DNA of 64,000 nucleotides, from NCBI GenBank assembly GCA_020851635.1, contig JADZCJ010000069.1, positions 1 through 64,000 on the forward strand, written 5' to 3'. Both the position numbers and the translations under genes were made by a program. Below the pieces are notes generated by a model. The model saw only the letters and a program-made list of their open reading frames with translations, ran no database searches and was not told the origin of the DNA. Source of the stretch: Anaerolineae bacterium (lineage in GTDB: Bacteria > Chloroflexota > Anaerolineae > UBA4142 > SHND01). Positions within the stretch are counted from its first letter, which is position 1; the number at the start of each line of letters is the position of its first letter. This document shows, one piece after another, positions 1 through 64,000 of this stretch.

Positions 1-110
1 TCTTGAGTTTGTTAGGCTGGCTGGGCTACCAGAATATTCCCCTCGCGCGGCGGCATTTCGAAGCGCATCTGAATCAAGCCACCGCCTTGCTAACTCGGTC
101 GCTCTGCTGA
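1..110 (+). CDS. C-terminal end of an unidentified protein (possible TPR protein), 5'-truncated
   Basis: An open frame enters from the left edge (first full codon at 3) and ends at TGA 108-110, giving 35 residues. The tail contains GYQNIPLARRHFEAHL followed by an Ala/Leu-rich stretch. That pattern resembles the second helix of a tetratricopeptide repeat, but one partial repeat does not establish a family. A second plus-strand frame also stays open until about 126, so the frame choice rests on the helix-like composition. The next gene starts 51 bases downstream on the same strand. Confidence 0.35.
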   Translation, partial: LSLLGWLGYQNIPLARRHFEAHLNQATALLTRSLC

Positions 111-161
111 CTTTGTGCCAGCCCTAGAGCAATCTCTGCATGTGCGTTACAATCCGCTTTG

Positions 162-869
162 ATGCAAAACCGAATCCTGGGTCCGCTCGTTGCCGCAGCA
201 ATCATTCTCATCTTTTTAGCTGCCTGCGGCGGTGAACCCGCGACACCTACACGCCCCGCCGAGACTGTCGTCCCCACCCGTCGCCCTGTCATCGTTCCCA
301 CGCTCCCGCCGGGATGGACGCCCTATAGTCGCACCGCCTACCAGATCGCGCTCCCCAACACCTGGCAGGAGGTGAAATTGTCCAGAGACGCTCTCAAAAA
401 CACCATCGCCGCCGCGCAGGAGAGCAATCCGCCTCTTGCGGAACAATTGCGCGCCCTTTTGGAATCAGAGCAATACGACTCGTTTCTATTTTACGGCGCA
501 GAGAAAAACAGCGCGTCGGTAGTCCAAAATGTGTCTATCACACATTTGGCGCTGGAAGAGACCAACGACCTGCAAACGTTTTCGCAATCCTATGCGGATG
601 CGTTTCCCAACATAGTCCGGGGCAGCAAGGTGCTGGAGCTGCAATCGTCCCTCCGCGTGAATGGAATTGAGGCGTCGTCCATCGTCTATGATATGCCGTT
701 GGTGGACGGCGCAGGCAACTTGATCACCCTGCGCGGCGTGCAATTCTTGTTTCGGCTTGAATCGGGCGATGCGTATTTGGTGAGCGTAACGGGAGACGCG
801 GGCGACGCCGACACGTTCATGCCGCTGGCGCGCCAAATCGCCACCTCGTTCGTCGCGGTTACGCCGTAA
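162..869 (+). CDS. putative lipoprotein, PsbP/DcrB-like
   Basis: A 235-residue exported lipoprotein. The N-terminus has a hydrophobic segment ending in the lipobox LAAC (Cys22), then a Pro/Thr-rich linker (about residues 27-48), then a compact domain. ATG 162 is preferred over the immediately preceding TTG at 159. The mature domain opens with a Y-x-I-x-LP-x-x-W pattern, and later has a segment on gaining or losing a target variable and a terminal IATSF motif. This resembles the PsbP/DcrB/DUF1795-type fold; that is inferred from pattern only and no function is assigned. A TACAAT at 148-153 could be a -10 box, but no convincing -35 is seen. It converges on the long minus-strand operon, separated by two stem-loops. 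Confidence 0.72.
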   Translation: MQNRILGPLVAAAIILIFLAACGGEPATPTRPAETVVPTRRPVIVPTLPPGWTPYSRTAYQIALPNTWQEVKLSRDALKNTIAAAQESNPPLAEQLRALLESEQYDSFLFYGAEKNSASVVQNVSITHLALEETNDLQTFSQSYADAFPNIVRGSKVLELQSSLRVNGIEASSIVYDMPLVDGAGNLITLRGVQFLFRLESGDAYLVSVTGDAGDADTFMPLARQIATSFVAVTP

Positions 870-876
870 ACAAGAA

Positions 877-916
877 ACCCGTTTCCGGACCGGCTCTGCC
901 TTCTCCGAAAACGGGT
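877..916 (+). terminator. stem-loop after the lipoprotein gene
   Basis: A 13-base inverted repeat, 877-889 against 904-916, with one mismatch and a 14-base loop starts eight bases after the stop codon. A short T-containing tract (CTTGATTCTGTT) follows. It looks like an intrinsic terminator with a weak U-tract, reading on the plus strand. Confidence 0.55.
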
Positions 917-933
917 CTTGATTCTGTTGCATT

Positions 934-1027
934 AGCAGGTTGTCGGAGAGACCTCACTTATAACTATGAACGCGCGTCGTTGGATCTCAAAAATGGTTAT
1001 TATTTGATTTCACTCCGACAACCTGCT
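934..1027. repeat. 15-bp perfect inverted repeat in a convergent gap (AGCAGGTTGTCGGAG element)
   Basis: AGCAGGTTGTCGGAG at 934-948 is repeated exactly, in inverted orientation, at 1013-1027, with a 64-base spacer. The right arm begins just after the stop of the minus-strand NHL-fusion gene. A near-identical copy of the right arm, extended to 21 bases with one mismatch, lies at 58142-58162 in another convergent gap. The position suggests a bidirectional terminator or a dispersed 3'-end element. Confidence 0.6.
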
Positions 1028-1030
1028 AGA

Positions 1031-4000
1031 TTATTGCTTGACCGGACCGAAAATCAACACTCGATTGTTCCCCGAATCCGCAACAAATATTTCGCCCTCC
1101 GCATTGATCGAAATACCCGTCGGCAGCTGCATTCCCGACAAATCTCCGCCGGGCAGACCCCACACCGCGCGCACCTGTCCATCATTGGCAAGCTTGATTA
1201 CGCGGTATCCCTCGGGGTCGGTAAAGTAGATGTTGTGTTCGGCGTCCACCGCGAGATAGGGCTTGTTGACGACCGACTGCGAATCCCACGCTTCGACGGC
1301 GATCTGGCGAATCGGCGCGAAATCCGGGTCAAACACCTGGATGCGATTGTTCCAAGTGTCGGCAACATAAAAGTTGCCGTCCGCGTCAATCGCGATGCCG
1401 ACGGGTTCGATAAACTGACCCGGTTCGCCGCCGACGCCTCCAAACACATCCAATGGTTCCCCATCCGGACTGAATTCGATGACACGTTCGTTCCCCGTAT
1501 CCGTAACCCACAGATTGCCCGTGGCATCCACCACAACCGCGCGGGGTCCATACAACTGCAGCAGGTTATCCTGCCACGCCGTGCCGACATCACCAAAGTT
1601 GCCCCATTGGGTGATAAAGTTTCCATCCTTGTCGAATTTCTGGATGCGGTGATTCCACGTATCCGCTACATAGACCGTGCCATCCGTCCCCACGGCGATG
1701 CCCCACGGCTCGTTAAATTGACCGGGGGCTGCTCCCATCGCGCCCCATTCTTTGATAAAGTTGCGCGCCGCGTCAAACATTTGAACGCGATGATTATTGG
1801 TGTCAAGCACATAGAGCGAGCCATCGGGACCCGTTGCCATGTTCTTGGGTCCGTTCCAATCACCATTTGCGCCGGTCACGACTGCTTTGGCTTGCAGGTT
1901 CGTGATGAATTTGTCGAGATATGGATCGGGCGCCTCGGACAGAGCGGCGGGCGCGACACCCGCATACTGCCACAACTGTCCGGCGATGTCTTTGCGCAAA
2001 TAGAGCGAAAAGCGATGCACATAGGGCCAGCTGTTCAGACTGTGGTCGTATTTGCGAAAGAACCAGATGTCCCGCACGATTTTTTTGAGATTCTCGGGTT
2101 GGAGCGCGCCGGCAATCTCGTTCCCATTTTCATCAATGCCGCCAAACAACTTGGTCCAATTCAACTCTTTGTAGCTTTCATCGGGCCACCACACCAGACG
2201 CAGCTGCCGTTTGAAATAACGGTTGCCGAGAAATGGCTTGACCGCGCCTTCGTTTGCGTCACCCACAATTACCACTTCGGCGTCGAATGGACCTCCCGGT
2301 GACTTGCCATAGAACTGGGCATTCTTGTAATCGCGCAAGTACCACACAAAGGGCCAAGAGGAATCATCATCGTATGCGACCTTGATGGTGCCGTTCTCGC
2401 AGTGCAGCTCTACTTTCGGGTCCGTGTCTGTCTGCGAACAGAGCCGCCGCGACAATTCCTCGATTTCGCGCATTGTGGCAGGCACATCAGGCGAACCTTG
2501 AGCATATACGATGGTCTCGGTTGCCATATCTTTGTTGTAATATGCCGCGCTCGCCATCGTTCGCACGGTAAACAGCGCCAGGATCACAAACACCGTCACC
2601 GCCAGCACGCGCAACGCGTCTTTCCATCCCAGCGAGAGCGCCAGATAAACCACCCCGCCCGCACATGCGCCCACAATCAAAATCGAAACGATCACGCTCA
2701 CCTGTCGCACCTGCTCGTCGAGCGGCGTGCCTGAAAGCGGCGCGGGTCCAAAAAAATACTGGAACGCGAGCACCAAAAGTCCGAGCGTGAAAACGACTGC
2801 CATCAACAGACCGCCCCGTTTCGCCAGATCGCGCCAGTCTGCATTCAAAACGTCGTTCATCATATAGCCGGTGACGAACGCGAGCGGGATTGTCAAGTGC
2901 ATGGTGAGCCACGGCATCTTTTCGCCTGCCCATGAAAAGAGCACCATCACCCCGAGCGCCCATACGCCAAGCAGCGTCGGATAGCGCGACGCCTCGTTCT
3001 CGGGATCATATGCCAGCGCAAAAAAGAGCGGGACCAACAAAGCCAGGAACCAAAGGGTTGTGTTGTACGCCTGCAAATTGTCCTTGCCGGTAAAAAAGGG
3101 GACATTTTGGATGAAACTCGCAATCACACCGGGCGTAAACCAGATGAAAAACTCGAGCGCCAGGAGCGCAACCAGAACCGCGCCAAAGACTGCCGCGCGT
3201 TTCCACGACCGGCGCAGCAGGATGTAAAAGATCCCACCCAGACCGAACAAGTAGGGCAAGTATTCATACAGCGGCATTGTGACGAACAGGTAATAATACT
3301 GCGGTTGTCCGCCGCGTTGCACCTCTTGCTGTGTGATCCAATATCCGAGCGACCCCACAAACCCCGAACCAATGCCTGCAGGGTTGGTAAAGACCGTGGT
3401 AAAAAACAGGACCATGATCGGATAAAACAATGCCGCGCAGATCAACCATTTGCGCCAGTTCCACAACAGACCCAACACCGTCGAAAGGACAATAAAAAAG
3501 ACCAACGAAGCGCCGCTTGCCGAGAGCGCGATTACATCTTGATAGTTGGTCGGGTCCCCCGGCAAGCCGAATATGGGAAGCACCACTTTGATAAATTCGG
3601 GCGTCGCGCCGAGCGGCAAGAGAAATGTCCCAAACATCAACATCAAGTCAAAAATCGGCGTCTGAATCCGGCTTTCGCCGTCCTCTTGCAGGTTTCCATA
3701 AAACCCAAACTTTTCCATAAAGAACAGGACCACCCCCACCAGCGCAAAGGGTAACCCGAACAATGCCGCAATCGCCGCATTTCCCCATTTTGCGTTCGGC
3801 ATTCTTTTGTTGAAATAATCAAAGGTGAACGCCGACGCAAGGAAATAGCCAAACAACGACATAAAGATAAACGTCGTTTCCATCGCCGTAAACGACAACG
3901 CCAGCATCGCCGCGCCGAAATAGAGCCAGTTTGCGCTCCGCATGGTCATGTATTTCATGATCGCCAACGCAATCATGACCACACACACTTCGACATAAAT

Positions 4001-4447
4001 GTCATGCCGGTCCACGCGGCTGTAATGCGCGATCACGGGCGAAATCAAAAACATCAGACTCGTAATCACCCAACCCCGCTTGCCGAGCCATTGGCGAAAC
4101 AGAAACGGCGAGGCAATCAACACCAACCCAAACAGGACCGGCATCACGCGCGCCGAAAAATCATTGTCGCCCAGCAAAAAGAACGCCAGCGCGGTCGCGT
4201 GATACAAGAGCGGTCCATGATAGATAGGATTGTGAATATAGCCCTTGCCGGAATACAAGTCATTCGACCATGATGTATGGATGGCTTCGTCGTGGCTCCA
4301 CGCCGCGCTGCCCAAATCATAAAAGCGCGTCACTGCGGCAATCAAAAGAATGGCAATCAGGATCACAACATCCCAATTGAGTTTTGCTAGGGTCGCAAGC
4401 GGCGTATCCCAAAGTGATTGTTTTTGTTCTTGAACTTGTACGGACAT
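1031..4447 (-). CDS. TIGR03663/Agl23-type membrane protein fused to a C-terminal NHL six-blade propeller
   Basis: A 1138-residue membrane protein. Residues about 1-640 hold roughly a dozen transmembrane helices of the GT-C type. The first lumenal loop carries SHDEAIHTSW (H52-D53-E54), the acidic loop-1 position where ArnT/PMT-like enzymes bind a lipid-phosphate sugar and where TIGR03663 (Agl23) proteins have a conserved DE. A soluble segment with WYLRDY follows. Residues 862-1138 form six NHL repeats, each with a G-I-A-(V/I)-x-x-D/A-G-x-(V/F)-Y-V-A-D-(T/S)-x-N-x-R-(I/V)-type core, enough to close a six-bladed beta-propeller outside the membrane. TIGR03663 proteins are usually about 500-700 residues, so the propeller is an addition. 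ATG 4447 lies 6 bases after the stop of the upstream paralogue. It is the last gene of the nine-gene operon. The substrate is unknown. Confidence 0.85.
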   Translation of the reverse strand: MSVQVQEQKQSLWDTPLATLAKLNWDVVILIAILLIAAVTRFYDLGSAAWSHDEAIHTSWSNDLYSGKGYIHNPIYHGPLLYHATALAFFLLGDNDFSARVMPVLFGLVLIASPFLFRQWLGKRGWVITSLMFLISPVIAHYSRVDRHDIYVEVCVVMIALAIMKYMTMRSANWLYFGAAMLALSFTAMETTFIFMSLFGYFLASAFTFDYFNKRMPNAKWGNAAIAALFGLPFALVGVVLFFMEKFGFYGNLQEDGESRIQTPIFDLMLMFGTFLLPLGATPEFIKVVLPIFGLPGDPTNYQDVIALSASGASLVFFIVLSTVLGLLWNWRKWLICAALFYPIMVLFFTTVFTNPAGIGSGFVGSLGYWITQQEVQRGGQPQYYYLFVTMPLYEYLPYLFGLGGIFYILLRRSWKRAAVFGAVLVALLALEFFIWFTPGVIASFIQNVPFFTGKDNLQAYNTTLWFLALLVPLFFALAYDPENEASRYPTLLGVWALGVMVLFSWAGEKMPWLTMHLTIPLAFVTGYMMNDVLNADWRDLAKRGGLLMAVVFTLGLLVLAFQYFFGPAPLSGTPLDEQVRQVSVIVSILIVGACAGGVVYLALSLGWKDALRVLAVTVFVILALFTVRTMASAAYYNKDMATETIVYAQGSPDVPATMREIEELSRRLCSQTDTDPKVELHCENGTIKVAYDDDSSWPFVWYLRDYKNAQFYGKSPGGPFDAEVVIVGDANEGAVKPFLGNRYFKRQLRLVWWPDESYKELNWTKLFGGIDENGNEIAGALQPENLKKIVRDIWFFRKYDHSLNSWPYVHRFSLYLRKDIAGQLWQYAGVAPAALSEAPDPYLDKFITNLQAKAVVTGANGDWNGPKNMATGPDGSLYVLDTNNHRVQMFDAARNFIKEWGAMGAAPGQFNEPWGIAVGTDGTVYVADTWNHRIQKFDKDGNFITQWGNFGDVGTAWQDNLLQLYGPRAVVVDATGNLWVTDTGNERVIEFSPDGEPLDVFGGVGGEPGQFIEPVGIAIDADGNFYVADTWNNRIQVFDPDFAPIRQIAVEAWDSQSVVNKPYLAVDAEHNIYFTDPEGYRVIKLANDGQVRAVWGLPGGDLSGMQLPTGISINAEGEIFVADSGNNRVLIFGPVKQ

Positions 4448-4453
4448 TTTCGA

Positions 4454-6433
4454 CTATTCCTGAGTAGGGTACCAGACCGTGGCGGTTTGCGAAAAATCAG
4501 CTCCGCCATCGCGGAACATGACCCAGCGCCACAACGCCAACCCATCGAGATTCGCGGGCTGCCAGGTCGTATTGACCCGATACCGCTGTCCCATCCAATC
4601 GCCCGTCGGCGGACTGTGCGCGGTTGTCACAATCGCTTCCGCATTGTCGAGCGCCGACGGTTGGTCGGACCACGCAAAATTTATAAAATCACGCAGGTAC
4701 CAGCGCGCGGTCGCGCCAAGAGCCGGATCAACCGCCAGAAAAAGTATGTGGGGGTCGCCCTGACGCGCCGAGGACATGAATTGCAGATCACGCACCAGAT
4801 CGCGCATCTGTTCGGGCGTTTGATTGGATGCAACCAGCTCTCGCAGCGGTTCCTGCGCTGAAAAATTCAACAGCCATGTCGCCCGCAGCGTCCCCAACCC
4901 GAGGATGATCAAGATGACAACTGCCACCAGCGTTGTCGTGCGCGCGACTCCGACCAGCAAGACGCTCAAACCAATAAAGACGGCGAAAAGCAGCAGCGCG
5001 ATGATCGCCAGCGTCCCCGCAGCCACCATCAGCGACGTTTCGTCCGCATTGCCGCCAAGCGCTCGATACAGCACATTCAGCGCGGGCGAAAAGTTTGTGT
5101 TTTGGGTAAACGTCGCAGCTTGCAGATACACCAGTGCGGCAAGAATCACCAACATGACAAAGACCGGTATTTCGCCCGCCAGCATCGAACTCCACCCGCC
5201 GCTTGCCGCAATATCATCGCGCGCCCGTTCCAGCAAATTGCCAATGAACCACCCTGCCAAAATGCTCAATGGGAGGGCGATCGCAACGACCCCATCGGCT
5301 GCGGCGGTCTCGATGAGGGTGTAGAAAACAAAGGCAAACAAGGTTGTGGCTGTCAGCAGATACAAGACGCTCATGACGCGCGCCGACTCGCCGCGAATGC
5401 TCAAGACAAGCGCCAGCGCCGCCAAGCCAAAAATCAGCGGCACCGGCTCGTACACCAGCAGCGTGTTGAGGGGTGAAATGAAATTGCCCAAGCCGGCGAG
5501 CGCGGCGGTCCAATCGCCCAGCAGGTTGAACGCGGACCCCAACCCGTCGCGGTTCAACAACAAGGTTGTGGCGGTGAGCACATACGTCGCAACAAACAGG
5601 ATCGCCGCTCGCACAAGGGGTCTTGACAGGATGCCCACCGCTTGCGCGGTTTCTGTGGTCGTATCCTCGTTCCCGGATCGTCTTCCGAGCAGGACGGCGA
5701 CGATGAAATAGATGCTCCCGCCGATGAGGACCGTGAACGCGGCGGCATCCGCCGTCAGACTCGATGCGCCGAGAAACGCGGCGAAATATAGCGCACGGAC
5801 ACTTGTCGTGTGACGATATTCATTCAAAAGGAGCAGAGCCGCCAGCGCACCCCCAACCGCCAAGTCCACGCCCGAGAGACTGCGCCCAAAAAACAGAATC
5901 GTGGGTGATATGGCAATCAGGACAGCAGCGACAAACGCGCCCGTCCTGCCAAGGGAATGCCGCGCGAGGAGTGGTAAAAACACCAACAGCGTCCCCAGAG
6001 CTGCGGGCGCCAGGCGCGCCGTCAAATCGAATGCGCCAAACAGGAAAAATACAAACCAGTCAAGCGTTACGAGTAACGGGCTTGAGTATTCGCCGACCGG
6101 CTGCCCATTCAGAAAAGACCATGCCGCCGCCGCGCTTTGCGCTTCAGCGGGTGTCAACGGGCGCGCATCCAGATTCGTCAGGCGCAGGACGAGCGCCAAA
6201 ATTGCCACGAGCACATACGCCGCGCGTTCCAGTGTGATTGATTCGACCACCGAGCGGACCGTCAGCGCATGCGCGGGCACAACCGCACTTTTGTCAAGAG
6301 TTGACGGCGAGACGGTCAGCGGCAAGCCGAGAGTGTCGCCGTTGTTTTGGATCACTGCGACCGGTTCTGCAACAAGCGTGCTTGTAGTCGGCTCGGCAGT
6401 CAGCTGATTTTGTTTACGACGGTTCTTTGGCAT
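4454..6433 (-). CDS. GT-C-type membrane protein, divergent TIGR03663/ArnT-like
   Basis: About 659 residues. The ATG at 6433 (MPKNRRKQ) is preferred over TTG at 6439. A cytoplasmic Pro/Thr/Val-rich N-terminus of about 70 residues precedes roughly 12 membrane segments. The first external loop has LTPAEAQSAAAAW: Glu97 stands where the relatives carry the DE pair, so the usual Asp is replaced. The C-terminal soluble part contains WYLRDFINF and a motif on a modified sugar-like tail closely resembling the next gene's WYLRDY region, so the two neighbours look like paralogues. The predicted role is transfer of a sugar from a lipid carrier outside the membrane, or a structural relative without that activity. 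It is co-directional with 57 bases to the upstream gene and 6 to the downstream one. Confidence 0.75.
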   Translation of the reverse strand: MPKNRRKQNQLTAEPTTSTLVAEPVAVIQNNGDTLGLPLTVSPSTLDKSAVVPAHALTVRSVVESITLERAAYVLVAILALVLRLTNLDARPLTPAEAQSAAAAWSFLNGQPVGEYSSPLLVTLDWFVFFLFGAFDLTARLAPAALGTLLVFLPLLARHSLGRTGAFVAAVLIAISPTILFFGRSLSGVDLAVGGALAALLLLNEYRHTTSVRALYFAAFLGASSLTADAAAFTVLIGGSIYFIVAVLLGRRSGNEDTTTETAQAVGILSRPLVRAAILFVATYVLTATTLLLNRDGLGSAFNLLGDWTAALAGLGNFISPLNTLLVYEPVPLIFGLAALALVLSIRGESARVMSVLYLLTATTLFAFVFYTLIETAAADGVVAIALPLSILAGWFIGNLLERARDDIAASGGWSSMLAGEIPVFVMLVILAALVYLQAATFTQNTNFSPALNVLYRALGGNADETSLMVAAGTLAIIALLLFAVFIGLSVLLVGVARTTTLVAVVILIILGLGTLRATWLLNFSAQEPLRELVASNQTPEQMRDLVRDLQFMSSARQGDPHILFLAVDPALGATARWYLRDFINFAWSDQPSALDNAEAIVTTAHSPPTGDWMGQRYRVNTTWQPANLDGLALWRWVMFRDGGADFSQTATVWYPTQE

Positions 6434-6490
6434 TATCAATCAAGGTGTTTCGCGCAGTTCACCCGGTCGCGTCCGGATATATCCATGACG

Positions 6491-8989
6491 TCAGGGCGAG
6501 TCAAAAGAGACGCTGAACTGTCCGATCTGATAGATACGCATCGGACCCGATTCAAACACTTTTTCTCCCAATTTCCCAAATTTGTCTATCAGCGCGGGAT
6601 TCAACTGGTATTTGTTTCGCTCGATCCCGCCCACGACGACATAATCCACTCCGTAGCGCGCAAGCAGGTCGCGCGTTTCCTGCAAACTGGGGGACTTGTA
6701 TATCGTTGCAATATCCGCCGAGCGGGGGTTGACCTGTTCGCCCGTCCCACGCCACTGCAGCTCGTGCCCACCCCACCCCAGCACCGTCGGCAGCCCGGTC
6801 GCAACCGAAACGCGGTTGTCAAAGGAATACGAGTCGCCGACCGCCTCCAGAATCACGGCATCGCGCGGCGCATTTGCCATCATCCACTCTATCGCCGCAT
6901 AATCGTCCGGAAAGGCATGCTGCACCCAACGCCAGCCGTCCAGCGTCGGAATATCGAGATCGGGTTTGGCGGCAAATGAATCGGCGCGATTCGGATACGC
7001 CAACACGGGATAGATCATGCTCAGCAAAAACATCGCCCCGAACGCGCCTGCCCAAATGGCGCGCTTGACGCCGCGCGTGCTTTGCCAGATGTAAAACGCG
7101 GCAAAGGTTGCCGCCATGGCAAGCAGCAGCCACGCCTGATAATACAGTTTGAACACCGTATTCATGCGCGTGCCAAAACCGTCGCGAATGAACAAGAATT
7201 CCACCCCAAACGTCAGCGTCAACCCGACGAGCGCAAGCAACAGAGCATACACAACAGCTGTCCGCGCCTGCGAATTATCGGAGGCGCGGAGCTCTATCCG
7301 TCCCAGGGCGACAACCCCGGCGATCAGGATGACAAGCAGGAGGAACGTGCCCGGACTGACGACAAAAGTTCGCGCAAACGCGCTTGTCACACTTGCGATC
7401 AAGTTGTTCGGGTCCACCGCCGTCGCGTTCGCGAGCAATTCGCCGAGCGACGGCGCAAACATCAGGACGATGACACCCGCAAGCGCAATCACGACGGGCA
7501 CCGCAAGCAGCGGGACCGCAAACTGGACCCATTCGCCCAAGACCTGCTTTTTGTCACGCGCCTGACCCGCCAGCACACCCAGAAACACGGCAATTGAAAA
7601 AACAAACATGCCCCACATGATCAAATACTGGTGGAGCGGCGTGCGGTTGAAAATGTTGGGCACGATTCCGCTGGCTTGCGACGAAAAACCGAGAAAGAAC
7701 GGGAGGAACAAGAGCACGCCGCCCGCGTACATCACGACAAAAAAAGTTGCAGCGCGCATCAAAAGCGCGCCCGACCATCTGCCCGCATTTCGATAATCGG
7801 CAATCGCAAACGCCGCAGCAATCACCACCCCGTACGTCACAATATCCCACGTATTCAACATGCCGAGCGCGCCCACCGCCAGCGCGGTCAGCAACATGCG
7901 GGGCGAGAGAAATTCGCGCGCCAGCGCGTTCACATCGAGTCGTTCGGCGTTCCCGGGAGTGGATGCCTGGGGTCGCAACAAGAGATTGAGCGCAATTGCA
8001 AGCGCCAGTACGCCAAAGGGCAGCGCGAGCACATGCGGGTGCAAATCACCCAGCAGGAAACTGAACGCGGGAAATTCGTCAATCACCTCGACGTGTCCAC
8101 CGCCCACCGGGTTGATGTCGTTCAGGACACGCGAGGCGCGCCACCACCACCAATTGTCTGTGGGAATACCTGTTCCTGACGGCGTCACCTCGTGCAGTCC
8201 GTGCAGGTTCAACTCTTGGTAAAAGGCATTGTCCCCTATTTTGGCGTTATAGACGACTTCGACGGCGCCCTGCAAATTGCCGATCACCAACAGCATGAAA
8301 ACGGCGAGCAGCCCAAAGACATACGGCGCAGCCGAACGCCGCGCGGGTCTTGTTTCGCCCCCCGAGAGCGCATGAGTGACGACGTTAAAGATCAAACCGA
8401 ATGCCCCCACCGCCGCAAGCGCAAACGTCATGATCAAGCCGAGATTGAACGCATATCCCGACGGGACGCTCCCCAATTTCGCCAGCGAAGCCACAATCAC
8501 ATAGCCGAGATAGTAATAGCTGATCGAAAACCCCGACAACCAGGCATCGCGCGGCGGAAAATTCTTGCTCTGGAGGATGGAATTGAGAAACATGTATTCC
8601 ATCGGTTTTTCCGTCGCCGAGATTTCGGGATTGAACGCGCGAAAATAGGCGAACGCGAGCAACGTCGCGCCAAAAACAAGCTCGACCACAAGCGCATATT
8701 TCCAATGGGCGCGCAGCCAGCTCAACACTGCGTCCTGCCCCGTGCCGCGCAACAGACCCCACGACAAAATGGCAACCGCCGCCAGCATGATCGCGAGCGC
8801 GCCAAAGGTGTTTTGCGCGAACCCGAGCACGGCAAGCAGCCAGAACGGATAGACCCAGAGCAGCAGCGCCATCGGCTTGGCAAACGCATACCCGCGGTCC
8901 GGCAAGAACCGCAAAAACCGCATCGTAACGGGCAACACCGCAAACCCCAGCAGCATGACCAGGACCCACCAAATCAGCAAATAGAGCAT
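6491..8989 (-). CDS. DUF2298 (YYY-motif) membrane protein
   Basis: A polytopic protein of 832 residues belonging to the Chloroflexi/archaeal YYY family (TIGR03662, DUF2298). ATG 8989 (MLYLLIWW) is taken over an upstream TTG at 9019. Visible family hallmarks are FLPDRGYAFAK near residue 30, EKPMEYMFLNS at about 127, the SYYYLGY signature (Tyr158-160), WWWWRASR, the acidic-histidine loop FLLGDLHPHVLALP, LNTWD and RMNTVFKLYYQAW. The C-terminal soluble part has VILEAVGDSYSFDNRVSVATGLP. Family members are thought to be GT-C-like enzymes acting on lipid-linked sugars, but no reaction is established. The next gene upstream carries the same domain fused to a second one, so this is a tandem pair. Confidence 0.87.
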   Translation of the reverse strand: MLYLLIWWVLVMLLGFAVLPVTMRFLRFLPDRGYAFAKPMALLLWVYPFWLLAVLGFAQNTFGALAIMLAAVAILSWGLLRGTGQDAVLSWLRAHWKYALVVELVFGATLLAFAYFRAFNPEISATEKPMEYMFLNSILQSKNFPPRDAWLSGFSISYYYLGYVIVASLAKLGSVPSGYAFNLGLIMTFALAAVGAFGLIFNVVTHALSGGETRPARRSAAPYVFGLLAVFMLLVIGNLQGAVEVVYNAKIGDNAFYQELNLHGLHEVTPSGTGIPTDNWWWWRASRVLNDINPVGGGHVEVIDEFPAFSFLLGDLHPHVLALPFGVLALAIALNLLLRPQASTPGNAERLDVNALAREFLSPRMLLTALAVGALGMLNTWDIVTYGVVIAAAFAIADYRNAGRWSGALLMRAATFFVVMYAGGVLLFLPFFLGFSSQASGIVPNIFNRTPLHQYLIMWGMFVFSIAVFLGVLAGQARDKKQVLGEWVQFAVPLLAVPVVIALAGVIVLMFAPSLGELLANATAVDPNNLIASVTSAFARTFVVSPGTFLLLVILIAGVVALGRIELRASDNSQARTAVVYALLLALVGLTLTFGVEFLFIRDGFGTRMNTVFKLYYQAWLLLAMAATFAAFYIWQSTRGVKRAIWAGAFGAMFLLSMIYPVLAYPNRADSFAAKPDLDIPTLDGWRWVQHAFPDDYAAIEWMMANAPRDAVILEAVGDSYSFDNRVSVATGLPTVLGWGGHELQWRGTGEQVNPRSADIATIYKSPSLQETRDLLARYGVDYVVVGGIERNKYQLNPALIDKFGKLGEKVFESGPMRIYQIGQFSVSFDSP

Positions 8990-9047
8990 TGAATCAGAAT
9001 GAGAGATGTCTCTTAACAAGACCTGAACAGCCGCTAAGAAACTCTGC

Positions 9048-12000
9048 TTACCTTACCACCTGCGCCACTTTGTCCGAAAGCGCATAGATTTGCACGCCAT
9101 TTTGGTCATAGATCAGTTCGAGCGTGCCCTGGTCCGCCATATCGCCAAATTTTTCCAGCCCCGCACCGCTATAGACGGCGCGTTCGAGCGGTCCCACATA
9201 GACCAGCGAGACGCCATATTTCCGCAAGAGTCTGAGCGCCTCATCTGTGTCGCCCGTCTCGTAAATCGTACGAATGTCACCGATGCGGTGATCAATAATT
9301 TCACCGGGAAGCAGAGAATACTGCTGTTTTGTATGCCAGTCCCAACCCGCAATCACAGGCAGCCCCGTGTTGATCGAAACGCGATTGCCCCAGCGATACA
9401 ACCCCGTATTCGCCTCGACGATCACGGGCGAGCCGATGATATTTTCGCGCAGCCATTGGATCGCGTCATAGTCCTGGACGAGATTTATCGTTGAATCTTT
9501 TTCTTGATATGTTGCGCGCGTCATGTAATCCAAACCGTTCAGACCGGGCGGCATACCGGACACAAAGCGGTCGTTCATTTTCGCCCAGCCCGCAAAGGCG
9601 GGATACAGCATCCCGGCAAAAATCAAAATTGCGGCAGCGCCCCACCATGCTGCCTTGACAGTTTGCATGGCGCCTGAATCGCCGCTCACTTTTTCCCCTG
9701 TCGCGTCGTCCACGCCCGGATCACGGAACCACAGGTAGTGAAACACGATTGCCAGTCCCGCCGCGCTCGCCACGGCAAAAAACACCCATGCCTGCAAATA
9801 GAATTTGAACACGGTGTTCATGCGTCCGATGTCGCCTTTGAGCGTCACCACTTCAACCATCAGAGTCAGCAGCAGCGCCGCGACAATTATCAGCGCAAGA
9901 AAGCGGTGGACCGGCGCCGTATCGCCCGTGATCAGAATCCACGCGGCGACAACGACGGGCGGGAGCATGACCGCAAATACATGCAGCCCAAAGAACAATA
10001 ACCCTAATTCCAGCACCACCAGCGCGGGCACAAGATAGAGCATCCAACCATCGAGCCATGCGCGCGCGTTCGGGTTCGCGGCAGCCGTCATTGTCCGCGC
10101 CGATTTGTTGGCGACGAGAATGATCAAATACGTGACGACGAGAAACAAAAAGATGCCGTGCACGACAAAATAGTCCGCGAGCAAAGTCCGCGCGTCCTTC
10201 CAAAGTTCGACGCTGGTGTATGCGGTCCCATAGTTGGCGATATAGGGCCAGTAGAACACGACGGACAATGCGATCAACGCAACCATGCGCCAGCCCAAGT
10301 CCCAACCGATGCCGCGCGGGTCCATTCGCAAACCGAACTTGACAAACCCAAGCGTCAACGCAAAGAGGAGGACAAGGACATAGATCGCCATGTCAAACGT
10401 GATTTTGAAACCGGCCGCATTGATGGGAATGACCGTGATGAGCACCTGAGCAAACGCAAGCACGATAAAGAGCAGATACCGTTGGATCAGCTCGCCCCAA
10501 TTCAGTCCACCCTCAGAGACGAGTTCCGGCTCATCCTTTTTCGACCAGATAGCGCGATCATTGACCGCTGCGTCGTTGAAGCCGCGGTTGTCTATAAAAT
10601 ATCCGATCACCATCGCACAACCGATCAGCGCAAGATACGTCGGATAGTCCCACGTATTGATCGCGCGCAGCGCGCCCAACACCATCGCCGCGATGCCCAA
10701 ATCGTACCATTTCAAGCCGGCGCGGATAAGAACCGTGTGCGCTGCCAGAGCCAAGCCAACCAGCGTGAACGGGAGCGACATCAAATGCGCGTGCAGGTCC
10801 GCATACACAAAGGTAAAGAACGGAATCTCGTTGATGGTATCGGGAATAATTCGCGTCGCGGTCCAATACCAGTTGCCAATCGGCACCGGAATTTCTTTGC
10901 CCCCAATCCACGCCGCCACGCCCGCGAGAAATGCTGACAAGCTCTCGGACGAGCCCGACTGCTGACCCAGGTCGGTCAGCCCTTTGAACAGCACACCCAC
11001 CTGCCCCAGGTTGCCGATGATCAAAACGAGAAACGCCGCCGCAATGCCCGCGACAACGGGTCGCAGCCACGCAAAATCGTGCCCTTGCATAGCCGATGGG
11101 TTCACAACCGTCAAGACCTCATCAGCCCTTTGCAGTCCCCCATCAATCGTCAATCTTTGTTCGTCGTTAGCGGCTCGTCGTTCGTCTATAACCGCGCGCG
11201 CCACCAGATTGTATGCGACGCCAAACGCGCCCGTCGCGGTCAAGCCAAAAAACATCGGGAGCAGCAGGTTGTATGCCACTTCGGGCACAATGCCGGTGAA
11301 CTTGACGAGCGCCGCGCTGATCAACTGACCGAAATAATAATAATTGATAAATCCACCCTCGAACCACGGATTGTATGCAGGGAAATAGGTAGACTTGATA
11401 ACCGCGTTCAGATAGGCAAAATCCATCGGCTTTTCGCCGCCGAACCAGGGATGCCACAAATCAGGGTTGGCATATCGAATCGCCAGGTCCAGGGCGAAAA
11501 AGGCAAGAAAAAGGACCTCGATCCCCAGCAGCAGTTTCCAGCGCCCGCGCAGATACGCCGTCATGTCGGCGCGCTTGCGCCAGACCACAATCAGCGCACC
11601 AACGCACAGCGCACCGAGCGACAGCCACATGGCAGGTCGCTCGAATGGCAGCACGCGGTAACTCGCCAGCGTCCAGGTCAACCATGCAAACGCGAGAATT
11701 CCCACCGCTTTAGCAAACGCATACCCGCGGTCGGCAAACTTGCGGAATGCAACAAAAGTGTATGGGAACGCCAGGACGCCAAACAGCCACAACGTCACGA
11801 GCCACGCAAGCACTGGCATAGCATTGACAAGGTCATTCGGGTTGAAAATCTCTGACCACGTGCCACCCGCATAATTCGCCGCCTGCAATTCCTCTGACAT
11901 CTTGAAGCCGTTCTTGGAGGCGGTATAGTCTATCGGTTTGAGCCGTTCGACCTCAGACAGGTCAACACTGTTCAAGAGTTCTGCAACATGTTCCGACGAA

Positions 12001-14036
12001 TAGGAAGCGCTCTTTTTGAAAATCAGGACCTTGGGATGATCATAGACCGTGAACGCCTCGTCCGCGCTGTCATCGTTAATCACAATGCCAAACAACTGAG
12101 GATAAGACGTAAACTCCTGGACCAGGTCGAATCCGAGCTGGCCGCTAAATAGCCATTCGTAATATTTTGTTGTCAGCGGATACCGCAGGGGAAGACGGGG
12201 GATAGACCCGTACAAACGATTGCTGGACAATACCAAATAATCCGCCTCGTCCAGCCACCGCTGCAATTTCTCGCGCTTGATTTCTTCATCTTCGTTATAG
12301 TTTTGAATCGAGCCATCGTCGCTGCTTGACAGCCCGCGAAACATACCCCCAAACGGGTCCAGCCCCTCGACGCGCAACGGCAGTCCGTCATCCCAATGTT
12401 CGTTTGCGATCACTGACCCCGCAGGAATATTTCGGACCATCCAGATCGAAGCGGCAATGCGCGAGACAGGGCGCGTATAGATGGAGGTAAATGCGGCTGC
12501 CCAAAAGAGCGTGTATCCGACCAGCACGGCGACGCACACAGCGAACGCGACCCGCGCAACCGTCTTCCAAGGGACGACAAGTGTTTCGATCCGGTCCCAA
12601 ACCCAGAACACAAAGAACGCGGCATAGATGGCAAAGAACGGATACAGAGGTAAATAGTAGCGCAGCACCAACACAAATTGCTGTGCCTGGTACAAAAAGA
12701 AACCGCCAATCCACAACACTATCAGCAAATGATTCCATTTGCGATGTCGCAAAATCTCGTACACACCTACGAGATAGCCCGCCGCTGCTGCCAGCGCGAA
12801 TGGGATGCCGAGACCGTAATTGAAAATGTTGTAGAGGGGAAAGAGATAAGCCGCGCGGTCCGTCCACTGGTGGCTGGGTGGGGCATCCAACTTGCCGCTG
12901 ATGAGGTCGCTAATATAGCGAATGTCGTCCAACCATTTGGGATTGATGCCAAAGAAACCCACGAATGCGTACGGCTGCCCGATACGAAAGACCAGGAGCG
13001 CCGACACGGCACAGATCACCAGACCTGCAAAAATATAGAGGGCACCGTTCCAAAAACTCGTCGCATCGGCGGCAATGTTCTCTCCCTGCGCCGCGCGCAG
13101 TTTTGTTTCGATTTCGATAATGATAGGACCGATATTGATAGTGCGCACATTCGACGGCGCATGTGTCTCCGCCGTGTCCCCCCTCGCCGAATCCCCCACC
13201 ACTGCGCCCGCATCCATCGCGTATGTCCTGGGCGCGGTCTCGTTTCCCGCCAGCCCGACCCGCTTCACCGAACCGAGAGTCCCTGCCAGCCGTACCAGCC
13301 CCGCCATCACAATAACAGCGGTAAACATCAAAAAGTTGATGCGGGACGCGACCGCCAGCCCGAGAAACGCGCCCGCGAGCGCATACGCCCACCAACCGCG
13401 CTTGCCCTCCATGATATCGAGCGTAAACCAGAACGCCAGCGCAATCGGGACATTTCCGAACGCGTCAACCGTGAAAAAGTGCGACTGTTGAATCGGCAAG
13501 ACCGCGAGCGCATACAACAACGTCGCAAACAAACCCACCCGCACATCAAACAAACGCCGACCGATGGCAAACACCATCGCGCAGGTGATCAGGTCAAAGA
13601 GCGCCGAGACCACGCGCCCGACCATATAGATCTCGCCATAATCCGCCTGCCCCAATGCCTGGGCAATCGCCCTCACGATAAAAATCGGCGCGGTCCCGTA
13701 AACAAACGAGCCAAAATTATTGTTGTACGGGTTCATCGGCGATTCGGCGGTGTCAAAATACTGACCAATCGAATTAGGCAGGCGAATTGCCGCCGAGACC
13801 ATTGTCAAAAACCGTTCGTCCGGATGCAGGTGCTGGTCCTGGTCCCAGTCCACCCCAGTGAACCGAAAAACTGCCGCGATAATCAATATTCCGGCGAGAA
13901 AAAAGGGCCAATACTGCTCAAAAAAACCTCTATTTTGAGGGCTCGCAGACGCAGCGGCAGAATCCTCGGTCCCCAAAGGCGGCGGGACCAAACTTGGCGC
14001 GGACGAATTGACTAAAAGACGGTTCTCTTGTTGCAT
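9048..14036 (-). CDS. giant GT39-like plus DUF2298 fusion membrane protein
   Basis: A 1662-residue protein built from two complete membrane modules. ATG 14036 (MQQENRLL) replaces a TTG nine bases earlier. Residues about 40-720 form a GT-C/ArnT-like module with HLHPDERF (Asp73-Glu74 on the first external loop), an inserted polar loop of about 80 residues near position 260-340, and a soluble tail with YGSIPRLPLRYP and FTVYDHPK. Residues about 750-1662 form a full DUF2298 module: DRGYAFAK, EKPMDFAYLNA, NYYYFGQ (Tyr899-901), YWTATRIIPDT, FVYADLHAHLMSLP, INTWDYPTYLALIG and GRMNTVFKFYLQAW. The first half is paralogous to the stand-alone protein at 26287-28137, and the second to 6491-8989. Joining the two suggests that the products act in one complex. 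Confidence 0.88.
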   Translation of the reverse strand: MQQENRLLVNSSAPSLVPPPLGTEDSAAASASPQNRGFFEQYWPFFLAGILIIAAVFRFTGVDWDQDQHLHPDERFLTMVSAAIRLPNSIGQYFDTAESPMNPYNNNFGSFVYGTAPIFIVRAIAQALGQADYGEIYMVGRVVSALFDLITCAMVFAIGRRLFDVRVGLFATLLYALAVLPIQQSHFFTVDAFGNVPIALAFWFTLDIMEGKRGWWAYALAGAFLGLAVASRINFLMFTAVIVMAGLVRLAGTLGSVKRVGLAGNETAPRTYAMDAGAVVGDSARGDTAETHAPSNVRTINIGPIIIEIETKLRAAQGENIAADATSFWNGALYIFAGLVICAVSALLVFRIGQPYAFVGFFGINPKWLDDIRYISDLISGKLDAPPSHQWTDRAAYLFPLYNIFNYGLGIPFALAAAAGYLVGVYEILRHRKWNHLLIVLWIGGFFLYQAQQFVLVLRYYLPLYPFFAIYAAFFVFWVWDRIETLVVPWKTVARVAFAVCVAVLVGYTLFWAAAFTSIYTRPVSRIAASIWMVRNIPAGSVIANEHWDDGLPLRVEGLDPFGGMFRGLSSSDDGSIQNYNEDEEIKREKLQRWLDEADYLVLSSNRLYGSIPRLPLRYPLTTKYYEWLFSGQLGFDLVQEFTSYPQLFGIVINDDSADEAFTVYDHPKVLIFKKSASYSSEHVAELLNSVDLSEVERLKPIDYTASKNGFKMSEELQAANYAGGTWSEIFNPNDLVNAMPVLAWLVTLWLFGVLAFPYTFVAFRKFADRGYAFAKAVGILAFAWLTWTLASYRVLPFERPAMWLSLGALCVGALIVVWRKRADMTAYLRGRWKLLLGIEVLFLAFFALDLAIRYANPDLWHPWFGGEKPMDFAYLNAVIKSTYFPAYNPWFEGGFINYYYFGQLISAALVKFTGIVPEVAYNLLLPMFFGLTATGAFGVAYNLVARAVIDERRAANDEQRLTIDGGLQRADEVLTVVNPSAMQGHDFAWLRPVVAGIAAAFLVLIIGNLGQVGVLFKGLTDLGQQSGSSESLSAFLAGVAAWIGGKEIPVPIGNWYWTATRIIPDTINEIPFFTFVYADLHAHLMSLPFTLVGLALAAHTVLIRAGLKWYDLGIAAMVLGALRAINTWDYPTYLALIGCAMVIGYFIDNRGFNDAAVNDRAIWSKKDEPELVSEGGLNWGELIQRYLLFIVLAFAQVLITVIPINAAGFKITFDMAIYVLVLLFALTLGFVKFGLRMDPRGIGWDLGWRMVALIALSVVFYWPYIANYGTAYTSVELWKDARTLLADYFVVHGIFLFLVVTYLIILVANKSARTMTAAANPNARAWLDGWMLYLVPALVVLELGLLFFGLHVFAVMLPPVVVAAWILITGDTAPVHRFLALIIVAALLLTLMVEVVTLKGDIGRMNTVFKFYLQAWVFFAVASAAGLAIVFHYLWFRDPGVDDATGEKVSGDSGAMQTVKAAWWGAAAILIFAGMLYPAFAGWAKMNDRFVSGMPPGLNGLDYMTRATYQEKDSTINLVQDYDAIQWLRENIIGSPVIVEANTGLYRWGNRVSINTGLPVIAGWDWHTKQQYSLLPGEIIDHRIGDIRTIYETGDTDEALRLLRKYGVSLVYVGPLERAVYSGAGLEKFGDMADQGTLELIYDQNGVQIYALSDKVAQVVR

Positions 14037-14117
14037 CAAACCCAAGCTCCCTATCGCGGGCAGGCGAAACGTGTCTATTCTACTTGAAACTTGCTCAATC
14101 CAGAATCACGCAGGTTC

Positions 14118-16607
14118 TCAGCGCAGCTGCAGCTCACGGACGTGCACTTTGGCTTGACCCGGCGAGTCCAGATGTTCAATTTCGACGCGGACGCTCTGCA
14201 CCAACGCGGGCGGATCGGGAAACTGCATCGTGATTTCGGGAATGTCCTCGTCACGCAGGTCTTGTTCCACATAAGCTCTGGGCGCTGCCGAATCAGGGGG
14301 ATAGAGCGTAACGGTGATGTTGGAGCGCATCCGACCAAATGACGCATACATGCTCGAAATGGGGCGAGGCGTGGGGTAGATGATTTCGATCAAGAGCGGG
14401 TTGGCTTCACGCCCGCGCGCCAATGTGTACTTGTCTCCGTCAAACATATCTTGCACTCGGCCACCATCAAACTGTGAGTGAACGACCTTGACGGTTTCAC
14501 CGTTGAGCAGCGCATCATCGGTCACGGGTCGGGCGCGCTCCTCTTTTTCAATACGGAAAATCTCGTCAACGTTGTCCACATATTCTAGTCGCACCAACTG
14601 AAATCCATCCGTGCCGTCGGGATATTTGATGCGCTGGATCTTGACGGGACGTTTGAATTTTCCGCTCTCGCGCGCCTCCCGCAGCTCGGACGGAGTCAAG
14701 ACAAAAATCATGTTGCGCGAGAGCGCCAGTTTGTTTTCAATCCACGCATCTATCGTGCGCGTCTGAATCAGCCCGTCGTCGGGCATGAGCAGATTGACAA
14801 ACTCTTCGGTGCCGTTGGACCAGCTGGAAGTGAGGACAATCGGACTGCGCGGAGATGCCGCGCGCACTTGATGGAGGACCTGGAACAACTGCCTGGCGCC
14901 CCACTGCATCCCGTACAAATCATACGGTCGAAACCACGTCGGTCCGTTTATCAGCGCGTCACGCATCACCCACAAACTGCCGGCGGTCAGGACCACAAAC
15001 AGCCCAGCACCCACCAGCTGCGGATTCAGCCGCGCTGCAAAGCGATTCAAGAGCCACTCCATCCCCACCATCGCCAGCAAGATCGCCGGGATGACAAAAA
15101 TCAAAAGCCGCAAAATCAAAATGTCCGCCAGCGCCGCTGCAAAGGGCGCACTGACCAACGCAATCAACAGCACACGGTATTTCGATTCGCGGAATTTGGC
15201 AAAACAAATGCCGACTCCCGTCAGCATCAGCGGCAGCACAAAGAGCGGCAAGTGTCCGTAATCCAACATGCGATGGCGCGTCAAATCAATCGAGTTTGGA
15301 AAAAACCAAAACAACGGCGAAATTCCCTGCACGTACCGAGCGACAAAGCGCGACATTTTTTCGCCGAGCGGCAGGTCTTTGACCACGTACGAGTCCACCG
15401 AACGGAGGTGATACCATGACTCGTCGGGATGGTCGAGCGTGAAACGCAGATATGGCGCCAGCAGCAGCACAATCAAGGGCAGCGCAAACAACCACACACG
15501 ATAATGCGCGAGATGATAGCGCACATCCGAAAGGGCAAGCAAAACGGCTGTCAGCGCGAGAATCAACTGGGCGGCGGGGTACGAATAAAAGACGGCGGCA
15601 GCAGAGAGGACAGCTAAAAAGAGATAGCGCGGCGAACGGTAGCGGTACAACAGATAACAAAATATAAAGATCGCATAGAAAGCGGTTGCCGTGACCGTGT
15701 CAAACACAGTGCGCGAGTGAAAAAACCAGGTCGGCGTGAGCGCCAGAACCAGGACCGCCGCCCACCAGTAGCGCGCGCCAAAGAACATTTTCAACGTCAG
15801 CGCCACAGCCATCACACCAAATACGGTAAATATGGCAGCAGTCCCCCGCGCGACCTCGATGGAAACACCAAAAACTGGGATTGTGAGCGCCTGTAAATAG
15901 ACGGAAATCAGCGGATTGACGACAAAAAAGAAATCGAAATAGAGCGGGAACCAACCCAGCTTGGGATCATTGAATCCGTTTCGAACCAGGTCACGCGCGA
16001 GTCGCACAACGACCGCTTCATCTCCAAGAAAACTGATAGGGAAATCGCCAATGCGATACAGTCGTGTGAACGCATACACACCCAGCGACAAGAGGAACAT
16101 GACCAGCGCGAATGTGCCAACATTCGCCCAGGAGCGAAGAATTGCGCGTGTTTCCAGCTGCGGCGCAGTTTGCGCGTCTCCTTGCTTGAACCACTCGGGC
16201 GGCAGGACGACGGAAAATCGCACCGCATCGTATTTCCCAAAGTCGCGCGCGCTCGCGGAAAAGCGATGTGCTTTGCGGGTCAGCGCCAGGCGCGAGCTGC
16301 TCCACATTGTCTGTGCGGCGATTGTGGTTGCGGCAAGCGCGGGAGCCGCTGTCTCGGGCTGTACCGGCTCGAGCGGTTCAGGCGTCGAAACAGGCGCAGC
16401 ATCCGAGTCTGTTTTTGGGTTTTGCCCAAACGACCCGCGCCGCGCTCTGGCACCCATCACCAACACGCCCAAACCCAGCCCACCCAAAAACGCGACCAGC
16501 AGCGCCGCCAAACCATCGGCTTCGGGAAAAACCAAGCGGCTGACGATCCATCCGATCATCAGCCCCAATAGCAGGAACGCCAAGGCATAGAGCACTCGCA
16601 GATTCAT
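14118..16607 (-). CDS. GT39-like membrane glycosyltransferase with a C-terminal discoidin-like domain
   Basis: 829 residues from ATG 16607. Two N-terminal membrane helices are followed by a polar stretch of about 100 residues, then the GT-C core. It has SFLGDEAVVVRLARDL (Asp196-Glu197) on the first external loop, typical of PMT_2/GT39 enzymes that use polyprenyl-phosphate sugars. After the last helix (about residue 560) there is a soluble region; its final 140 residues (FDGGRVQDMFDGDKYTLARG... to the end) resemble an F5/8-type discoidin fold, a sugar-binding beta-sandwich. That match is by pattern and is less certain than the core. The gene ends 81 bases before the next operon gene and starts 31 bases after the previous one. 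Confidence 0.82.
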   Translation of the reverse strand: MNLRVLYALAFLLLGLMIGWIVSRLVFPEADGLAALLVAFLGGLGLGVLVMGARARRGSFGQNPKTDSDAAPVSTPEPLEPVQPETAAPALAATTIAAQTMWSSSRLALTRKAHRFSASARDFGKYDAVRFSVVLPPEWFKQGDAQTAPQLETRAILRSWANVGTFALVMFLLSLGVYAFTRLYRIGDFPISFLGDEAVVVRLARDLVRNGFNDPKLGWFPLYFDFFFVVNPLISVYLQALTIPVFGVSIEVARGTAAIFTVFGVMAVALTLKMFFGARYWWAAVLVLALTPTWFFHSRTVFDTVTATAFYAIFIFCYLLYRYRSPRYLFLAVLSAAAVFYSYPAAQLILALTAVLLALSDVRYHLAHYRVWLFALPLIVLLLAPYLRFTLDHPDESWYHLRSVDSYVVKDLPLGEKMSRFVARYVQGISPLFWFFPNSIDLTRHRMLDYGHLPLFVLPLMLTGVGICFAKFRESKYRVLLIALVSAPFAAALADILILRLLIFVIPAILLAMVGMEWLLNRFAARLNPQLVGAGLFVVLTAGSLWVMRDALINGPTWFRPYDLYGMQWGARQLFQVLHQVRAASPRSPIVLTSSWSNGTEEFVNLLMPDDGLIQTRTIDAWIENKLALSRNMIFVLTPSELREARESGKFKRPVKIQRIKYPDGTDGFQLVRLEYVDNVDEIFRIEKEERARPVTDDALLNGETVKVVHSQFDGGRVQDMFDGDKYTLARGREANPLLIEIIYPTPRPISSMYASFGRMRSNITVTLYPPDSAAPRAYVEQDLRDEDIPEITMQFPDPPALVQSVRVEIEHLDSPGQAKVHVRELQLR

Positions 16608-16638
16608 TTCTCTCGCTCAAAGAACTTGGATTATAACA

Positions 16639-18663
16639 TTACTGCTGCGGCTGGTCGCGCGCAGGCACGTAAAACGCCAGATAATCCCTACCCGCGGTCC
16701 GCGATGGCACCTTTTGCAGCGTGCCCTCGGGATACAGCTCGCTCAGCAAAAGGGCGTCCTCCAACTCGCTATTCTTGAGCACATACAACTTGGGGGCGGG
16801 ATCGTCCAGCTGGGCGCTCACACCTTTTCTGCCTTGAATGACATGCGCGTCAAAATCAAACAGCCCTAAATGAATCCCGACGGCGCGATGGTCCACCCAG
16901 TGCGGAGTAGACATGATATAAATGTGCTCCCAATCATTCTCTGCGAACGCAAACTCGCGGAGCGTTTCCGCAATCTCTGTGGCATTCCACGCAGTTTTGC
17001 GGTACTGTGCATCATAGACCGAAAAATAGAGTTGGAAATTTGTTACCACCACCAGCAATAGCGCTCCGCCCAAAATAACATCGGCGAGCGTGCGCGCGCC
17101 CAGGTTCACCAGCTGCCGCCGCATCAAAACCAATGGCAGTGCGGCAAAAATCATCACAAATGGCGCAACTCCCCCCGCGCGCACGACACTAGGGTTCTCG
17201 ATCGGAAAAGCCAGCGCCAGAGTGGACGGCAAGAGCAGAATGAAAAGTGCGCTAAATAACCACGCAAACTGCAGCTCGCGGCGCCGCAGCAAGCGATAAA
17301 CGCCCAGAGCAACACCTATCAAAAAACAGGCGCCGATAAAATAATCCACGACCGGGAGATTGGGGATCGCATTCACCCACACCACATCTCCGCGCACATT
17401 AAACATGCCGAGCGCGCGCCAGTTGTTGTCCAGAAAAATCAGGAGCGGATTGCCCACAACCGGCTCTTCCAACGAAGTGAGCCGCGTCGCCATCCGATAA
17501 CTAAACATGCCCGGATTTTGGACGAGGTAGCGCAGCAGCGGCACAAAGACCAAGAGCGCCGCCGTATACATCAATACCACGTTCGCCGCAAATCGCCGGA
17601 ATTCACTCGCGGTGACCATATGCCACACCAGCCACAACACGCACCAGACAAATACCATCAAGACCATGACACGAAATGGGCTGTAACCATTCAGCCCGAT
17701 GCCCATCATCAAGCCCGCCAGCAAAAAATCGTTGCGCGACTGATGCCGCAGCGCCCGCACGAGAAAAAAGCAGGTCCACGCGACAAACAGCGGCGCCAGC
17801 GGATATCGCAGCCCCACACGCGCAATAGCCACCGGGAAAATGCTCACAGCGAAAAAAAAAGCGGCGACCAGCCCCACCTGTTCGTCAAACAATTCGCGCG
17901 CCAACAAAAATACCGCGGGAATCGTCAGAATCCCCGCGATTGCCCCCACCACCTTGAGCGCCAGCATGTCGAGCGGCGCAATGCCCAAAGCCACAACCAG
18001 AGCGTTCAAGTAAAATTGCAGGGGTTCGCGCCCGGTATTGCGCTCGAAAAAAATCGGATGCATCCCATTCAGGATATCGCGCGTGTCGAGAATTTTCTCT
18101 GCATGGTCGCTGGTCATTTCCGCGGGAGTCGCGTCCAGACGATTGAAATAAAAGAACCCACCAAGCAACAGGACGCCCAAAAGCGCCGCCATGACCCAGC
18201 GCGATTGGCGCTTCAGAATCCAGCGCAGATTGCGCCAAGCTGCCCGCGGTGGTGCCACCTCCCAGAATGCAAACAGAAACAGCGCGAGCGCCATCAACCA
18301 TGTCGCGGTCCCGGTCAAGGTAAAGGTGTTGTCGCGCAGTTCGAGGAAGGCGATAAGGGCAAACAGCAAGGCAGGCAAGACAAACAGCTTGCGTCCGGGG
18401 TTCGCAACGCGGGGAGCAGCGACTGGGGGCTTGGTGTCGCGGGTCAGCAGCGCATCCGTATCCCCATCCCGTGCCCACGCCGCGGCAACAAGGGCAAACG
18501 CGATGGCATAGAGAATGACGACACCGACACCGCCGGGTGTTTGATCCTGGCTCTGCTGCGCCGCCACCGCGAGCGCCAAGCCGGCTGAAAACAAGAGGAC
18601 ATTGACCCAGGCGCGGCGATTCGTCTCGGCGAATCGAACGCGAATGCTAACCGAGTTTCGCAT
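16639..18663 (-). CDS. GT39-family membrane glycosyltransferase
   Basis: 674 residues, about 12 membrane helices, ATG 18663. Around residues 180-195 it has EMTSDHAEKILDTRDILNG, a form of the external acidic loop seen in dolichyl/undecaprenyl-phosphate-mannose-type GT39 proteins. IFFERNTGREPLQFYLNA follows, matching the loop-1 to helix-2 signature of that family. A short soluble C-terminal part ends in a plain tail. The start overlaps the upstream methyltransferase gene by 17 bases, so the two are translationally linked. It probably transfers a sugar from a lipid carrier to a protein or glycolipid outside the membrane; donor and acceptor are unknown. Confidence 0.83.
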   Translation of the reverse strand: MRNSVSIRVRFAETNRRAWVNVLLFSAGLALAVAAQQSQDQTPGGVGVVILYAIAFALVAAAWARDGDTDALLTRDTKPPVAAPRVANPGRKLFVLPALLFALIAFLELRDNTFTLTGTATWLMALALFLFAFWEVAPPRAAWRNLRWILKRQSRWVMAALLGVLLLGGFFYFNRLDATPAEMTSDHAEKILDTRDILNGMHPIFFERNTGREPLQFYLNALVVALGIAPLDMLALKVVGAIAGILTIPAVFLLARELFDEQVGLVAAFFFAVSIFPVAIARVGLRYPLAPLFVAWTCFFLVRALRHQSRNDFLLAGLMMGIGLNGYSPFRVMVLMVFVWCVLWLVWHMVTASEFRRFAANVVLMYTAALLVFVPLLRYLVQNPGMFSYRMATRLTSLEEPVVGNPLLIFLDNNWRALGMFNVRGDVVWVNAIPNLPVVDYFIGACFLIGVALGVYRLLRRRELQFAWLFSALFILLLPSTLALAFPIENPSVVRAGGVAPFVMIFAALPLVLMRRQLVNLGARTLADVILGGALLLVVVTNFQLYFSVYDAQYRKTAWNATEIAETLREFAFAENDWEHIYIMSTPHWVDHRAVGIHLGLFDFDAHVIQGRKGVSAQLDDPAPKLYVLKNSELEDALLLSELYPEGTLQKVPSRTAGRDYLAFYVPARDQPQQ

Positions 18664-19588
18664 TGCCGGTCTTGACGAGGGGCTTGCGCGCTTTGACGAG
18701 GACGTTCACAAACGTGGTCTTGTTTTCCACGGCGGGAGTTTCATTCGGGCGGTCAAACCACTGGAGCACAGAAACGCCCATGTTGATCGGGTTCAAACGA
18801 CTGCCTTTGTTCTTTTCCCCACTAAAACGGTCGGCGCTTGCGCGCAGATTCGCGGGCAGCAGGTTCTTTTCCAACAGGGGCTTGCCAATGCCATACACCA
18901 AAAAATGAATAAAGGGAAACGAAAAATGGGTTTGTTCCTCGACCATTTCCAATTCAAACCCGGCGTCAAGAAATTTCCGAATCAGCTCGGCGGGTTCGTA
19001 CAATCGCTCGTGATTCGACCAGATGCCCACAAGCGGTCCCGAGCGAAACGGTTCGCCGCCAAGCCGCGTCCAAGTGCCGTTGATCGGGTCCCACCAGAAC
19101 GGATATCGCGCGTGCGGCACCGAAAGCGCAAGCACTCCTCTCGGTCTCAGCACCCGGTACAACTCGCGCAGCCCCAACACGTCGTCGCTCAAATGCTCCA
19201 GCACTTCGCTCATCAATACCTTGTCAAACGACTCGTCCGCGAACGGCAGTTGGAAAATGTTGCCGTTCAATAATGCAGCCGGCACCTTTTCGCTCTGTGC
19301 CCAATGCAGCCGCTCGATATCGCCGTCCAACCCCACCAGACGCAGTTTCTTGAGCTTGCCCATCGCCATGAGGTAAAATCCCATGCCACAACCGCAGTCA
19401 AACACGCGCTCGCCGTCTTCAAGTTCCAGATAGTCCATCAAAATCCGCGCGCGGCGACGATACGCCATGTCCGCTTCATTTTTCAAAATCACATCGAGCG
19501 CTGCCTGTTCGGATGCGCCGAGCGATTTCCACTGCCGCCCGTCACCGCGATATCGCGTGATCGGAAATTTGCCAACGAGAGACGCCAT
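18647..19588 (-). CDS. class I SAM-dependent methyltransferase
   Basis: 313 residues from ATG 19588. The SAM-binding motif I is VFDCGCGMGFYLMAMG (about residues 60-75). Motif II is LVGLDGD, and motif post-II/III is DESFDKVLMSEVLEHLSDDVLGLRELYRVLRPRGVLALSVPH, the arrangement of Methyltransf_11/UbiE-like enzymes. A C-terminal helical region of about 80 residues follows. It starts exactly at the base after the GT4 gene ends and overlaps the next gene by 17 bases. In this context it most likely methylates a sugar or lipid intermediate of the glycan, which is inference from position. Confidence 0.85.
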   Translation of the reverse strand: MASLVGKFPITRYRGDGRQWKSLGASEQAALDVILKNEADMAYRRRARILMDYLELEDGERVFDCGCGMGFYLMAMGKLKKLRLVGLDGDIERLHWAQSEKVPAALLNGNIFQLPFADESFDKVLMSEVLEHLSDDVLGLRELYRVLRPRGVLALSVPHARYPFWWDPINGTWTRLGGEPFRSGPLVGIWSNHERLYEPAELIRKFLDAGFELEMVEEQTHFSFPFIHFLVYGIGKPLLEKNLLPANLRASADRFSGEKNKGSRLNPINMGVSVLQWFDRPNETPAVENKTTFVNVLVKARKPLVKTGNAKLG

Positions 19589-20770
19589 TTACTCTGCTTT
19601 CACCTGTGTGGTGTTTGCCGCCACAATCGGTTTGTGCGCTGCCAGTTTTTCCAGAACTTCTTGATACTGTCCCAGACTCTTTTCGGGACTAAAATGTTTG
19701 CGTACCAAATCGCGCGTGGGGCGATATGGTTCGGGATTCTGCATGATCCTGACAAGCGCATCTGCAAGCGCGCGCGGATCGCGCGGCGGGGTCAACAAGC
19801 CAAACCCGGTCTCGCGCACCACGACGCGCGCGCCGGGTATGTCGCTCACGACAACGGGTGTGCCACACAACATGGCTTCCAACTGCACCAAGCCAAGCAT
19901 GTCTGTGCGGCTCGGCTGGGCAAATACATCACACATGCCATAGAAATTCGCCATTTGCTGTGGATTGCGAATCAACCCCACAAGGGTCAAGTCATTTTTT
20001 AACGGCTCGATATACGGGAGACAATGCTTGTAGAAGTCGTCATACACGACGCGCGGTTCCCCCGCATAAATCAGGTGCGCCTTGGGGATTCTCTCCCGAA
20101 TCAGCGGAAATGCCCGCAGCAAATAGTCAAACCCCTTTTCCTGCACCCAGCGTCCGGCAAACCCGATGAGGGATTTGTCTTGCAGTCCCAGCTCGCGTTT
20201 CCACGCCTGCGCGCCGTTCGCGTCCGATTCGGGGATCTCGACCGGCGGATAAATGTATGCCAGTTTGTTTTTGAAATGAGAGAGCAGTTTTGAATGCTCG
20301 GCATAATCACGGCTGTAGGATGTGACCGCGTCTGCCAACATGCCCGCCAGGAGCAGCACATAATAACCCGCCCGCTGCATGGTTTGATTAAAGAGCCCCG
20401 CCGGAAACACCAGATCGCCGTGATGCGTCATCAACATCGGTTTGTTCTGCAGACGCGCCAAAACGCCCACAATCGGCGCTTCCGGCAGTGGAGTATGAAT
20501 TTGGACCAGATCGTGCTCGGCAATCAATCGGGCGGCAGCATATGGAAAGGCGGGGGTAATCATGCCGCGAGAAAAACGCGATAGGGGTTGCAGACGAACC
20601 ACGCGCACGCCATTGATGATTTCTTCACGCGCCAAATCGGGCTGATGTCGGACGGTCAGCACTGTGACTTGTGCCCCACGCGCCACAAGTCCTTCTGCCA
20701 CGCGGACGGCGTGCGCCGTGAGTCCGGTCCAATGCGGGGTGTAATACGTCAAGATGACAAGAATTTTCAA
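19589..20770 (-). CDS. GT4-family glycosyltransferase
   Basis: 393 residues with GT-B fold. I prefer TTG 20770 (MKILVILTYYTPHWTG), which has GGAG five bases upstream; TTG 20785 would add five residues without a ribosome-binding site. The N-terminal half has the GLTAHAVRVAEGLVARG acceptor-side pattern. The C-terminal half has FAGRWVQEKGFDYLLRAF, then PSRTDMLGLVQLEAMLCGTPVV, the EX7E region of GT4 with the first Glu replaced by Asp, followed by VVSDIPGARVVV. It is a cytoplasmic nucleotide-sugar enzyme, probably an early step on the lipid carrier before the flippase and the GT-C enzymes act. Confidence 0.85.
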   Translation of the reverse strand: MKILVILTYYTPHWTGLTAHAVRVAEGLVARGAQVTVLTVRHQPDLAREEIINGVRVVRLQPLSRFSRGMITPAFPYAAARLIAEHDLVQIHTPLPEAPIVGVLARLQNKPMLMTHHGDLVFPAGLFNQTMQRAGYYVLLLAGMLADAVTSYSRDYAEHSKLLSHFKNKLAYIYPPVEIPESDANGAQAWKRELGLQDKSLIGFAGRWVQEKGFDYLLRAFPLIRERIPKAHLIYAGEPRVVYDDFYKHCLPYIEPLKNDLTLVGLIRNPQQMANFYGMCDVFAQPSRTDMLGLVQLEAMLCGTPVVVSDIPGARVVVRETGFGLLTPPRDPRALADALVRIMQNPEPYRPTRDLVRKHFSPEKSLGQYQEVLEKLAAHKPIVAANTTQVKAE

Positions 20771-20787
20771 ACCATGCTCCGCCAATG

Positions 20788-21798
20788 CTATGCCGATGCT
20801 GCCTCGTCTACCGCGCGGTTCTGCGCGCTGATGTTTTGAATCTTGGCAAGGTCAATCCCTTCATGCCATGCCGAGCCGATCCCCAACGTCATTAACAAAA
20901 TATACGTCAGCCCATGCAACACAAACGCATATGCCAGCGCCTGATTGGGGTCAACGCCATAAAGTTTGAGCACGCTCACAGCAATCAGATGAAACACGCC
21001 CAACTGTCCGGGCGAAGGCGCGACAGTCACTGCCAGCGCCGCTGCTACCTGAATTAGCACGCCTGCCGCAAATGGCAAATGAATGCCCAATGAAAACATC
21101 GTGAGCCAGGCGAGCAGACCCGAGACCAGCCAAACTTCCAACGACCAGAAAATCGCCAGCAACAGCGGGCGCGGCGAATTTATGACCGAAAACCCGCCCA
21201 GCATTGTTGCAACAAAGCGCCACAGCCCTTCGCGATCAAGAAATTTGATGGGCGACACCAGTCTCTGCAAAAAAGCGACGCCGCGTTCGCGCTGCCTCGC
21301 AAGGATTGCCAGCCCGACCAACGCGCCAATCCCGATAGCTCCGAGCGCCAACCCGCTCGTGACCCACTCTTGCGGAACGTTGGGAATAAAGGGCAGCAGA
21401 GCCAAGAGCAATAGCACGACGGTCAACCCATCCAAGGCGCGTTCCACCACCACCGTTGAAATAGCGTGCGCCACCGGAATCTTTTCGATGGTTCCCAACA
21501 AGTATGCGCGCGCGAGATCGCCCAGACGCGCGGGGGTAATGTTGCTGAGGAAATAGCCCACATTCAAGGCGGCAAAAACCTGTCCCCAGCGCGGCTTGTA
21601 GGGATCAAACAGCGCCTGCCATCGAAAGACGCGTCCGAAATAGCTGATCATAAAGACTGCGATCAGCACGGGCAGCCACCACCAATTGAATTGGCTAAAC
21701 GACCCCGCCAGCTTGTCCAATTGAATGCCCTGAAATGCCAGATACAGACAGACAATGGTTATAACCAGACCGATCCAAAAACGTTTTGACTTGAGCAT
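20788..21798 (-). CDS. flippase-like membrane protein, LPG-synthase TM region (UPF0104/YbhN-like)
   Basis: 336 residues from ATG 21798 (MLKSKRFW); a GTG at 21828 would add ten residues but lacks a visible ribosome-binding site. About eight membrane helices. Recognised blocks are RWQALFDPYKPRWG, YFLSNITPARLGDLARAYLLG (the conserved P-x-R-x-G-D motif of the family), VVVERALDGLTVV and PSPGQLGVFHLIAVSVLKLYGV. The family contains the membrane part of lysylphosphatidylglycerol synthase and putative lipid-sugar flippases such as AglD-type proteins. It is the promoter-proximal gene of the nine-gene glycan operon, which fits transport of a lipid-linked precursor. Confidence 0.82.
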   Translation of the reverse strand: MLKSKRFWIGLVITIVCLYLAFQGIQLDKLAGSFSQFNWWWLPVLIAVFMISYFGRVFRWQALFDPYKPRWGQVFAALNVGYFLSNITPARLGDLARAYLLGTIEKIPVAHAISTVVVERALDGLTVVLLLLALLPFIPNVPQEWVTSGLALGAIGIGALVGLAILARQRERGVAFLQRLVSPIKFLDREGLWRFVATMLGGFSVINSPRPLLLAIFWSLEVWLVSGLLAWLTMFSLGIHLPFAAGVLIQVAAALAVTVAPSPGQLGVFHLIAVSVLKLYGVDPNQALAYAFVLHGLTYILLMTLGIGSAWHEGIDLAKIQNISAQNRAVDEAASA

Positions 21799-21860
21799 GG
21801 GTGGGGGTTCACTGATTCTAATCGGCACAAAACATGTGCGTTCCGGCGCCGTCCGCGCAA

Positions 21861-21882
21861 CATCGCTATTATAATAGCGATG
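21861..21882. promoter_or_regulatory. 22-bp perfect palindrome in a divergent intergenic region
   Basis: Bases 21861-21882 read identically on both strands (outer half CATCGCTATTA). The centre contains TATAAT at 21870-21875 and its mirror image, so it could serve as a two-way -10 or as an operator for a dimeric regulator. It lies between the start of the glycan operon (ATG 21798, minus) and the glutamine synthetase gene (ATG 22049, plus). Confidence 0.55.
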
Positions 21883-21950
21883 CCCTCAATGAAAAAACAT
21901 TCCCAAATTACGGGAATCCAACCCATCGAATAACAGAATGGCTTGAGATT

Positions 21951-21978
21951 TTTTGATTTTCCCGCCACGACGTATAAT
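21951..21978 (+). promoter_or_regulatory. possible sigma-70-type promoter for glutamine synthetase
   Basis: A perfect TATAAT is at 21973-21978 with TTTTGA at 21951-21956, a 16-base spacer. The start would be near 21985, giving a 64-base leader ahead of the ATG at 22049. A good ribosome-binding site, TAGGAG, sits at 22034-22039. The -35 is weak. Confidence 0.45.
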
Positions 21979-22048
21979 AAGCACCGCCCCACCGCGAAGT
22001 GAAAACTTTCGAGCGCCAATGTCGGATGCTCTTTAGGAGTTTTCCGCT

Positions 22049-23485
22049 ATGAGCAGCACTGAACTGCGCGACTTTCTCGAGATACCGTATGCGCAACTCG
22101 AGGAATGGAATCTCAATGCCAAGGCGCAGCGCATGAACCGCGTTCCCCTTGCCGTCGTGCAAGAGGAACGCGCCAAGTTTCTGACAGACGAACCTCGAAT
22201 CAAGGCGGTGACGGTTTGCTTTACCGACCTCGAGGGGCGTCTGCACATGCTCGATTACGACAAGAAATTCTTGTTGGGATCGGCAGACAACCTCACGTTC
22301 GACGGTTCCTCAGTCCGCGGTTTCGCGGCGCAAAGAGAATCCGATCTGCGGCTGGGGATTGATTGGCACGCCTTTTACTGGCTCCCCGCCGATGTTTTTG
22401 GCCCCGGCAAAGTCCTCGTTTTTGGTGACGTCTTGGAGCGCGATGGAAGCCCGTACCGCGCCGACATGCGCTTGATGCTCAAGCAATTTTCGCAGGCATT
22501 GTACGACAAGGACGGCACCCAGTGTAACGCGGCAAACGAGATCGAGGGCTTTATATTCAAGGGGCGCGATGCCGAACGTCATTATTACGAAACGGGCCAG
22601 TTTGATTTTGTAAGCACCGGCGGTTACTATCACTCTCTCCCCGGCGATCCTCTGCGCCGGTTCATTGATGCCGCCGCCGAAGCGCAGCGCGCGATGGGCT
22701 TTGCGAACGAAAAAGACCACCCCGAAGTCGCGCCCGCCCAGTTCGAAATGAACTATGGGCACACAGAAGTGTCCATCGCCGCCGATCAAATTCAGCTGTA
22801 TAAATTGATCTGCCGCCAAGTCGCAGCGCGGATGGACATGACTGCCTCCTTTTTACCCAAGCCGGTCACAGGGGTCAACGGCAACGGCATGCATACCAAC
22901 CTCTCTGTCTCGCGCAAAGACAAGAACCTCTTTTGGGACGAAAAAGGCGAGGAACAACTCAGCAAGTTCGCATGGAGTTTTGTGGACCGCATCCTCACAA
23001 GCGGTGAACAGATTTGTCTCGCGCTCAATTCGAGCGTCAATGCATACCGTCGTCTCGACCCGCACTTTGAAGCGCCAAATCAAATCAAGGTTTCGCCGAT
23101 CGATCGCGGCGCCATGATTCGCATTCCTCTCGCCAACGAGAAATCCTCGCGTATCGAGGTGCGTTCGATTGCGCCCGATGCGAACCCGTATATGGCTCTC
23201 TATACGATCCTGCGGACGGGTCTGGAAGGTCCGCTCTCCAGAAATGCATCCCAATTGCGCGACCAGAAACGTTATCTCCCGGACAATATCTATGATGCCA
23301 TTGCGGTGTTCCGGGAGAGTAAATATCTGCGCAGCGTCTTGGGAGACCAGGTATGTGACAAATATGCCGAGCTCAAACTCGCTTCGGCTGAACGCTGCCC
23401 CCGCGCGCTCGGGACTCGCATCAAGCGCGCTGAAATCATGTTCCATCACGAAGTTCAGAACCAATATCTCTGGGGGCTGTTTTAG
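22049..23485 (+). CDS. type I glutamine synthetase
   Basis: 478 residues, close to the usual length of bacterial GSI. ATG 22049 follows the TAGGAG site by nine bases. Catalytic and ligand residues are present: FDGSS in the beta-grasp domain, the NEIEGF pair (metal Glu), HPEVAPAQFE (metal Glu pair), NGNGMHTN (catalytic-site His; the second His of the usual motif is Asn), AYRRLDPHFEAP, DRGAMIRIP, and RIEVRS, which lines the phosphate site. NIYDA replaces the classical NLYDLPPE adenylylation site, keeping Tyr but losing the rest, so the enzyme may not be adenylylated. It makes glutamine from glutamate, ammonia and ATP in the cytoplasm. A gamma-glutamylamine synthetase relative is possible, but the residues favour a true GS. 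Confidence 0.88.
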   Translation: MSSTELRDFLEIPYAQLEEWNLNAKAQRMNRVPLAVVQEERAKFLTDEPRIKAVTVCFTDLEGRLHMLDYDKKFLLGSADNLTFDGSSVRGFAAQRESDLRLGIDWHAFYWLPADVFGPGKVLVFGDVLERDGSPYRADMRLMLKQFSQALYDKDGTQCNAANEIEGFIFKGRDAERHYYETGQFDFVSTGGYYHSLPGDPLRRFIDAAAEAQRAMGFANEKDHPEVAPAQFEMNYGHTEVSIAADQIQLYKLICRQVAARMDMTASFLPKPVTGVNGNGMHTNLSVSRKDKNLFWDEKGEEQLSKFAWSFVDRILTSGEQICLALNSSVNAYRRLDPHFEAPNQIKVSPIDRGAMIRIPLANEKSSRIEVRSIAPDANPYMALYTILRTGLEGPLSRNASQLRDQKRYLPDNIYDAIAVFRESKYLRSVLGDQVCDKYAELKLASAERCPRALGTRIKRAEIMFHHEVQNQYLWGLF

Positions 23486-23530
23486 CGTATCATCGGGCAT
23501 TCGTCCATAATCTCAACCCGCAAGTATAAT

Positions 23531-23560
23531 GGCGAGCCAACAGGTCTCTGTTGACTCGCC
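23531..23560. promoter_or_regulatory. 12-bp stem-loop abutting a start codon
   Basis: GGCGAGCCAACA (23531-23542) faces TGTTGACTCGCC (23549-23560), one mismatch, six-base loop, ending one base before the ATG at 23561. A TATAAT lies just upstream (23525-23530). No Shine-Dalgarno is visible between stem and ATG. It may end glutamine synthetase transcripts, or hide the start of the next gene. Confidence 0.5.
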
Positions 23561-24316
23561 ATGTTTCTTGTCGCCTTTAAACTCATCCTCGCCCCCCTTT
23601 TGATTGCGGGCGCCACCCTTGTTGGCAGACGCTGGGGGCATGGCGTCAGCGGTTGGGTTGCCGCGCTGCCTCTCACTTCGGGACCCGTCTCGATAATCTT
23701 TGCATTGCAATACGGCACGGCATTTGCCGCGCAGGCAGCGGTCGGCACGCTCGCGGGTCTGGCGTCAGTGTCTGCATTCTGCCTTGTCTATTGCATTCTG
23801 GCTCGCCGCGCGCATTGGGCAATTTGTGTCACATTTGCCGTGATTTTCTTTTGCATCGTCACTGCGATTCTCAATTCATTTTCGCTCACCCTCATTCCGA
23901 CGTATCTCGGCGTCCTCGCCGTGCTTTCTCTCACCTTGCGCTTGATCCCGAATCAAAAGACCAAATTCGAACCCGTCGCTCACAGCAAATGGGACTTGCC
24001 GGGTCGGATGCTGACGGCAGTCGTTTTTATTCTCGTCATCACATTTGCCGCACAAGGATTGGGGCCGCAGCTGAGCGGTTTGATAACGCCGTTTCCAATC
24101 TTTGCCGCGATTCTCGCGGTTTTTGCGCACGCCCAGCGCGGGTCAGGCGCGGCAATCCAATCCTTGCGTGGCATTCTCACAGGGTTGTACGCGTTCGCCA
24201 CATTTTTTCTTGTCGTCGGCGCATTGGTCACCGTCCTTTCAATTCCCGCAACCTATATCCTTGCGGTCCTCGTCGCGCTGGCGCTCAATCTTTTCACGCT
24301 CCGATTTGTGCGGTAA
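23561..24316 (+). CDS. integral membrane protein with an internal duplication
   Basis: 251 residues, almost wholly hydrophobic, about eight to nine helices; I do not recognise a named family. The two halves match each other. In the first, SGWVAALPLTSGPVSIIFA is followed by a Q-x-G-x-x-x-A-A stretch and GTLAGLASVSAF. In the second, SGLITPFPIFAAILAVFA is followed by Q-R-G-S-G-A-A and GILTGLYAFATF. This points to a tandem duplication of a four-helix unit, a common design in small transporters and channels. The start ATG touches a stem-loop. It lies 75 bases after glutamine synthetase, and no functional link is evident. Confidence 0.72.
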   Translation: MFLVAFKLILAPLLIAGATLVGRRWGHGVSGWVAALPLTSGPVSIIFALQYGTAFAAQAAVGTLAGLASVSAFCLVYCILARRAHWAICVTFAVIFFCIVTAILNSFSLTLIPTYLGVLAVLSLTLRLIPNQKTKFEPVAHSKWDLPGRMLTAVVFILVITFAAQGLGPQLSGLITPFPIFAAILAVFAHAQRGSGAAIQSLRGILTGLYAFATFFLVVGALVTVLSIPATYILAVLVALALNLFTLRFVR

Positions 24317-24345
24317 CGCTTGATTCCTTTGCGATCCCCCGGGTT

Positions 24346-25968
24346 CTATTGCGTTTCGAACGCACCAATATCGCACGGCGCGGTCCGTTTGTACTGACGC
24401 TGGTCGTCCGTCGCCGTCACACCGAACAAATCCTTACAGTCCACCGCCGCGCGAATCGCCGGACTCCCCGCGAGGAGCGCACGCGTCTTGGTGGGTCCAC
24501 CGTTCTTGGCCAGTTTTCCAATCAGCGGATTCACCCCCTTTTGGTCGCCCGGCTGAATGAACCACGTGTCGCAGCTGTGGTCACTGCTCAGGTTGCCGCC
24601 GGACGAATTGAACGACCCGGCATCCTTGCCCCCGCAGTTGTTCGGCTGACCGTTAGAGAGCAGAGAATTCTTGAGCTGGACCCGGTAGGGATTCGTGCCT
24701 GCGGCGTAGATGCTGCCTCCCGTCAACCCTGCCTTGTTGCCCGCAAACGTGACAAAACTGAACGCCGCCGAGGTGTTTGTAATGAATCCGCCACCGGCGC
24801 TCGTGGCTTTGTTGCCGGAAAATGTTGTGTTCAGGACGAGTGTCGGAACAGCGGCAAAAACAGCCCCGCCATGGAATTCGATCGGGACGGTGGGATGTTC
24901 GATGGGCGGCGACACCCGCTTAAAAGCATCAGGTATCACGGTTGGCGCGGATCCGTTCAAGTCGAGGGTGACCGGGGCTGCCTGGTTCTTGACGAACGTG
25001 GTGTAGCTGACCACGAGCGATTGTCCGTCCTCGGCAGCAATCGCTCCGCCAAGTGGCGCACCATTGCGCTTGAACGTGTCAAAATAGATATAAAGGGTTC
25101 CTGCGGTCTGTGCCTGGTCAATTGCGCCGCCGCAAGCCCCGGCACGATTGTCCGTAAAGACGCTGTACCAGATATACGTGGGATGTCCATAAGCGACGGC
25201 GAGCGCTCCACCATAGTGAGCTGCCCGATTCCCGGTGAATGTGCTGTACATAACGTTGGTGGGTCCCCCCACAAGGATCGCGCCGCCATACCCTTCGTTT
25301 GGACTGACGCCCGTCGCGCGATTGTTCTTGAACGTGCTGTTCGTGACATCGAGCGGGATAGTGTTCGCATCATAAATCGCGCCGCCATCTCGTCCGGCAG
25401 TATTCTCCTCGAATGTGCTTCCATCAACGGTCACCTTGCCGTCAACGACATAAATAGCTCCACCGGTATCGGCAGAGTTGCCTTTAAAGACACTGTATTG
25501 GATGCTTGTCAACGGACCCGCACCCTCGATGGCTCCTCCGTATATCGCTGAATTGTTCTCAAACCGCACGCTCCGCACGAACAGCTTGCTCACCGAGTGG
25601 ATTGCTCCGCCATACTGGGGAGGAGTCTCAGCTTTGCCGTTACGAATGGTGAGGTCGGAGATCATGACTGTGGCGTCGTTATTCCAGAAACTGAAAATCT
25701 TGTCTTGCTGCATCCCGTCAATGGTGGTGTTATCCATGCCCGAACCTCTTAGCACGATATCGCGACCTGTGCTCAAGTTATATTCCTGATACACGCCCGG
25801 GTTAAGGTTGATTTGCAGGCAAAAGGGGTTTGCCAACGCGTCCTGGATCGCGTTGGGCGTCGGGTTGAGATAGCACGCGCCCTCCGGCGCGCCAAAAGCA
25901 GTTGACGCCAGGAGGACCAAAAGCAGAAACGCGGCAAGAAGCTGGATTAGCTGTCTGCGATGTTTCAT
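24346..25968 (-). CDS. secreted right-handed beta-helix protein with choice-of-anchor Q domain
   Basis: 540 residues. The start is ATG 25968, preceded by a strong GGAGG; longer versions of the frame lack one. A signal peptide (MKHRRQLIQ, hydrophobic core, AFGA cleavage region near residue 28) precedes about ten pectin-lyase-like turns of the type S-x-F-x-x-N-x-A-x-x-x-GGAI, repeated roughly every 20-30 residues. The end has NPLIGKLAKNGGPTKTRALL, GSPAIRAA and CDIGAFE, the signature of choice-of-anchor Q proteins. It is exported, and probably surface-displayed or released; no catalytic residues of a pectinase are visible. It is transcribed from a promoter at 26214-26243 with a long leader. Confidence 0.87.
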   Translation of the reverse strand: MKHRRQLIQLLAAFLLLVLLASTAFGAPEGACYLNPTPNAIQDALANPFCLQINLNPGVYQEYNLSTGRDIVLRGSGMDNTTIDGMQQDKIFSFWNNDATVMISDLTIRNGKAETPPQYGGAIHSVSKLFVRSVRFENNSAIYGGAIEGAGPLTSIQYSVFKGNSADTGGAIYVVDGKVTVDGSTFEENTAGRDGGAIYDANTIPLDVTNSTFKNNRATGVSPNEGYGGAILVGGPTNVMYSTFTGNRAAHYGGALAVAYGHPTYIWYSVFTDNRAGACGGAIDQAQTAGTLYIYFDTFKRNGAPLGGAIAAEDGQSLVVSYTTFVKNQAAPVTLDLNGSAPTVIPDAFKRVSPPIEHPTVPIEFHGGAVFAAVPTLVLNTTFSGNKATSAGGGFITNTSAAFSFVTFAGNKAGLTGGSIYAAGTNPYRVQLKNSLLSNGQPNNCGGKDAGSFNSSGGNLSSDHSCDTWFIQPGDQKGVNPLIGKLAKNGGPTKTRALLAGSPAIRAAVDCKDLFGVTATDDQRQYKRTAPCDIGAFETQ

Positions 25969-26213
25969 GAGGAAACCTCCTCTGAGAATCACCGCGCGAC
26001 ATGCTGGGGAGGAGAATGGAGGCAAGCGAGCGCACCGGCATCTTCCTTCCCACATACGCGCAGAAGGATGATTATCCACCGGCTCACGGGTAGGCAACTA
26101 AAGGGTCTAGACCTGGGTCGGTGCGCGCGCCCTGTCATGAGCGCAAGGGGGGTCATTCGTCTTGAGGGAACCGTGTGGATGGCGATCAAGACTCTCGGTA
26201 ACCCCGCATAACC
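25969..26213 (-). promoter_or_regulatory. long structured 5' leader of the beta-helix gene
   Basis: About 240 bases lie between the predicted transcription start (near 26207) and the ATG at 25968, with no reading frame of note. Reading the transcript, a 7-bp stem pairs 26186-26192 with 26159-26165, enclosed by a second pairing of 26201-26205 with 26149-26153. A 10-bp palindrome GGTCTAGACC is at 26104-26113. I could not match it to a known riboswitch class. The GGAGG ribosome-binding site lies at the end of the leader inside a small inverted repeat. Confidence 0.4.
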
Positions 26214-26243
26214 AGTATATCACTCCCCGCGCACCCGAGTCAA
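26214..26243 (-). promoter_or_regulatory. sigma-70-type promoter for the beta-helix gene
   Basis: On the minus strand: TTGACT (26238-26243), 18-base spacer, TATACT (26214-26219). Both hexamers are near consensus. Confidence 0.65.
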
Positions 26244-26286
26244 TAGATCGAGCTCCCGGCAGACTTTTTGGTAGGGACCTTTCCCC

Positions 26287-28137
26287 TCATTGTAACAATG
26301 CTTCCATCTCTTGCGGGTTCAGCTCTCGCATCTTGACAAACACAATCGGCTGCGGATGGTCATACACCGAAAAACTCTCGTCCGCCGGTCCCCAATTCCA
26401 CACTTGGCGTCCCGCATCATCCAACAACGCGTTCACCCGCGTCGTTTCCAGCCCCAATCCTGCAAACGGATCGTCGCGTATGACGATTCCGCCCAATACC
26501 AAGTCATTCCGCGCCGTCATCTGCGGCTCAAACCCCAATTCGCCATTGAACAATGCCTCGTAATATCGGTTCGTCATCGGGTAGCGTTCGGGCAGTTTCC
26601 GGATGCTCCCATATGACCGCTGGCTCGCAACCACCACCGCATCTGCGCGGCTGAGCATTTGCGCCAACTCGGCGCGCTTGGCGTCCGTGTCATCCTCGTA
26701 TGTCGGCAGCGCTAATTGGGTGTATTGCGTCGCGCGGCGGTCCTCTTTGTCAAATCGTATCAACGTCGGCAGCGCATCATCCCATTCCTCTATCGCAATC
26801 GTCCTGCCCTCGTCAATATTCTCATAGATCCACCGCGACGCGGTCAGCCAGGGGTGCTCCCGCATATATATTTGAGTAAAAGAAAACGCGTAAATGCTCG
26901 AGAGCACAAGGACCAAGCTCGTCAGCGTGGCAAACACGACCGGTCGTCGCGCCAACAACCTACCCCATGCGCAAACCGCCAAAATGTAAAGGACTGGCAA
27001 AAGAGGCATCAGGTAGCGCAAATACTTGGTGTACTGGAAAGAAAGCGTAATCAAGTAAGACATCGCAAACAGGAGCAAAAAAGTATCTCGTCGCTCGCGC
27101 GTTTTCCACCACTGTGTTAGAAACAATAATCCCCCGCCCCACGCGAAAATCCCGAGCGGGAGACCCATCCCCCAGATTGCACCTTGTGTAACCTGATACG
27201 CGAACGGCACAGACCCCGCGTACTGTCGTGTGTATGGATAATCCAACCAACCGCGCGCGACCAGCGCCTCGCGGACGACATCGCGTCCAAAATTGTACCA
27301 ATCAATCAGGGCATATGGCTGTGTGACGACAAAAACAACGAGTGCCACGCCCACCACGCGCAGGAACGATGGGCGCACCCTGCCCCACACCGCCCGGATG
27401 CCCGCGCGCGACCAGCGCCACGGCGGCGCGTCGTCTGCGCGGTAACACGCATACAGCACCGGCACGATCAGAGGGAATGCCGTCACCTTGGTCGCCAGCG
27501 CCAACCCAAGAAATACACCGGTCCAGAGTTTATAGCTGCCGAGGATCTTGCGCGCATCTCTGCTCTGTTCACTCCCATCCGCCTGCCCTAACTCGTTTTG
27601 CTGCGCCATCAAAAACGCAAAATAGAGTGTCCCAATGGTAAAAAATGTGAGCGGCGTATCAACAGCATAAAAGTGCGCGAGTTGAATATTCAGGACCGTG
27701 ACCGCGAGCAGCGCGGCGGCAATCAATCCCACACGCGCCCCATAAACCCTGCGCCCCAACGTATACGTAAGCACGATGGTGCCCAAATCAAACAGACCCG
27801 AGAGCCAGCGCCCGAACAGGACCCAGCTCGCCAGTTGGTCGTCCTCCCACGGTCCAAAGATGTTTGACGGCGGGGCGAATGGCAAGAGCAAGCGGAGCAA
27901 ATAGAGCGGCAGAGAGCCGTAGGCAAAGAATTTGGGATTGAGTGGACTGTCGGGGTTCAAGACCTCGAGAGGATTTGCGGGGAGTTGTATGCGTGAGACT
28001 ACGAGAATGATCTGGCGCTCGTCGGGATGAAACAAATAACCATTGTCCCACGCCAGCCCTGTCCAACGAAAACAAGCGGCGACGATCAAGATTCCGGCAA
28101 GCAAACCGAGTTCAACAACGTGTTGTCTCGAAAGCAT
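26287..28137 (-). CDS. GT39-like membrane glycosyltransferase
   Basis: 616 residues, about 12 helices, ATG 28137. The first external loop has YLFHPDERQ (Asp39-Glu40). After the last helix a soluble tail has IEEWDDALPTL, YGSIRKLPERYPMT and FSVYDHPQPIVFVK. The same blocks (HPDERF, EHWDDGLPL, YGSIPRLPLRYP, FTVYDHPK) occur in the first half of the 1662-residue fusion at 9048-14036, so the two are clear paralogues. It lies 12 bases after the enoyl-CoA hydratase stop and appears to be the last gene of the mtaB operon. The substrate is unknown. Confidence 0.83.
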   Translation of the reverse strand: MLSRQHVVELGLLAGILIVAACFRWTGLAWDNGYLFHPDERQIILVVSRIQLPANPLEVLNPDSPLNPKFFAYGSLPLYLLRLLLPFAPPSNIFGPWEDDQLASWVLFGRWLSGLFDLGTIVLTYTLGRRVYGARVGLIAAALLAVTVLNIQLAHFYAVDTPLTFFTIGTLYFAFLMAQQNELGQADGSEQSRDARKILGSYKLWTGVFLGLALATKVTAFPLIVPVLYACYRADDAPPWRWSRAGIRAVWGRVRPSFLRVVGVALVVFVVTQPYALIDWYNFGRDVVREALVARGWLDYPYTRQYAGSVPFAYQVTQGAIWGMGLPLGIFAWGGGLLFLTQWWKTRERRDTFLLLFAMSYLITLSFQYTKYLRYLMPLLPVLYILAVCAWGRLLARRPVVFATLTSLVLVLSSIYAFSFTQIYMREHPWLTASRWIYENIDEGRTIAIEEWDDALPTLIRFDKEDRRATQYTQLALPTYEDDTDAKRAELAQMLSRADAVVVASQRSYGSIRKLPERYPMTNRYYEALFNGELGFEPQMTARNDLVLGGIVIRDDPFAGLGLETTRVNALLDDAGRQVWNWGPADESFSVYDHPQPIVFVKMRELNPQEMEALLQ

Positions 28138-28149
28138 TTCGCCTTGCGG

Positions 28150-28986
28150 TCAAGCAGTCTCGGTCTGCGACTCTTGCTCCAATTCCATCCGGGCAGACCG
28201 GCTCTCGCCTTCCGCCTGGTCCGATTGCAGCGAGGCGATCGCATTGTAAAAATCTTCAGAGCCAATCAACTGGAGCTGGGCATACTCGGCGGCTTTTAGT
28301 CCCTGCGCCGGCTGTGAATCAAACGAGCCGTTGATCAATCTTTTCGAGTGCGCCAATGCTTTGAACGGCAGCCGAGCAAACTGTTGTGCCCAGTTGCGCG
28401 CAATACCGGGCATGTCGCCGGGGTCAGCCACACGATTCACCAGTCCAATACGCAGGGCTTCCATCGCACTTGTATTACGCCCGCGCAAGATCATTTCTTT
28501 TGCCCATGCAGGACCGACGAGGCGGGTCAGCCGGGTGATACCGCCCAGGTCCGGGATGATCCCGAATCGCACCTCGGGCAGCGCGAGCGTAGAGCGCGAC
28601 GAGCAGATGCGAAAATCACAGGCGAGAATCATCTCCAGCCCCGCACCCAAACACACACCGTTCACCGCCGCGATGGTAATCTGTGGGAGCGCTTCGATCT
28701 TGTTAAAGGTCTCTTGCCAGCGGCGAATCATCACACGCAAGTCATCCTGCGTCCATTGCGAGGCGCCTTGCGCAAAAAGACTCAAATCAAGTCCCGAGCT
28801 GAATCCTTTGCCCGCGCCCGTAAAAATGACAACATGAATCTCGTTGGATTCCACCAACTCGTCGCACAGCGCCGACAAATCGTCAAACATTTCCACTGAG
28901 AGGGCGTTCAACGTCTGCGGACGGTTCAACGACACTGTCAGAATGCTCTGGTCGCTCGCCAGCTTGAGGTTCTTGTAATGATTCAT
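28150..28986 (-). CDS. enoyl-CoA hydratase/isomerase family protein
   Basis: 278 residues, crotonase fold, ATG 28986 directly after the OsmC stop with no gap. The oxyanion-hole block GVCLGAGLEMILACDFR carries the Glu that matches Glu144 of rat mitochondrial enoyl-CoA hydratase. LPEVRFGIIPDLGG carries the match to Glu164. Both catalytic acids are therefore present, which favours hydratase activity over a non-catalytic relative. The end is a short charged tail. It probably hydrates trans-2-enoyl-CoA in fatty-acid or branched-chain acid breakdown; the exact substrate cannot be read from sequence. Its operon partners are unrelated in function. Confidence 0.88.
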   Translation of the reverse strand: MNHYKNLKLASDQSILTVSLNRPQTLNALSVEMFDDLSALCDELVESNEIHVVIFTGAGKGFSSGLDLSLFAQGASQWTQDDLRVMIRRWQETFNKIEALPQITIAAVNGVCLGAGLEMILACDFRICSSRSTLALPEVRFGIIPDLGGITRLTRLVGPAWAKEMILRGRNTSAMEALRIGLVNRVADPGDMPGIARNWAQQFARLPFKALAHSKRLINGSFDSQPAQGLKAAEYAQLQLIGSEDFYNAIASLQSDQAEGESRSARMELEQESQTETA

Positions 28987-29409
28987 TTACTCTTTTTCGA
29001 TCTCGAAATCGGACGAAAGTTCGACCCCGTGTTTGAGGGTGTTGTACACCGAACAATATTTCGTCTCTGACAATTCTATGGCGCGCTTGACCTGCTCGGC
29101 GCGCAGGTCGTGTCCAGTCAGCCGATAGTGCACGTGGATGCGTTCGAACGCATACGGCGGGTGTTCTTGCTGCACACTCACTGCGGTCACGCGAAGCGAA
29201 TCAAGTCGGCGCTTTTGTTTTTCCAGGATTCGCACGACATCATAGGCGGAACATGATATCAGCGAGAGCAGCAGCAGATCAGACGGCTTGACACCTCTGA
29301 ATTGTGGATCGCTGCGGGGCGTCGAGCCGATGACAATGGAATTGCCAAAACGATCGCGCCCCGCAAACATTTCATCGCGCACCCACTGGATTTCGACCGT
29401 TTCGGACAC
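28987..29409 (-). CDS. OsmC/Ohr family protein
   Basis: 140 residues starting at GTG 29409, two bases after lepA. LLLLSLISCSAYDVVRILEKQ (Cys53) and TKYCSVYNTLKHG (Cys119) carry the two reactive cysteines of the OsmC family of thiol peroxidases, which reduce organic hydroperoxides. The length matches the family. It abuts the enoyl-CoA hydratase gene with no spacing, so translation is probably coupled. Confidence 0.88.
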   Translation of the reverse strand: MSETVEIQWVRDEMFAGRDRFGNSIVIGSTPRSDPQFRGVKPSDLLLLSLISCSAYDVVRILEKQKRRLDSLRVTAVSVQQEHPPYAFERIHVHYRLTGHDLRAEQVKRAIELSETKYCSVYNTLKHGVELSSDFEIEKE

Positions 29410-29411
29410 GT

Positions 29412-31217
29412 CTATTCTTCGCCGAGCTTGAGTACCGCCATGAACGCTTCCTGAGGCAGTTCCACCGTGCCCAGCATCTTCATGCGTTTTTTGCCTTTTT
29501 TCTGCGCTTCGAGCAGTTTCTTTTTGCGCGTAATGTCACCGCCATAACATTTGGCAAGCACGTCCTTGCGCAGCGCGCGAATCGTCTCGCGCGCCACGAT
29601 GCGCCCCCCCACCGCCGCCTGAATCGGCACGGGAAACATTTGTGACGGGATCACTTCTTTTAGTTTTTTCGCCAGCGCCTGTCCGCGTGAATACGCATAA
29701 TCCTTGTGCACAATCATCGCGAGCGCGTCCACCGGTTCTTCATTCAATAACAAGCTGAGCTTTTGCAGGGGCGCCGCGCGGTATGAATCGAACGCATAAT
29801 CCATCGAAGCATAACCCCGCGTCCGCGATTTCAACTGGTCGTAGAAATCAATGATCAATTCCGACAGCGGCAAGAGAAAATCCATGCGGACTCGTTCGGG
29901 GTCCAAGTATTCGAGTTTGCTCTGCTCGCCGCGCCGGTTGCGCGCCAAATCCATCACCGTGCCGATATACTGGGCGGGCGTGAACACCGACACCTTCATC
30001 CACGGTTCTTCAATCTCCTCGATGCGGTCCGGCTCGGGCAGATCGGAAGGATTATCCACCTGAATGATTTCGCCATCAGTTTTGAGCACGTGATATTCCA
30101 CACTCGGCGCGGTTGCAATCAAATCGAGGTCGTATTCGCGTTCCAGCCGTTCTTGAATAATCTCCATGTGGAGCAGTCCCAGAAACCCGATGCGGAAACC
30201 AAATCCGAGCGCAGCCGAAGTTTCGGGTTCATATGTCAAGGCGGCATCATTCAACTTTAATTTATCCAGCGCATCGCGCAGCAGCGGATAGTCGTTCGTC
30301 GCGACCGGATAGAACCCGGCAAAAACCATCGGCTTGGCGGGTCGGAACCCGGACAAAGGATGCTCGGCGGGACGCGCGGCGCTCGTTATCGTATCACCCA
30401 CCTGCACCTCACGCACGCTCTTGAGACCAGTGGCGAGATAGCCCACTTCGCCTGCTTGCAATCCATCCGTCTGTATCGGCTTGGGGCGAAAGATGCCCAC
30501 CTCGAGCGCCTCGACTTCACGGCTGTTTGACATCATGCGCAGCTTGTCGCTCTGGCGCAATGAACCGTCCACCACACGGACATAAGCAACCACGCCTTTG
30601 TATGAATCATAGTGCGAATCAAACACAAGCGCCCTGGTCGGCGCGTCGGGATCGCCGCGCGGGGGTGGCACCTGCTGCACCACCGCCTCCAAAATGTCCG
30701 TCACGCCCGTCCCATCCTTGGCGGATGCGCGAATAATGTCCCCTGCCGGCACGCTCAAAAGGTTTTCGAGGTCTTGAGCGATTTCGTCGGGGCGCGCGGC
30801 GGGGAGATCAATCTTGTTGATCACCGGTATCACAACGAGATTGTTTTCCAGCGCCAGATACAAATTCGCCAGCGTCTGCGCCTCAACCCCTTGCGATGCA
30901 TCCACAACCAGCACGGCGCCCTCACACGACGAGAGGGCACGCGAGACCTCGTAGGTAAAATCCACGTGCCCGGGCGTGTCAATCAAATTCAATTCATAGT
31001 CTTGCCCATCGCGCGCCGTGTACAGCATCCGAACGGCTTTGGCTTTGATGGTGATGCCTTTTTCTCGTTCGAGGTCCATCTGGTCCATCACCTGCTCCAC
31101 CATATCGCGTTTCAATACGGTGCCGGTCACCTCGAGCAGGCGATCGGTCAGTGTGGATTTGCCGTGGTCAACGTGAGCCACGATGGAAAAGTTTCGAATA
31201 AATTTTTCTTGGGTCAT
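29412..31217 (-). CDS. lepA: elongation factor 4 (LepA)
   Basis: 601 residues, the expected length. G1 is AHVDHGKST (residues 14-22), G3 is DTPGH and G4 is NKID. The elongation-factor-G-like domains follow, and the C-terminus ends with the LepA-type domain ([31 protein letters not shown]). ATG 31217. It binds the ribosome as a GTPase and is thought to back-translocate or remodel stalled ribosomes. It sits in an operon with mtaB, also a translation-fidelity gene. Confidence 0.96.
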
Positions 31218-31233
31218 TCCAACTCGATGCTCT

Positions 31234-31575
31234 TTAACCGGGGGGCCAGGTCATCAGCCGTCCCGCCAACAAATGAAAATGCAAATGAGGCACGGATTGT
31301 CCCGCGTCGGGTCCGGTATTTGTCACCAGGCGGTAGCCGCCCGTCAACGCGCGCGCCTGCGCGATCTCGCGCGCCGCGCGCAGACATTCGGCTGCCGCCC
31401 TTGCAGTTTCGTCATTCACAATCGCGTCCACCGAATCAATGTGTTGATTCGGAATGATCAAAATATGCGTCGGAGCCATTGGATTCAAGTCTGTGAACGC
31501 CGTGACGCGCTCGTTCTTGAACACGATGTCGGCAGGGATTTCCCCCGCTGCGATTTTGCAAAAAATACAAGACAT
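31234..31575 (-). CDS. HIT-family nucleotide-binding hydrolase (HINT-like)
   Basis: 113 residues, ATG 31575. It begins [18 protein letters not shown] and has [13 protein letters not shown] near the middle. The histidine-triad signature [13 protein letters not shown] is close to the C-terminus. These enzymes hydrolyse purine nucleoside phosphoramidates or similar nucleotide adducts. It starts three bases after the mtaB stop. Confidence 0.93.
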
Positions 31576-31578
31576 ATT

Positions 31579-32913
31579 TCAAATCAGCTCGCCGCGCGCG
31601 CCCTCCGGGACTAGCTCGATGAGACGCGTCGGCAAGATTCGATTGCACAAATTCCTTTCACTGCGCGTGGTCACACGAATATAATTGTCCGTATAACCCA
31701 ACCAACTGCCCGCGCCGTTCGGGTCCTCTTCGTACAACACATCGAACGCCTTGTTCAGATTCAGACGCGCAAACCGTTCCTGGCTTGCCGTCGCCACCTT
31801 TTGCATCGCCTTGCCGCGCGCATCCTTGATCAAATCCGCAACGGGCAGGGGCAGTTTTGCCGCAAGCGTCCCCTCGCGCGCGGAATAGGGAAAGACGTGC
31901 ACGCGCGCAAAATTCATCCGCTCGACAAACTCGATGCTCTCTTGAAATTCAACATCCGCTTCACCAGGGAACCCGACAATCACATCCGTCGTAATCGCCA
32001 CATCGGGAATTTTCTGTCGCGCCAGAGTCACGGCATCGGCGAATTGTTTTGCCGTGTACGGGCGCCGCATCCGTCGAAGCACCGTCGAACTGCCCGATTG
32101 AAGGGAGAGGTGCAAGTGACGACATAACCGTGGATCGGAAAACAGGTCCAACAGTTCCTCATCCAAATCCCACGGCGCAATTGAAGTCAGGCGCAAACGC
32201 GGCAGTTTTGTCTCGCCCAGTATCGCGGCGACCAAATCGCACAACCCGCGCAACCGTCCGCGCCCCGCTTCGCGTTCCTCGAGCCGGTAGTCTGAAATCT
32301 GCACGCCCGTCAGAATCACCTCTTGATAGCCGCTCGCCACCAGCGCCCGCACCTGGTCCAGGATCTCTTGTTGTGGTCGGCTCCGCGCTCTCCCGCGCGC
32401 CAGTGGAATGATACAGTACGTGCAAGACATGTTGCAGCCGTCTTCGATCTTGACAAAAGCGCGCGTCCGCAGGGCATCGCCGAGATCAACATCCGGCAAA
32501 GGCGGCGGGGTCAACTCGCCGCTCGCCGCCTCGGGCACGCGGCAGCCATTTGCGCCCATCTCAAATTCCCGGTCGCGCCAGCGCGCGCCCGCCAACCGCA
32601 CCAACTGCTCCTTGTCTGCGTTCGGCACAACGAGCGCCACATTCGGCAGTGCCGTCGCCTGTTCCTGCGACATGGTCGCATAGCAGCCCGTCAGCACAAT
32701 CTGCGCGTTCGCATTCCCGCGCGCCAGCTGTCGGGTCAAATTCCGCGATTTCCGCGCCGCCTGCGCCGTCACGGTGCAGGTGTTGAGCACAATTGTATCC
32801 GCCGCGCGCGGATCCGTCACGATCTCGTCGCCGCGCGCGGCAAAATCGCGCGCCCATGCTTCGAGCTCGCTCTCGTTCAACTTGCAACCCAACGTCTGCA
32901 GATAGACCTTCAT
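31579..32913 (-). CDS. mtaB: tRNA (N6-threonylcarbamoyladenosine(37)-C2)-methylthiotransferase MtaB
   Basis: 444 residues from ATG 32913. The UPF0004 N-terminal domain has Cys10, Cys46 and Cys77 for one 4Fe-4S cluster. The radical SAM motif CNMSCTYC (Cys160, Cys164, Cys167) follows, and the end fits a TRAM RNA-binding domain. LGCKLNESE and NTCTVTAQAARKSRN are typical of MtaB rather than MiaB or RimO. It adds a methylthio group to t6A37 of tRNAs reading A-starting codons. A TTGACG/TATAAT promoter lies 29 bases upstream. Confidence 0.92.
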   Translation of the reverse strand: MKVYLQTLGCKLNESELEAWARDFAARGDEIVTDPRAADTIVLNTCTVTAQAARKSRNLTRQLARGNANAQIVLTGCYATMSQEQATALPNVALVVPNADKEQLVRLAGARWRDREFEMGANGCRVPEAASGELTPPPLPDVDLGDALRTRAFVKIEDGCNMSCTYCIIPLARGRARSRPQQEILDQVRALVASGYQEVILTGVQISDYRLEEREAGRGRLRGLCDLVAAILGETKLPRLRLTSIAPWDLDEELLDLFSDPRLCRHLHLSLQSGSSTVLRRMRRPYTAKQFADAVTLARQKIPDVAITTDVIVGFPGEADVEFQESIEFVERMNFARVHVFPYSAREGTLAAKLPLPVADLIKDARGKAMQKVATASQERFARLNLNKAFDVLYEEDPNGAGSWLGYTDNYIRVTTRSERNLCNRILPTRLIELVPEGARGELI

Positions 32914-32941
32914 CTTGACCCTACAAGCGAATGACTGAACG

Positions 32942-32970
32942 ATTATAAGATCGAGTCCGTCTTGCGTCAA
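32942..32970 (-). promoter_or_regulatory. near-consensus promoter of the mtaB operon
   Basis: On the minus strand: TTGACG (32965-32970), 17-base spacer, TATAAT (32942-32947). This is the best promoter match in the window. Transcription would begin near 32935, about 22 bases before the mtaB ATG. It is back to back with the ArsA promoter. Confidence 0.75.
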
Positions 32971-33046
32971 AGAACCGACGCGTTCGCCTCTGTGATAATT
33001 CCGACAAACGATTATAAACGGTCTCGCTTACCGCGCCAATTTGCTT

Positions 33047-33074
33047 TTGCCAGCAAATTTGAATTGTTTATAAT
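33047..33074 (+). promoter_or_regulatory. promoter of the ArsA-type ATPase gene
   Basis: TTGCCA (33047-33052), 16-base spacer, TATAAT (33069-33074). The start would be near 33081, and an AAAGGA ribosome-binding site lies just ahead of the ATG at 33109. Confidence 0.65.
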
Positions 33075-33108
33075 CAATCGTCAATCCGTTTACGATAAAG
33101 GAACCTGC

Positions 33109-34269
33109 ATGCGAATTATTTTGTATACCGGCAAGGGCGGCGTCGGCAAGACCTCGGTCGCCGCCGCCACAGCATTGCGCTGCGCCAACATGGGCTATCG
33201 CACCATCGTCCTCTCGACCGACGCCGCGCATTCTCTCGCCGATTCTTTTGACTTGAAGATAGGGCAAGAACCCATCGAAATTGCCCCAAAATTGAGCGCT
33301 CAAGAGATAGACGTGCTTTACCAAATGGACAAGTATTGGGGCAAAGTACAAGAATACTTTCGTTCCCTGCTGCAGTGGCGCGGCGTGGATGACCTGATCG
33401 CCGACGAAGTTAGCGTCCTTCCAGGCATGGACGAACTCGCCTCTTTACTACAAATCGTCTATCTCGCCGAGTCCGGCAAGTATGATGTCATTATCGTGGA
33501 CTGCGCCCCCACGGGCGAAACTCTGAAACTGTTGTCGCTGCCCGAAGTGGCGCGCTGGTATTTGACTCATATTTTTCCTGTAGAACGGGTTGCGGCGCGT
33601 TTTGCCTCGCCCTTTATGCGCGCCGTCACGGACATTCCCATGCCCGATGATGAACTCTTTGAAACCATCAAAGAGCTGATTCAACAGCTCAACCGCATGG
33701 CGGCACTCTTGAGCGATACCGAGACCTCGTCGGTGCGCGTCGTGCTGAATCCCGAAAAGATGGTCATCAAAGAAGCCATGCGAACGTTTACCTATATCAA
33801 CCTGTATGGCTTTTCGTGTGATCTCGTCGTGTCGAATCGCGTCCTTCCCGCCTCGGTCAACGATCCCTATTTTGCCGCGCTCAAGGACGCACAGGCGCGT
33901 CATGGCAAAATGATCACCGAGTCCTTTGACCCCGTTCCCATCTACCAAATCCCCTTTTTTGACAGAGAAGTGGTCGGCATGGAGATGCTCCACCGCGTCA
34001 GCAGCGTGCTGTATGGCGAACAGGACCCGACAAAAGTCTTCTATAAAGGCAAACCGCAGGAAATCGAAAAAAACGGCAACGGGTATATCTTGAAAATGAA
34101 ACTCCCCTTTGCCGACAAGACCGACGTCCACCTGACCCGCGCGGGTGACGAGATCGCCATCAGCGTCGGCAATTTTCGCCGCAACGCCATCCTGCCGCGC
34201 GCTCTCGCGACGCTCGAAGTAAAAAAGGCGCGCATGGAACAGGGCAGTCTCGTCGTGAATTTTGCCTGA
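33109..34269 (+). CDS. ArsA/Get3-family ATPase with C-terminal HSP20-like domain
   Basis: 386 residues from ATG 33109. The deviant Walker A GKGGVGKT (residues 8-15) is followed by LSTDAAHSLADSFD and DCAPTGETLKLLSLPE, all hallmarks of the ArsA/GET3 family. The last 75 residues (from about 310, NGYILKMKLPFADKTDVHL...) match the small HSP20-like domain attached to many bacterial ArsA-like ATPases. There is no second ATPase half. It is a cytoplasmic ATPase; no arsenic genes are nearby, so a role in arsenite export is unlikely and protein or complex handling is more plausible. It has its own promoter. Confidence 0.88.
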   Translation: MRIILYTGKGGVGKTSVAAATALRCANMGYRTIVLSTDAAHSLADSFDLKIGQEPIEIAPKLSAQEIDVLYQMDKYWGKVQEYFRSLLQWRGVDDLIADEVSVLPGMDELASLLQIVYLAESGKYDVIIVDCAPTGETLKLLSLPEVARWYLTHIFPVERVAARFASPFMRAVTDIPMPDDELFETIKELIQQLNRMAALLSDTETSSVRVVLNPEKMVIKEAMRTFTYINLYGFSCDLVVSNRVLPASVNDPYFAALKDAQARHGKMITESFDPVPIYQIPFFDREVVGMEMLHRVSSVLYGEQDPTKVFYKGKPQEIEKNGNGYILKMKLPFADKTDVHLTRAGDEIAISVGNFRRNAILPRALATLEVKKARMEQGSLVVNFA

Positions 34270-34280
34270 GAGTTCAACAG

Positions 34281-35759
34281 ATGCCAAGCGAAACAAGACC
34301 AAACCTCTCACCGGAAGAAACTCTGGACCCGCAGGATTGGGACAAGCTCCGCGCGCTCGGGCACCAAATGGTGGACGATATGTTTGCGCACATGCAATCA
34401 CTGCGCGAGCAACCCGTGTGGCAGCCCTATCCCGAAACCGCGCGCCGCGAAATCGGCGGTCCTCTCCCGACCGCGCCGGAGGATGCGAAAAAGGTCTATG
34501 AGACGTTCAAGACCAACATTCTGCCCTATCCCAATGGCAATCTGCATCCGCGCTTTTGGGGTTGGGTGCAGGGAACAGGGACACCACTCGGCGCATTGAG
34601 CGAGCTGCTCGCCGCCACAATGAATCCCAACGTGGGCGGCGGCAATCACGGCGCGGCATACGTCGAGACACAGGTGCTTGATTGGCTCAAAGAGATCTTT
34701 GGTTTCCCCCGAACGGCGGGTGGTCTCCTTGTCAGCGGCGGCTCGATGGCGAATTTTGTGGCGCTCGCGGTCGCTCGTAATGCCAAAGCGGGTTTCGATA
34801 TCCGAGCAGAGGGGCTGACCGGCAAAACTCCGATGACGGTGTATGGCTCGGTTGAGATGCACTCGTCACTCTCGAAAACGGTAGAGTTGTTGGGTCTCGG
34901 CAACCGATTTTTCCGACGGATTCCCGTCAACGACGCATATGAAATTGACCTTGCCGCGCTGCGCGCAAGCATTCTTCGGGATATTGCGAATGGGCTAAAA
35001 CCAATTTGCGTCATTGGCAACGCCGGCACGGTCAACACGGGCGCCACAGATGACCTCGTTGCGCTCGCAAATCTCGCCCGAGAATTTGACATGTGGTTTC
35101 ATGTGGACGGCGCCTTTGGCGCATGGGCATACACGCTTTTGGCGCACCGCGCCCGGCTCAGGGGACTCGAACGCGCCGACTCGCTCGCGTTTGACCTCCA
35201 CAAATGGTTCTATGCGCCGTTTGAAGCAGGGGCGGTCCTCATTCGTTCCGACAGCGCACACTTTCAGGCGTTCACCGTCACCCCACCTTACCTCCAACAC
35301 ACAGGGCGCGGACCCCACGGCGGACAAAACTGGTTCACCGATTATGGCTTGCAGCTCTCGCGGGGCTTTCGCGCGCTCAAAATCTGGATGTCGTTCAAGA
35401 CGTTTGGACTTGACAAACTCTCCCGCCTGTATGCTCAAAACATCTCGCAGGCACAGTACTTGGCATCCCTGGTCCACCGGTCACCCCATCTTGAACTCAC
35501 CGCCCCCCACCCGCTCAACATTGTCTGTTTCCGCTACGTTGCCCCCCACCACTCTGACACACAGCTGAATGCGTTGAACGAGGAGCTTTTAGGGCGTCTC
35601 CAGGATTCCGGCATTGCCGTACCATCCGGCACGACTCTGCGCGGCAAATTCTCGCTTCGCGTCGCCATCGTCAACCATCGCAGTCGTCGGGACGATTTCG
35701 ACCTGTTGGTTCAGGCAACGGAACGTATCGGCGCCGAACTGGTTCAAGCCGGATACTGA
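34281..35759 (+). CDS. group II PLP-dependent amino-acid decarboxylase
   Basis: 492 residues, ATG 34281, 11 bases after the ArsA stop. Fold-type I decarboxylase of the aromatic-amino-acid/glutamate decarboxylase group: FWGWVQGTGTP, NVGGGNHGAAYVETQVLDWLKE, VHMSLSKT-like EMHSSLSKT, GNAGTVNTGATDDL, WFHVDGAFGAWAYTL, and the PLP-binding lysine in DLHKWFYAP (Lys308). The C-terminus has SGIAVPSGTTLRGKFSLRV. It removes the carboxyl group of an aromatic or related amino acid; the sequence does not tell which. It could belong to the neighbouring cluster, supplying an amine group, but this is speculation. Confidence 0.88.
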   Translation: MPSETRPNLSPEETLDPQDWDKLRALGHQMVDDMFAHMQSLREQPVWQPYPETARREIGGPLPTAPEDAKKVYETFKTNILPYPNGNLHPRFWGWVQGTGTPLGALSELLAATMNPNVGGGNHGAAYVETQVLDWLKEIFGFPRTAGGLLVSGGSMANFVALAVARNAKAGFDIRAEGLTGKTPMTVYGSVEMHSSLSKTVELLGLGNRFFRRIPVNDAYEIDLAALRASILRDIANGLKPICVIGNAGTVNTGATDDLVALANLAREFDMWFHVDGAFGAWAYTLLAHRARLRGLERADSLAFDLHKWFYAPFEAGAVLIRSDSAHFQAFTVTPPYLQHTGRGPHGGQNWFTDYGLQLSRGFRALKIWMSFKTFGLDKLSRLYAQNISQAQYLASLVHRSPHLELTAPHPLNIVCFRYVAPHHSDTQLNALNEELLGRLQDSGIAVPSGTTLRGKFSLRVAIVNHRSRRDDFDLLVQATERIGAELVQAGY

Positions 35760-35829
35760 TCTACAGGTCCGTCGTCCGCCGTTCGCTCCCCCATTCGACA
35801 AAACCTCTGTTGTGAATATAGTTGAATCC

Positions 35830-36705
35830 ATGTCCGTCAAGCCGCGAATCGAACCCGTCCCCTCGGAACGGTGGCGCAAAAACCTCAGCGACTATAACGA
35901 AGGGCTGGGGCTTGTCTATGAGCGTCTCATGCTCAATGACTTTTTACAGGACCTCGAGCGCAAATACGACCTCAAATCCGCGCTCGAAGCCCCTATCTAT
36001 GGCATGGCGGGAGTCAGCGGCATCAATTCCGTCATTCTTGCGCGCGATGGCGTCAGCGTGACATTGGTGGACGACAACTCGGAGCGGCTCGACAATATCA
36101 AGCGCATCTGGCAAGAGCTCGGGCTTGATGCCACGTTCTTTTTGCAGTCGCCCATTGCCGAACTGCAGTTTCCGGACCGCGCGTTTGACCTTGCATGGAA
36201 CTGGGCGGCGCTGTGGTATTTGAGCGATGCCGAGAAACTCATCGGCGAGCTCGTCCGTGTCTCGCGCAATCTCGTCTTTATCGCCATGCCCAACCGCGCG
36301 CAGGTGGGCTATCTCTTGCGCAAATACCTGCTCGAAAAGGACTTTGTGCGTTATGTGGACGAGTCGTGGGCAAACACAAACCGCATCAAAACGATCCTGC
36401 GCGATTGGGAGTGCACTTTGTTGGACGAAGGTGTGCTCGACGTTCCCCCCTGGCCCGACACGGTCATGCCCGCGACTGAGGTTTTGAAACGATTGGGCAT
36501 CCGGTCTCAAGAGGTGCAGTCGCACTTTGAGGGCGAGGGCTGGAACTGGAGTTCGATGGACTATTATTCCGGCAAGCGTCCGGACCTCAAGGCGCAGATG
36601 GACCGTTATGCCCTTTTGGAACGAGCGCCCCTGCCGTGGCGGGTCAAAAGCATCTGGGCGCACCACCGCTATGTCGTCGCCCGCGTCCCTTCATGGCAAG
36701 CATAA
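35830..36705 (+). CDS. SAM-dependent methyltransferase-like protein
   Basis: 291 residues starting at ATG 35830; the frame is open further upstream, but that part reads as a shadow of the decarboxylase gene. It has a Methyltransf_11-like layout: a first strand ending in YGMAGVSGINSVILARDGVSVTLVDD, then AELQFPDRAFDLAWNWAALWYLSDAEKLIGELVRVSRN. The glycine-rich motif D/E-x-G-x-G-x-G is not conserved (GMAGVSG in its place), so SAM binding may be altered. The stop overlaps the next gene's start by 13 bases, which ties it to the glycosyltransferase. Confidence 0.72.
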   Translation: MSVKPRIEPVPSERWRKNLSDYNEGLGLVYERLMLNDFLQDLERKYDLKSALEAPIYGMAGVSGINSVILARDGVSVTLVDDNSERLDNIKRIWQELGLDATFFLQSPIAELQFPDRAFDLAWNWAALWYLSDAEKLIGELVRVSRNLVFIAMPNRAQVGYLLRKYLLEKDFVRYVDESWANTNRIKTILRDWECTLLDEGVLDVPPWPDTVMPATEVLKRLGIRSQEVQSHFEGEGWNWSSMDYYSGKRPDLKAQMDRYALLERAPLPWRVKSIWAHHRYVVARVPSWQA

Positions 36706-37610
36706 ATCTTGTTCCACAGACGCGTGATCAGATCGCCATCGTGGACCCCGCCTCCGCCGTCACCATCGTGATACCCGCCTACAATGAAGTCGGGAGCTTG
36801 CCGGGAGTGCTCCATGATCTCGCCGGATGGTTGGAGCGCGGGGCGGAAATCATTGTCGTGGATGACGGCTCGACCGACGCGACCGCCCGCGTCGCGGCGC
36901 AGGGCGGCGCTCGTGTCATTCGCCATCGCAACAACAAGGGCTATGGCGCGGCGCTCAAGGCGGGGATTCGCGCCGCCGAACGCGAAATCGTCGTTCTGTT
37001 CGACGCCGATGGGCAGTTTGACACCGCCGATATAGCAAAGATCGTGCAAGCGCTGGACGAAACGGATATGGCAGTGGGCGTAAGACCGCAGGGCGCAGGT
37101 TCACCAACCATCCGTAAACCCGGTAAATGGCTCTTGAGCCGCACCGCCAACTATCTCGCCCAGACCAACATACCCGACCTGAACTGCGGATTCCGCGCTC
37201 TCCGCGTCGAGACAGCCAAACGCTTTCTCAATTTACTGCCCAATGGCTTTTCATTTACCACAACCATAACTCTGGCAATGTTCAAAGATGGGTATAATGT
37301 CAGTTATCTGCCCATCACCGTCCGCCCGCGAACGACGGGTATGAGCAGCGTCCGCGTCGCCGATGGGTTCAATACGCTCTTGTTGATCATTCGCATGATC
37401 GCCTTGTTTGACCCGCTCAAGGTCTTTTTGCCCGCCAGCGCGCTCTTGCTTTTCGTCGGCATCGCCTACTGGCTCTATGACAGCGTCACCCACCAGCGCC
37501 TGAACATTCCGACGGGCGCAATGATTCTGGTCGTCTCTGCGGTCATTGTTTTCATGTTTGGCATTCTCGCCGATCAGGTCAGCGCCATCCGCAGGGGACA
37601 ACACGAGTGA
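36693..37610 (+). CDS. GT2-family glycosyltransferase (dolichyl-phosphate mannose synthase-like)
   Basis: 305 residues from ATG 36693. The GT-A domain has TIVIPAYNEVGSL, IIVVDDGSTD, NNKGYGAALKAGIR and the DxD motif VLFDADGQ, as in polyprenyl-phosphate sugar synthases. Two membrane helices follow near the C-terminus (PASALLLFVGIAYWLYD and AMILVVSAVIVFMFGILAD), the layout of bacterial DPM1/GtrB-like enzymes that load a sugar onto a polyprenyl phosphate. It could feed the GT-C enzymes elsewhere in the window. It overlaps the upstream methyltransferase-like gene. Confidence 0.9.
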   Translation: MASINLVPQTRDQIAIVDPASAVTIVIPAYNEVGSLPGVLHDLAGWLERGAEIIVVDDGSTDATARVAAQGGARVIRHRNNKGYGAALKAGIRAAEREIVVLFDADGQFDTADIAKIVQALDETDMAVGVRPQGAGSPTIRKPGKWLLSRTANYLAQTNIPDLNCGFRALRVETAKRFLNLLPNGFSFTTTITLAMFKDGYNVSYLPITVRPRTTGMSSVRVADGFNTLLLIIRMIALFDPLKVFLPASALLLFVGIAYWLYDSVTHQRLNIPTGAMILVVSAVIVFMFGILADQVSAIRRGQHE

Positions 37611-37612
37611 AT

Positions 37613-37699
37613 TTCTGATTGCCGATTTTCGATTTTCAATTTTCGATTGAGGCATCCGCAAGTTCAATCGAAAATCAAAAATCAAAAATCGAAAATTCT
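37613..37699. repeat. AT-rich TTTTCGATT-type repeats forming an inverted repeat
   Basis: Copies of TTTTCGATTTTCAATTTTCG at 37626-37648 and their complement ATCGAAAATCAAAAATCAAAA at about 37669-37692 form a large imperfect hairpin directly upstream of the radical SAM ATG at 37700. The composition is much more AT-rich than the surroundings. It resembles short-repeat elements that some genomes scatter between genes. Confidence 0.6.
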
Positions 37700-38857
37700 A
37701 TGGCTTTATCCACCTATACCAACATTGCGAAATCGGTCGTCAACAACAAATTAGGGCGCATCGAGCTCCCCAGCATGGTCACCTTTATCGTCACCTGGAG
37801 ATGCAATCTGCGCTGTTTCATGTGTGATGTCTGGAAAAAGACCGATCATGACGACATGACTCCGGCAGAAGCGGGCGCGATTTTCAAACAGTTTGACAAA
37901 CTCGACACACTTCGTCTCACGGGCGGCGAGCCCTTTTTGCGCCGTGATCTGGACCAACTCGTTGGCAGCATTTTGGAAGTCACCGACCCAACCGTCCTTC
38001 ACCTCACAACCGCGGGCGTCATGTACGAGCGCATCGTCAATTTTGCCAAGACTTTTGGGAACAAAAAGCTGCACCTCAAAATCTCGATTGACGGCGTGGG
38101 CGACCGTCACGACGAAATTCGCGGTTATCGCGGGCTGTATAACAAATCGCTCCGCACTCTCCGCACACTTGCCGAGCTGCGCGAGCAACACGGTTTTTAT
38201 CTGGGTGTGAATCAAACCATTTCCGACCGCAACTGGGACCAGATTGTGCCTCTGCGCCAAGCCATGGCAGAGCTGAATATTCCCGTCCATTATGCGATTG
38301 CGACCGACCATTACACGCTCTATCGGATGAACACGAGCAAAGAGAATGAAATCCCCGACATGCGCTCCGTTTCCATGAGCGATTACACGCCCGAACAGCT
38401 CCAGTACATTTTTGACCAGCTGGACCGCCGTGATGCAATTCACGACATCCCGGAATGGATCGTCCAGCGCTATTATTTGCACGGTCTCAAGAACCGGCTG
38501 CTCAAAGGCATCGAAACGCCGAAACCCTCCTGTATCGAGCTCCATAGCCACATGCGGCTCATGCCCAACGGTGATGTGATGACCTGCGTCTATTACCCAA
38601 ACGTGGTCGGCAATCTGCGAACACAGTCGCTGCGGGATGTCTGGTTCGGCAAAGAGATCGAGCCACAGCGCGAAATCGTCAAAAAATGCGCCGGCTGCTG
38701 GGCGGGCTGTGAAGTAAAACCCAACGCCATTTATACGGGAGACATTGTCAAAGCCCTCTGGATGGGTCCGGTCAGCGACCGCACGCATGATGCGCCCATG
38801 CCCCAAAACGCAAATCGAGAGGTCCGCGCGCCGAACGTGAGTTTTGTTCAGGACTGA
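37700..38857 (+). CDS. radical SAM/SPASM-domain protein
   Basis: 385 residues from ATG 37700. The radical SAM motif is TWRCNLRCFMC (CxxxCxxC, about residues 38-46). The end has CIELHSHMRLMPNGDVMTC followed by KKCAGCWAGCEVKPN, a SPASM/twitch-type auxiliary Fe-S cluster domain. The substrate is unknown. It is 89 bases behind the GT2 gene and 27 ahead of the phosphatase-superfamily gene, so it is likely one transcription unit. An AT-rich hairpin just before the ATG may affect translation. Such radical SAM enzymes modify peptides or carbohydrates, or attach lipids. Confidence 0.87.
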   Translation: MALSTYTNIAKSVVNNKLGRIELPSMVTFIVTWRCNLRCFMCDVWKKTDHDDMTPAEAGAIFKQFDKLDTLRLTGGEPFLRRDLDQLVGSILEVTDPTVLHLTTAGVMYERIVNFAKTFGNKKLHLKISIDGVGDRHDEIRGYRGLYNKSLRTLRTLAELREQHGFYLGVNQTISDRNWDQIVPLRQAMAELNIPVHYAIATDHYTLYRMNTSKENEIPDMRSVSMSDYTPEQLQYIFDQLDRRDAIHDIPEWIVQRYYLHGLKNRLLKGIETPKPSCIELHSHMRLMPNGDVMTCVYYPNVVGNLRTQSLRDVWFGKEIEPQREIVKKCAGCWAGCEVKPNAIYTGDIVKALWMGPVSDRTHDAPMPQNANREVRAPNVSFVQD

Positions 38858-38884
38858 TCAATTTGATTCTGTCACGGAAAAACC

Positions 38885-40534
38885 ATGAGCAAAGTCTTGA
38901 TCCTTGGTCTCGATGGCGCGACCTTTGACCTGATACACCCATTCATTGCCCGGGGATATCTCCCCAATCTCGCGCGCTTGATGACACAGGGCTCGTGGAG
39001 CGAATTGTCCTCGACCGTGCCCCCCGTCACCGCCTCCGCCTGGACCTCGTTCATGACGGGCAAGAACCCGGGCAAACATGGATTGTTTGATTTCATGCGG
39101 CGGCGCAGCGATTCGTATGACCTCGCGCCGGTATCGAGTTTTGACCGTGATGGCAAAGCGGTCTGGGAACTCGCGGGTGAAGCGGGCAAGACCAGCATCG
39201 TCATGGGCGTCCCCATCACTTATCCGCCGACTCCTCTCAAAGGGTTGATGGTCACGGGCATGCTCACCCCACGCGGCGCAGTTGACTATACTTATCCTGC
39301 CGAACTCGCGGACGACATTGCAAAAGCGATCGGCGAATATATTGTCTATTCCGACGAGGTCTACTCCAAAGGGCGCGGCGATATTTTTCTCGGGGCGCTC
39401 CACTATTCCATTCAACAGCGCGCCAAAACCGCCGCCTACCTTTTGCACAAATACGATTGGGACCTCGGCATCCTCGTCTTTCCCGAAACCGACACCGTGT
39501 GTCACGGCTTGTGGTGGGCGTATGACAACTCGCACCATCAGCACAAGCAGGAAAACGCAGGGCGATTTCGCGACGGCATTCTCGCCATCTATCAGGACAT
39601 TGATTCTTTTATCGGCGAACTCGTCGCCTCACTGCCACCCGACACCACGGTCCTCGTCATGTCCGATCACGGTCACGGACCGCTTCGCAACTTTTTATAC
39701 GTCAACAATTTTTTGAAACAGCGCGGCTATCTCAAAATCAAACCCGATCCTGGCTCGCAAGTCAAAAACATTGCGTTCAATGTCGGTCTCACCCCGCGCA
39801 CGGCGTATGGCATGCTGCTCAACGTGGGGTTGGGCAAATTGCGTCGGACGATGGACAAACGACGCGGCGGACGCGGGCTGCTCAAACGCTTTTTCCTCTC
39901 GCTCAACGATGTGGACTGGCAAAACACCCGCGCCTATTCGATCGGTTATATCGGCGAAATCCATCTGAACGTCAAAGGGCGCGAACCGCAAGGGATTGTC
40001 GAGCCGGGTGAGGAATATGAACGCGTTCGCCTGAATCTCATCCGCGACCTGCGCGAATTGAAACATCCCAACGGAATGCTCCTCATTGATCAAATTTGGA
40101 CAAAAGAGGAGATTTACACGGGCGCGCATTTGGACGACGCGCCCGATATTCTGTTCTTTCCCAAAAATCTCGAGACGATTGCGTTCGGGGACTTTGAATT
40201 TGGCTCGAACAATGTCGTCGAGCCGTCATACGGCGTTTCTTCTTCGCACCGCATGAACGGCATCCTCATTGCTGCGGGCGAGGCGATACGCGTCAATGCA
40301 GACCTCACGCCGCCGCCCAACCTCACTGATATTGCCCCCACCGTCCTGCATCTCTTGGGTGTTCCCGTCCCGCGCGATATGGATGGGCGAGTGATGCAAG
40401 AGATGTTGACCGCGCGCCGAGAGGTAGAGTACGGAGGCACTTCGGAGCTGGAGCGCGACCGCGGCGAAGCGTATTCAGACGACGAGCAAGCCCAAGTCAT
40501 GGAGCGGCTTCAAGACTTGGGATATATCTCGTAG
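38885..40534 (+). CDS. alkaline phosphatase-superfamily (nucleotide pyrophosphatase/phosphodiesterase-like) protein
   Basis: 549 residues from ATG 38885. Metal-site Asp10 is in LILGLDGATFD. VPPVTASAWTSFMTGKNPGKHG carries the nucleophile Thr49 position. SDHGHGPL holds metal ligands Asp261, His262 and His264. There is no signal peptide, so it works inside the cell unless exported by another route. The family includes type I phosphodiesterases and nucleotide pyrophosphatases. Its place next to a GT2 enzyme and radical SAM protein suggests it releases or processes a polyprenyl- or nucleotide-linked product. The substrate cannot be inferred. Confidence 0.88.
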   Translation: MSKVLILGLDGATFDLIHPFIARGYLPNLARLMTQGSWSELSSTVPPVTASAWTSFMTGKNPGKHGLFDFMRRRSDSYDLAPVSSFDRDGKAVWELAGEAGKTSIVMGVPITYPPTPLKGLMVTGMLTPRGAVDYTYPAELADDIAKAIGEYIVYSDEVYSKGRGDIFLGALHYSIQQRAKTAAYLLHKYDWDLGILVFPETDTVCHGLWWAYDNSHHQHKQENAGRFRDGILAIYQDIDSFIGELVASLPPDTTVLVMSDHGHGPLRNFLYVNNFLKQRGYLKIKPDPGSQVKNIAFNVGLTPRTAYGMLLNVGLGKLRRTMDKRRGGRGLLKRFFLSLNDVDWQNTRAYSIGYIGEIHLNVKGREPQGIVEPGEEYERVRLNLIRDLRELKHPNGMLLIDQIWTKEEIYTGAHLDDAPDILFFPKNLETIAFGDFEFGSNNVVEPSYGVSSSHRMNGILIAAGEAIRVNADLTPPPNLTDIAPTVLHLLGVPVPRDMDGRVMQEMLTARREVEYGGTSELERDRGEAYSDDEQAQVMERLQDLGYIS

Positions 40535-40551
40535 ACGGGGACAACGATCGA

Positions 40552-40585
40552 GTGCAAAGTGCGACAGTCCCGCGCACTTTGGCAC
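40552..40585 (+). terminator. stem-loop after the phosphatase-superfamily gene
   Basis: CAAAGTGCG (40555-40563) pairs with CGCACTTTG (40573-40581), nine-base loop. The outer bases extend it with one bulged base. No poly-T tract follows, so termination is not certain. Confidence 0.4.
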
Positions 40586-41210
40586 ATTACCCTACGGGGC
40601 AGTTGAATCGAGGTCCAAATCGTCTTGAAGGGCACGCGACGACCGGCAAACCCATGCGCTGCAAGCTCGTGCCGGACGAACCCGTGTTCGAGATCATAAC
40701 GGCAAGCCACACCTTTCGCGCCGCCCTCGTCGCCCCTCAGCATTTTGCCGCCGCGGGCTGGGACACGAACGCCATGCGCAACAAACAGCGTTCGTGCTCT
40801 ATGCTGTCGTCAAAGTGCCTCCCCTGGGATCTCGGCAATCGCGCAGCTTTGCCGAACGGAAATCTAGCGACATCCAGTCCGCTTCCCCATCAATCAGATC
40901 TAGGAAAACACCTCGCCCCATAAACCGACAGTCAATATTGGAAAAATCGGTTGGCGTCTGCGAGAGATATCGCCACAAGGTTCCGCACCAATTGATTCAA
41001 ATAGTGTTTGAGTTCGACAGCTCTCACCTTGTTCGCCTTGATCACCACGGTTGGACCGGGCAAACGTATGCGACTCGGTCGGTATGCGGCGTGTGCGGGT
41101 CCGTCACGACAGGATACTCCATCTTGGCTGATTCACAAGTATTGTTTTGTGATACGATGTAGCGCAAAAGAAGCGGTACGCAACCGACAAAAAGGACAAC
41201 GAGAAGGCAC
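40586..41210. other. 625-base stretch without recognisable gene
   Basis: No frame here gives a protein-like composition or motif, and no tRNA, Rho-independent terminator or repeat stands out. Frames that stay open are rich in Ser, Arg and Pro, as expected of chance frames in GC-rich DNA. It could hold the promoter for the following glucosidase; I see no good hexamer pair. Confidence 0.5.
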
Positions 41211-41294
41211 ATGGACTTGCGGAACGAATACGAACGCTACCGATATCCCGGGTTGAGAAACATAACGTCGCGACACCCAAGGAGCAAAAGATGA
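41211..41294 (+). CDS. possible 27-residue leader peptide overlapping the glucosidase start
   Basis: A short frame, ATG 41211 to TGA 41292-41294, with GAGAAGG just ahead of its start. The predicted peptide is MDLRNEYERYRYPGLRN followed by an Arg/Lys-rich tail, without a signal sequence. Its stop overlaps the glucosidase start codon as ATGA, the classical arrangement for translational coupling, although the glucosidase also has its own AAGGAG site. It could be chance; the ribosome-binding site and ATGA overlap are the only support. Confidence 0.3.
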   Translation: MDLRNEYERYRYPGLRNITSRHPRSKR

Positions 41295-44026
41295 ATAACG
41301 AACAACAACGCCTCGCCGATGCGCGTCTGGGCACAGCCCCCTGGAAAAAATGGGGTCCCTATTTGAGCGAGCGGCAGTGGGGCACTGTGCGCGAAGACTA
41401 CAGTCCGGACGGAGATGCCTGGAACTATTTCACTCACGACCAGGCGCGCTCGCGCGCCTATCGCTGGGGAGAAGATGGATTGGCGGGTATCTCGGACGAC
41501 CACCAGGTGCTGTGCTTTGCCCTTGCGCTCTGGAATGGGAACGACCCCATCCTCAAAGAGCGGGCGTTCGGTTTGACCAATAGCGAGGGCAATCACGGCG
41601 AGGATGTCAAAGAATATTATTTTTATCTCGACAGCACGCCGACCCATTCGTACATGAAGTATCTGTACAAATATCCGCAAGCTGCATATCCGTATGTTGA
41701 TTTGATCGAAACAAATCGCAACCGCGGGCGGCAGGGTCTCGAGTACGAACTGTTGGATACGGGTGTCTTTGAGGAGGACCGCTATTTCGATGTGTTTGTC
41801 GAATACGCCAAAAATGAGCCCGAAGACCTCTTGATCAAGATCAGCGTCACAAACCGCGGACCGGACGCGGCGTCGCTGCAAGTCCTGCCGACTCTGTGGT
41901 TTCGCAACACCTGGTCGTGGCCCGGTGGCGGCAGCAAGCCAATCCTGGCACAGGTCGCGCACAAAGGCGCAACCGTCGTTTCTGTACACCACACCGACCC
42001 GCTCTTTCAAGAATCACTGCCGGATTATTACCTCTATGCCGAGGGGGATGTGCCTCTTCTCTTTACCGAAAACGAGACAAACAACGCGCGCTTGTTTGGG
42101 GGAGAGAATGCGTCGCCCTATGTCAAGGACGGCATCAACAACTATGTCGTGCACGGTCAAACAGAGGCGGTCAATGCCGCCAAGAGCGGCACAAAAGTAT
42201 CCCCGCAGCATGTCCTTGCCGTTGGACCCGGTGAAACCAAGGTCGTCCGATTGCGCCTCACCACCACCGCGCCGCAGACGCTCGGCAAACCATTCGCAAA
42301 ATTCGATTCCATCATGAGCGAACGGCTCGGCGAAGCAGACGAGTTTTATGCGCGCATCACTCCACCTGCGGTCGCTGCCGATCCTGACCGCGCCAATGTA
42401 TTGCGACAGTCGCTGGCAGGCATGCTTTGGACCAAGCAGTATTTTTACTATGACCTGAATACCTGGCTGAGAGAACACCACGTTGGTCCCGAGTCCAGTC
42501 CTGAAACGCGGAGACGCGTGCGGAATGCCGAATGGTTTCACATGTACAATGATGAAATCATTTCGATGCCGGACAAATGGGAGTATCCCTGGTATGCCGC
42601 GTGGGACCTTGCATTTCACACGCTCGCACTAGCGACGGTGGACCCCACATTTGCAAAAGCCCAGCTCGACTTGATGCTCCGCAACGATTATTTACATCCG
42701 AACGGGCAGATGCCCGCATACGAGTGGAATTTTGGCGACGTAAATCCGCCGGTCCACGCATATGCAACTTACCAGATCTATCTGCGTGACAAAGAACGAA
42801 ATGGCACAGGAGACATCGAATTTCTGAAATATGCCTTTGCAAAACTCCTGACCAACTTTACCTGGTGGGTCAATCGCAAAGACCGCGCCGGTAACAATGT
42901 GTTCGAGGGCGGCTTTTTAGGTCTCGACAATATCGGCGTCTTTGACCGCAGCGCCCCCCTCCCAACCGGCGGCAATCTGGAACAAGCCGACGGGACAGCG
43001 TGGATGGTGTTCTTTAGCCAGCAAATGCTGCGGATTGCGGTCGAGCTGGCATTGAACGATCCTCTCTATGAGGAATTTGTCACCAAATTCTTTGAACACA
43101 CCATGTGGATCGCGGGCGCGATGGACCGCGTGGGTGAACATCGGGATGAAATGTGGGATGAGCAAGACGGATTCTTTTACGATGTTTTGCGCCTGCCGGA
43201 CGGCAATGCTGTGCGGCTCAAAGTTCGCTCGATGGTCGGTCTTTTGCCGCTCGCGGCGGTGGCGATTTTTGAACAGGACATTATTGAAAAACTGCCCAAT
43301 TTTCGCAAACGCGCCCTCGAGTTTGCCGGGCGACATCCCGAACTGCTTGCGAACCTTCACATGCCCGCACAACCCGGCAAGGCGGGGCGGCGAATGCTGT
43401 CAACCGTGAACGAGACCAAACTGCAGCGCATCCTGGCGCACATGCTTGACGAAAACGAGTTTTATAGTCCTCACGGGATTCGGGCGCTTTCGCGCGTCCA
43501 CCTCGAGCGCCCGTTTCGGTTTGAATACGGAGGACATGAATTTTATGTTGGATATCTCCCTGCCGATTCGGACAGCGGAATGTTTGGCGGCAACTCGAAC
43601 TGGCGCGGTCCTGTCTGGATGCCGGTAAACTTTTTGCTATATCTCTCACTCTTGCGTCTCGCCGCATATTATGGTGATGATATGCAGGTCGAGTGCCCTA
43701 CCGGCTCGGGCAACATGATGCCCCTCTTTGATGTCGCGCACGACCTGGGCGAACGGCTCATCGGAATCTTTGTGCGCGGCCAGGCGGGACGCAGAGCCGT
43801 GTATGGCGGCTCTGAAAAATTCCAGAGCGATCCACACTGGCGCGACCATATCCTGTTCTATGAATACTTTCATGGCGACAATGGCGCCGGTATTGGCGCC
43901 AGTCACCAGACGGGGTGGACCGGTCTGATTGCGAATGTAATCATCATCAATGGCAGCATAACCAAAGAGATGATCGAGGAACCCAACGCCGAAAGCGCGG
44001 CGATGCGCGCCGGTCTCAAGAAATAA
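41291..44026 (+). CDS. glucosidase, MGH1-like/GH63-type
   Basis: 911 residues, ATG 41291, AAGGAG seven bases upstream. No signal peptide, so cytoplasmic. The C-terminal two thirds have the (alpha/alpha)6 toroid blocks of the GH63/MGH1-like clan: [57 protein letters not shown] and [23 protein letters not shown]. An Asp in the WDLAFH block and Glu in the PAYEWNFGD block are candidate catalytic acids. The N-terminal part is a beta-sandwich of about 350 residues. It probably trims alpha-linked sugars from an oligosaccharide. The LuxR gene three bases downstream is likely co-transcribed and may sense the product. Confidence 0.83.
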
Positions 44027-44029
44027 AGA

Positions 44030-46771
44030 ATGTCCGATCCTTTGTGGGTAACCAAGGTCAGTTTGCCGCTGTTGCGGCAAGTGCTTGTGCCAAGGATCAA
44101 AGCCCTCAGGCAACTGAGCGAGGGGCTGGCTGACGGGCATTTGCTCACTCTGGTATCCGCCCCGGCGGGGTATGGAAAAACGACAACCGTCCGTATGTGG
44201 GTCGAGCAAGCAGGATATCCCGTTGCGTGGGTGACGCTGGGGAAATCCGAAAATGATCTCGGACGGTTTCTCGAGTATTTTCTGACCGCCATCGGACAGC
44301 TGGAGGATGGTCTCAGACATGCAGCGCTTGAGGCGGTCGAGAATAGCCGGGAGGTCGAACCCGAGCGCGTTCTGGGACTAGTGATCAACGATTTGTACGA
44401 GCTGGACCGGCGGGTCCTCCTGGTCATAGAAGAATACCAACAGATTGAAAACGACAAGATTGACCGGTTTCTCGAATCAATTCTCAATCAGGCAATTAAA
44501 AACCTGCACCTGGTTATAACAACCCGAGAAGACCCCAACCTGCCGCTGACAAGACTGCGGGTCAGAAATCAGCTGACCGAGATCAGAGCCAAAGACCTCT
44601 GCTTTTCCCCCGAAGAGACCGGTGATTTCTTTTCGCGAGTCATGCGGGTCAATCTGTCAACAGAGGAAAGCAAAATTCTGTGGACCCGTACCGAGGGCTG
44701 GGCTGCCGGTCTCCAATTGGCAGCCCTTTCGCTCAAAGAGAGCGATGACCGGGCAAGCCAGGTCAAAGCGTTTCGGGGCACACACCGCCACGTTTTGGAT
44801 TATCTGATTCAAGAGGTCCTCGCAAGCCAACCGGAAGAAATACGCGAGTTTCTGCGCCGGACGTCCATTCTGGACGAGCTGTCTCCCCCGCTGTGCGATG
44901 CCGTCACCGGTCAGCAGGCGGGCGCGCAGTATCTCCGCTATCTGGACAGCAGCAACCTTTTTCTTGCACCCCTGAACCAGGAACGCACCTGGTATCGTTA
45001 TCACGCCTTGTTTGCGGACTTGCTCAGGAATCAGCTCGCGCAGGTCGAACCGGAGATGGTTGATCTCCTGCACGAACGAGCCGCAGACTGGTTCAATAAG
45101 AATGGTTTCGTTCAAAGGGCGGTCGAGCATGCGTTTCAAATCTCGAGCGGTATGCAAGTAACCGCTTTGATCGAGCAACATGCGGTCCCGATGCTCTACC
45201 AGGGCGAAGTCTCTGTCGTGATGGATTGGTTCGACAGATTACCCGAGTCAAGCATGCAAGCATCTCCCATGATCTGCATCAGCAAGGCATGGGCAGTGGC
45301 GCTGATGCAGCACGAGACACGCACGCAAGAAGTCGAAAGAATTCTCCAAACGGCTGACCTCGCCTTGAAACGGTCGGATGCAGATAAAGCGCTGCAAGAC
45401 CGCATTGCCGGACACGCCGCGAGCATCCAGGCGTATCTTTTACAATCGTCTTCTCTTGTCGGCAATGAGCCAAACAACTTGATCGAAACCTCCAAAAAAG
45501 CACAGCAACTCTTGCCGGTGAGCGAAAAAGGCATCCGCAGCGTAAATAATTTGAATATCGCTTATGGATATGCGGCGCTAGCCGATTTGCCGGCGGCTGA
45601 ACAGGCATGTGAGCAGGCATTCGAGGACGGAATCGCGGGTGGTAATTTCTATGCTGCCATTTATGGGCGGATTGATTTGCTTGCGCTCAAGCTCATCAAG
45701 GGAGAGCTCAAGGATGCTCGCCGGTTGTGCGAGACGAGTATTGACCGGTTCAATCGGATCTTGGCAGGGCAAAGATTCCCACCCATAGGCGATCTTTATA
45801 GCATCAAGGGCATCCTGTTTTTGGAAGAAAACCGTCTGAAAGAGGCGGAAGAGGCATTGATGCAGGGCTCGAGTCTCGTGCATTTGACCGGAGAACCAGA
45901 GGCACGCCTGAGATGCCATTCGGGTCTGGCGCGCTTGCACTCGATCCAGGGCGACCGGAGGGCAATGCTGACAAGTATCCAGGCGCTTGAAGAAATCGGA
46001 CCCGAGTGCGCCGGCTATGCGGAGTCGCTGCGGCACCGTTTGTTGGTGCGCGATCCGACCGTGAATCGGGCTGACGTCGAGCAAGCAGAACGTTGGGCAG
46101 CGCAGACCGGGTTCGGGTCCGGCGCCATGCCCGACATAGACCGGCTTGACCTTGCGTGCAGAATCCTATTTCAGAGTTATGTGAGCGCAGCTCATATCCT
46201 GACCCGGCTTGCGACACAAACGCCGGACGATTATTCTTTAACAAACGTCCACACTCTTTTGGACAGTCTGGAGAGATTTGCGACAGCCCACGGACTTTTG
46301 GGTTGGCTGGTTGAGATTTGGGTCGTGCGAGCATTGATGTTTTCCGCGCAAGCAAACGTGAACAAGGCGCACGACGCAATCCGGGCGGCGCTGAGCGCGT
46401 CGGCGCAGAGGGGATACATTCGCATTTTTCTGGACGAAGCCGATCTCTTGCGCCCCCTGCTCGAGTCTATCGAACCTCGCCTGCAAGACAGCGACCTGTC
46501 CGCTTTTGTCAAACGCTTACTGGAGGCAATGCCGGCAGATTCCGCCAAACACAAACCCATAACGGTGGACCAAGAGCGATTGAGTGACCGGGAAATCCAG
46601 GTGTTGGAGCTTTTGGCTGCCGGGCAGACCTATAAAGAAATCGGGCAAAAGTTATTTCTCAGTTTGAACACCGTCCAATTTCACGTCAAGAATATCTATA
46701 GCAAACTCGGGGTAAACAAGCGCGGGCAGGCGATTGATCAAGCCAGAGAAAAGGGATTGATCCGGGCTTGA
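44030..46771 (+). CDS. MalT-like LuxR-family ATP-dependent transcriptional activator
   Basis: 913 residues, ATG 44030, starting three bases after the glucosidase stop. The N-terminal STAND NTPase has Walker A SAPAGYGKTTT (residues 43-53) and a Walker B-like RRVLLVIEEYQ. The middle (about 350-800) is a TPR-like sensor region. The end is a LuxR-type helix-turn-helix: SDREIQVLELLAAGQTYKEI then LNTVQFHVKNIYSKLGV (about residues 851-905). MalT-family proteins bind an inducer such as a maltodextrin and ATP, then activate sugar genes. Coupling with a glucosidase supports sugar-responsive control. A terminator follows. Confidence 0.92.
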   Translation: MSDPLWVTKVSLPLLRQVLVPRIKALRQLSEGLADGHLLTLVSAPAGYGKTTTVRMWVEQAGYPVAWVTLGKSENDLGRFLEYFLTAIGQLEDGLRHAALEAVENSREVEPERVLGLVINDLYELDRRVLLVIEEYQQIENDKIDRFLESILNQAIKNLHLVITTREDPNLPLTRLRVRNQLTEIRAKDLCFSPEETGDFFSRVMRVNLSTEESKILWTRTEGWAAGLQLAALSLKESDDRASQVKAFRGTHRHVLDYLIQEVLASQPEEIREFLRRTSILDELSPPLCDAVTGQQAGAQYLRYLDSSNLFLAPLNQERTWYRYHALFADLLRNQLAQVEPEMVDLLHERAADWFNKNGFVQRAVEHAFQISSGMQVTALIEQHAVPMLYQGEVSVVMDWFDRLPESSMQASPMICISKAWAVALMQHETRTQEVERILQTADLALKRSDADKALQDRIAGHAASIQAYLLQSSSLVGNEPNNLIETSKKAQQLLPVSEKGIRSVNNLNIAYGYAALADLPAAEQACEQAFEDGIAGGNFYAAIYGRIDLLALKLIKGELKDARRLCETSIDRFNRILAGQRFPPIGDLYSIKGILFLEENRLKEAEEALMQGSSLVHLTGEPEARLRCHSGLARLHSIQGDRRAMLTSIQALEEIGPECAGYAESLRHRLLVRDPTVNRADVEQAERWAAQTGFGSGAMPDIDRLDLACRILFQSYVSAAHILTRLATQTPDDYSLTNVHTLLDSLERFATAHGLLGWLVEIWVVRALMFSAQANVNKAHDAIRAALSASAQRGYIRIFLDEADLLRPLLESIEPRLQDSDLSAFVKRLLEAMPADSAKHKPITVDQERLSDREIQVLELLAAGQTYKEIGQKLFLSLNTVQFHVKNIYSKLGVNKRGQAIDQAREKGLIRA

Positions 46772-46799
46772 AGTCAGAGCCACATATCCCGAACGAGAA

Positions 46800-46851
46800 A
46801 ACCACATACGCGGGCACAGTGGAACCACACAAGTATGTGGTTCTTTTTTTT
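46800..46851 (+). terminator. intrinsic terminator after the LuxR gene
   Basis: AACCACATAC (46800-46809) pairs with GTATGTGGTT (46833-46842), followed by TTCTTTTTTTT. The 10-bp stem with an eight-base T run is the strongest plus-strand terminator in the window. The loop is 23 bases. Confidence 0.85.
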
Positions 46852-46906
46852 GTCGGCGACCTAGAATGGCAGATATACAGGCAAGCCAGACGAAAGGAGA
46901 CAAAAA

Positions 46907-48898
46907 ATGAAAAATCTTGGACCCAAAGCCATGTCAATGATGCTGACTCTTGTGGCACTCTTGCTGCTTGTCACACCGGTCATGGCACAGGAAAACCGCA
47001 TCGCAACAGTCAGAAACGCGGCGGGTGCGCCGTTACAGGGACAAGGTCCGACGGACCCTGCTGAACTGGGGACTTTTCTGGACGAGCTCCTTGAAAAGCA
47101 GATGCAAGACCTCCATATCGCCGGGGCAGCCGTCTCTGTCGTTCAAGACGGCAAATTGCTGTTTGCCAGGGGATACGGCTATGCCGACGTCGAGCGCAGG
47201 ATTCCCGTTGACCCTGAAAAGACACTCTTTCGCATCGGGTCCGTCGGCAAGGTCCTTACCTGGACGGCAGTCATGCAGCTTGTCGAACAGGGCAAGTTGG
47301 ACCTGGACGCGGATATAAACGCTTATCTCGATTTTCGAATCCCGGACACCTATCCGCAGCCAATCACCCTGAAACACTTGATGACCCACACCTCGGGGTT
47401 CGAAGACCGTCATTTTGGGAGCGCCGTGTCGGACCCCGGGGGCCTGGTCCCGGTGCGCGAATGGCTAGTCTCTCATCCTTGGGCGCGGGTGCGCCCGCCC
47501 GGCGTTGCGGGTTACTCGAACTATAACGCCGTGCTTGCGGGATACATCGTGGCGCGGGTTTCAGGCAAGCCCTACGACCAATACATCCAGGACCACATCT
47601 TTGACCCACTGGGCATGCAACACTCGACCGCCCGCACGCCGATACCGCCAGAACTGCGACCGCATGTATCGCAAGGGTACACGTTCGCAAAAGGCGAATT
47701 TCGGGCATTCCCGGATTATACGGCTCAACCCGCCGGCGTGCCGTCAGGCGCGCAGCTTGCCAGTGTCAACGACATGGCCCGATTCATGATCGCGCACCTG
47801 CATGATGGCGACAATGTCAAGGGAGACAGCGCCGAAGCGCGTATTCTCAAAGACGCCACTCTGGAACGAATGCACAGCACGTTATACACACCCGACCCGC
47901 GCCTCCTCGGTACCGCCTACGGTTTGTTCGATTGGAGCGAAAACGGTCAGCGAACGCTCGGGCACAGCGGTTATTCACCGCCCATGCACAGCGTCCTGCT
48001 ACTCTTGCCGGACCAGAACCTGGGTGTTTTTGCGGCCTTTAACAGCAGCGGCGGTGGGGCGCTTACCAATCAACATTCAGGATTCCAAAAGGCATTCTTT
48101 GACCACTATTATCCCGCCCCCGCGGTCGAGCACCTCGAAGCTCCCCCAGATCTGGGCGAGCAGGGAGACCGGTTCGTGGGCAGCTACAATGCCTATAACG
48201 CATATACCACTCTTGTCAAGATCATGGCGCTCTTTGGCAGCGGATACACAACAAGAATCAGCAATCCCGGCGACGGCACGCTGCACCTGGCTCTGGAAGG
48301 GATTGAGATGCGATTTGTGCAGATCGAGCCGCTTTACTTTCGCCAGATTGACGGTCCATTCTCTCTCGTGTTTCATGCGGACGAGCAGGGACGCATCACC
48401 TATCTGTCCAGCGACGTCATGCCTCAGTATGCAGTTGAAAAGTTGGATTGGTACGAAACAGCGGATTTCAACATGGCGCTGGCGCTGGGCTGCATCTTGA
48501 TCTTTGTGGGCACGATCCCCGCGGCAGCAATCCTCTTGATTCGGGCGCGCCGCTCGAGTGGTCAGGGAAAACCCGCGCCGCGCGGGGAGCGCGTCGCCCT
48601 CTGGATCATCCTGGGGATCAGCATCCTGAATCTGCTGGTGATGGTCGCTCCGGCGTGGGGCGCGATGGGCGGACTGCAAAATGAATTGCTCGACCTCCCA
48701 TTGAACATGAAAATCATGCTGGGATTCGGGGTTGTGTCTGCCGTGCTCACAGTCGGCGCGCTGGTCTATACGGCGCTGGCTTGGAAGAATGGATATTGGG
48801 GCATCCCAACACGAGTGTGTTATACGTTGGCGACGACTGCAGCTATCGCGTTTGTATGGTTCCTGAATTTCTGGAACATGCTTGGCTGGCGCTTGTAG
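46907..48898 (+). CDS. serine beta-lactamase-family hydrolase with C-terminal membrane domain
   Basis: 663 residues, ATG 46907 after AAAGGAGA. A signal peptide (to about residue 28, PVMAQ) exports it. The penicillin-binding-protein/class C beta-lactamase core has SVGK (Ser112, Lys115), YSN (Tyr203) and HSG (His353). The whole catalytic triad pattern S-x-x-K, Y-x-N, H/K-x-G is present. From about residue 520 there are four membrane helices, so the protein is tethered with its active site outside. Such proteins act as D-aminopeptidases, esterases or peptidases; beta-lactam resistance cannot be concluded. It lies just past a terminator, so it is separately transcribed. Confidence 0.87.
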   Translation: MKNLGPKAMSMMLTLVALLLLVTPVMAQENRIATVRNAAGAPLQGQGPTDPAELGTFLDELLEKQMQDLHIAGAAVSVVQDGKLLFARGYGYADVERRIPVDPEKTLFRIGSVGKVLTWTAVMQLVEQGKLDLDADINAYLDFRIPDTYPQPITLKHLMTHTSGFEDRHFGSAVSDPGGLVPVREWLVSHPWARVRPPGVAGYSNYNAVLAGYIVARVSGKPYDQYIQDHIFDPLGMQHSTARTPIPPELRPHVSQGYTFAKGEFRAFPDYTAQPAGVPSGAQLASVNDMARFMIAHLHDGDNVKGDSAEARILKDATLERMHSTLYTPDPRLLGTAYGLFDWSENGQRTLGHSGYSPPMHSVLLLLPDQNLGVFAAFNSSGGGALTNQHSGFQKAFFDHYYPAPAVEHLEAPPDLGEQGDRFVGSYNAYNAYTTLVKIMALFGSGYTTRISNPGDGTLHLALEGIEMRFVQIEPLYFRQIDGPFSLVFHADEQGRITYLSSDVMPQYAVEKLDWYETADFNMALALGCILIFVGTIPAAAILLIRARRSSGQGKPAPRGERVALWIILGISILNLLVMVAPAWGAMGGLQNELLDLPLNMKIMLGFGVVSAVLTVGALVYTALAWKNGYWGIPTRVCYTLATTAAIAFVWFLNFWNMLGWRL

Positions 48899-48913
48899 CG
48901 AGGATACAATTTA

Positions 48914-48947
48914 TGGCTGGCGGAGACTCGTACGGTCCCGCCAGCCA
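48914..48947 (+). terminator. stem-loop after the serine hydrolase gene
   Basis: TGGCTGGCGG (48914-48923) pairs perfectly with CCGCCAGCCA (48938-48947), loop of 14 bases, 15 bases after the stop codon. No T run follows, so it may stabilise the transcript end instead of terminating it. Confidence 0.5.
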
Positions 48948-49012
48948 ATGATTCGAGGGATTCGCGCTGCTTTCTGGCAACTTTCACGTTGTTGCGCGAA
49001 AAGGCAGACAGA

Positions 49013-49249
49013 ATGTCGCAGACCAACAGTCTGAATTCGCAGCACAGATACGAGATAAAGCTATACGGGCAACCGGATGCTGCCTGGCTGGACTTGATTG
49101 GCGCAGCAAGAGTCCGTGCTCTAGTCTTGCCCGATAATGATTGTGTGACTACGATCTCTGATCTGGTCATGGACCAGTCGGGGATGGTGGGACTGATCAG
49201 GCGTTTGCATGGGCATGGGTTTGTATTGATATCCATCCATCAGGTGTAA
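49013..49249 (+). CDS. small hypothetical protein
   Basis: 78 residues from ATG 49013, with AAAGG about nine bases ahead; TTG 48989 would extend it by eight residues. It has YEIKLYGQPDAAWLDLIG near the start and MDQSGMVGLIRRLHGHGFVLISI at the end. Short proteins with a beta-strand start, W-x-x-x-x-x-G and a D-Q-x-x-(L/M)-x-G-L-(L/I) helix are familiar from Chloroflexi and Actinobacteria genomes and often lie near lipid or redox regulators, but the function is not known. It converges on the lipoprotein hydrolase at 49318. Confidence 0.6.
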   Translation: MSQTNSLNSQHRYEIKLYGQPDAAWLDLIGAARVRALVLPDNDCVTTISDLVMDQSGMVGLIRRLHGHGFVLISIHQV

Positions 49250-49291
49250 AGAAAACTTGTGCCCGAAACTGTGATGCAATAGTTCTTGTTG

Positions 49292-49317
49292 TGACGCGCG
49301 GCTCTTGCCGCGCGTCA
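49292..49317. terminator. perfect 11-bp hairpin at a convergent gene junction
   Basis: TGACGCGCGGC (49292-49302) and GCCGCGCGTCA (49307-49317) around a four-base loop TCTT. It stands between the small gene (plus) and the hydrolase (minus), directly against the hydrolase stop. It probably protects or terminates both transcripts; no long T run on either side. Confidence 0.6.
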
Positions 49318-50457
49318 TCATTGTGTCCCCTTGACATGTTCGTCGAAAAACCGAATCGTTCGCGCCATAGCCGTGCCGAAATTTTGCGAGAGATTGTGAT
49401 TATCGCCGGGATAGAGATACAGTTCCGAGTTGCCGTCAACAGCAATGATCTGCTCATTGAGCAATTCTGAAAAGAGGACCGGGACTGACGTATCCGCCGT
49501 GCCATGATGGAGCTGGATCGGCGAGGATAATTCTCCAAGATAGCTGTTGGCAGAAATGGAATCCCAAAACTCGGGATTCTCTTCCGGCGTGCCGTATTGT
49601 TCCACCAATTCAGTGCGCCATCCGCGGCGGAGAGATGTGCTCGGAGGGACGACTTGCGCGCCGCCCGACGTGGGGCGCCGCCACTGCGCAAACAGATCCG
49701 CGTACGAGGCGACCACACCCGCCCAGATTACTCCCGCCTTGATGTCGGGGTCAATGACCATCGAGCGCAGTGTGATATAGCCACCCATCGAGTGTCCCCA
49801 CATCCCGATGCGGTCCGGGTCGGCGTCCGGGAATTTTTTCATTGATGCGGTCGCATTCAGCACGTCAGTCGTGTAATCAGGCGAACCATAGCCGCCGCGT
49901 GCCTCCCCCTCAGAACTACCGTGTCCGCGATAGTCGGACCGAAACACGATATAGCCGCTCTGGGCGATGCGGTTGACATATTCGACATAGCGTTCCGTCG
50001 TCCGATACACAGACGGCGCAATATAGCCGTGATTGAAGATAATGACGGGCCAGCCGGTTGCGGGTTTCTCCCCGCGCGGCACGGTGAGCAGCGCGTAAAT
50101 TTTGAGCCCGTCGGATAGATACGATGCGATGTAGCGTTCATAGTTCGAGCCGTGAGCAAGCGTCTGCTCGATCGTGATTTCGCTTCCCTCGTATGCACGG
50201 GCGCGCCCGACGGAAATCATCAGTGGGTGTTCGGGTGTCGCGGTCGGAGCGGGAGTATTGGTGGGAGGGGGAGTTTCGGTGGGCAGCGGCAGCGCGGTCG
50301 GATCCGCATCGGATTCGGCGGATGCGATGACAGCAGCGAGCGTGGGGCGAGAGCTCGTCGGCGCCGGTTCCGGGCTATTCGAGGACCCGCAGCCAATCAA
50401 AGACACAAAAAGCCAAGCCAGAATAGACGAGCGAATCACGAGCGAGAGCAGTCTCAT
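49318..50457 (-). CDS. alpha/beta-hydrolase lipoprotein (prolyl-oligopeptidase/dienelactone hydrolase-like)
   Basis: 379 residues, ATG 50457 with GAGAGGTG ahead. Lipobox LIGC (Cys23), then a Pro/Thr-rich linker to about residue 77. The hydrolase fold has NHGY (oxyanion loop), GHSMGG (nucleophile Ser223), HHGTADTSVPV (Asp322) and GDNHNL (His354), a complete Ser-Asp-His triad. It is anchored on the outside of the cell by lipid and probably cleaves a peptide, ester or lactone. The gene is divergent from the first DUF2723 gene. Confidence 0.88.
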   Translation of the reverse strand: MRLLSLVIRSSILAWLFVSLIGCGSSNSPEPAPTSSRPTLAAVIASAESDADPTALPLPTETPPPTNTPAPTATPEHPLMISVGRARAYEGSEITIEQTLAHGSNYERYIASYLSDGLKIYALLTVPRGEKPATGWPVIIFNHGYIAPSVYRTTERYVEYVNRIAQSGYIVFRSDYRGHGSSEGEARGGYGSPDYTTDVLNATASMKKFPDADPDRIGMWGHSMGGYITLRSMVIDPDIKAGVIWAGVVASYADLFAQWRRPTSGGAQVVPPSTSLRRGWRTELVEQYGTPEENPEFWDSISANSYLGELSSPIQLHHGTADTSVPVLFSELLNEQIIAVDGNSELYLYPGDNHNLSQNFGTAMARTIRFFDEHVKGTQ

Positions 50458-50488
50458 GCTTTCACCTCTCTGCGGCGGGCGTGGCGCA

Positions 50489-50516
50489 AGTGTATCGAGA
50501 AAGTCGTTTTGAGCAA
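50489..50516 (-). promoter_or_regulatory. possible promoter of the lipoprotein hydrolase gene
   Basis: On the minus strand: TTGCTC (50511-50516), 16-base spacer, TACACT (50489-50494). The start would be near 50482, 25 bases before the ATG. Confidence 0.45.
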
Positions 50517-50562
50517 ATGAATTTCCTCTTGATTATGAAAATGAGATGAGTGAGCGGTTCTT

Positions 50563-50589
50563 TTGTCAAGGTCCCGGTTTGGATATAAT
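50563..50589 (+). promoter_or_regulatory. TTGTCA/TATAAT pair overlapping a start codon
   Basis: TTGTCA (50563-50568) and a perfect TATAAT (50584-50589) are only 15 bases apart, and the ATG at 50588 sits inside the -10. If used, the start codon would be GTG 50597 and the mRNA nearly leaderless. The short spacing and overlap make this uncertain. Confidence 0.35.
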
Positions 50590-52558
50590 GGGCGATGTGG
50601 TTGCATCGTCTGCGCGGCGCGCCGGGAGTAGCTCGCCGCGCTTTGATTTTTACATAGCCATTGTGCTTGCCCTCGCGGCTTTTGTTGTCTATACCCGCAC
50701 GCTCGCACCGGGCGTGTTGGATGGCGACAGCGGCGAGTGGCAGTATATGGCAAATATCCTCGGCGTCCCGCACTCGACGGGCTATCCGCTTTATATCCTG
50801 CTCGCAAAAGCTACCACGCTCCTGCCACTCGGTAACGCCGCCTGGCGCGTTAACCTCTTTTCCGCGATTTGTGCCGCCCTGACCGTGCCTGTCGTCTATT
50901 TGTTGGCAAAACGTGTGGCGAGGTCTCGCGTGCCGGCGATTCTGGCAGCGACCTTTTTTGGGTTCATGCCGACCCTCTGGGCATCCGCGACCATCGCCGA
51001 AGTATACGCGCTCAACACCCTGCTGATTGCGCTCACGCTCTTGTTTGCGATTCGCTTTTTCGATCTGGGGCGCGCTCGTGATTTGTATTTGATGGCGTTT
51101 TGCGTGGGGTTGGCGCTGACAAACCACCGCATCACGTTCTTTATTCTCCCCGCCCTGCTCCTGGTCGTCTGGTTCCGGCGCAGTGTATTGGACGGACGCA
51201 AGATCGCCTTGACTGTGCTCGCCCTACTGGTTCCGCTTACCCTGTATCTATATATCCCTTTGCGCGCCGGGCAGCTGCTCGCGGTCCAATCACCCGAAAA
51301 CTTGGCGCTCTATCCGCGCGAAGAGGCAATCGTCAGCGGGCGCGTCACGGCATATTACAATCACACGCCTGCCGGGTTTATCAATCTCGTCACCGCCCTC
51401 GACAATCGGAACAAACTGGGTTTTGAAAATGCGAATGGTGAGAATCAGACGGTTGCGCGCCTGGAAAATTCCTGGACGCTGCTGCGCGAACAGATTGACC
51501 CGTTCGGGATTGCACTGGCAATTCTGGGCGCCATCATCCTTTTCCGGCGCGAGCGCAATCTGGCATTGGTCTTGTTCGTCGCGGCAGGCGCGATTGCCGT
51601 CGTTTCCATCGCGCTCCGCGCGGAATCCACCCGTTTCTACTTTAGCGGCGCATATCTGGTGCTGACGCTCTTGCTGGCGGTGGGAATGGGCTGGGTTTTG
51701 GACTCGCTGCGCCATTCCGCGACCGCACCCGACCAGAAAACGATCCTCATCGGCAAATACGGGATGTTTTTGTATTACGCGGCCATTTTCTTTTTTGTGT
51801 TCTTTCCATTGAGCGCCCTCTATCTGAACTGGGCAAAAATGGACCAGAGCCGCAATGTAAAATTCGAGGAATACGCGCGCGCGATCCTGAATGACGACCT
51901 TGGGGCAAACAGTGTTTTGATTGCGCCGTGGGAGGTGGCAACGCCGATCCGCTATTTTCAATACGTCGAAGGCGTCCGTCCCGATGTGTTGACAATTCAC
52001 GAGTCACCCGTGCGCCCGCAGTATCAAAAGTTGATGGACGCGGCGCACCGCCTGGACCGCCCTTTTTATTACGCCCAATTTTCCCCCGAAGACAAGAATT
52101 CCGATGAACCGCGCACCATCCAGGCGGTTGCGTTTCCGCTACCCGGGGAACCAAAGCCACAGCACAAACTCGTCGCCGATTTGAACGACTCGGTCCGCAT
52201 GTTGGGGTATGATTGGATTCCGAACCTGAGACAGGGCGATCGGACGGCGCGGCTCGCCTTATACTATCGCGTGCTCAAACCGACACGAATCGAATATGTG
52301 ACCGAGGTGGAGGTAGACGACCCGCAAGAGGAAACACGGTCGTACTGGTCACGCCATCCTGTAAGCGAATACACTTTTACGTATCTGTGGCAGGAGGGGG
52401 ATTTTTACCGCGATGTGTATGACGTTACGCTGGGCGAGGACGCGCCACCGGGAGAGTATGCGGCGGAGGTGACCTGGTTCGAGTATTATTCCGACATGGG
52501 CAAGCGCAAACAAGAGAGCGCCAAAACGATTCGTATTACGGGGCTGACAGTCGAATAA
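50588..52558 (+). CDS. DUF2723 (TMEM260-like) membrane protein
   Basis: About 656 residues from ATG 50588; a longer version from ATG 50546 has an unlikely N-terminus. GT-C-like topology with the DUF2723 signatures: VLDGDSGEWQ (Asp47, Glu50), HSTGYPLYILL (about 62-72), ATIAEVYALNTLLIALTLL and LTNHRI. The soluble tail has beta-rich segments. The eukaryotic relative TMEM260 is an O-mannosyltransferase, so a sugar-transfer role is a reasonable guess. It is 36 % of the length of nothing else here, but shares its motifs with the paralogue at 56136-58127. Its stop is two bases from the convergent VTT gene. Confidence 0.83.
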   Translation: MGDVVASSARRAGSSSPRFDFYIAIVLALAAFVVYTRTLAPGVLDGDSGEWQYMANILGVPHSTGYPLYILLAKATTLLPLGNAAWRVNLFSAICAALTVPVVYLLAKRVARSRVPAILAATFFGFMPTLWASATIAEVYALNTLLIALTLLFAIRFFDLGRARDLYLMAFCVGLALTNHRITFFILPALLLVVWFRRSVLDGRKIALTVLALLVPLTLYLYIPLRAGQLLAVQSPENLALYPREEAIVSGRVTAYYNHTPAGFINLVTALDNRNKLGFENANGENQTVARLENSWTLLREQIDPFGIALAILGAIILFRRERNLALVLFVAAGAIAVVSIALRAESTRFYFSGAYLVLTLLLAVGMGWVLDSLRHSATAPDQKTILIGKYGMFLYYAAIFFFVFFPLSALYLNWAKMDQSRNVKFEEYARAILNDDLGANSVLIAPWEVATPIRYFQYVEGVRPDVLTIHESPVRPQYQKLMDAAHRLDRPFYYAQFSPEDKNSDEPRTIQAVAFPLPGEPKPQHKLVADLNDSVRMLGYDWIPNLRQGDRTARLALYYRVLKPTRIEYVTEVEVDDPQEETRSYWSRHPVSEYTFTYLWQEGDFYRDVYDVTLGEDAPPGEYAAEVTWFEYYSDMGKRKQESAKTIRITGLTVE

Positions 52559-52560
52559 TT

Positions 52561-53277
52561 TCAGGCGGATTTGTTTTCCATCGCCTGGGCAGCGAGGAGG
52601 GCGCGTTTTTCAACGCGCTGACGCACCCAGTTACCGAAGAGCGAGACCAGAAGCATGGCAGCAATGAGAACAAAAATCCACTGGAAGCCAAATGATTCCA
52701 GATTTGCTCCCAGAAAGCTTGCCAAAACGATGCCCGGCAGACGACCCACCAGGACAATAAACATAAAGCGCCGGAACGAGAGCGTGGTCAAACCGGCGAT
52801 AAAATAAAAAATGTCCGCGGTCGGCGCAAGCATCAGCAGAAACCACGTAAAGGAAGAATTTACGGCTGACAAATTGCGCCAACGCTCGATCCACGATTGA
52901 GGTGTGAGTTTTTCAATGAGGGGCCAACCAAGTCGGCGCGCCAGGACAAAACCCAACGCCGCGCCTGTGATGATACCAATCATCGAATAGAGCGCCGCGA
53001 TCGGTCCGAACAAATAGCCCGCCGTGTACGCCAATGCCGCCCCGGGCAGAGGCGCGATGACAATCTGTCCCGCATAAAGCAGAATATAAACAAGAGGCGC
53101 AAGCGCTCCGTATTTTGGCAGTTCGGCTCGAATCGTCTCGCCAAACGCAAAAAGCGGCGCAAACGGATCGAGGGGCAGCCAGCCAAACCGCACCAGCAAG
53201 ATATAACCGGCGATACATGCCCCGACAGCGGCGGCACGCGGCAGCCAGACACGCAGATCAATATTATAGAATTTCAT
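52561..53277 (-). CDS. VTT/DedA-family membrane protein (TVP38/TMEM64-like)
   Basis: 238 residues from ATG 53277; an upstream TTG would add 11. Five to six membrane helices with the VTT core: PLPGAALAYTAGYLFGP, GAALGFVLARRLGWPLIE, then WFLLMLAPTADIFYFIAGLTTLSFRRFMFIVLVGRLPG. Relatives move lipids or protons, and some are undecaprenyl-phosphate flippases, which would suit the many polyprenyl-phosphate sugar enzymes here. Start near a TTGCCG/TATAAT promoter. Confidence 0.87.
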   Translation of the reverse strand: MKFYNIDLRVWLPRAAAVGACIAGYILLVRFGWLPLDPFAPLFAFGETIRAELPKYGALAPLVYILLYAGQIVIAPLPGAALAYTAGYLFGPIAALYSMIGIITGAALGFVLARRLGWPLIEKLTPQSWIERWRNLSAVNSSFTWFLLMLAPTADIFYFIAGLTTLSFRRFMFIVLVGRLPGIVLASFLGANLESFGFQWIFVLIAAMLLVSLFGNWVRQRVEKRALLAAQAMENKSA

Positions 53278-53318
53278 ACATGACTGATGGTTCAAGAACG
53301 AGACCGGCAAACATCAAG

Positions 53319-53346
53319 ATTATACAAGTGCGCTTGATTTCGGCAA
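53319..53346 (-). promoter_or_regulatory. promoter of the VTT gene
   Basis: On the minus strand: TTGCCG (53341-53346), 16-base spacer, TATAAT (53319-53324). The start would be near 53312, about 35 bases before the ATG. Confidence 0.6.
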
Positions 53347-53389
53347 CTCGTGAGGGCACAAGCCGCACTGTCTTTTAATGGAGAAACTC

Positions 53390-56125
53390 ATGCAGCGACG
53401 GAATCTCGCCGTCCTTTTTATATACTTTATAATTACGTTGATTGTGACTGCGCCGCTGGCGTTGCAGTTCACCACACATGTGCCGGGCACAACGACCTGG
53501 TCGCTGGACGAGTATGGGTATGTTTGGAATCACTGGTGGTTCAAACACTCTATGTTTGAATTGGGCGCAAACCCATTCCGGACCGATTATTTGTTTTACC
53601 CATTGGGCACATCACTCGTATTGTATGCTTATACGCTGACGCATGTGTTTCTGGCGCTGCCCATCCATTTTACCTTTGGCATTATCCCCGCTTCGAATTT
53701 TACGATCCTCTTTTCATTTGTAACTGCGGCATTCGGGATGTATCTTGTCATGCTCTATTTGCTGCGGGTCTCGTTTGCCGCCCGGAATGACAAATACAAT
53801 GCCCGATTGGGCAAAGCGGCGCAGAATGTCAATTTGCAGGTACTCGCCGCGTTTGTCGCCGGGGTGGTCTTTGCGTTTGCATCAAACCGCTATGTGTATC
53901 TCTCACTCGGGCACTATAACATTGTCGCCAGTGAGTGGCTGCCGTTCTATATGCTCTTTATGATCAAGACCTTGCGGGAGCCAAAAACGAAAAATGCCAT
54001 CATGGCGGGCTTGTTCGCGGCAATCGCCATGTATACCGAAACGACGGACGGGGTTTTGCTCGTTCTCCTGACTGTCGCGATTCTCATCTTTGAATGGCGA
54101 GTGGCAATCCAACCCGCCGTCATCTGGCGGCTGGTCATCCTTGTCGGCGCGACCGCCCTTTTTTTTGCGCCCCTGCTCATTCCCACCGCGCTAGAATTGT
54201 TCAACAGCGGCTATGCTTTGCCCGGCTTTGGACATTCCGAAAATTTGCTCGTTGACCTGAACGGCTTTTTCTCTCCCACCAGTTTGCACCCCCTGAACAG
54301 GTTCTGGACGGAGGAACTGGACGCAGTGCGGCAACAGATCTCGCGTTTTAGCGACGTCAACACTTTTTTTGCCGGCTATTTGACCGCGCTGCTGGCGCTC
54401 GTCGGTTTTGGGGTGTTTGCGCGGCGCAACCGAATGTGGCTCGCCATCGCGGTCGGGTTTAGTATCCTCGCGATGGGCCCGCTGCTCCACATTAACGGGC
54501 AATCGGTTTTTGATCTGGATGGTTTGCAGGTCAACATGCCCCTGCCTTTTCTCATTCTTCACTATATCCCCGTCATTCGAGAGAACCGCGTGCCAAACCG
54601 GTATAGCATTCTGGTCGTGATTGCGCTGGCGGTGCTGGTTTCTTTTGCCGTATGGTGGATTCTCTGGAAAATCTCGGCACGCGTGCAGGAACCACGTCTG
54701 ACGTATATCGGGATTGCGGTGAGCGGCGTGTTGTCTTCGCTCTTGATCCTGGAACATCTCGCCATCGGACTGCCGTTGACCGACGCCCGCATCCCCGCTG
54801 TCTATACCCAAATCCGCAGCGACCCCGAACCGTCTACGGTCCTTTCGATACCGCTCGGCTTGCGCAATTCGTTTGGGCAAAGCGGAGCCGAGGATACGCG
54901 GACACAATACTACCAGTCGGAACACCAGAAATATTTACTGTCGGGTCAGATTCAACGCAACGCGCCCTATCTGTTTGACTATTTCCGGACCCTCCCGGTA
55001 ATTTCGACGATCATGGCGGCAGAGGACTATCAGCCCATCGAAGAAGCGACGCTGGTGCGCGACAAGGCAGCAGTAAATGACGTTGTGAATTTGCTAAACA
55101 TCCGCTATCTGGTCGTCAATCCTGCCATCCCCGGACGCCCACCGTACGAGGACAATCGCGAGCGGGTTTTGGAGTATCTCCAACAGGTCCTTCCCCTGGG
55201 AGAGCAGATTACGAATGCCGATGGGCTTGTCGCCTATCGCGTGGATCAAACCCCGCTCGAAATGCCATTCACGGTCGCCATGAACAGCGACCGCGCCCGC
55301 TTGCTGCAGGGATACGGCTGGCTGCCGGTCGAAAACATCGGCGGCGCAGAGGCAATGTGGGCGACCCGGCAGAACGCGACAATGTATGTGCCTGTGCGCG
55401 AACTGCGCGACCACACCTTGACCTTGCGCGCGGTCCCATATACCTATCCACAAGGTCCCGCCCAAACCATGACGATAAGCGTGAACGACAGAGCATTGGC
55501 GCCGATCGCGATGCATGAGGGCTGGGGCGAGTATCAAATCACTCTGCCCGCCGATGCGCTGCACACCGGCTTGAACCAGCTCGAATTTGATTTTGGCTAT
55601 GTGGCGCGCCCGCGCGATGTGCTGCCGCCGAATTTTGTGATAGGCGAAACCGGCGTATCCAGCCCGGTGGATATCGCCGTGACGAGTACGCCCGAGTTTG
55701 GTTCGATCAAGGTCAACGATCAAGAGGTTTCTCTGCTCAAGCGCGGCTACAACCTGGTGGTGATTGACCCGGCAAGCGGCGCGGTCATCGAGTCGAAAAA
55801 CTTTGATACGGGCGGGCGGACGATTCTGGAATCGCGTTCGATGCGCGCGTTTCTGGATGCAATCCCTCAGGGACAGATCGTCGTCGGCGCGGCACAAGAG
55901 GACGCCTCGGCGCAGTTGGGAGAATCAGCTGCAGAGGCAATTCAGGCGCTCGGGCTTGAGGGCAATCTGCGAGGGCAAGAAGGAATGACGCACGCGTTCA
56001 TTGCGGTCAAGGGCGCCGCCGGAGGCGCGGAACAGTTTGGCGCGGGAGCAAGCACCGCCAGTGTCGGGCGCAATCTGGATACCCGCCCCTTGAGCGTCGC
56101 GCTTGAATGGATGCGGCTCGAATAA
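53390..56125 (+). CDS. GT-C-like membrane protein with C-terminal ILEI/FAM3-type domain
   Basis: 911 residues. ATG 53390 has GGAGA six bases ahead; the ATG at 53378 does not. About 11 membrane helices, with TWSLDEYGYVWNHWW (Asp40-Glu41) on the first loop, the GT-C position. After the helices comes a soluble part. Residues about 750-890 match the interleukin-like EMT inducer (ILEI, FAM3) domain: I-x-V-N-x-x-E/Q-V, RGYNLVVIDPASGAVI, FDTGGR, FLDAIPQGQIVVGAAQEDASAQL, GMTHAFIAVKG. In animals that domain occurs in FAM3 proteins, CEMIP and POMGNT1, where it is linked to glycan binding. Here it is fused to a bacterial membrane enzyme. The following DUF2723 gene starts ten bases later. Confidence 0.8.
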   Translation: MQRRNLAVLFIYFIITLIVTAPLALQFTTHVPGTTTWSLDEYGYVWNHWWFKHSMFELGANPFRTDYLFYPLGTSLVLYAYTLTHVFLALPIHFTFGIIPASNFTILFSFVTAAFGMYLVMLYLLRVSFAARNDKYNARLGKAAQNVNLQVLAAFVAGVVFAFASNRYVYLSLGHYNIVASEWLPFYMLFMIKTLREPKTKNAIMAGLFAAIAMYTETTDGVLLVLLTVAILIFEWRVAIQPAVIWRLVILVGATALFFAPLLIPTALELFNSGYALPGFGHSENLLVDLNGFFSPTSLHPLNRFWTEELDAVRQQISRFSDVNTFFAGYLTALLALVGFGVFARRNRMWLAIAVGFSILAMGPLLHINGQSVFDLDGLQVNMPLPFLILHYIPVIRENRVPNRYSILVVIALAVLVSFAVWWILWKISARVQEPRLTYIGIAVSGVLSSLLILEHLAIGLPLTDARIPAVYTQIRSDPEPSTVLSIPLGLRNSFGQSGAEDTRTQYYQSEHQKYLLSGQIQRNAPYLFDYFRTLPVISTIMAAEDYQPIEEATLVRDKAAVNDVVNLLNIRYLVVNPAIPGRPPYEDNRERVLEYLQQVLPLGEQITNADGLVAYRVDQTPLEMPFTVAMNSDRARLLQGYGWLPVENIGGAEAMWATRQNATMYVPVRELRDHTLTLRAVPYTYPQGPAQTMTISVNDRALAPIAMHEGWGEYQITLPADALHTGLNQLEFDFGYVARPRDVLPPNFVIGETGVSSPVDIAVTSTPEFGSIKVNDQEVSLLKRGYNLVVIDPASGAVIESKNFDTGGRTILESRSMRAFLDAIPQGQIVVGAAQEDASAQLGESAAEAIQALGLEGNLRGQEGMTHAFIAVKGAAGGAEQFGAGASTASVGRNLDTRPLSVALEWMRLE

Positions 56126-56135
56126 ACCTCTCGAG

Positions 56136-58127
56136 ATGGTAACCGGCTGGTTTTTCAAGGGATGGAGGATTCTGACGAGCACGCGCGCGCTCACCGTTTT
56201 GGTAGCGGGCGCGTCCTTTTTGTTGTACTGGCGCACGGCAGCGCCAACCGTTCTGCCGGGAGATTCCGGCGAGTTCCAGTTTGCGGCGTGGGGCTTTTGG
56301 CTGGCGCACCCAACGGGATACCCGCTTTATCTGATTTTGGGCGGACTCTGGCAGCATCTTGTGCCGCTTGGCGACCCCGCGTTCCGATTGAATTTGTTTT
56401 CGGGATTTTGGTCTGCGCTCACAGTGGGAATTGCCTTTCGCGTGTTTTGGCAGACAACGCGCGCGCGTGGGGCAGCGGTCATTGCGGCATTGACGTTTGC
56501 GGTCTCGCCCCTGTTTTGGTCCCAGGCGACGCGCGCAGAAGTGTATGCGCTCAATACTTTGTTCATTGCGCTGCTCACGCTGTTGGGGCTCTTGTGGAAC
56601 GAAACGCCGCGCCGCCGGTACGCGGCTGCGTTCGCGGTGGTGTTCGGGCTGTCTCTGGCGCATCATCGGATGACAATACTGTTGATTCCCGCGTTCGCTG
56701 CGCTGTTTGCCAACCGCCTGCTCTTTTGGCGCGCGCCGAGTTCGGGGAGGGTCCGTGTTTCGTATTTGGGCGGACGCCCGGTCTCGATGATCAATACACC
56801 CACCGAGATCCGAAAAGAGTTCCTCCAACGCGCATTGATGTATGGAGTGCTGGCGTTGATTCCTTTGCTTTTATATCTCTACATTCCGCTTCGAACCGGC
56901 GCGACGCCGTATGCGACGATAGATTTGACGCCTGCCGCGCCCATCGTGGTCTTTGGAAATTCGGCGCGCGGATGGCTGGGGGTCGTGCTGGGGTCCGGCT
57001 TTTCGGGAGAATTGGGGATTGATGCGCGGACTGGCGCGGCGCTCGTAAACATGCCGGGTCAACTGGTCGCCCAGCTCAATCCGGTTGGGGTGTTGACTGC
57101 GGTGCTGGGTCTGGGCGCGCTCTTGTGGCGCAAGCAGTTTTCGCTGCTCGCGCTTGTGATACTCGGTTCGGTCACGTTTGTTTTGTTCAACAGCATTTAT
57201 CACATCGGCGATATTGCGGACTTTGATACGCCCATCTTTTTTTTCGCCTGTATCGCATTGGCGGCGGGCATCGCCCTGGTCATACAGTTTCTACAGAGCC
57301 ATGCCATGACACGACATGGCATTCTGCCTGCCGTTGCTCTGCTCGCGTTTCTGGTCGTGCTGCCGCTGCAAAATCTCTCTGTCAATTTTTATATCCAAGA
57401 CCGGAGTCGAGACCGCGACACACGGCGCGCGTGGGAAACCATGCTCGCGTCAAATCTACCCGACAATGCGATTCTGCTTTCAAACGACCGCGACGAAATG
57501 ACGCCGCTCTATTATTTACAGTTGGTCGAGGGCGAGCGCGCCGGATGGCTCGGTGTCTTTTCCAAAATCGCTCCGGGTCCGCAGTATGAAAATGTTGTGT
57601 CGTTGGTCGAGCAGTTGGCTTTGTCGGGCCGGCCCATCTATGCTATCAAACCAATTCCCGCCCTGCTCCTCAGATATGCCGTCGAGGAAACGAACGACGG
57701 CTTTTGGCGCGTCAAACCAATCACCATCGGTCCGCCTCAGCGCGAGAGCAACGCGGTCCTGGGCGAAATTCTGCGCGTGCGCGGTTTTTCGCTCCTTGCG
57801 GGAGAACGATATGCGGGCGAACAGATCACGCTCGGCGTACAATACGAACCATTAGAAAAGTTGGGGCGAGATTACACGACGAGCTTGCAGTTGTGGAACG
57901 AGGAAGGGGACAAAGTGGCGCAGGGGAATGACCATGTGCCGGGAGAAAATGAATATCCGCCAACCAAATGGCGCGTCGGGCAGGTGGTCCAAGACCAATT
58001 CGAAATCGAGCTGGATCCGTTGCTCGAGACCGACATTTACCGGGTCATGCTGGGAATCTATGACCCCGTGAGCGGCGAGGAGTTGGGCGAGACCACGCAA
58101 ATTGGGACGCTGCGAATTGACGAGTAG
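56136..58127 (+). CDS. DUF2723 (TMEM260-like) membrane protein, second copy
   Basis: 663 residues from ATG 56136, ten bases after the ILEI gene; the upstream in-frame TTG would overlap it. Signatures VLPGDSGEFQ (Asp43, Glu46), HPTGYPLYLILGG (58-70), ATRAEVYALNTLFIALLTLLG, LAHHRMT. The family and layout are as at 50588, so this is a paralogue. About 12 helices plus a soluble end. It is predicted to act with the neighbour on a lipid-linked sugar or a protein O-glycan. The stop lies 32 bases before the convergent barstar gene. Confidence 0.84.
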   Translation: MVTGWFFKGWRILTSTRALTVLVAGASFLLYWRTAAPTVLPGDSGEFQFAAWGFWLAHPTGYPLYLILGGLWQHLVPLGDPAFRLNLFSGFWSALTVGIAFRVFWQTTRARGAAVIAALTFAVSPLFWSQATRAEVYALNTLFIALLTLLGLLWNETPRRRYAAAFAVVFGLSLAHHRMTILLIPAFAALFANRLLFWRAPSSGRVRVSYLGGRPVSMINTPTEIRKEFLQRALMYGVLALIPLLLYLYIPLRTGATPYATIDLTPAAPIVVFGNSARGWLGVVLGSGFSGELGIDARTGAALVNMPGQLVAQLNPVGVLTAVLGLGALLWRKQFSLLALVILGSVTFVLFNSIYHIGDIADFDTPIFFFACIALAAGIALVIQFLQSHAMTRHGILPAVALLAFLVVLPLQNLSVNFYIQDRSRDRDTRRAWETMLASNLPDNAILLSNDRDEMTPLYYLQLVEGERAGWLGVFSKIAPGPQYENVVSLVEQLALSGRPIYAIKPIPALLLRYAVEETNDGFWRVKPITIGPPQRESNAVLGEILRVRGFSLLAGERYAGEQITLGVQYEPLEKLGRDYTTSLQLWNEEGDKVAQGNDHVPGENEYPPTKWRVGQVVQDQFEIELDPLLETDIYRVMLGIYDPVSGEELGETTQIGTLRIDE

Positions 58128-58141
58128 AACCCTCAATTTGG

Positions 58142-58162
58142 TTTCACTCTGACAACCTGCTA
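58142..58162 (-). repeat. second copy of the AGCAGGTTGTC(G/A)GAG 3'-end element
   Basis: On the minus strand the barstar stop codon and the following bases read TAGCAGGTTGTCAGAGTGAAA, matching the arm at 1008-1028 with one change. It again sits in a gap between convergent genes. The inverted partner arm seen at 934-948 is not present here. Confidence 0.55.
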
Positions 58163-58591
58163 CAGAACAGGAAACTCGTCGAGCCCGCGCCCGCGCAAGA
58201 GAACATAATAGGGAACGTTTGCGCCGCTCCAAAATTCGACGGCAGTCCTGAAAAGCTCGAGCGCGACCTCCCAATCCTCCGGCGCGTCGCGTCTGAATCG
58301 TTCGGGCGACTGCCACAGAATGATGAGACCGCCCGGCTGCGCCCAGCTCATGTCTGCGAGCATGTCATTCAACGCATCCCAATTCTTGCCAAAGTAGGCG
58401 GGGAACGACATGGCGGCGGCAATTTTTTCCAAAAAACTCTTTTTGTCGCGTATTTTACTACCGTCCAGATAATACAAATTGAACCCCGCTCGATTTGCCT
58501 CGGTTTTGAGAAACTTGACCGAAGCGCCGGACGCAAAATGATAAATGCCGGGTGGTTGGGTCCCCCGCAAGGCGCGCTGTAATTTACTCAT
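58160..58591 (-). CDS. barstar-family RNase inhibitor
   Basis: 143 residues from ATG 58591 (a TTG six bases earlier is possible). Residues 51-83 (FLEKIAAAMSFPAYFGKNWDAL, then NDMLADMSW) match the barstar core. By alignment with barstar, Asp72 equals Asp35 and Asp76 equals Asp39, both used to bind barnase; Trp38 is replaced by Asn75. No signal peptide, so it is cytoplasmic. The start overlaps the RNase gene by eight bases, so the pair is translated together. It most likely protects the cell from its own RNase before export. Confidence 0.9.
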   Translation of the reverse strand: MSKLQRALRGTQPPGIYHFASGASVKFLKTEANRAGFNLYYLDGSKIRDKKSFLEKIAAAMSFPAYFGKNWDALNDMLADMSWAQPGGLIILWQSPERFRRDAPEDWEVALELFRTAVEFWSGANVPYYVLLRGRGLDEFPVL

Positions 58592-59060
58592 CGTCAATAA
58601 TCACCTTGAAAGACTCGTAGTGGTCGTCAGTGTAATACAATTCGCCCTCTTGACCCGTGATGATGCGCCGCGCGCCACGGTCGTCCGAGCCGGGGGTCTC
58701 GACGGTGTATTCGTGATAATACGCGCTTGATTTGCGGGGCAGGATCCGTTCGCGATTCTGGAATACCCTCCCATCCTGCCGATAGGGAAAGGGTCCGCCC
58801 CGTTCTATCAGCGCGAGTGTGTCGAGCGCCTCTTGAGGCAGCTCGGACAGAGCGATGGTGTCAAACCCATTAATCTGCGCGGGACGCGTTGGGGTGGCGG
58901 GACGGGATGTCGCGGGCGGACGCGTAGCGAGAGACGAAATCCCATCTGCAGCGACAATCGGCAAAGCAGCAGTAGGGCGCGGCTTGACAGAAACCGCTGT
59001 GCCGCACGCAATCAAGCTGGCGGCGAATACAAGCAAAAAGAATAGATGAAAACGTTTCAT
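58584..59060 (-). CDS. RNase Sa/barnase-superfamily ribonuclease lipoprotein
   Basis: 158 residues from ATG 59060. Lipobox SLIAC (Cys19) makes it a lipoprotein; a Pro/Thr/Arg-rich linker runs to about residue 62. The catalytic domain (64-155) closely follows Streptomyces RNase Sa: LPQEALDTLALIERGGPFPY, FQNRE, YYHEYTV, RGARRI and DDHYESF. By comparison with RNase Sa, Glu117 is the base (Glu54), His147 the acid (His85), and Arg128 and Arg132 match Arg65 and Arg69. No disulfide-forming cysteines remain. It should be a guanyl-preferring RNA endonuclease held on the cell surface. Most relatives are freely secreted. Barstar is encoded next. Confidence 0.92.
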   Translation of the reverse strand: MKRFHLFFLLVFAASLIACGTAVSVKPRPTAALPIVAADGISSLATRPPATSRPATPTRPAQINGFDTIALSELPQEALDTLALIERGGPFPYRQDGRVFQNRERILPRKSSAYYHEYTVETPGSDDRGARRIITGQEGELYYTDDHYESFKVIIDDE

Positions 59061-59066
59061 GCTGTA

Positions 59067-60749
59067 TCAACCCGGGACCGTTGAACGCACCGTGAGACCG
59101 GCTGCCACGAGCGCGGCAATGCCCGCGACAGCAAAGAGCGCAACAAGCGCCCACTGCGGTTGAGCGGCGGGTATTTCGGGGACTGTAAACCCATCGAGGT
59201 TTACATCCCCCTCGGCGCGCAGGGTGAGAGTATGCGCGGTGCGCGCAAGACCCACAGCAACGGGGATTCTCACTTGCCATTCCGATTCTATCCCAGCCAA
59301 GTCAACAAAACTTGCGCCCGCCTGATCGCGCGGCAAGCCATTGACAGGGCTGCCGTCGAGAGATAGATATAACCGCCCAAGACCGGGTCCTCGTCGGGCG
59401 AGCAATTCCAGCCCCTGCCCATAAAAACGCAGCGTGCCTCCTGCGTTCCCCTCCGACGCGCGCACATATTGACCACTACTCGCGTTCTCACTGCGGGTCC
59501 ACTTCCATTCCTGGTCGAGCACCAATGCGGGATTCGACTCTTGGTATTCACCCGGCATTGCCACCTGTTCCGCCCGTGCCGCCGCGCTGACCGCCGCATA
59601 AACCGGACGAGGCGTAAAATCCGTATCCACCATCCGAAAATATGCCTCGGGGTTGTTCGGAGGGATATCCCCGACCTGGCGGAAAAACCAGATGCTCACA
59701 ACGCCTGCCCAGGACCAGTTTTCGCGCGCCAACTCGATACCACGCACGGTGTATTCCGCCTGCTGCTGCTCGGTCACGCGTCCCCACACCAGCCGACTGT
59801 CGGGGATTGATTCGGGCGCGGCATTCCATCCGTACTCGAGAATCCAGATTGCTTTGGCAGCATCGCCAAACTTTTCCATGACGGCGCGTTCCAATAGCAC
59901 GCGCTGAAAATTCAGATTGCCGGGATTTGGCGGGTCATCGGGCGAGCTGCCCAATCCAAACGCATTGGCAGAGAGAATGTCAAAGTAATCTTTTGCGCCT
60001 GCCGCATACATTTCCTCGAGGAACTGAAGATCGTTCATGTTGCGGTATTGGGCAGAGCCGGGGGTAAAGGTTTCGCCAAGGGTGATGGCGAGAGGCGCAG
60101 AAAGAATTTGTATGTCCGGATTGACCGCTTTGGTGCGCTCGTAGGCGATCTTGAGCAGCCGCGCATACGAGGCGGGATCAATGGGCGCATCGTTCCACTC
60201 GCGCGCAAGATTCGGCTCGTTCCAAATCTGGAAATAATTGATCCTGTCGCCAAAGTGGCGCGCAACCGCTTGAACAAAGTTACCATAGTCCTCAAAATCG
60301 TCAGGAGGACCGGATGAACCGGTGGCGCTGGCGCGCGAGCGCGCCCATTGCGGCGGACGGTCGAGACGGGCAATCACCTGAATGTTGTTGCTGCGGAACA
60401 AATCCACAATCTCGTCGTATTTGGTCCAGTTGTAAACTCCGGGTTCCGGCTCGATTTCCGCCCAGATAAATTCCTGGCGCGCCCAGCCGATCCCTGCCTC
60501 GCGCGCCATCCGCACGGTCCGTTCGCGTTTCCACGCTTCAACCTCACGTTCGAGAAAAAAGTTGGCGCCAAAGGGATTGACATCGGTATTGGCAATCTCG
60601 CGCCCTGCCCGGAACGGTGGCGGCGGAACTGCAAATACCGTGTCGCGCAAATACAAAAACCCCGCCGCGCTCAAAAGGACGAGACCGATCGAGAGCAAGA
60701 GTGAAAACCGCGCGCGAGGCGACAGACGAGAGACGATACCGAGATTCAT
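59067..60749 (-). CDS. membrane-tethered GH-A clan glycoside hydrolase (cellulase/xylosidase-like)
   Basis: 561 residues from ATG 60749; longer frames are not credible starts. An N-terminal helix (about 14-36) and a C-terminal helix (about 535-555) frame a TIM-barrel with YFQIWNEPN (acid/base Glu178) and IWILEYGWN (nucleophile Glu305), the clan GH-A pair. A beta-sandwich of about 130 residues follows, with GQYVRASEG and LRFYGQGLELLARRGPG. Closest by eye to GH39/GH5-type enzymes; the linkage is unknown. It is six bases from the RNase gene, so the three form a likely operon. Confidence 0.82.
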   Translation of the reverse strand: MNLGIVSRLSPRARFSLLLSIGLVLLSAAGFLYLRDTVFAVPPPPFRAGREIANTDVNPFGANFFLEREVEAWKRERTVRMAREAGIGWARQEFIWAEIEPEPGVYNWTKYDEIVDLFRSNNIQVIARLDRPPQWARSRASATGSSGPPDDFEDYGNFVQAVARHFGDRINYFQIWNEPNLAREWNDAPIDPASYARLLKIAYERTKAVNPDIQILSAPLAITLGETFTPGSAQYRNMNDLQFLEEMYAAGAKDYFDILSANAFGLGSSPDDPPNPGNLNFQRVLLERAVMEKFGDAAKAIWILEYGWNAAPESIPDSRLVWGRVTEQQQAEYTVRGIELARENWSWAGVVSIWFFRQVGDIPPNNPEAYFRMVDTDFTPRPVYAAVSAAARAEQVAMPGEYQESNPALVLDQEWKWTRSENASSGQYVRASEGNAGGTLRFYGQGLELLARRGPGLGRLYLSLDGSPVNGLPRDQAGASFVDLAGIESEWQVRIPVAVGLARTAHTLTLRAEGDVNLDGFTVPEIPAAQPQWALVALFAVAGIAALVAAGLTVRSTVPG

Positions 60750-60787
60750 TCGAAAGGGTTGAGGGTGACAAAGCAAAGGAGAGAGAG

Positions 60788-60829
60788 AAAAAAAAGAAAC
60801 GCCCCCGAAGGCATTATACATTCGGGGGC
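60788..60829 (-). terminator. intrinsic terminator of the cytochrome c gene
   Basis: On the minus strand GCCCCCGAA (60829-60821) pairs perfectly with TTCGGGGGC (60809-60801), then a T-rich tract (60799-60788). The 9-bp GC-rich stem plus T run is a classic terminator, 23 bases after the cytochrome c stop. TATAAT occurs inside the loop on the same strand. Confidence 0.88.
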
Positions 60830-60851
60830 ATTGAACGCGCAAAAGAATTTC

Positions 60852-61709
60852 TTATTGTGGGACATAGAGCTTGCAGGGTGACCGTTCGTACATGATCACC
60901 TGCCATATCTCTTCGTCCGAAAGGCGCGGACCCCAGGCGGGCATACCGGTTGCCGTCTTGCCATTGACGACGGCATTATGATGCTGGCCCATGTCAAACG
61001 CTTCCATCGCGGTGCAGTCGGTAAAGTTGCGTGGTTTGACCGCGCCGGTTGCGCCGGGACCATCGCCGCCCAGCCCTTCCCCATGACATGCCGCGCAGTT
61101 CTTGTCATAGATCGCTTTGCCGGCATTGAGAATGTCTTCGCTCGGCGGTGATGCCGGGAAAGGAATCGTCGCGTACAGCTGATCCAGCGGAATCGGCGTC
61201 GGCGTCGGACCGGGGGTGGGCGTGACAATCGCAACGATGGGGTCAAATTCGCCCGGCGCCCAATTCAACACGAACGCGGTCAGCGAGTCCACTTGATCGG
61301 GCCGCAGCGGACCCCCATAGTCCTGGCTCCACGTCGGCATGTGCTCGGTATAGCCCTCGTTTGCGTAATAAGCTGAAAACTGCGGGCGACCTGCAGCGAT
61401 CGTGTTTTTGATAAAGTCATGTGTCGTCCCATTCCACTGAATCGCTTTCAGGTATGGCGTATTTTTTAGGTCGAGCAAATCCTTGCGATTCAGCGGCGGA
61501 CCTTTGCCCACAATGCCATCACCGTGCTCACCGTGACAGGTCGCGCAATAAAGCTCATAACTTTCGGCGCCAGCTTGAATCGCCCGCCCTTCGAAACTAG
61601 CCGTGTAATTTGCCATCCGCGCGTCTTCTGCCGCCCAATAAATCAGCATCACAATCACGGTTGCGGCGGTAAAAAGAATCCCGATCAGAATCTTGAACTG
61701 AACACTCAT
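60852..61709 (-). CDS. membrane-anchored diheme cytochrome c
   Basis: 285 residues from ATG 61709. One N-terminal helix (about 5-25) anchors it. Heme sites are CATCH (Cys55, Cys58, His59) and CAACH (Cys205, Cys208, His209). Axial Met candidates are Met125 (HMPTW) and Met256 (GMPAW). A Pro/Thr-rich link lies between the two domains. It hands electrons on from the cytochrome b complex encoded upstream. Starts 58 bases after cytochrome b and ends at a strong terminator. Confidence 0.93.
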   Translation of the reverse strand: MSVQFKILIGILFTAATVIVMLIYWAAEDARMANYTASFEGRAIQAGAESYELYCATCHGEHGDGIVGKGPPLNRKDLLDLKNTPYLKAIQWNGTTHDFIKNTIAAGRPQFSAYYANEGYTEHMPTWSQDYGGPLRPDQVDSLTAFVLNWAPGEFDPIVAIVTPTPGPTPTPIPLDQLYATIPFPASPPSEDILNAGKAIYDKNCAACHGEGLGGDGPGATGAVKPRNFTDCTAMEAFDMGQHHNAVVNGKTATGMPAWGPRLSDEEIWQVIMYERSPCKLYVPQ

Positions 61710-61767
61710 GTCCCGTTAAAAATGTTTGCGGAGCGAATTGTGGTTCGCGCCGCAAACATTATTTCCT

Positions 61768-63828
61768 TTACTTGTAAAGAGAATTCTCATGCAAAAAGAT
61801 GATCCGGTTATATTCGCCGTTGTCGGAAGGAGTCACAATTTTGGGGTCCCAGCGAACCTGCAATTCGATACGCTTGAGACCGTTTTGCTGGAACTGTTCG
61901 ATGAGAAAAGTGCCGGTCGGATTCGGCAGCCCATGCACTTTATCACCTTCCGCCCAGAGCTGTCCGCGCCGTTGGATCTCTTGCTGAATCGCAGAAAGCA
62001 TGCGCTCAAACTCGGTATTGCTTTGACTCGGAACGGCATAGTCAGCCAGATTGTACTCGCCATCGGGCAGGTTATTGTAACCGAGACGGCGCACCACCCC
62101 CCAATCGTCCGGAACAAGCGGCACCGGCGGCAAAACACCTTCGGCCGGCATGAACGCTTGACCGATTTCCACAGCGGGCGGCGCCGTAACGCCATAGAAC
62201 GGCGTCCCTTGATACCAGATGACCAGCATAAAGATCGTAGATACAATCGCCACCAGCACCGTGCCTTTGCGATTCTTGAGCAGCTGACGGCTGGGTTTCG
62301 AGCCCCAGAATTTCTCCCACCACTCGTTGATGTATGGCACACCCAAGAACAGTGCGGGAATAATCATCGTCGGGATAATCACGCCCTGCCACGCGGGGCT
62401 GTCATAGCCGCACACCAAACAGACCATCGGGTTGTTTTCAAAGCCCTCGGCAGTTTGAATGCCCAGCGCAATCAGCCCCTGATTCAAGCCGTAATCAACT
62501 GCGCGAATCGCGGGCAAAACAAAGGCGTCTTTGAGCAGCCCCTGAATCCACAAAAAGTACCAGGGCGCCGTAGTATGCAGCGGCGTATTCAAGGGGTCGC
62601 TGTGCTCTTGCAGGGGCGCATGAAAAATCCATGCCGAGTAGGCAATGACCAGAAACGTTGCGATCGCAGCCCACAACAATTCGCGCGTAAACAATTCGGG
62701 AAGATAGTCAATGCGCTCTTTTGCCGCTTTGCGCACGGCAGGGTCGGGCGATTCTTCTTCACCGGCGGGCACAGAAATGCCGTGCGTGCGCGCGACGCGA
62801 TAATAGTGGACCGAAATCAGGACGACCGTCAACGCGGGCAGCGCAAACACATGCATCAGATAAAAGCGGAGCAGACCGTTCTGATTGATCGTGTCGCCGC
62901 CGCGCATGATCAAGTTCGAGAGATAACCGACAATTTCTTTTGGCGGGACGGATTTTGCCATGGAGGTGCCAATCGTCACCGCCCAATACGCCAACTGGTC
63001 CCAGGGGAGCAAATAGCCGCTGAACGACAGCGCAAACGTCAAGATCAGCAGAACGACGCCGGTCAACCACGTAAATGTCCGCGGCGGCTTGAAAGACCCT
63101 GTCAGAAACACCCGGGTCATGTGCAGCACGACGATTAGCACCATCAACTCGGCGCCAACACGATGCAGATCGCGCATCAGCTGCCCGAACGGCACCTCCG
63201 TCATGATTTTGACAATGTCCTCGTATGCGCGCCGGTCGGACGGCGTATAAAAGACCATCAGAATCACGCCCGTGATCGTTTCAAGCATGAACATGTAGAA
63301 CGAGAGATAGCCCAAGCCCCAGGTATGCGAAAACTTGGTCGAGGACTTTTCATAGTATTTGGGGCGAATGTGGGCAAAGAATGCGTTTACGTGAACCTTG
63401 TAGCGCGGATTTGGCTTTTCGATGGCAGGGTCGCCGCGAAAGAACGCGCGCGTGTCGGCGATGCCCATCCCGGCGGTAATTGCGCGCACTGTATTGTCCG
63501 CTTGCTGCCATGCCACTTCTTTGGTTTTCTCGACAAACTCGGTACGCCCTTCGGGAGTGCTGCGCGCCCGTTCAACCCACGGAACGAGTTCTTTGATGGC
63601 ATGCGGCGATTTTTCGCGGACAAAACCCACAAACCGCTGCGACCGGGTCTCGCGCGTCTGAACCTGGAAAAGTTCGCCTCCCGTATCTCCGTCGGTCTGC
63701 GCGACATCCTCCGCATGACCATTGGCATCATGCCCGTTCGTATCGTGACCGTCGGCTGGAGCACCGGCTTTGGGTTTGCCGTTCTCATCCGCGGGCTTTT
63801 TCTTGATTTGACGATTGAATAAACCCAT
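61768..63828 (-). CDS. cytochrome b of a bc/b6f-type quinol-oxidising complex
   Basis: 686 residues from ATG 63828, much longer than usual. Heme ligands are His222/His236 and His326/His341; the 15-residue spacing of the second pair is the cytochrome b6 type. A subunit IV-like half follows with TAPWYFLWIQGLLK, where the usual PEWY motif of the quinol site reads APWYF. Residues 1-145 are hydrophilic; residues 24-40 hold a GHD/NGH repeat rich in His and Asp. A soluble part of about 150 residues sits after the last helix. Quinol oxidation, proton release and electron transfer to the cytochrome c encoded next. Spacing to the probable Rieske gene is 70 bases. Confidence 0.93.
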   Translation of the reverse strand: MGLFNRQIKKKPADENGKPKAGAPADGHDTNGHDANGHAEDVAQTDGDTGGELFQVQTRETRSQRFVGFVREKSPHAIKELVPWVERARSTPEGRTEFVEKTKEVAWQQADNTVRAITAGMGIADTRAFFRGDPAIEKPNPRYKVHVNAFFAHIRPKYYEKSSTKFSHTWGLGYLSFYMFMLETITGVILMVFYTPSDRRAYEDIVKIMTEVPFGQLMRDLHRVGAELMVLIVVLHMTRVFLTGSFKPPRTFTWLTGVVLLILTFALSFSGYLLPWDQLAYWAVTIGTSMAKSVPPKEIVGYLSNLIMRGGDTINQNGLLRFYLMHVFALPALTVVLISVHYYRVARTHGISVPAGEEESPDPAVRKAAKERIDYLPELFTRELLWAAIATFLVIAYSAWIFHAPLQEHSDPLNTPLHTTAPWYFLWIQGLLKDAFVLPAIRAVDYGLNQGLIALGIQTAEGFENNPMVCLVCGYDSPAWQGVIIPTMIIPALFLGVPYINEWWEKFWGSKPSRQLLKNRKGTVLVAIVSTIFMLVIWYQGTPFYGVTAPPAVEIGQAFMPAEGVLPPVPLVPDDWGVVRRLGYNNLPDGEYNLADYAVPSQSNTEFERMLSAIQQEIQRRGQLWAEGDKVHGLPNPTGTFLIEQFQQNGLKRIELQVRWDPKIVTPSDNGEYNRIIFLHENSLYK

Positions 63829-63898
63829 ATCTATGCCCTCCGGCGAAAAGCGTTTGCATTCTGCCGTGGAACGTCGTCATCCGTCTTGATTAATATAC

Positions 63899-64000
63899 CT
63901 AACCGTGAGTTGCGCCCAGAATAATCTTGCCGGTATCTACAACCAGGATCGCATTGGGGGAAGGAATGGGAAGGGGGTCACCTTTGGCATCCGTTTCGGC
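63899..64000 (-). CDS. C-terminal end of a probable Rieske-type gene, truncated by the window edge
   Basis: The final 33 codons of a minus-strand gene, ending at TAG 63899-63901. The tail reads PNAILVVDTGKIILGATHG, a beta-strand-rich end. No cluster-binding motif is inside the window. The identity is inferred from the usual gene order (Rieske, cytochrome b, cytochrome c) and not from the sequence itself. Confidence 0.4.
   Translation of the reverse strand, partial: AETDAKGDPLPIPSPNAILVVDTGKIILGATHG

What the first reader, a model, noticed from the sequence alone, without database searches (positions are those of the whole stretch)
58160..59060. RNase Sa-like lipoprotein with overlapping barstar gene
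The RNase keeps all catalytic positions of RNase Sa (Glu117, His147, Arg128, Arg132 by alignment), but it carries a lipobox instead of being freely secreted, and its inhibitor gene overlaps it by eight bases. A surface-tethered RNase with a cytoplasmic immunity protein would suit a contact-dependent or nutrient-scavenging weapon. It follows a surface-anchored glycoside hydrolase in the same operon.
Basis: partly seen in the sequence, partly recalled or inferred. Interest (0 to 1): 0.68.

Follow-up and report, generated by a model that had tools for sequence, protein, structure and literature searches.

The report
Surface-anchored RNase with coupled barstar inhibitor
This bacterium carries a gene for an RNA-cutting enzyme that should be pinned to the outside of its cell, overlapping a gene for the enzyme's own blocker, and a survey of relatives shows that this tethered-enzyme-plus-blocker pair is a common conserved arrangement in Chloroflexota and actinobacteria, not an oddity of one genome.

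Summary
A 158-aa RNase Sa homologue (58584-59060, minus strand) keeps every catalytic position, has the lipobox LIAC19, and overlaps a barstar gene (58160-58591) by eight bases.

Survey: 40 of 40 distinct Chloroflexota relatives have a cysteine-free RNase domain with catalytic Glu and His and a linked, mostly overlapping barstar; 39 show a hydrophobic N-terminus (24 with a lipobox), one is cut off by a contig end. Of 139 distinct active relatives overall, barstar is linked for 96 of 98 cysteine-free RNases but only 2 of 41 cysteine-containing ones. Five Burkholderiaceae homologues that lost the catalytic residues have no barstar nearby. The contrast rests on only 2-3 evolutionary changes, and Bacillus barnase/binase do not follow it.

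Best reading: a tethered active RNase, with translationally coupled barstar protecting the cytoplasm before export. A contact-dependent weapon is possible but unsupported: no delivery module, no orphan immunity genes, strong purifying selection, fixed synteny in the genus. Surface RNA scavenging fits better, but is inferred.

New variant of a known kind: RNase-barstar pairs were already known to be widespread; the anchored, cysteine-free class was not found described in the held literature.

The parts
58584..59060 (-). RNase Sa-family guanyl-specific RNase, 158 aa, predicted lipoprotein
   Evidence: PF00545 E 2e-24; RNase Sa3/Sa by phmmer; AF2 model with domain pLDDT about 91-97 matches RNase Sa2/Sa at 0.7 A rmsd
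59004..59015 (-). lipobox L16-I17-A18-C19 after a hydrophobic h-region
   Evidence: read directly from the sequence; LspA and Lgt present in the genome
58872..59003 (-). Pro/Thr/Ala-rich spacer (residues 20-63) between the lipid anchor and the RNase domain
   Evidence: low pLDDT and no secondary structure in the model
58596..58871 (-). RNase domain (residues 64-155), no cysteine; E117 (58710-58712), R128 (58677-58679), R132 (58665-58667), H147 (58620-58622)
   Evidence: alignment to RNase Sa; invariant columns in 40 relatives
58160..58591 (-). barstar, 143 aa, with an N-terminal beta-alpha extension (residues 1-37); D72/D76 correspond to barstar Asp35/Asp39
   Evidence: PF01337 E 2e-29; alignment to barstar; D72 invariant in 43 relatives; AF2 pLDDT 94, best Foldseek match barstar 1bgs
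58584..58591 (-). 8-base overlap of the RNase stop and the barstar start
   Evidence: sequence; most linked relatives overlap or touch, commonest -4
59067..60752 (-). glycoside hydrolase (GH42/GH39-like) with N- and C-terminal hydrophobic segments, 6 bases upstream of the RNase
   Evidence: Pfam; order conserved in all four genus members that have the RNase

Best explanation
The pair encodes a guanyl-specific RNase with intact catalytic residues, tethered by a lipid anchor to the outer face of the cell membrane, and a cytoplasmic barstar made from an overlapping start codon on the same message. Shown here: family, catalytic residues, lipobox, overlap, and wide conservation of anchor plus linked barstar. 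Inferred: because the RNase domain has no cysteine it could fold and become active in the reducing cytoplasm before export, so barstar is translated with it to hold it inactive until it passes through Sec; outside it degrades RNA at the cell surface, most likely to retain the released nucleotides and phosphate for the producer rather than to kill neighbours.
For: Active site and fold. Lipobox, with LspA and Lgt in the genome. Linked barstar in 96 of 98 distinct active cysteine-free relatives versus 2 of 41 cysteine-containing ones; the lipobox is concentrated in the cysteine-free class (58 of 98, against 1 of 41) and the rest there mostly have a strong N-terminal hydrophobic segment. Seven genomes hold both kinds, and the linked barstar sits with the cysteine-free anchored copy. 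Five catalytically dead Burkholderiaceae homologues have no barstar within 1.5 kb. Overlap or near-contact of the genes is the rule. Both genes under purifying selection in relatives, omega mostly 0.03-0.3. Literature: cytoplasmic barnase is toxic without barstar (PMC8403359); the secreted Bacillus RNases binase and balifase are induced by phosphate starvation (PMC5021464).
Against: The cysteine/linkage contrast rests on only 2-3 changes on the tree, so it could be inherited by descent. Bacillus barnase is disulphide-free yet freely secreted, and a paper that compares Bacillus RNases calls the operon with the inhibitor unique to balifase. Tsukamurella L148 has cysteines, a plain signal and a linked barstar; L024 and L081 are cysteine-free without one. 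Most genomes searched that have a cysteine-type RNase still hold a barstar somewhere. Nothing here tests RNase activity, localisation or nutrient use, and no phosphate-regulation site was sought.
Confidence: 0.6

Rival explanations
1. Contact-dependent antagonism: the tethered RNase is delivered into neighbouring cells, and barstar is an immunity protein protecting kin.
For: Barnase/barstar domains are known toxin/immunity modules in polymorphic toxin systems (PMC3482391); two surveyed homologues sit on long toxin-like proteins, L154 (RHS-like) and L016.
Against: The window protein is only 158 aa with a low-complexity spacer and no delivery domain; one barstar in the genome, so no orphan immunity genes; purifying, not diversifying, selection; the same RNase at the same place in the genus, no cassette exchange.
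Confidence: 0.15
2. Shared ancestry alone: the anchored cysteine-free RNase with linked barstar is simply the inherited state, and linkage has no functional tie to cysteine content or anchoring.
For: Only 3 changes of the cysteine label and 5 of linkage on the tree; the independent-pairs test cannot reach significance. Bacillus RNases break the rule.
Against: Cysteine-type copies use two different cysteine pairs (70/159 and 60/110) and both lack a linked barstar; cysteine-free anchored paralogues in the same genomes keep it; dead homologues lack it.
Confidence: 0.2
3. Extracellular matrix or RNA-defence role: the surface RNase trims extracellular RNA in biofilm or incoming foreign RNA rather than feeding the cell.
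For: A surface-attached nuclease that affects biofilm is known, Staphylococcus aureus Nuc2 (PMC3994088).
Against: No PADLOC defence match; no direct evidence either way.
Confidence: 0.1

Closest known systems
RNase Sa family (Streptomyces RNase Sa, Sa2, Sa3; PF00545)
   Same: Same domain, fold (best matches at 0.7-1.9 A rmsd to solved structures) and catalytic set.
   Different: RNase Sa is freely secreted and disulphide-bonded (established knowledge); here the domain has no cysteine and is predicted to be lipid-anchored.
Barnase/barstar pairs, including balifase with its operon-linked inhibitor (PMC5021464)
   Same: Guanyl RNase with a dedicated cytoplasmic inhibitor; balifase shares the one-operon arrangement.
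   Different: Those RNases are free exoenzymes; barnase itself matches only weakly in sequence (E about 1e-3).
Simple barnase-barstar gene pairs described as incipient toxin-immunity order (PMC3482391)
   Same: Toxin-then-inhibitor gene order; that paper lists Chloroflexi among the hosts of Tox-Barnase and Imm-Barstar.
   Different: The passages read there do not describe a membrane-anchored, cysteine-free class or the overlap pattern.
Staphylococcus aureus Nuc2 (PMC3994088)
   Same: Works like it: a surface-attached nuclease facing outward.
   Different: A DNase of a different family with an N-terminal signal anchor; no inhibitor partner is described in the abstract. Analogy only.

Membership tests
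RNase Sa family (PF00545) | domain match with conserved catalytic Glu, two Arg, His | tested here: met
RNase Sa family (PF00545) | characteristic fold | tested here: met
   AF2 model and Foldseek
RNase Sa family (PF00545) | guanyl-specific RNase activity | not testable with these tools
   no assay
Barstar (PF01337) | domain match and the Asp35/Asp39 pair of the inhibitory helix | tested here: met
   D72 invariant in 43 relatives, D76 Asp or Glu in the rows shown
Barstar (PF01337) | binds and blocks its RNase | not testable with these tools
   no binding assay or complex prediction on offer
Bacterial lipoprotein | lipobox after an n/h-region, with LspA and Lgt in the genome | tested here: met
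   L-I-A-C19. SignalP not available; lipidation itself untested
Polymorphic toxin system (PMC3482391) | delivery/secretion module and variable C-terminal toxin with exchanged immunity cassettes | tested here: not met
   158-aa protein, single barstar in the genome, syntenic and under purifying selection

The most novel reading that the evidence does not exclude
Membrane-tethered, cysteine-free RNases with a translationally coupled barstar form a widespread class in Chloroflexota and Actinomycetota, in which barstar linkage exists because the enzyme can fold before export; disulphide-bonded exported relatives and catalytically dead ones therefore do without a linked inhibitor.
Probability: 0.4. 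Interest if true: 0.5.

Novelty: new variant of a known kind. Interest (0 to 1): 0.42.

Why it matters
It would turn a textbook toxin-inhibitor pair into a natural experiment on why secreted enzymes need cytoplasmic inhibitors: the same enzyme family with and without disulphides, with and without a membrane anchor, and with dead copies. It also points to surface-tethered RNases as an overlooked trait of Chloroflexota and actinobacteria.

Tried and rejected
PADLOC gave no defence family for either protein; Rfam and tRNA scans of the window were empty. Promoter/terminator scan near chance. Literature searches for lipoprotein guanyl RNases or lipobox with barstar found nothing that describes this class; the held library lacks most subscription journals. 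The general rule 'cysteine-free implies linked barstar' was considered and limited, because Bacillus RNases and a few surveyed loci break it. Fisher's test on the counts is not used as evidence, since the loci are related. A first guess that cysteine-type genomes lack barstar altogether was wrong: 14 of 15 genomes searched have one, only unlinked from that RNase. Four hits with little of the domain aligned (L016, L017, both pieces of L182) were set aside in the counts.

Full report
Observation. The ORF at 58584-59060 (minus strand, 158 aa) matches Pfam PF00545 at E 2e-24 and RNase Sa3 and Sa at E 2e-32 and 1e-30. Aligned to RNase Sa, Glu117, Arg128, Arg132 and His147 fall on the catalytic Glu54, Arg65, Arg69 and His85. 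The N-terminus MKRFHLFFLLVFAASLIAC carries a lipobox with Cys19, followed by about 44 residues rich in Pro, Thr and Ala. Barstar (58160-58591) matches PF01337 at E 2e-29, and its ATG overlaps the RNase stop by eight bases.

Models. AF2 of the RNase gives a confident domain and a disordered N-terminal third; Foldseek's best matches are RNase Sa2, Sa3 and Sa. AF2 of the barstar (mean pLDDT 94) matches barstar (1bgs, TM 0.80 by target) and has an extra N-terminal strand and helix (residues 15-34) before the barstar core. That extension is seen in most Chloroflexota relatives and is short or missing in many Streptomyces ones.

Survey. Sources: 80 loci from genome contigs, picked by similarity to the window RNase; drawn samples of 400 Chloroflexota-phylum, 296 Actinomycetota and 298 same-class genomes searched with PF00545; second loci found through barstar searches; and nine plasmid records. 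Each RNase ORF was scored for catalytic residues, cysteines, lipobox, N-terminal hydrophobicity and a barstar ORF on the same strand. Signal prediction is a home-made scan, not SignalP.

Result after removing duplicates: 144 sequences. Active by residue and cysteine-free: 98, of which 96 have a linked barstar, 58 a lipobox, 37 a hydrophobic segment without lipobox (one of these, L154, is an RHS-like fragment and not a simple anchored protein), and 3 an unclear N-terminus. Active with cysteine: 41, of which 2 have a linked barstar and 1 a lipobox. Dead by residue (catalytic Glu to Ala or Thr, His to Tyr): 5, all Burkholderiaceae, 3 with a lipobox by the scan and none with a linked barstar. The Chloroflexota subset is 40 of 40 cysteine-free, catalytic Glu and His kept, and linked, 24 with a lipobox; one of the others (L177) is cut off by a contig end. 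In the drawn samples alone, 41 of 41 cysteine-free loci are linked and 6 of 6 cysteine ones are not; one of those six, L122, has a barstar gene upstream instead.

Limits of the contrast. On the tree the cysteine label needs only 3 changes and linkage 5; the independent-pairs test has 2 pairs. So the pattern is real but its independent support is thin. Most genomes with a cysteine-type RNase still carry a barstar elsewhere (14 of the 15 genomes searched had one), and in seven of them it sits with a second, cysteine-free anchored RNase. Bacillus barnase has no disulphides yet is freely secreted, and the balifase paper calls an RNase-inhibitor operon unique to B. licheniformis among the bacilli compared. 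The rule is therefore stated for this branch only.

Locus context. In the four genus members with the gene, the glycoside hydrolase lies upstream and the convergent 674-aa membrane protein gene downstream; one other genus member had no PF00545 match. Compared with L018 and L019, the RNase domain is 73-76% identical, barstar 55%, glycoside hydrolase 67-71%, cytochrome b 81-85%. Close relatives show omega of about 0.03-0.2 for the RNase domain and 0.04-0.35 for barstar (the more distant pairs are near saturation at silent sites): both are kept functional, barstar more loosely.

Mechanism. Shown: anchor motif, active site residues, overlap, conservation. Inferred: barstar neutralises RNase that folds before export; the anchored enzyme acts outside. 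Scavenging is favoured over a weapon because nothing in the protein or locus would deliver it into another cell, but no activity, localisation or nutrient test was possible here.

Novelty. RNase-barstar pairs and their toxin-immunity order are known (PMC3482391), and operon-linked balifase is known (PMC5021464). A lipid- or membrane-anchored, cysteine-free class with overlapping barstar was not found in the ten literature searches of the held library.

Noticed in passing
L150-L153, L155 (Caballeronia/Paraburkholderia plasmid records): RNase Sa-like proteins with catalytic Glu and His replaced and no barstar within 1.5 kb; three score as lipoproteins and the other two have Cys-Gly-Cys after a hydrophobic run.
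   Followed up: partly
L014 and L015, barstar ORFs: Barstar appears fused in frame to a second domain that looks glyoxalase/epimerase-like.
   Followed up: no
L179-L181, L183: Subgroup with Arg128 replaced by Val while Glu117, Arg132 and His147 stay.
   Followed up: no
L182: RNase homologue split over two reading frames; could be a sequencing error or a pseudogene.
   Followed up: no
L018 around 5500-5590: About 87 extra bases between RNase and barstar, palindromic-looking, where the window and L019 overlap.
   Followed up: no
L154 (Citrobacter IncC plasmid) and L016: Cysteine-free RNase as the tip of a long toxin-like protein, with linked barstar.
   Followed up: no
L008: An SH3-like stretch between the anchor region and the RNase domain.
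   Followed up: no
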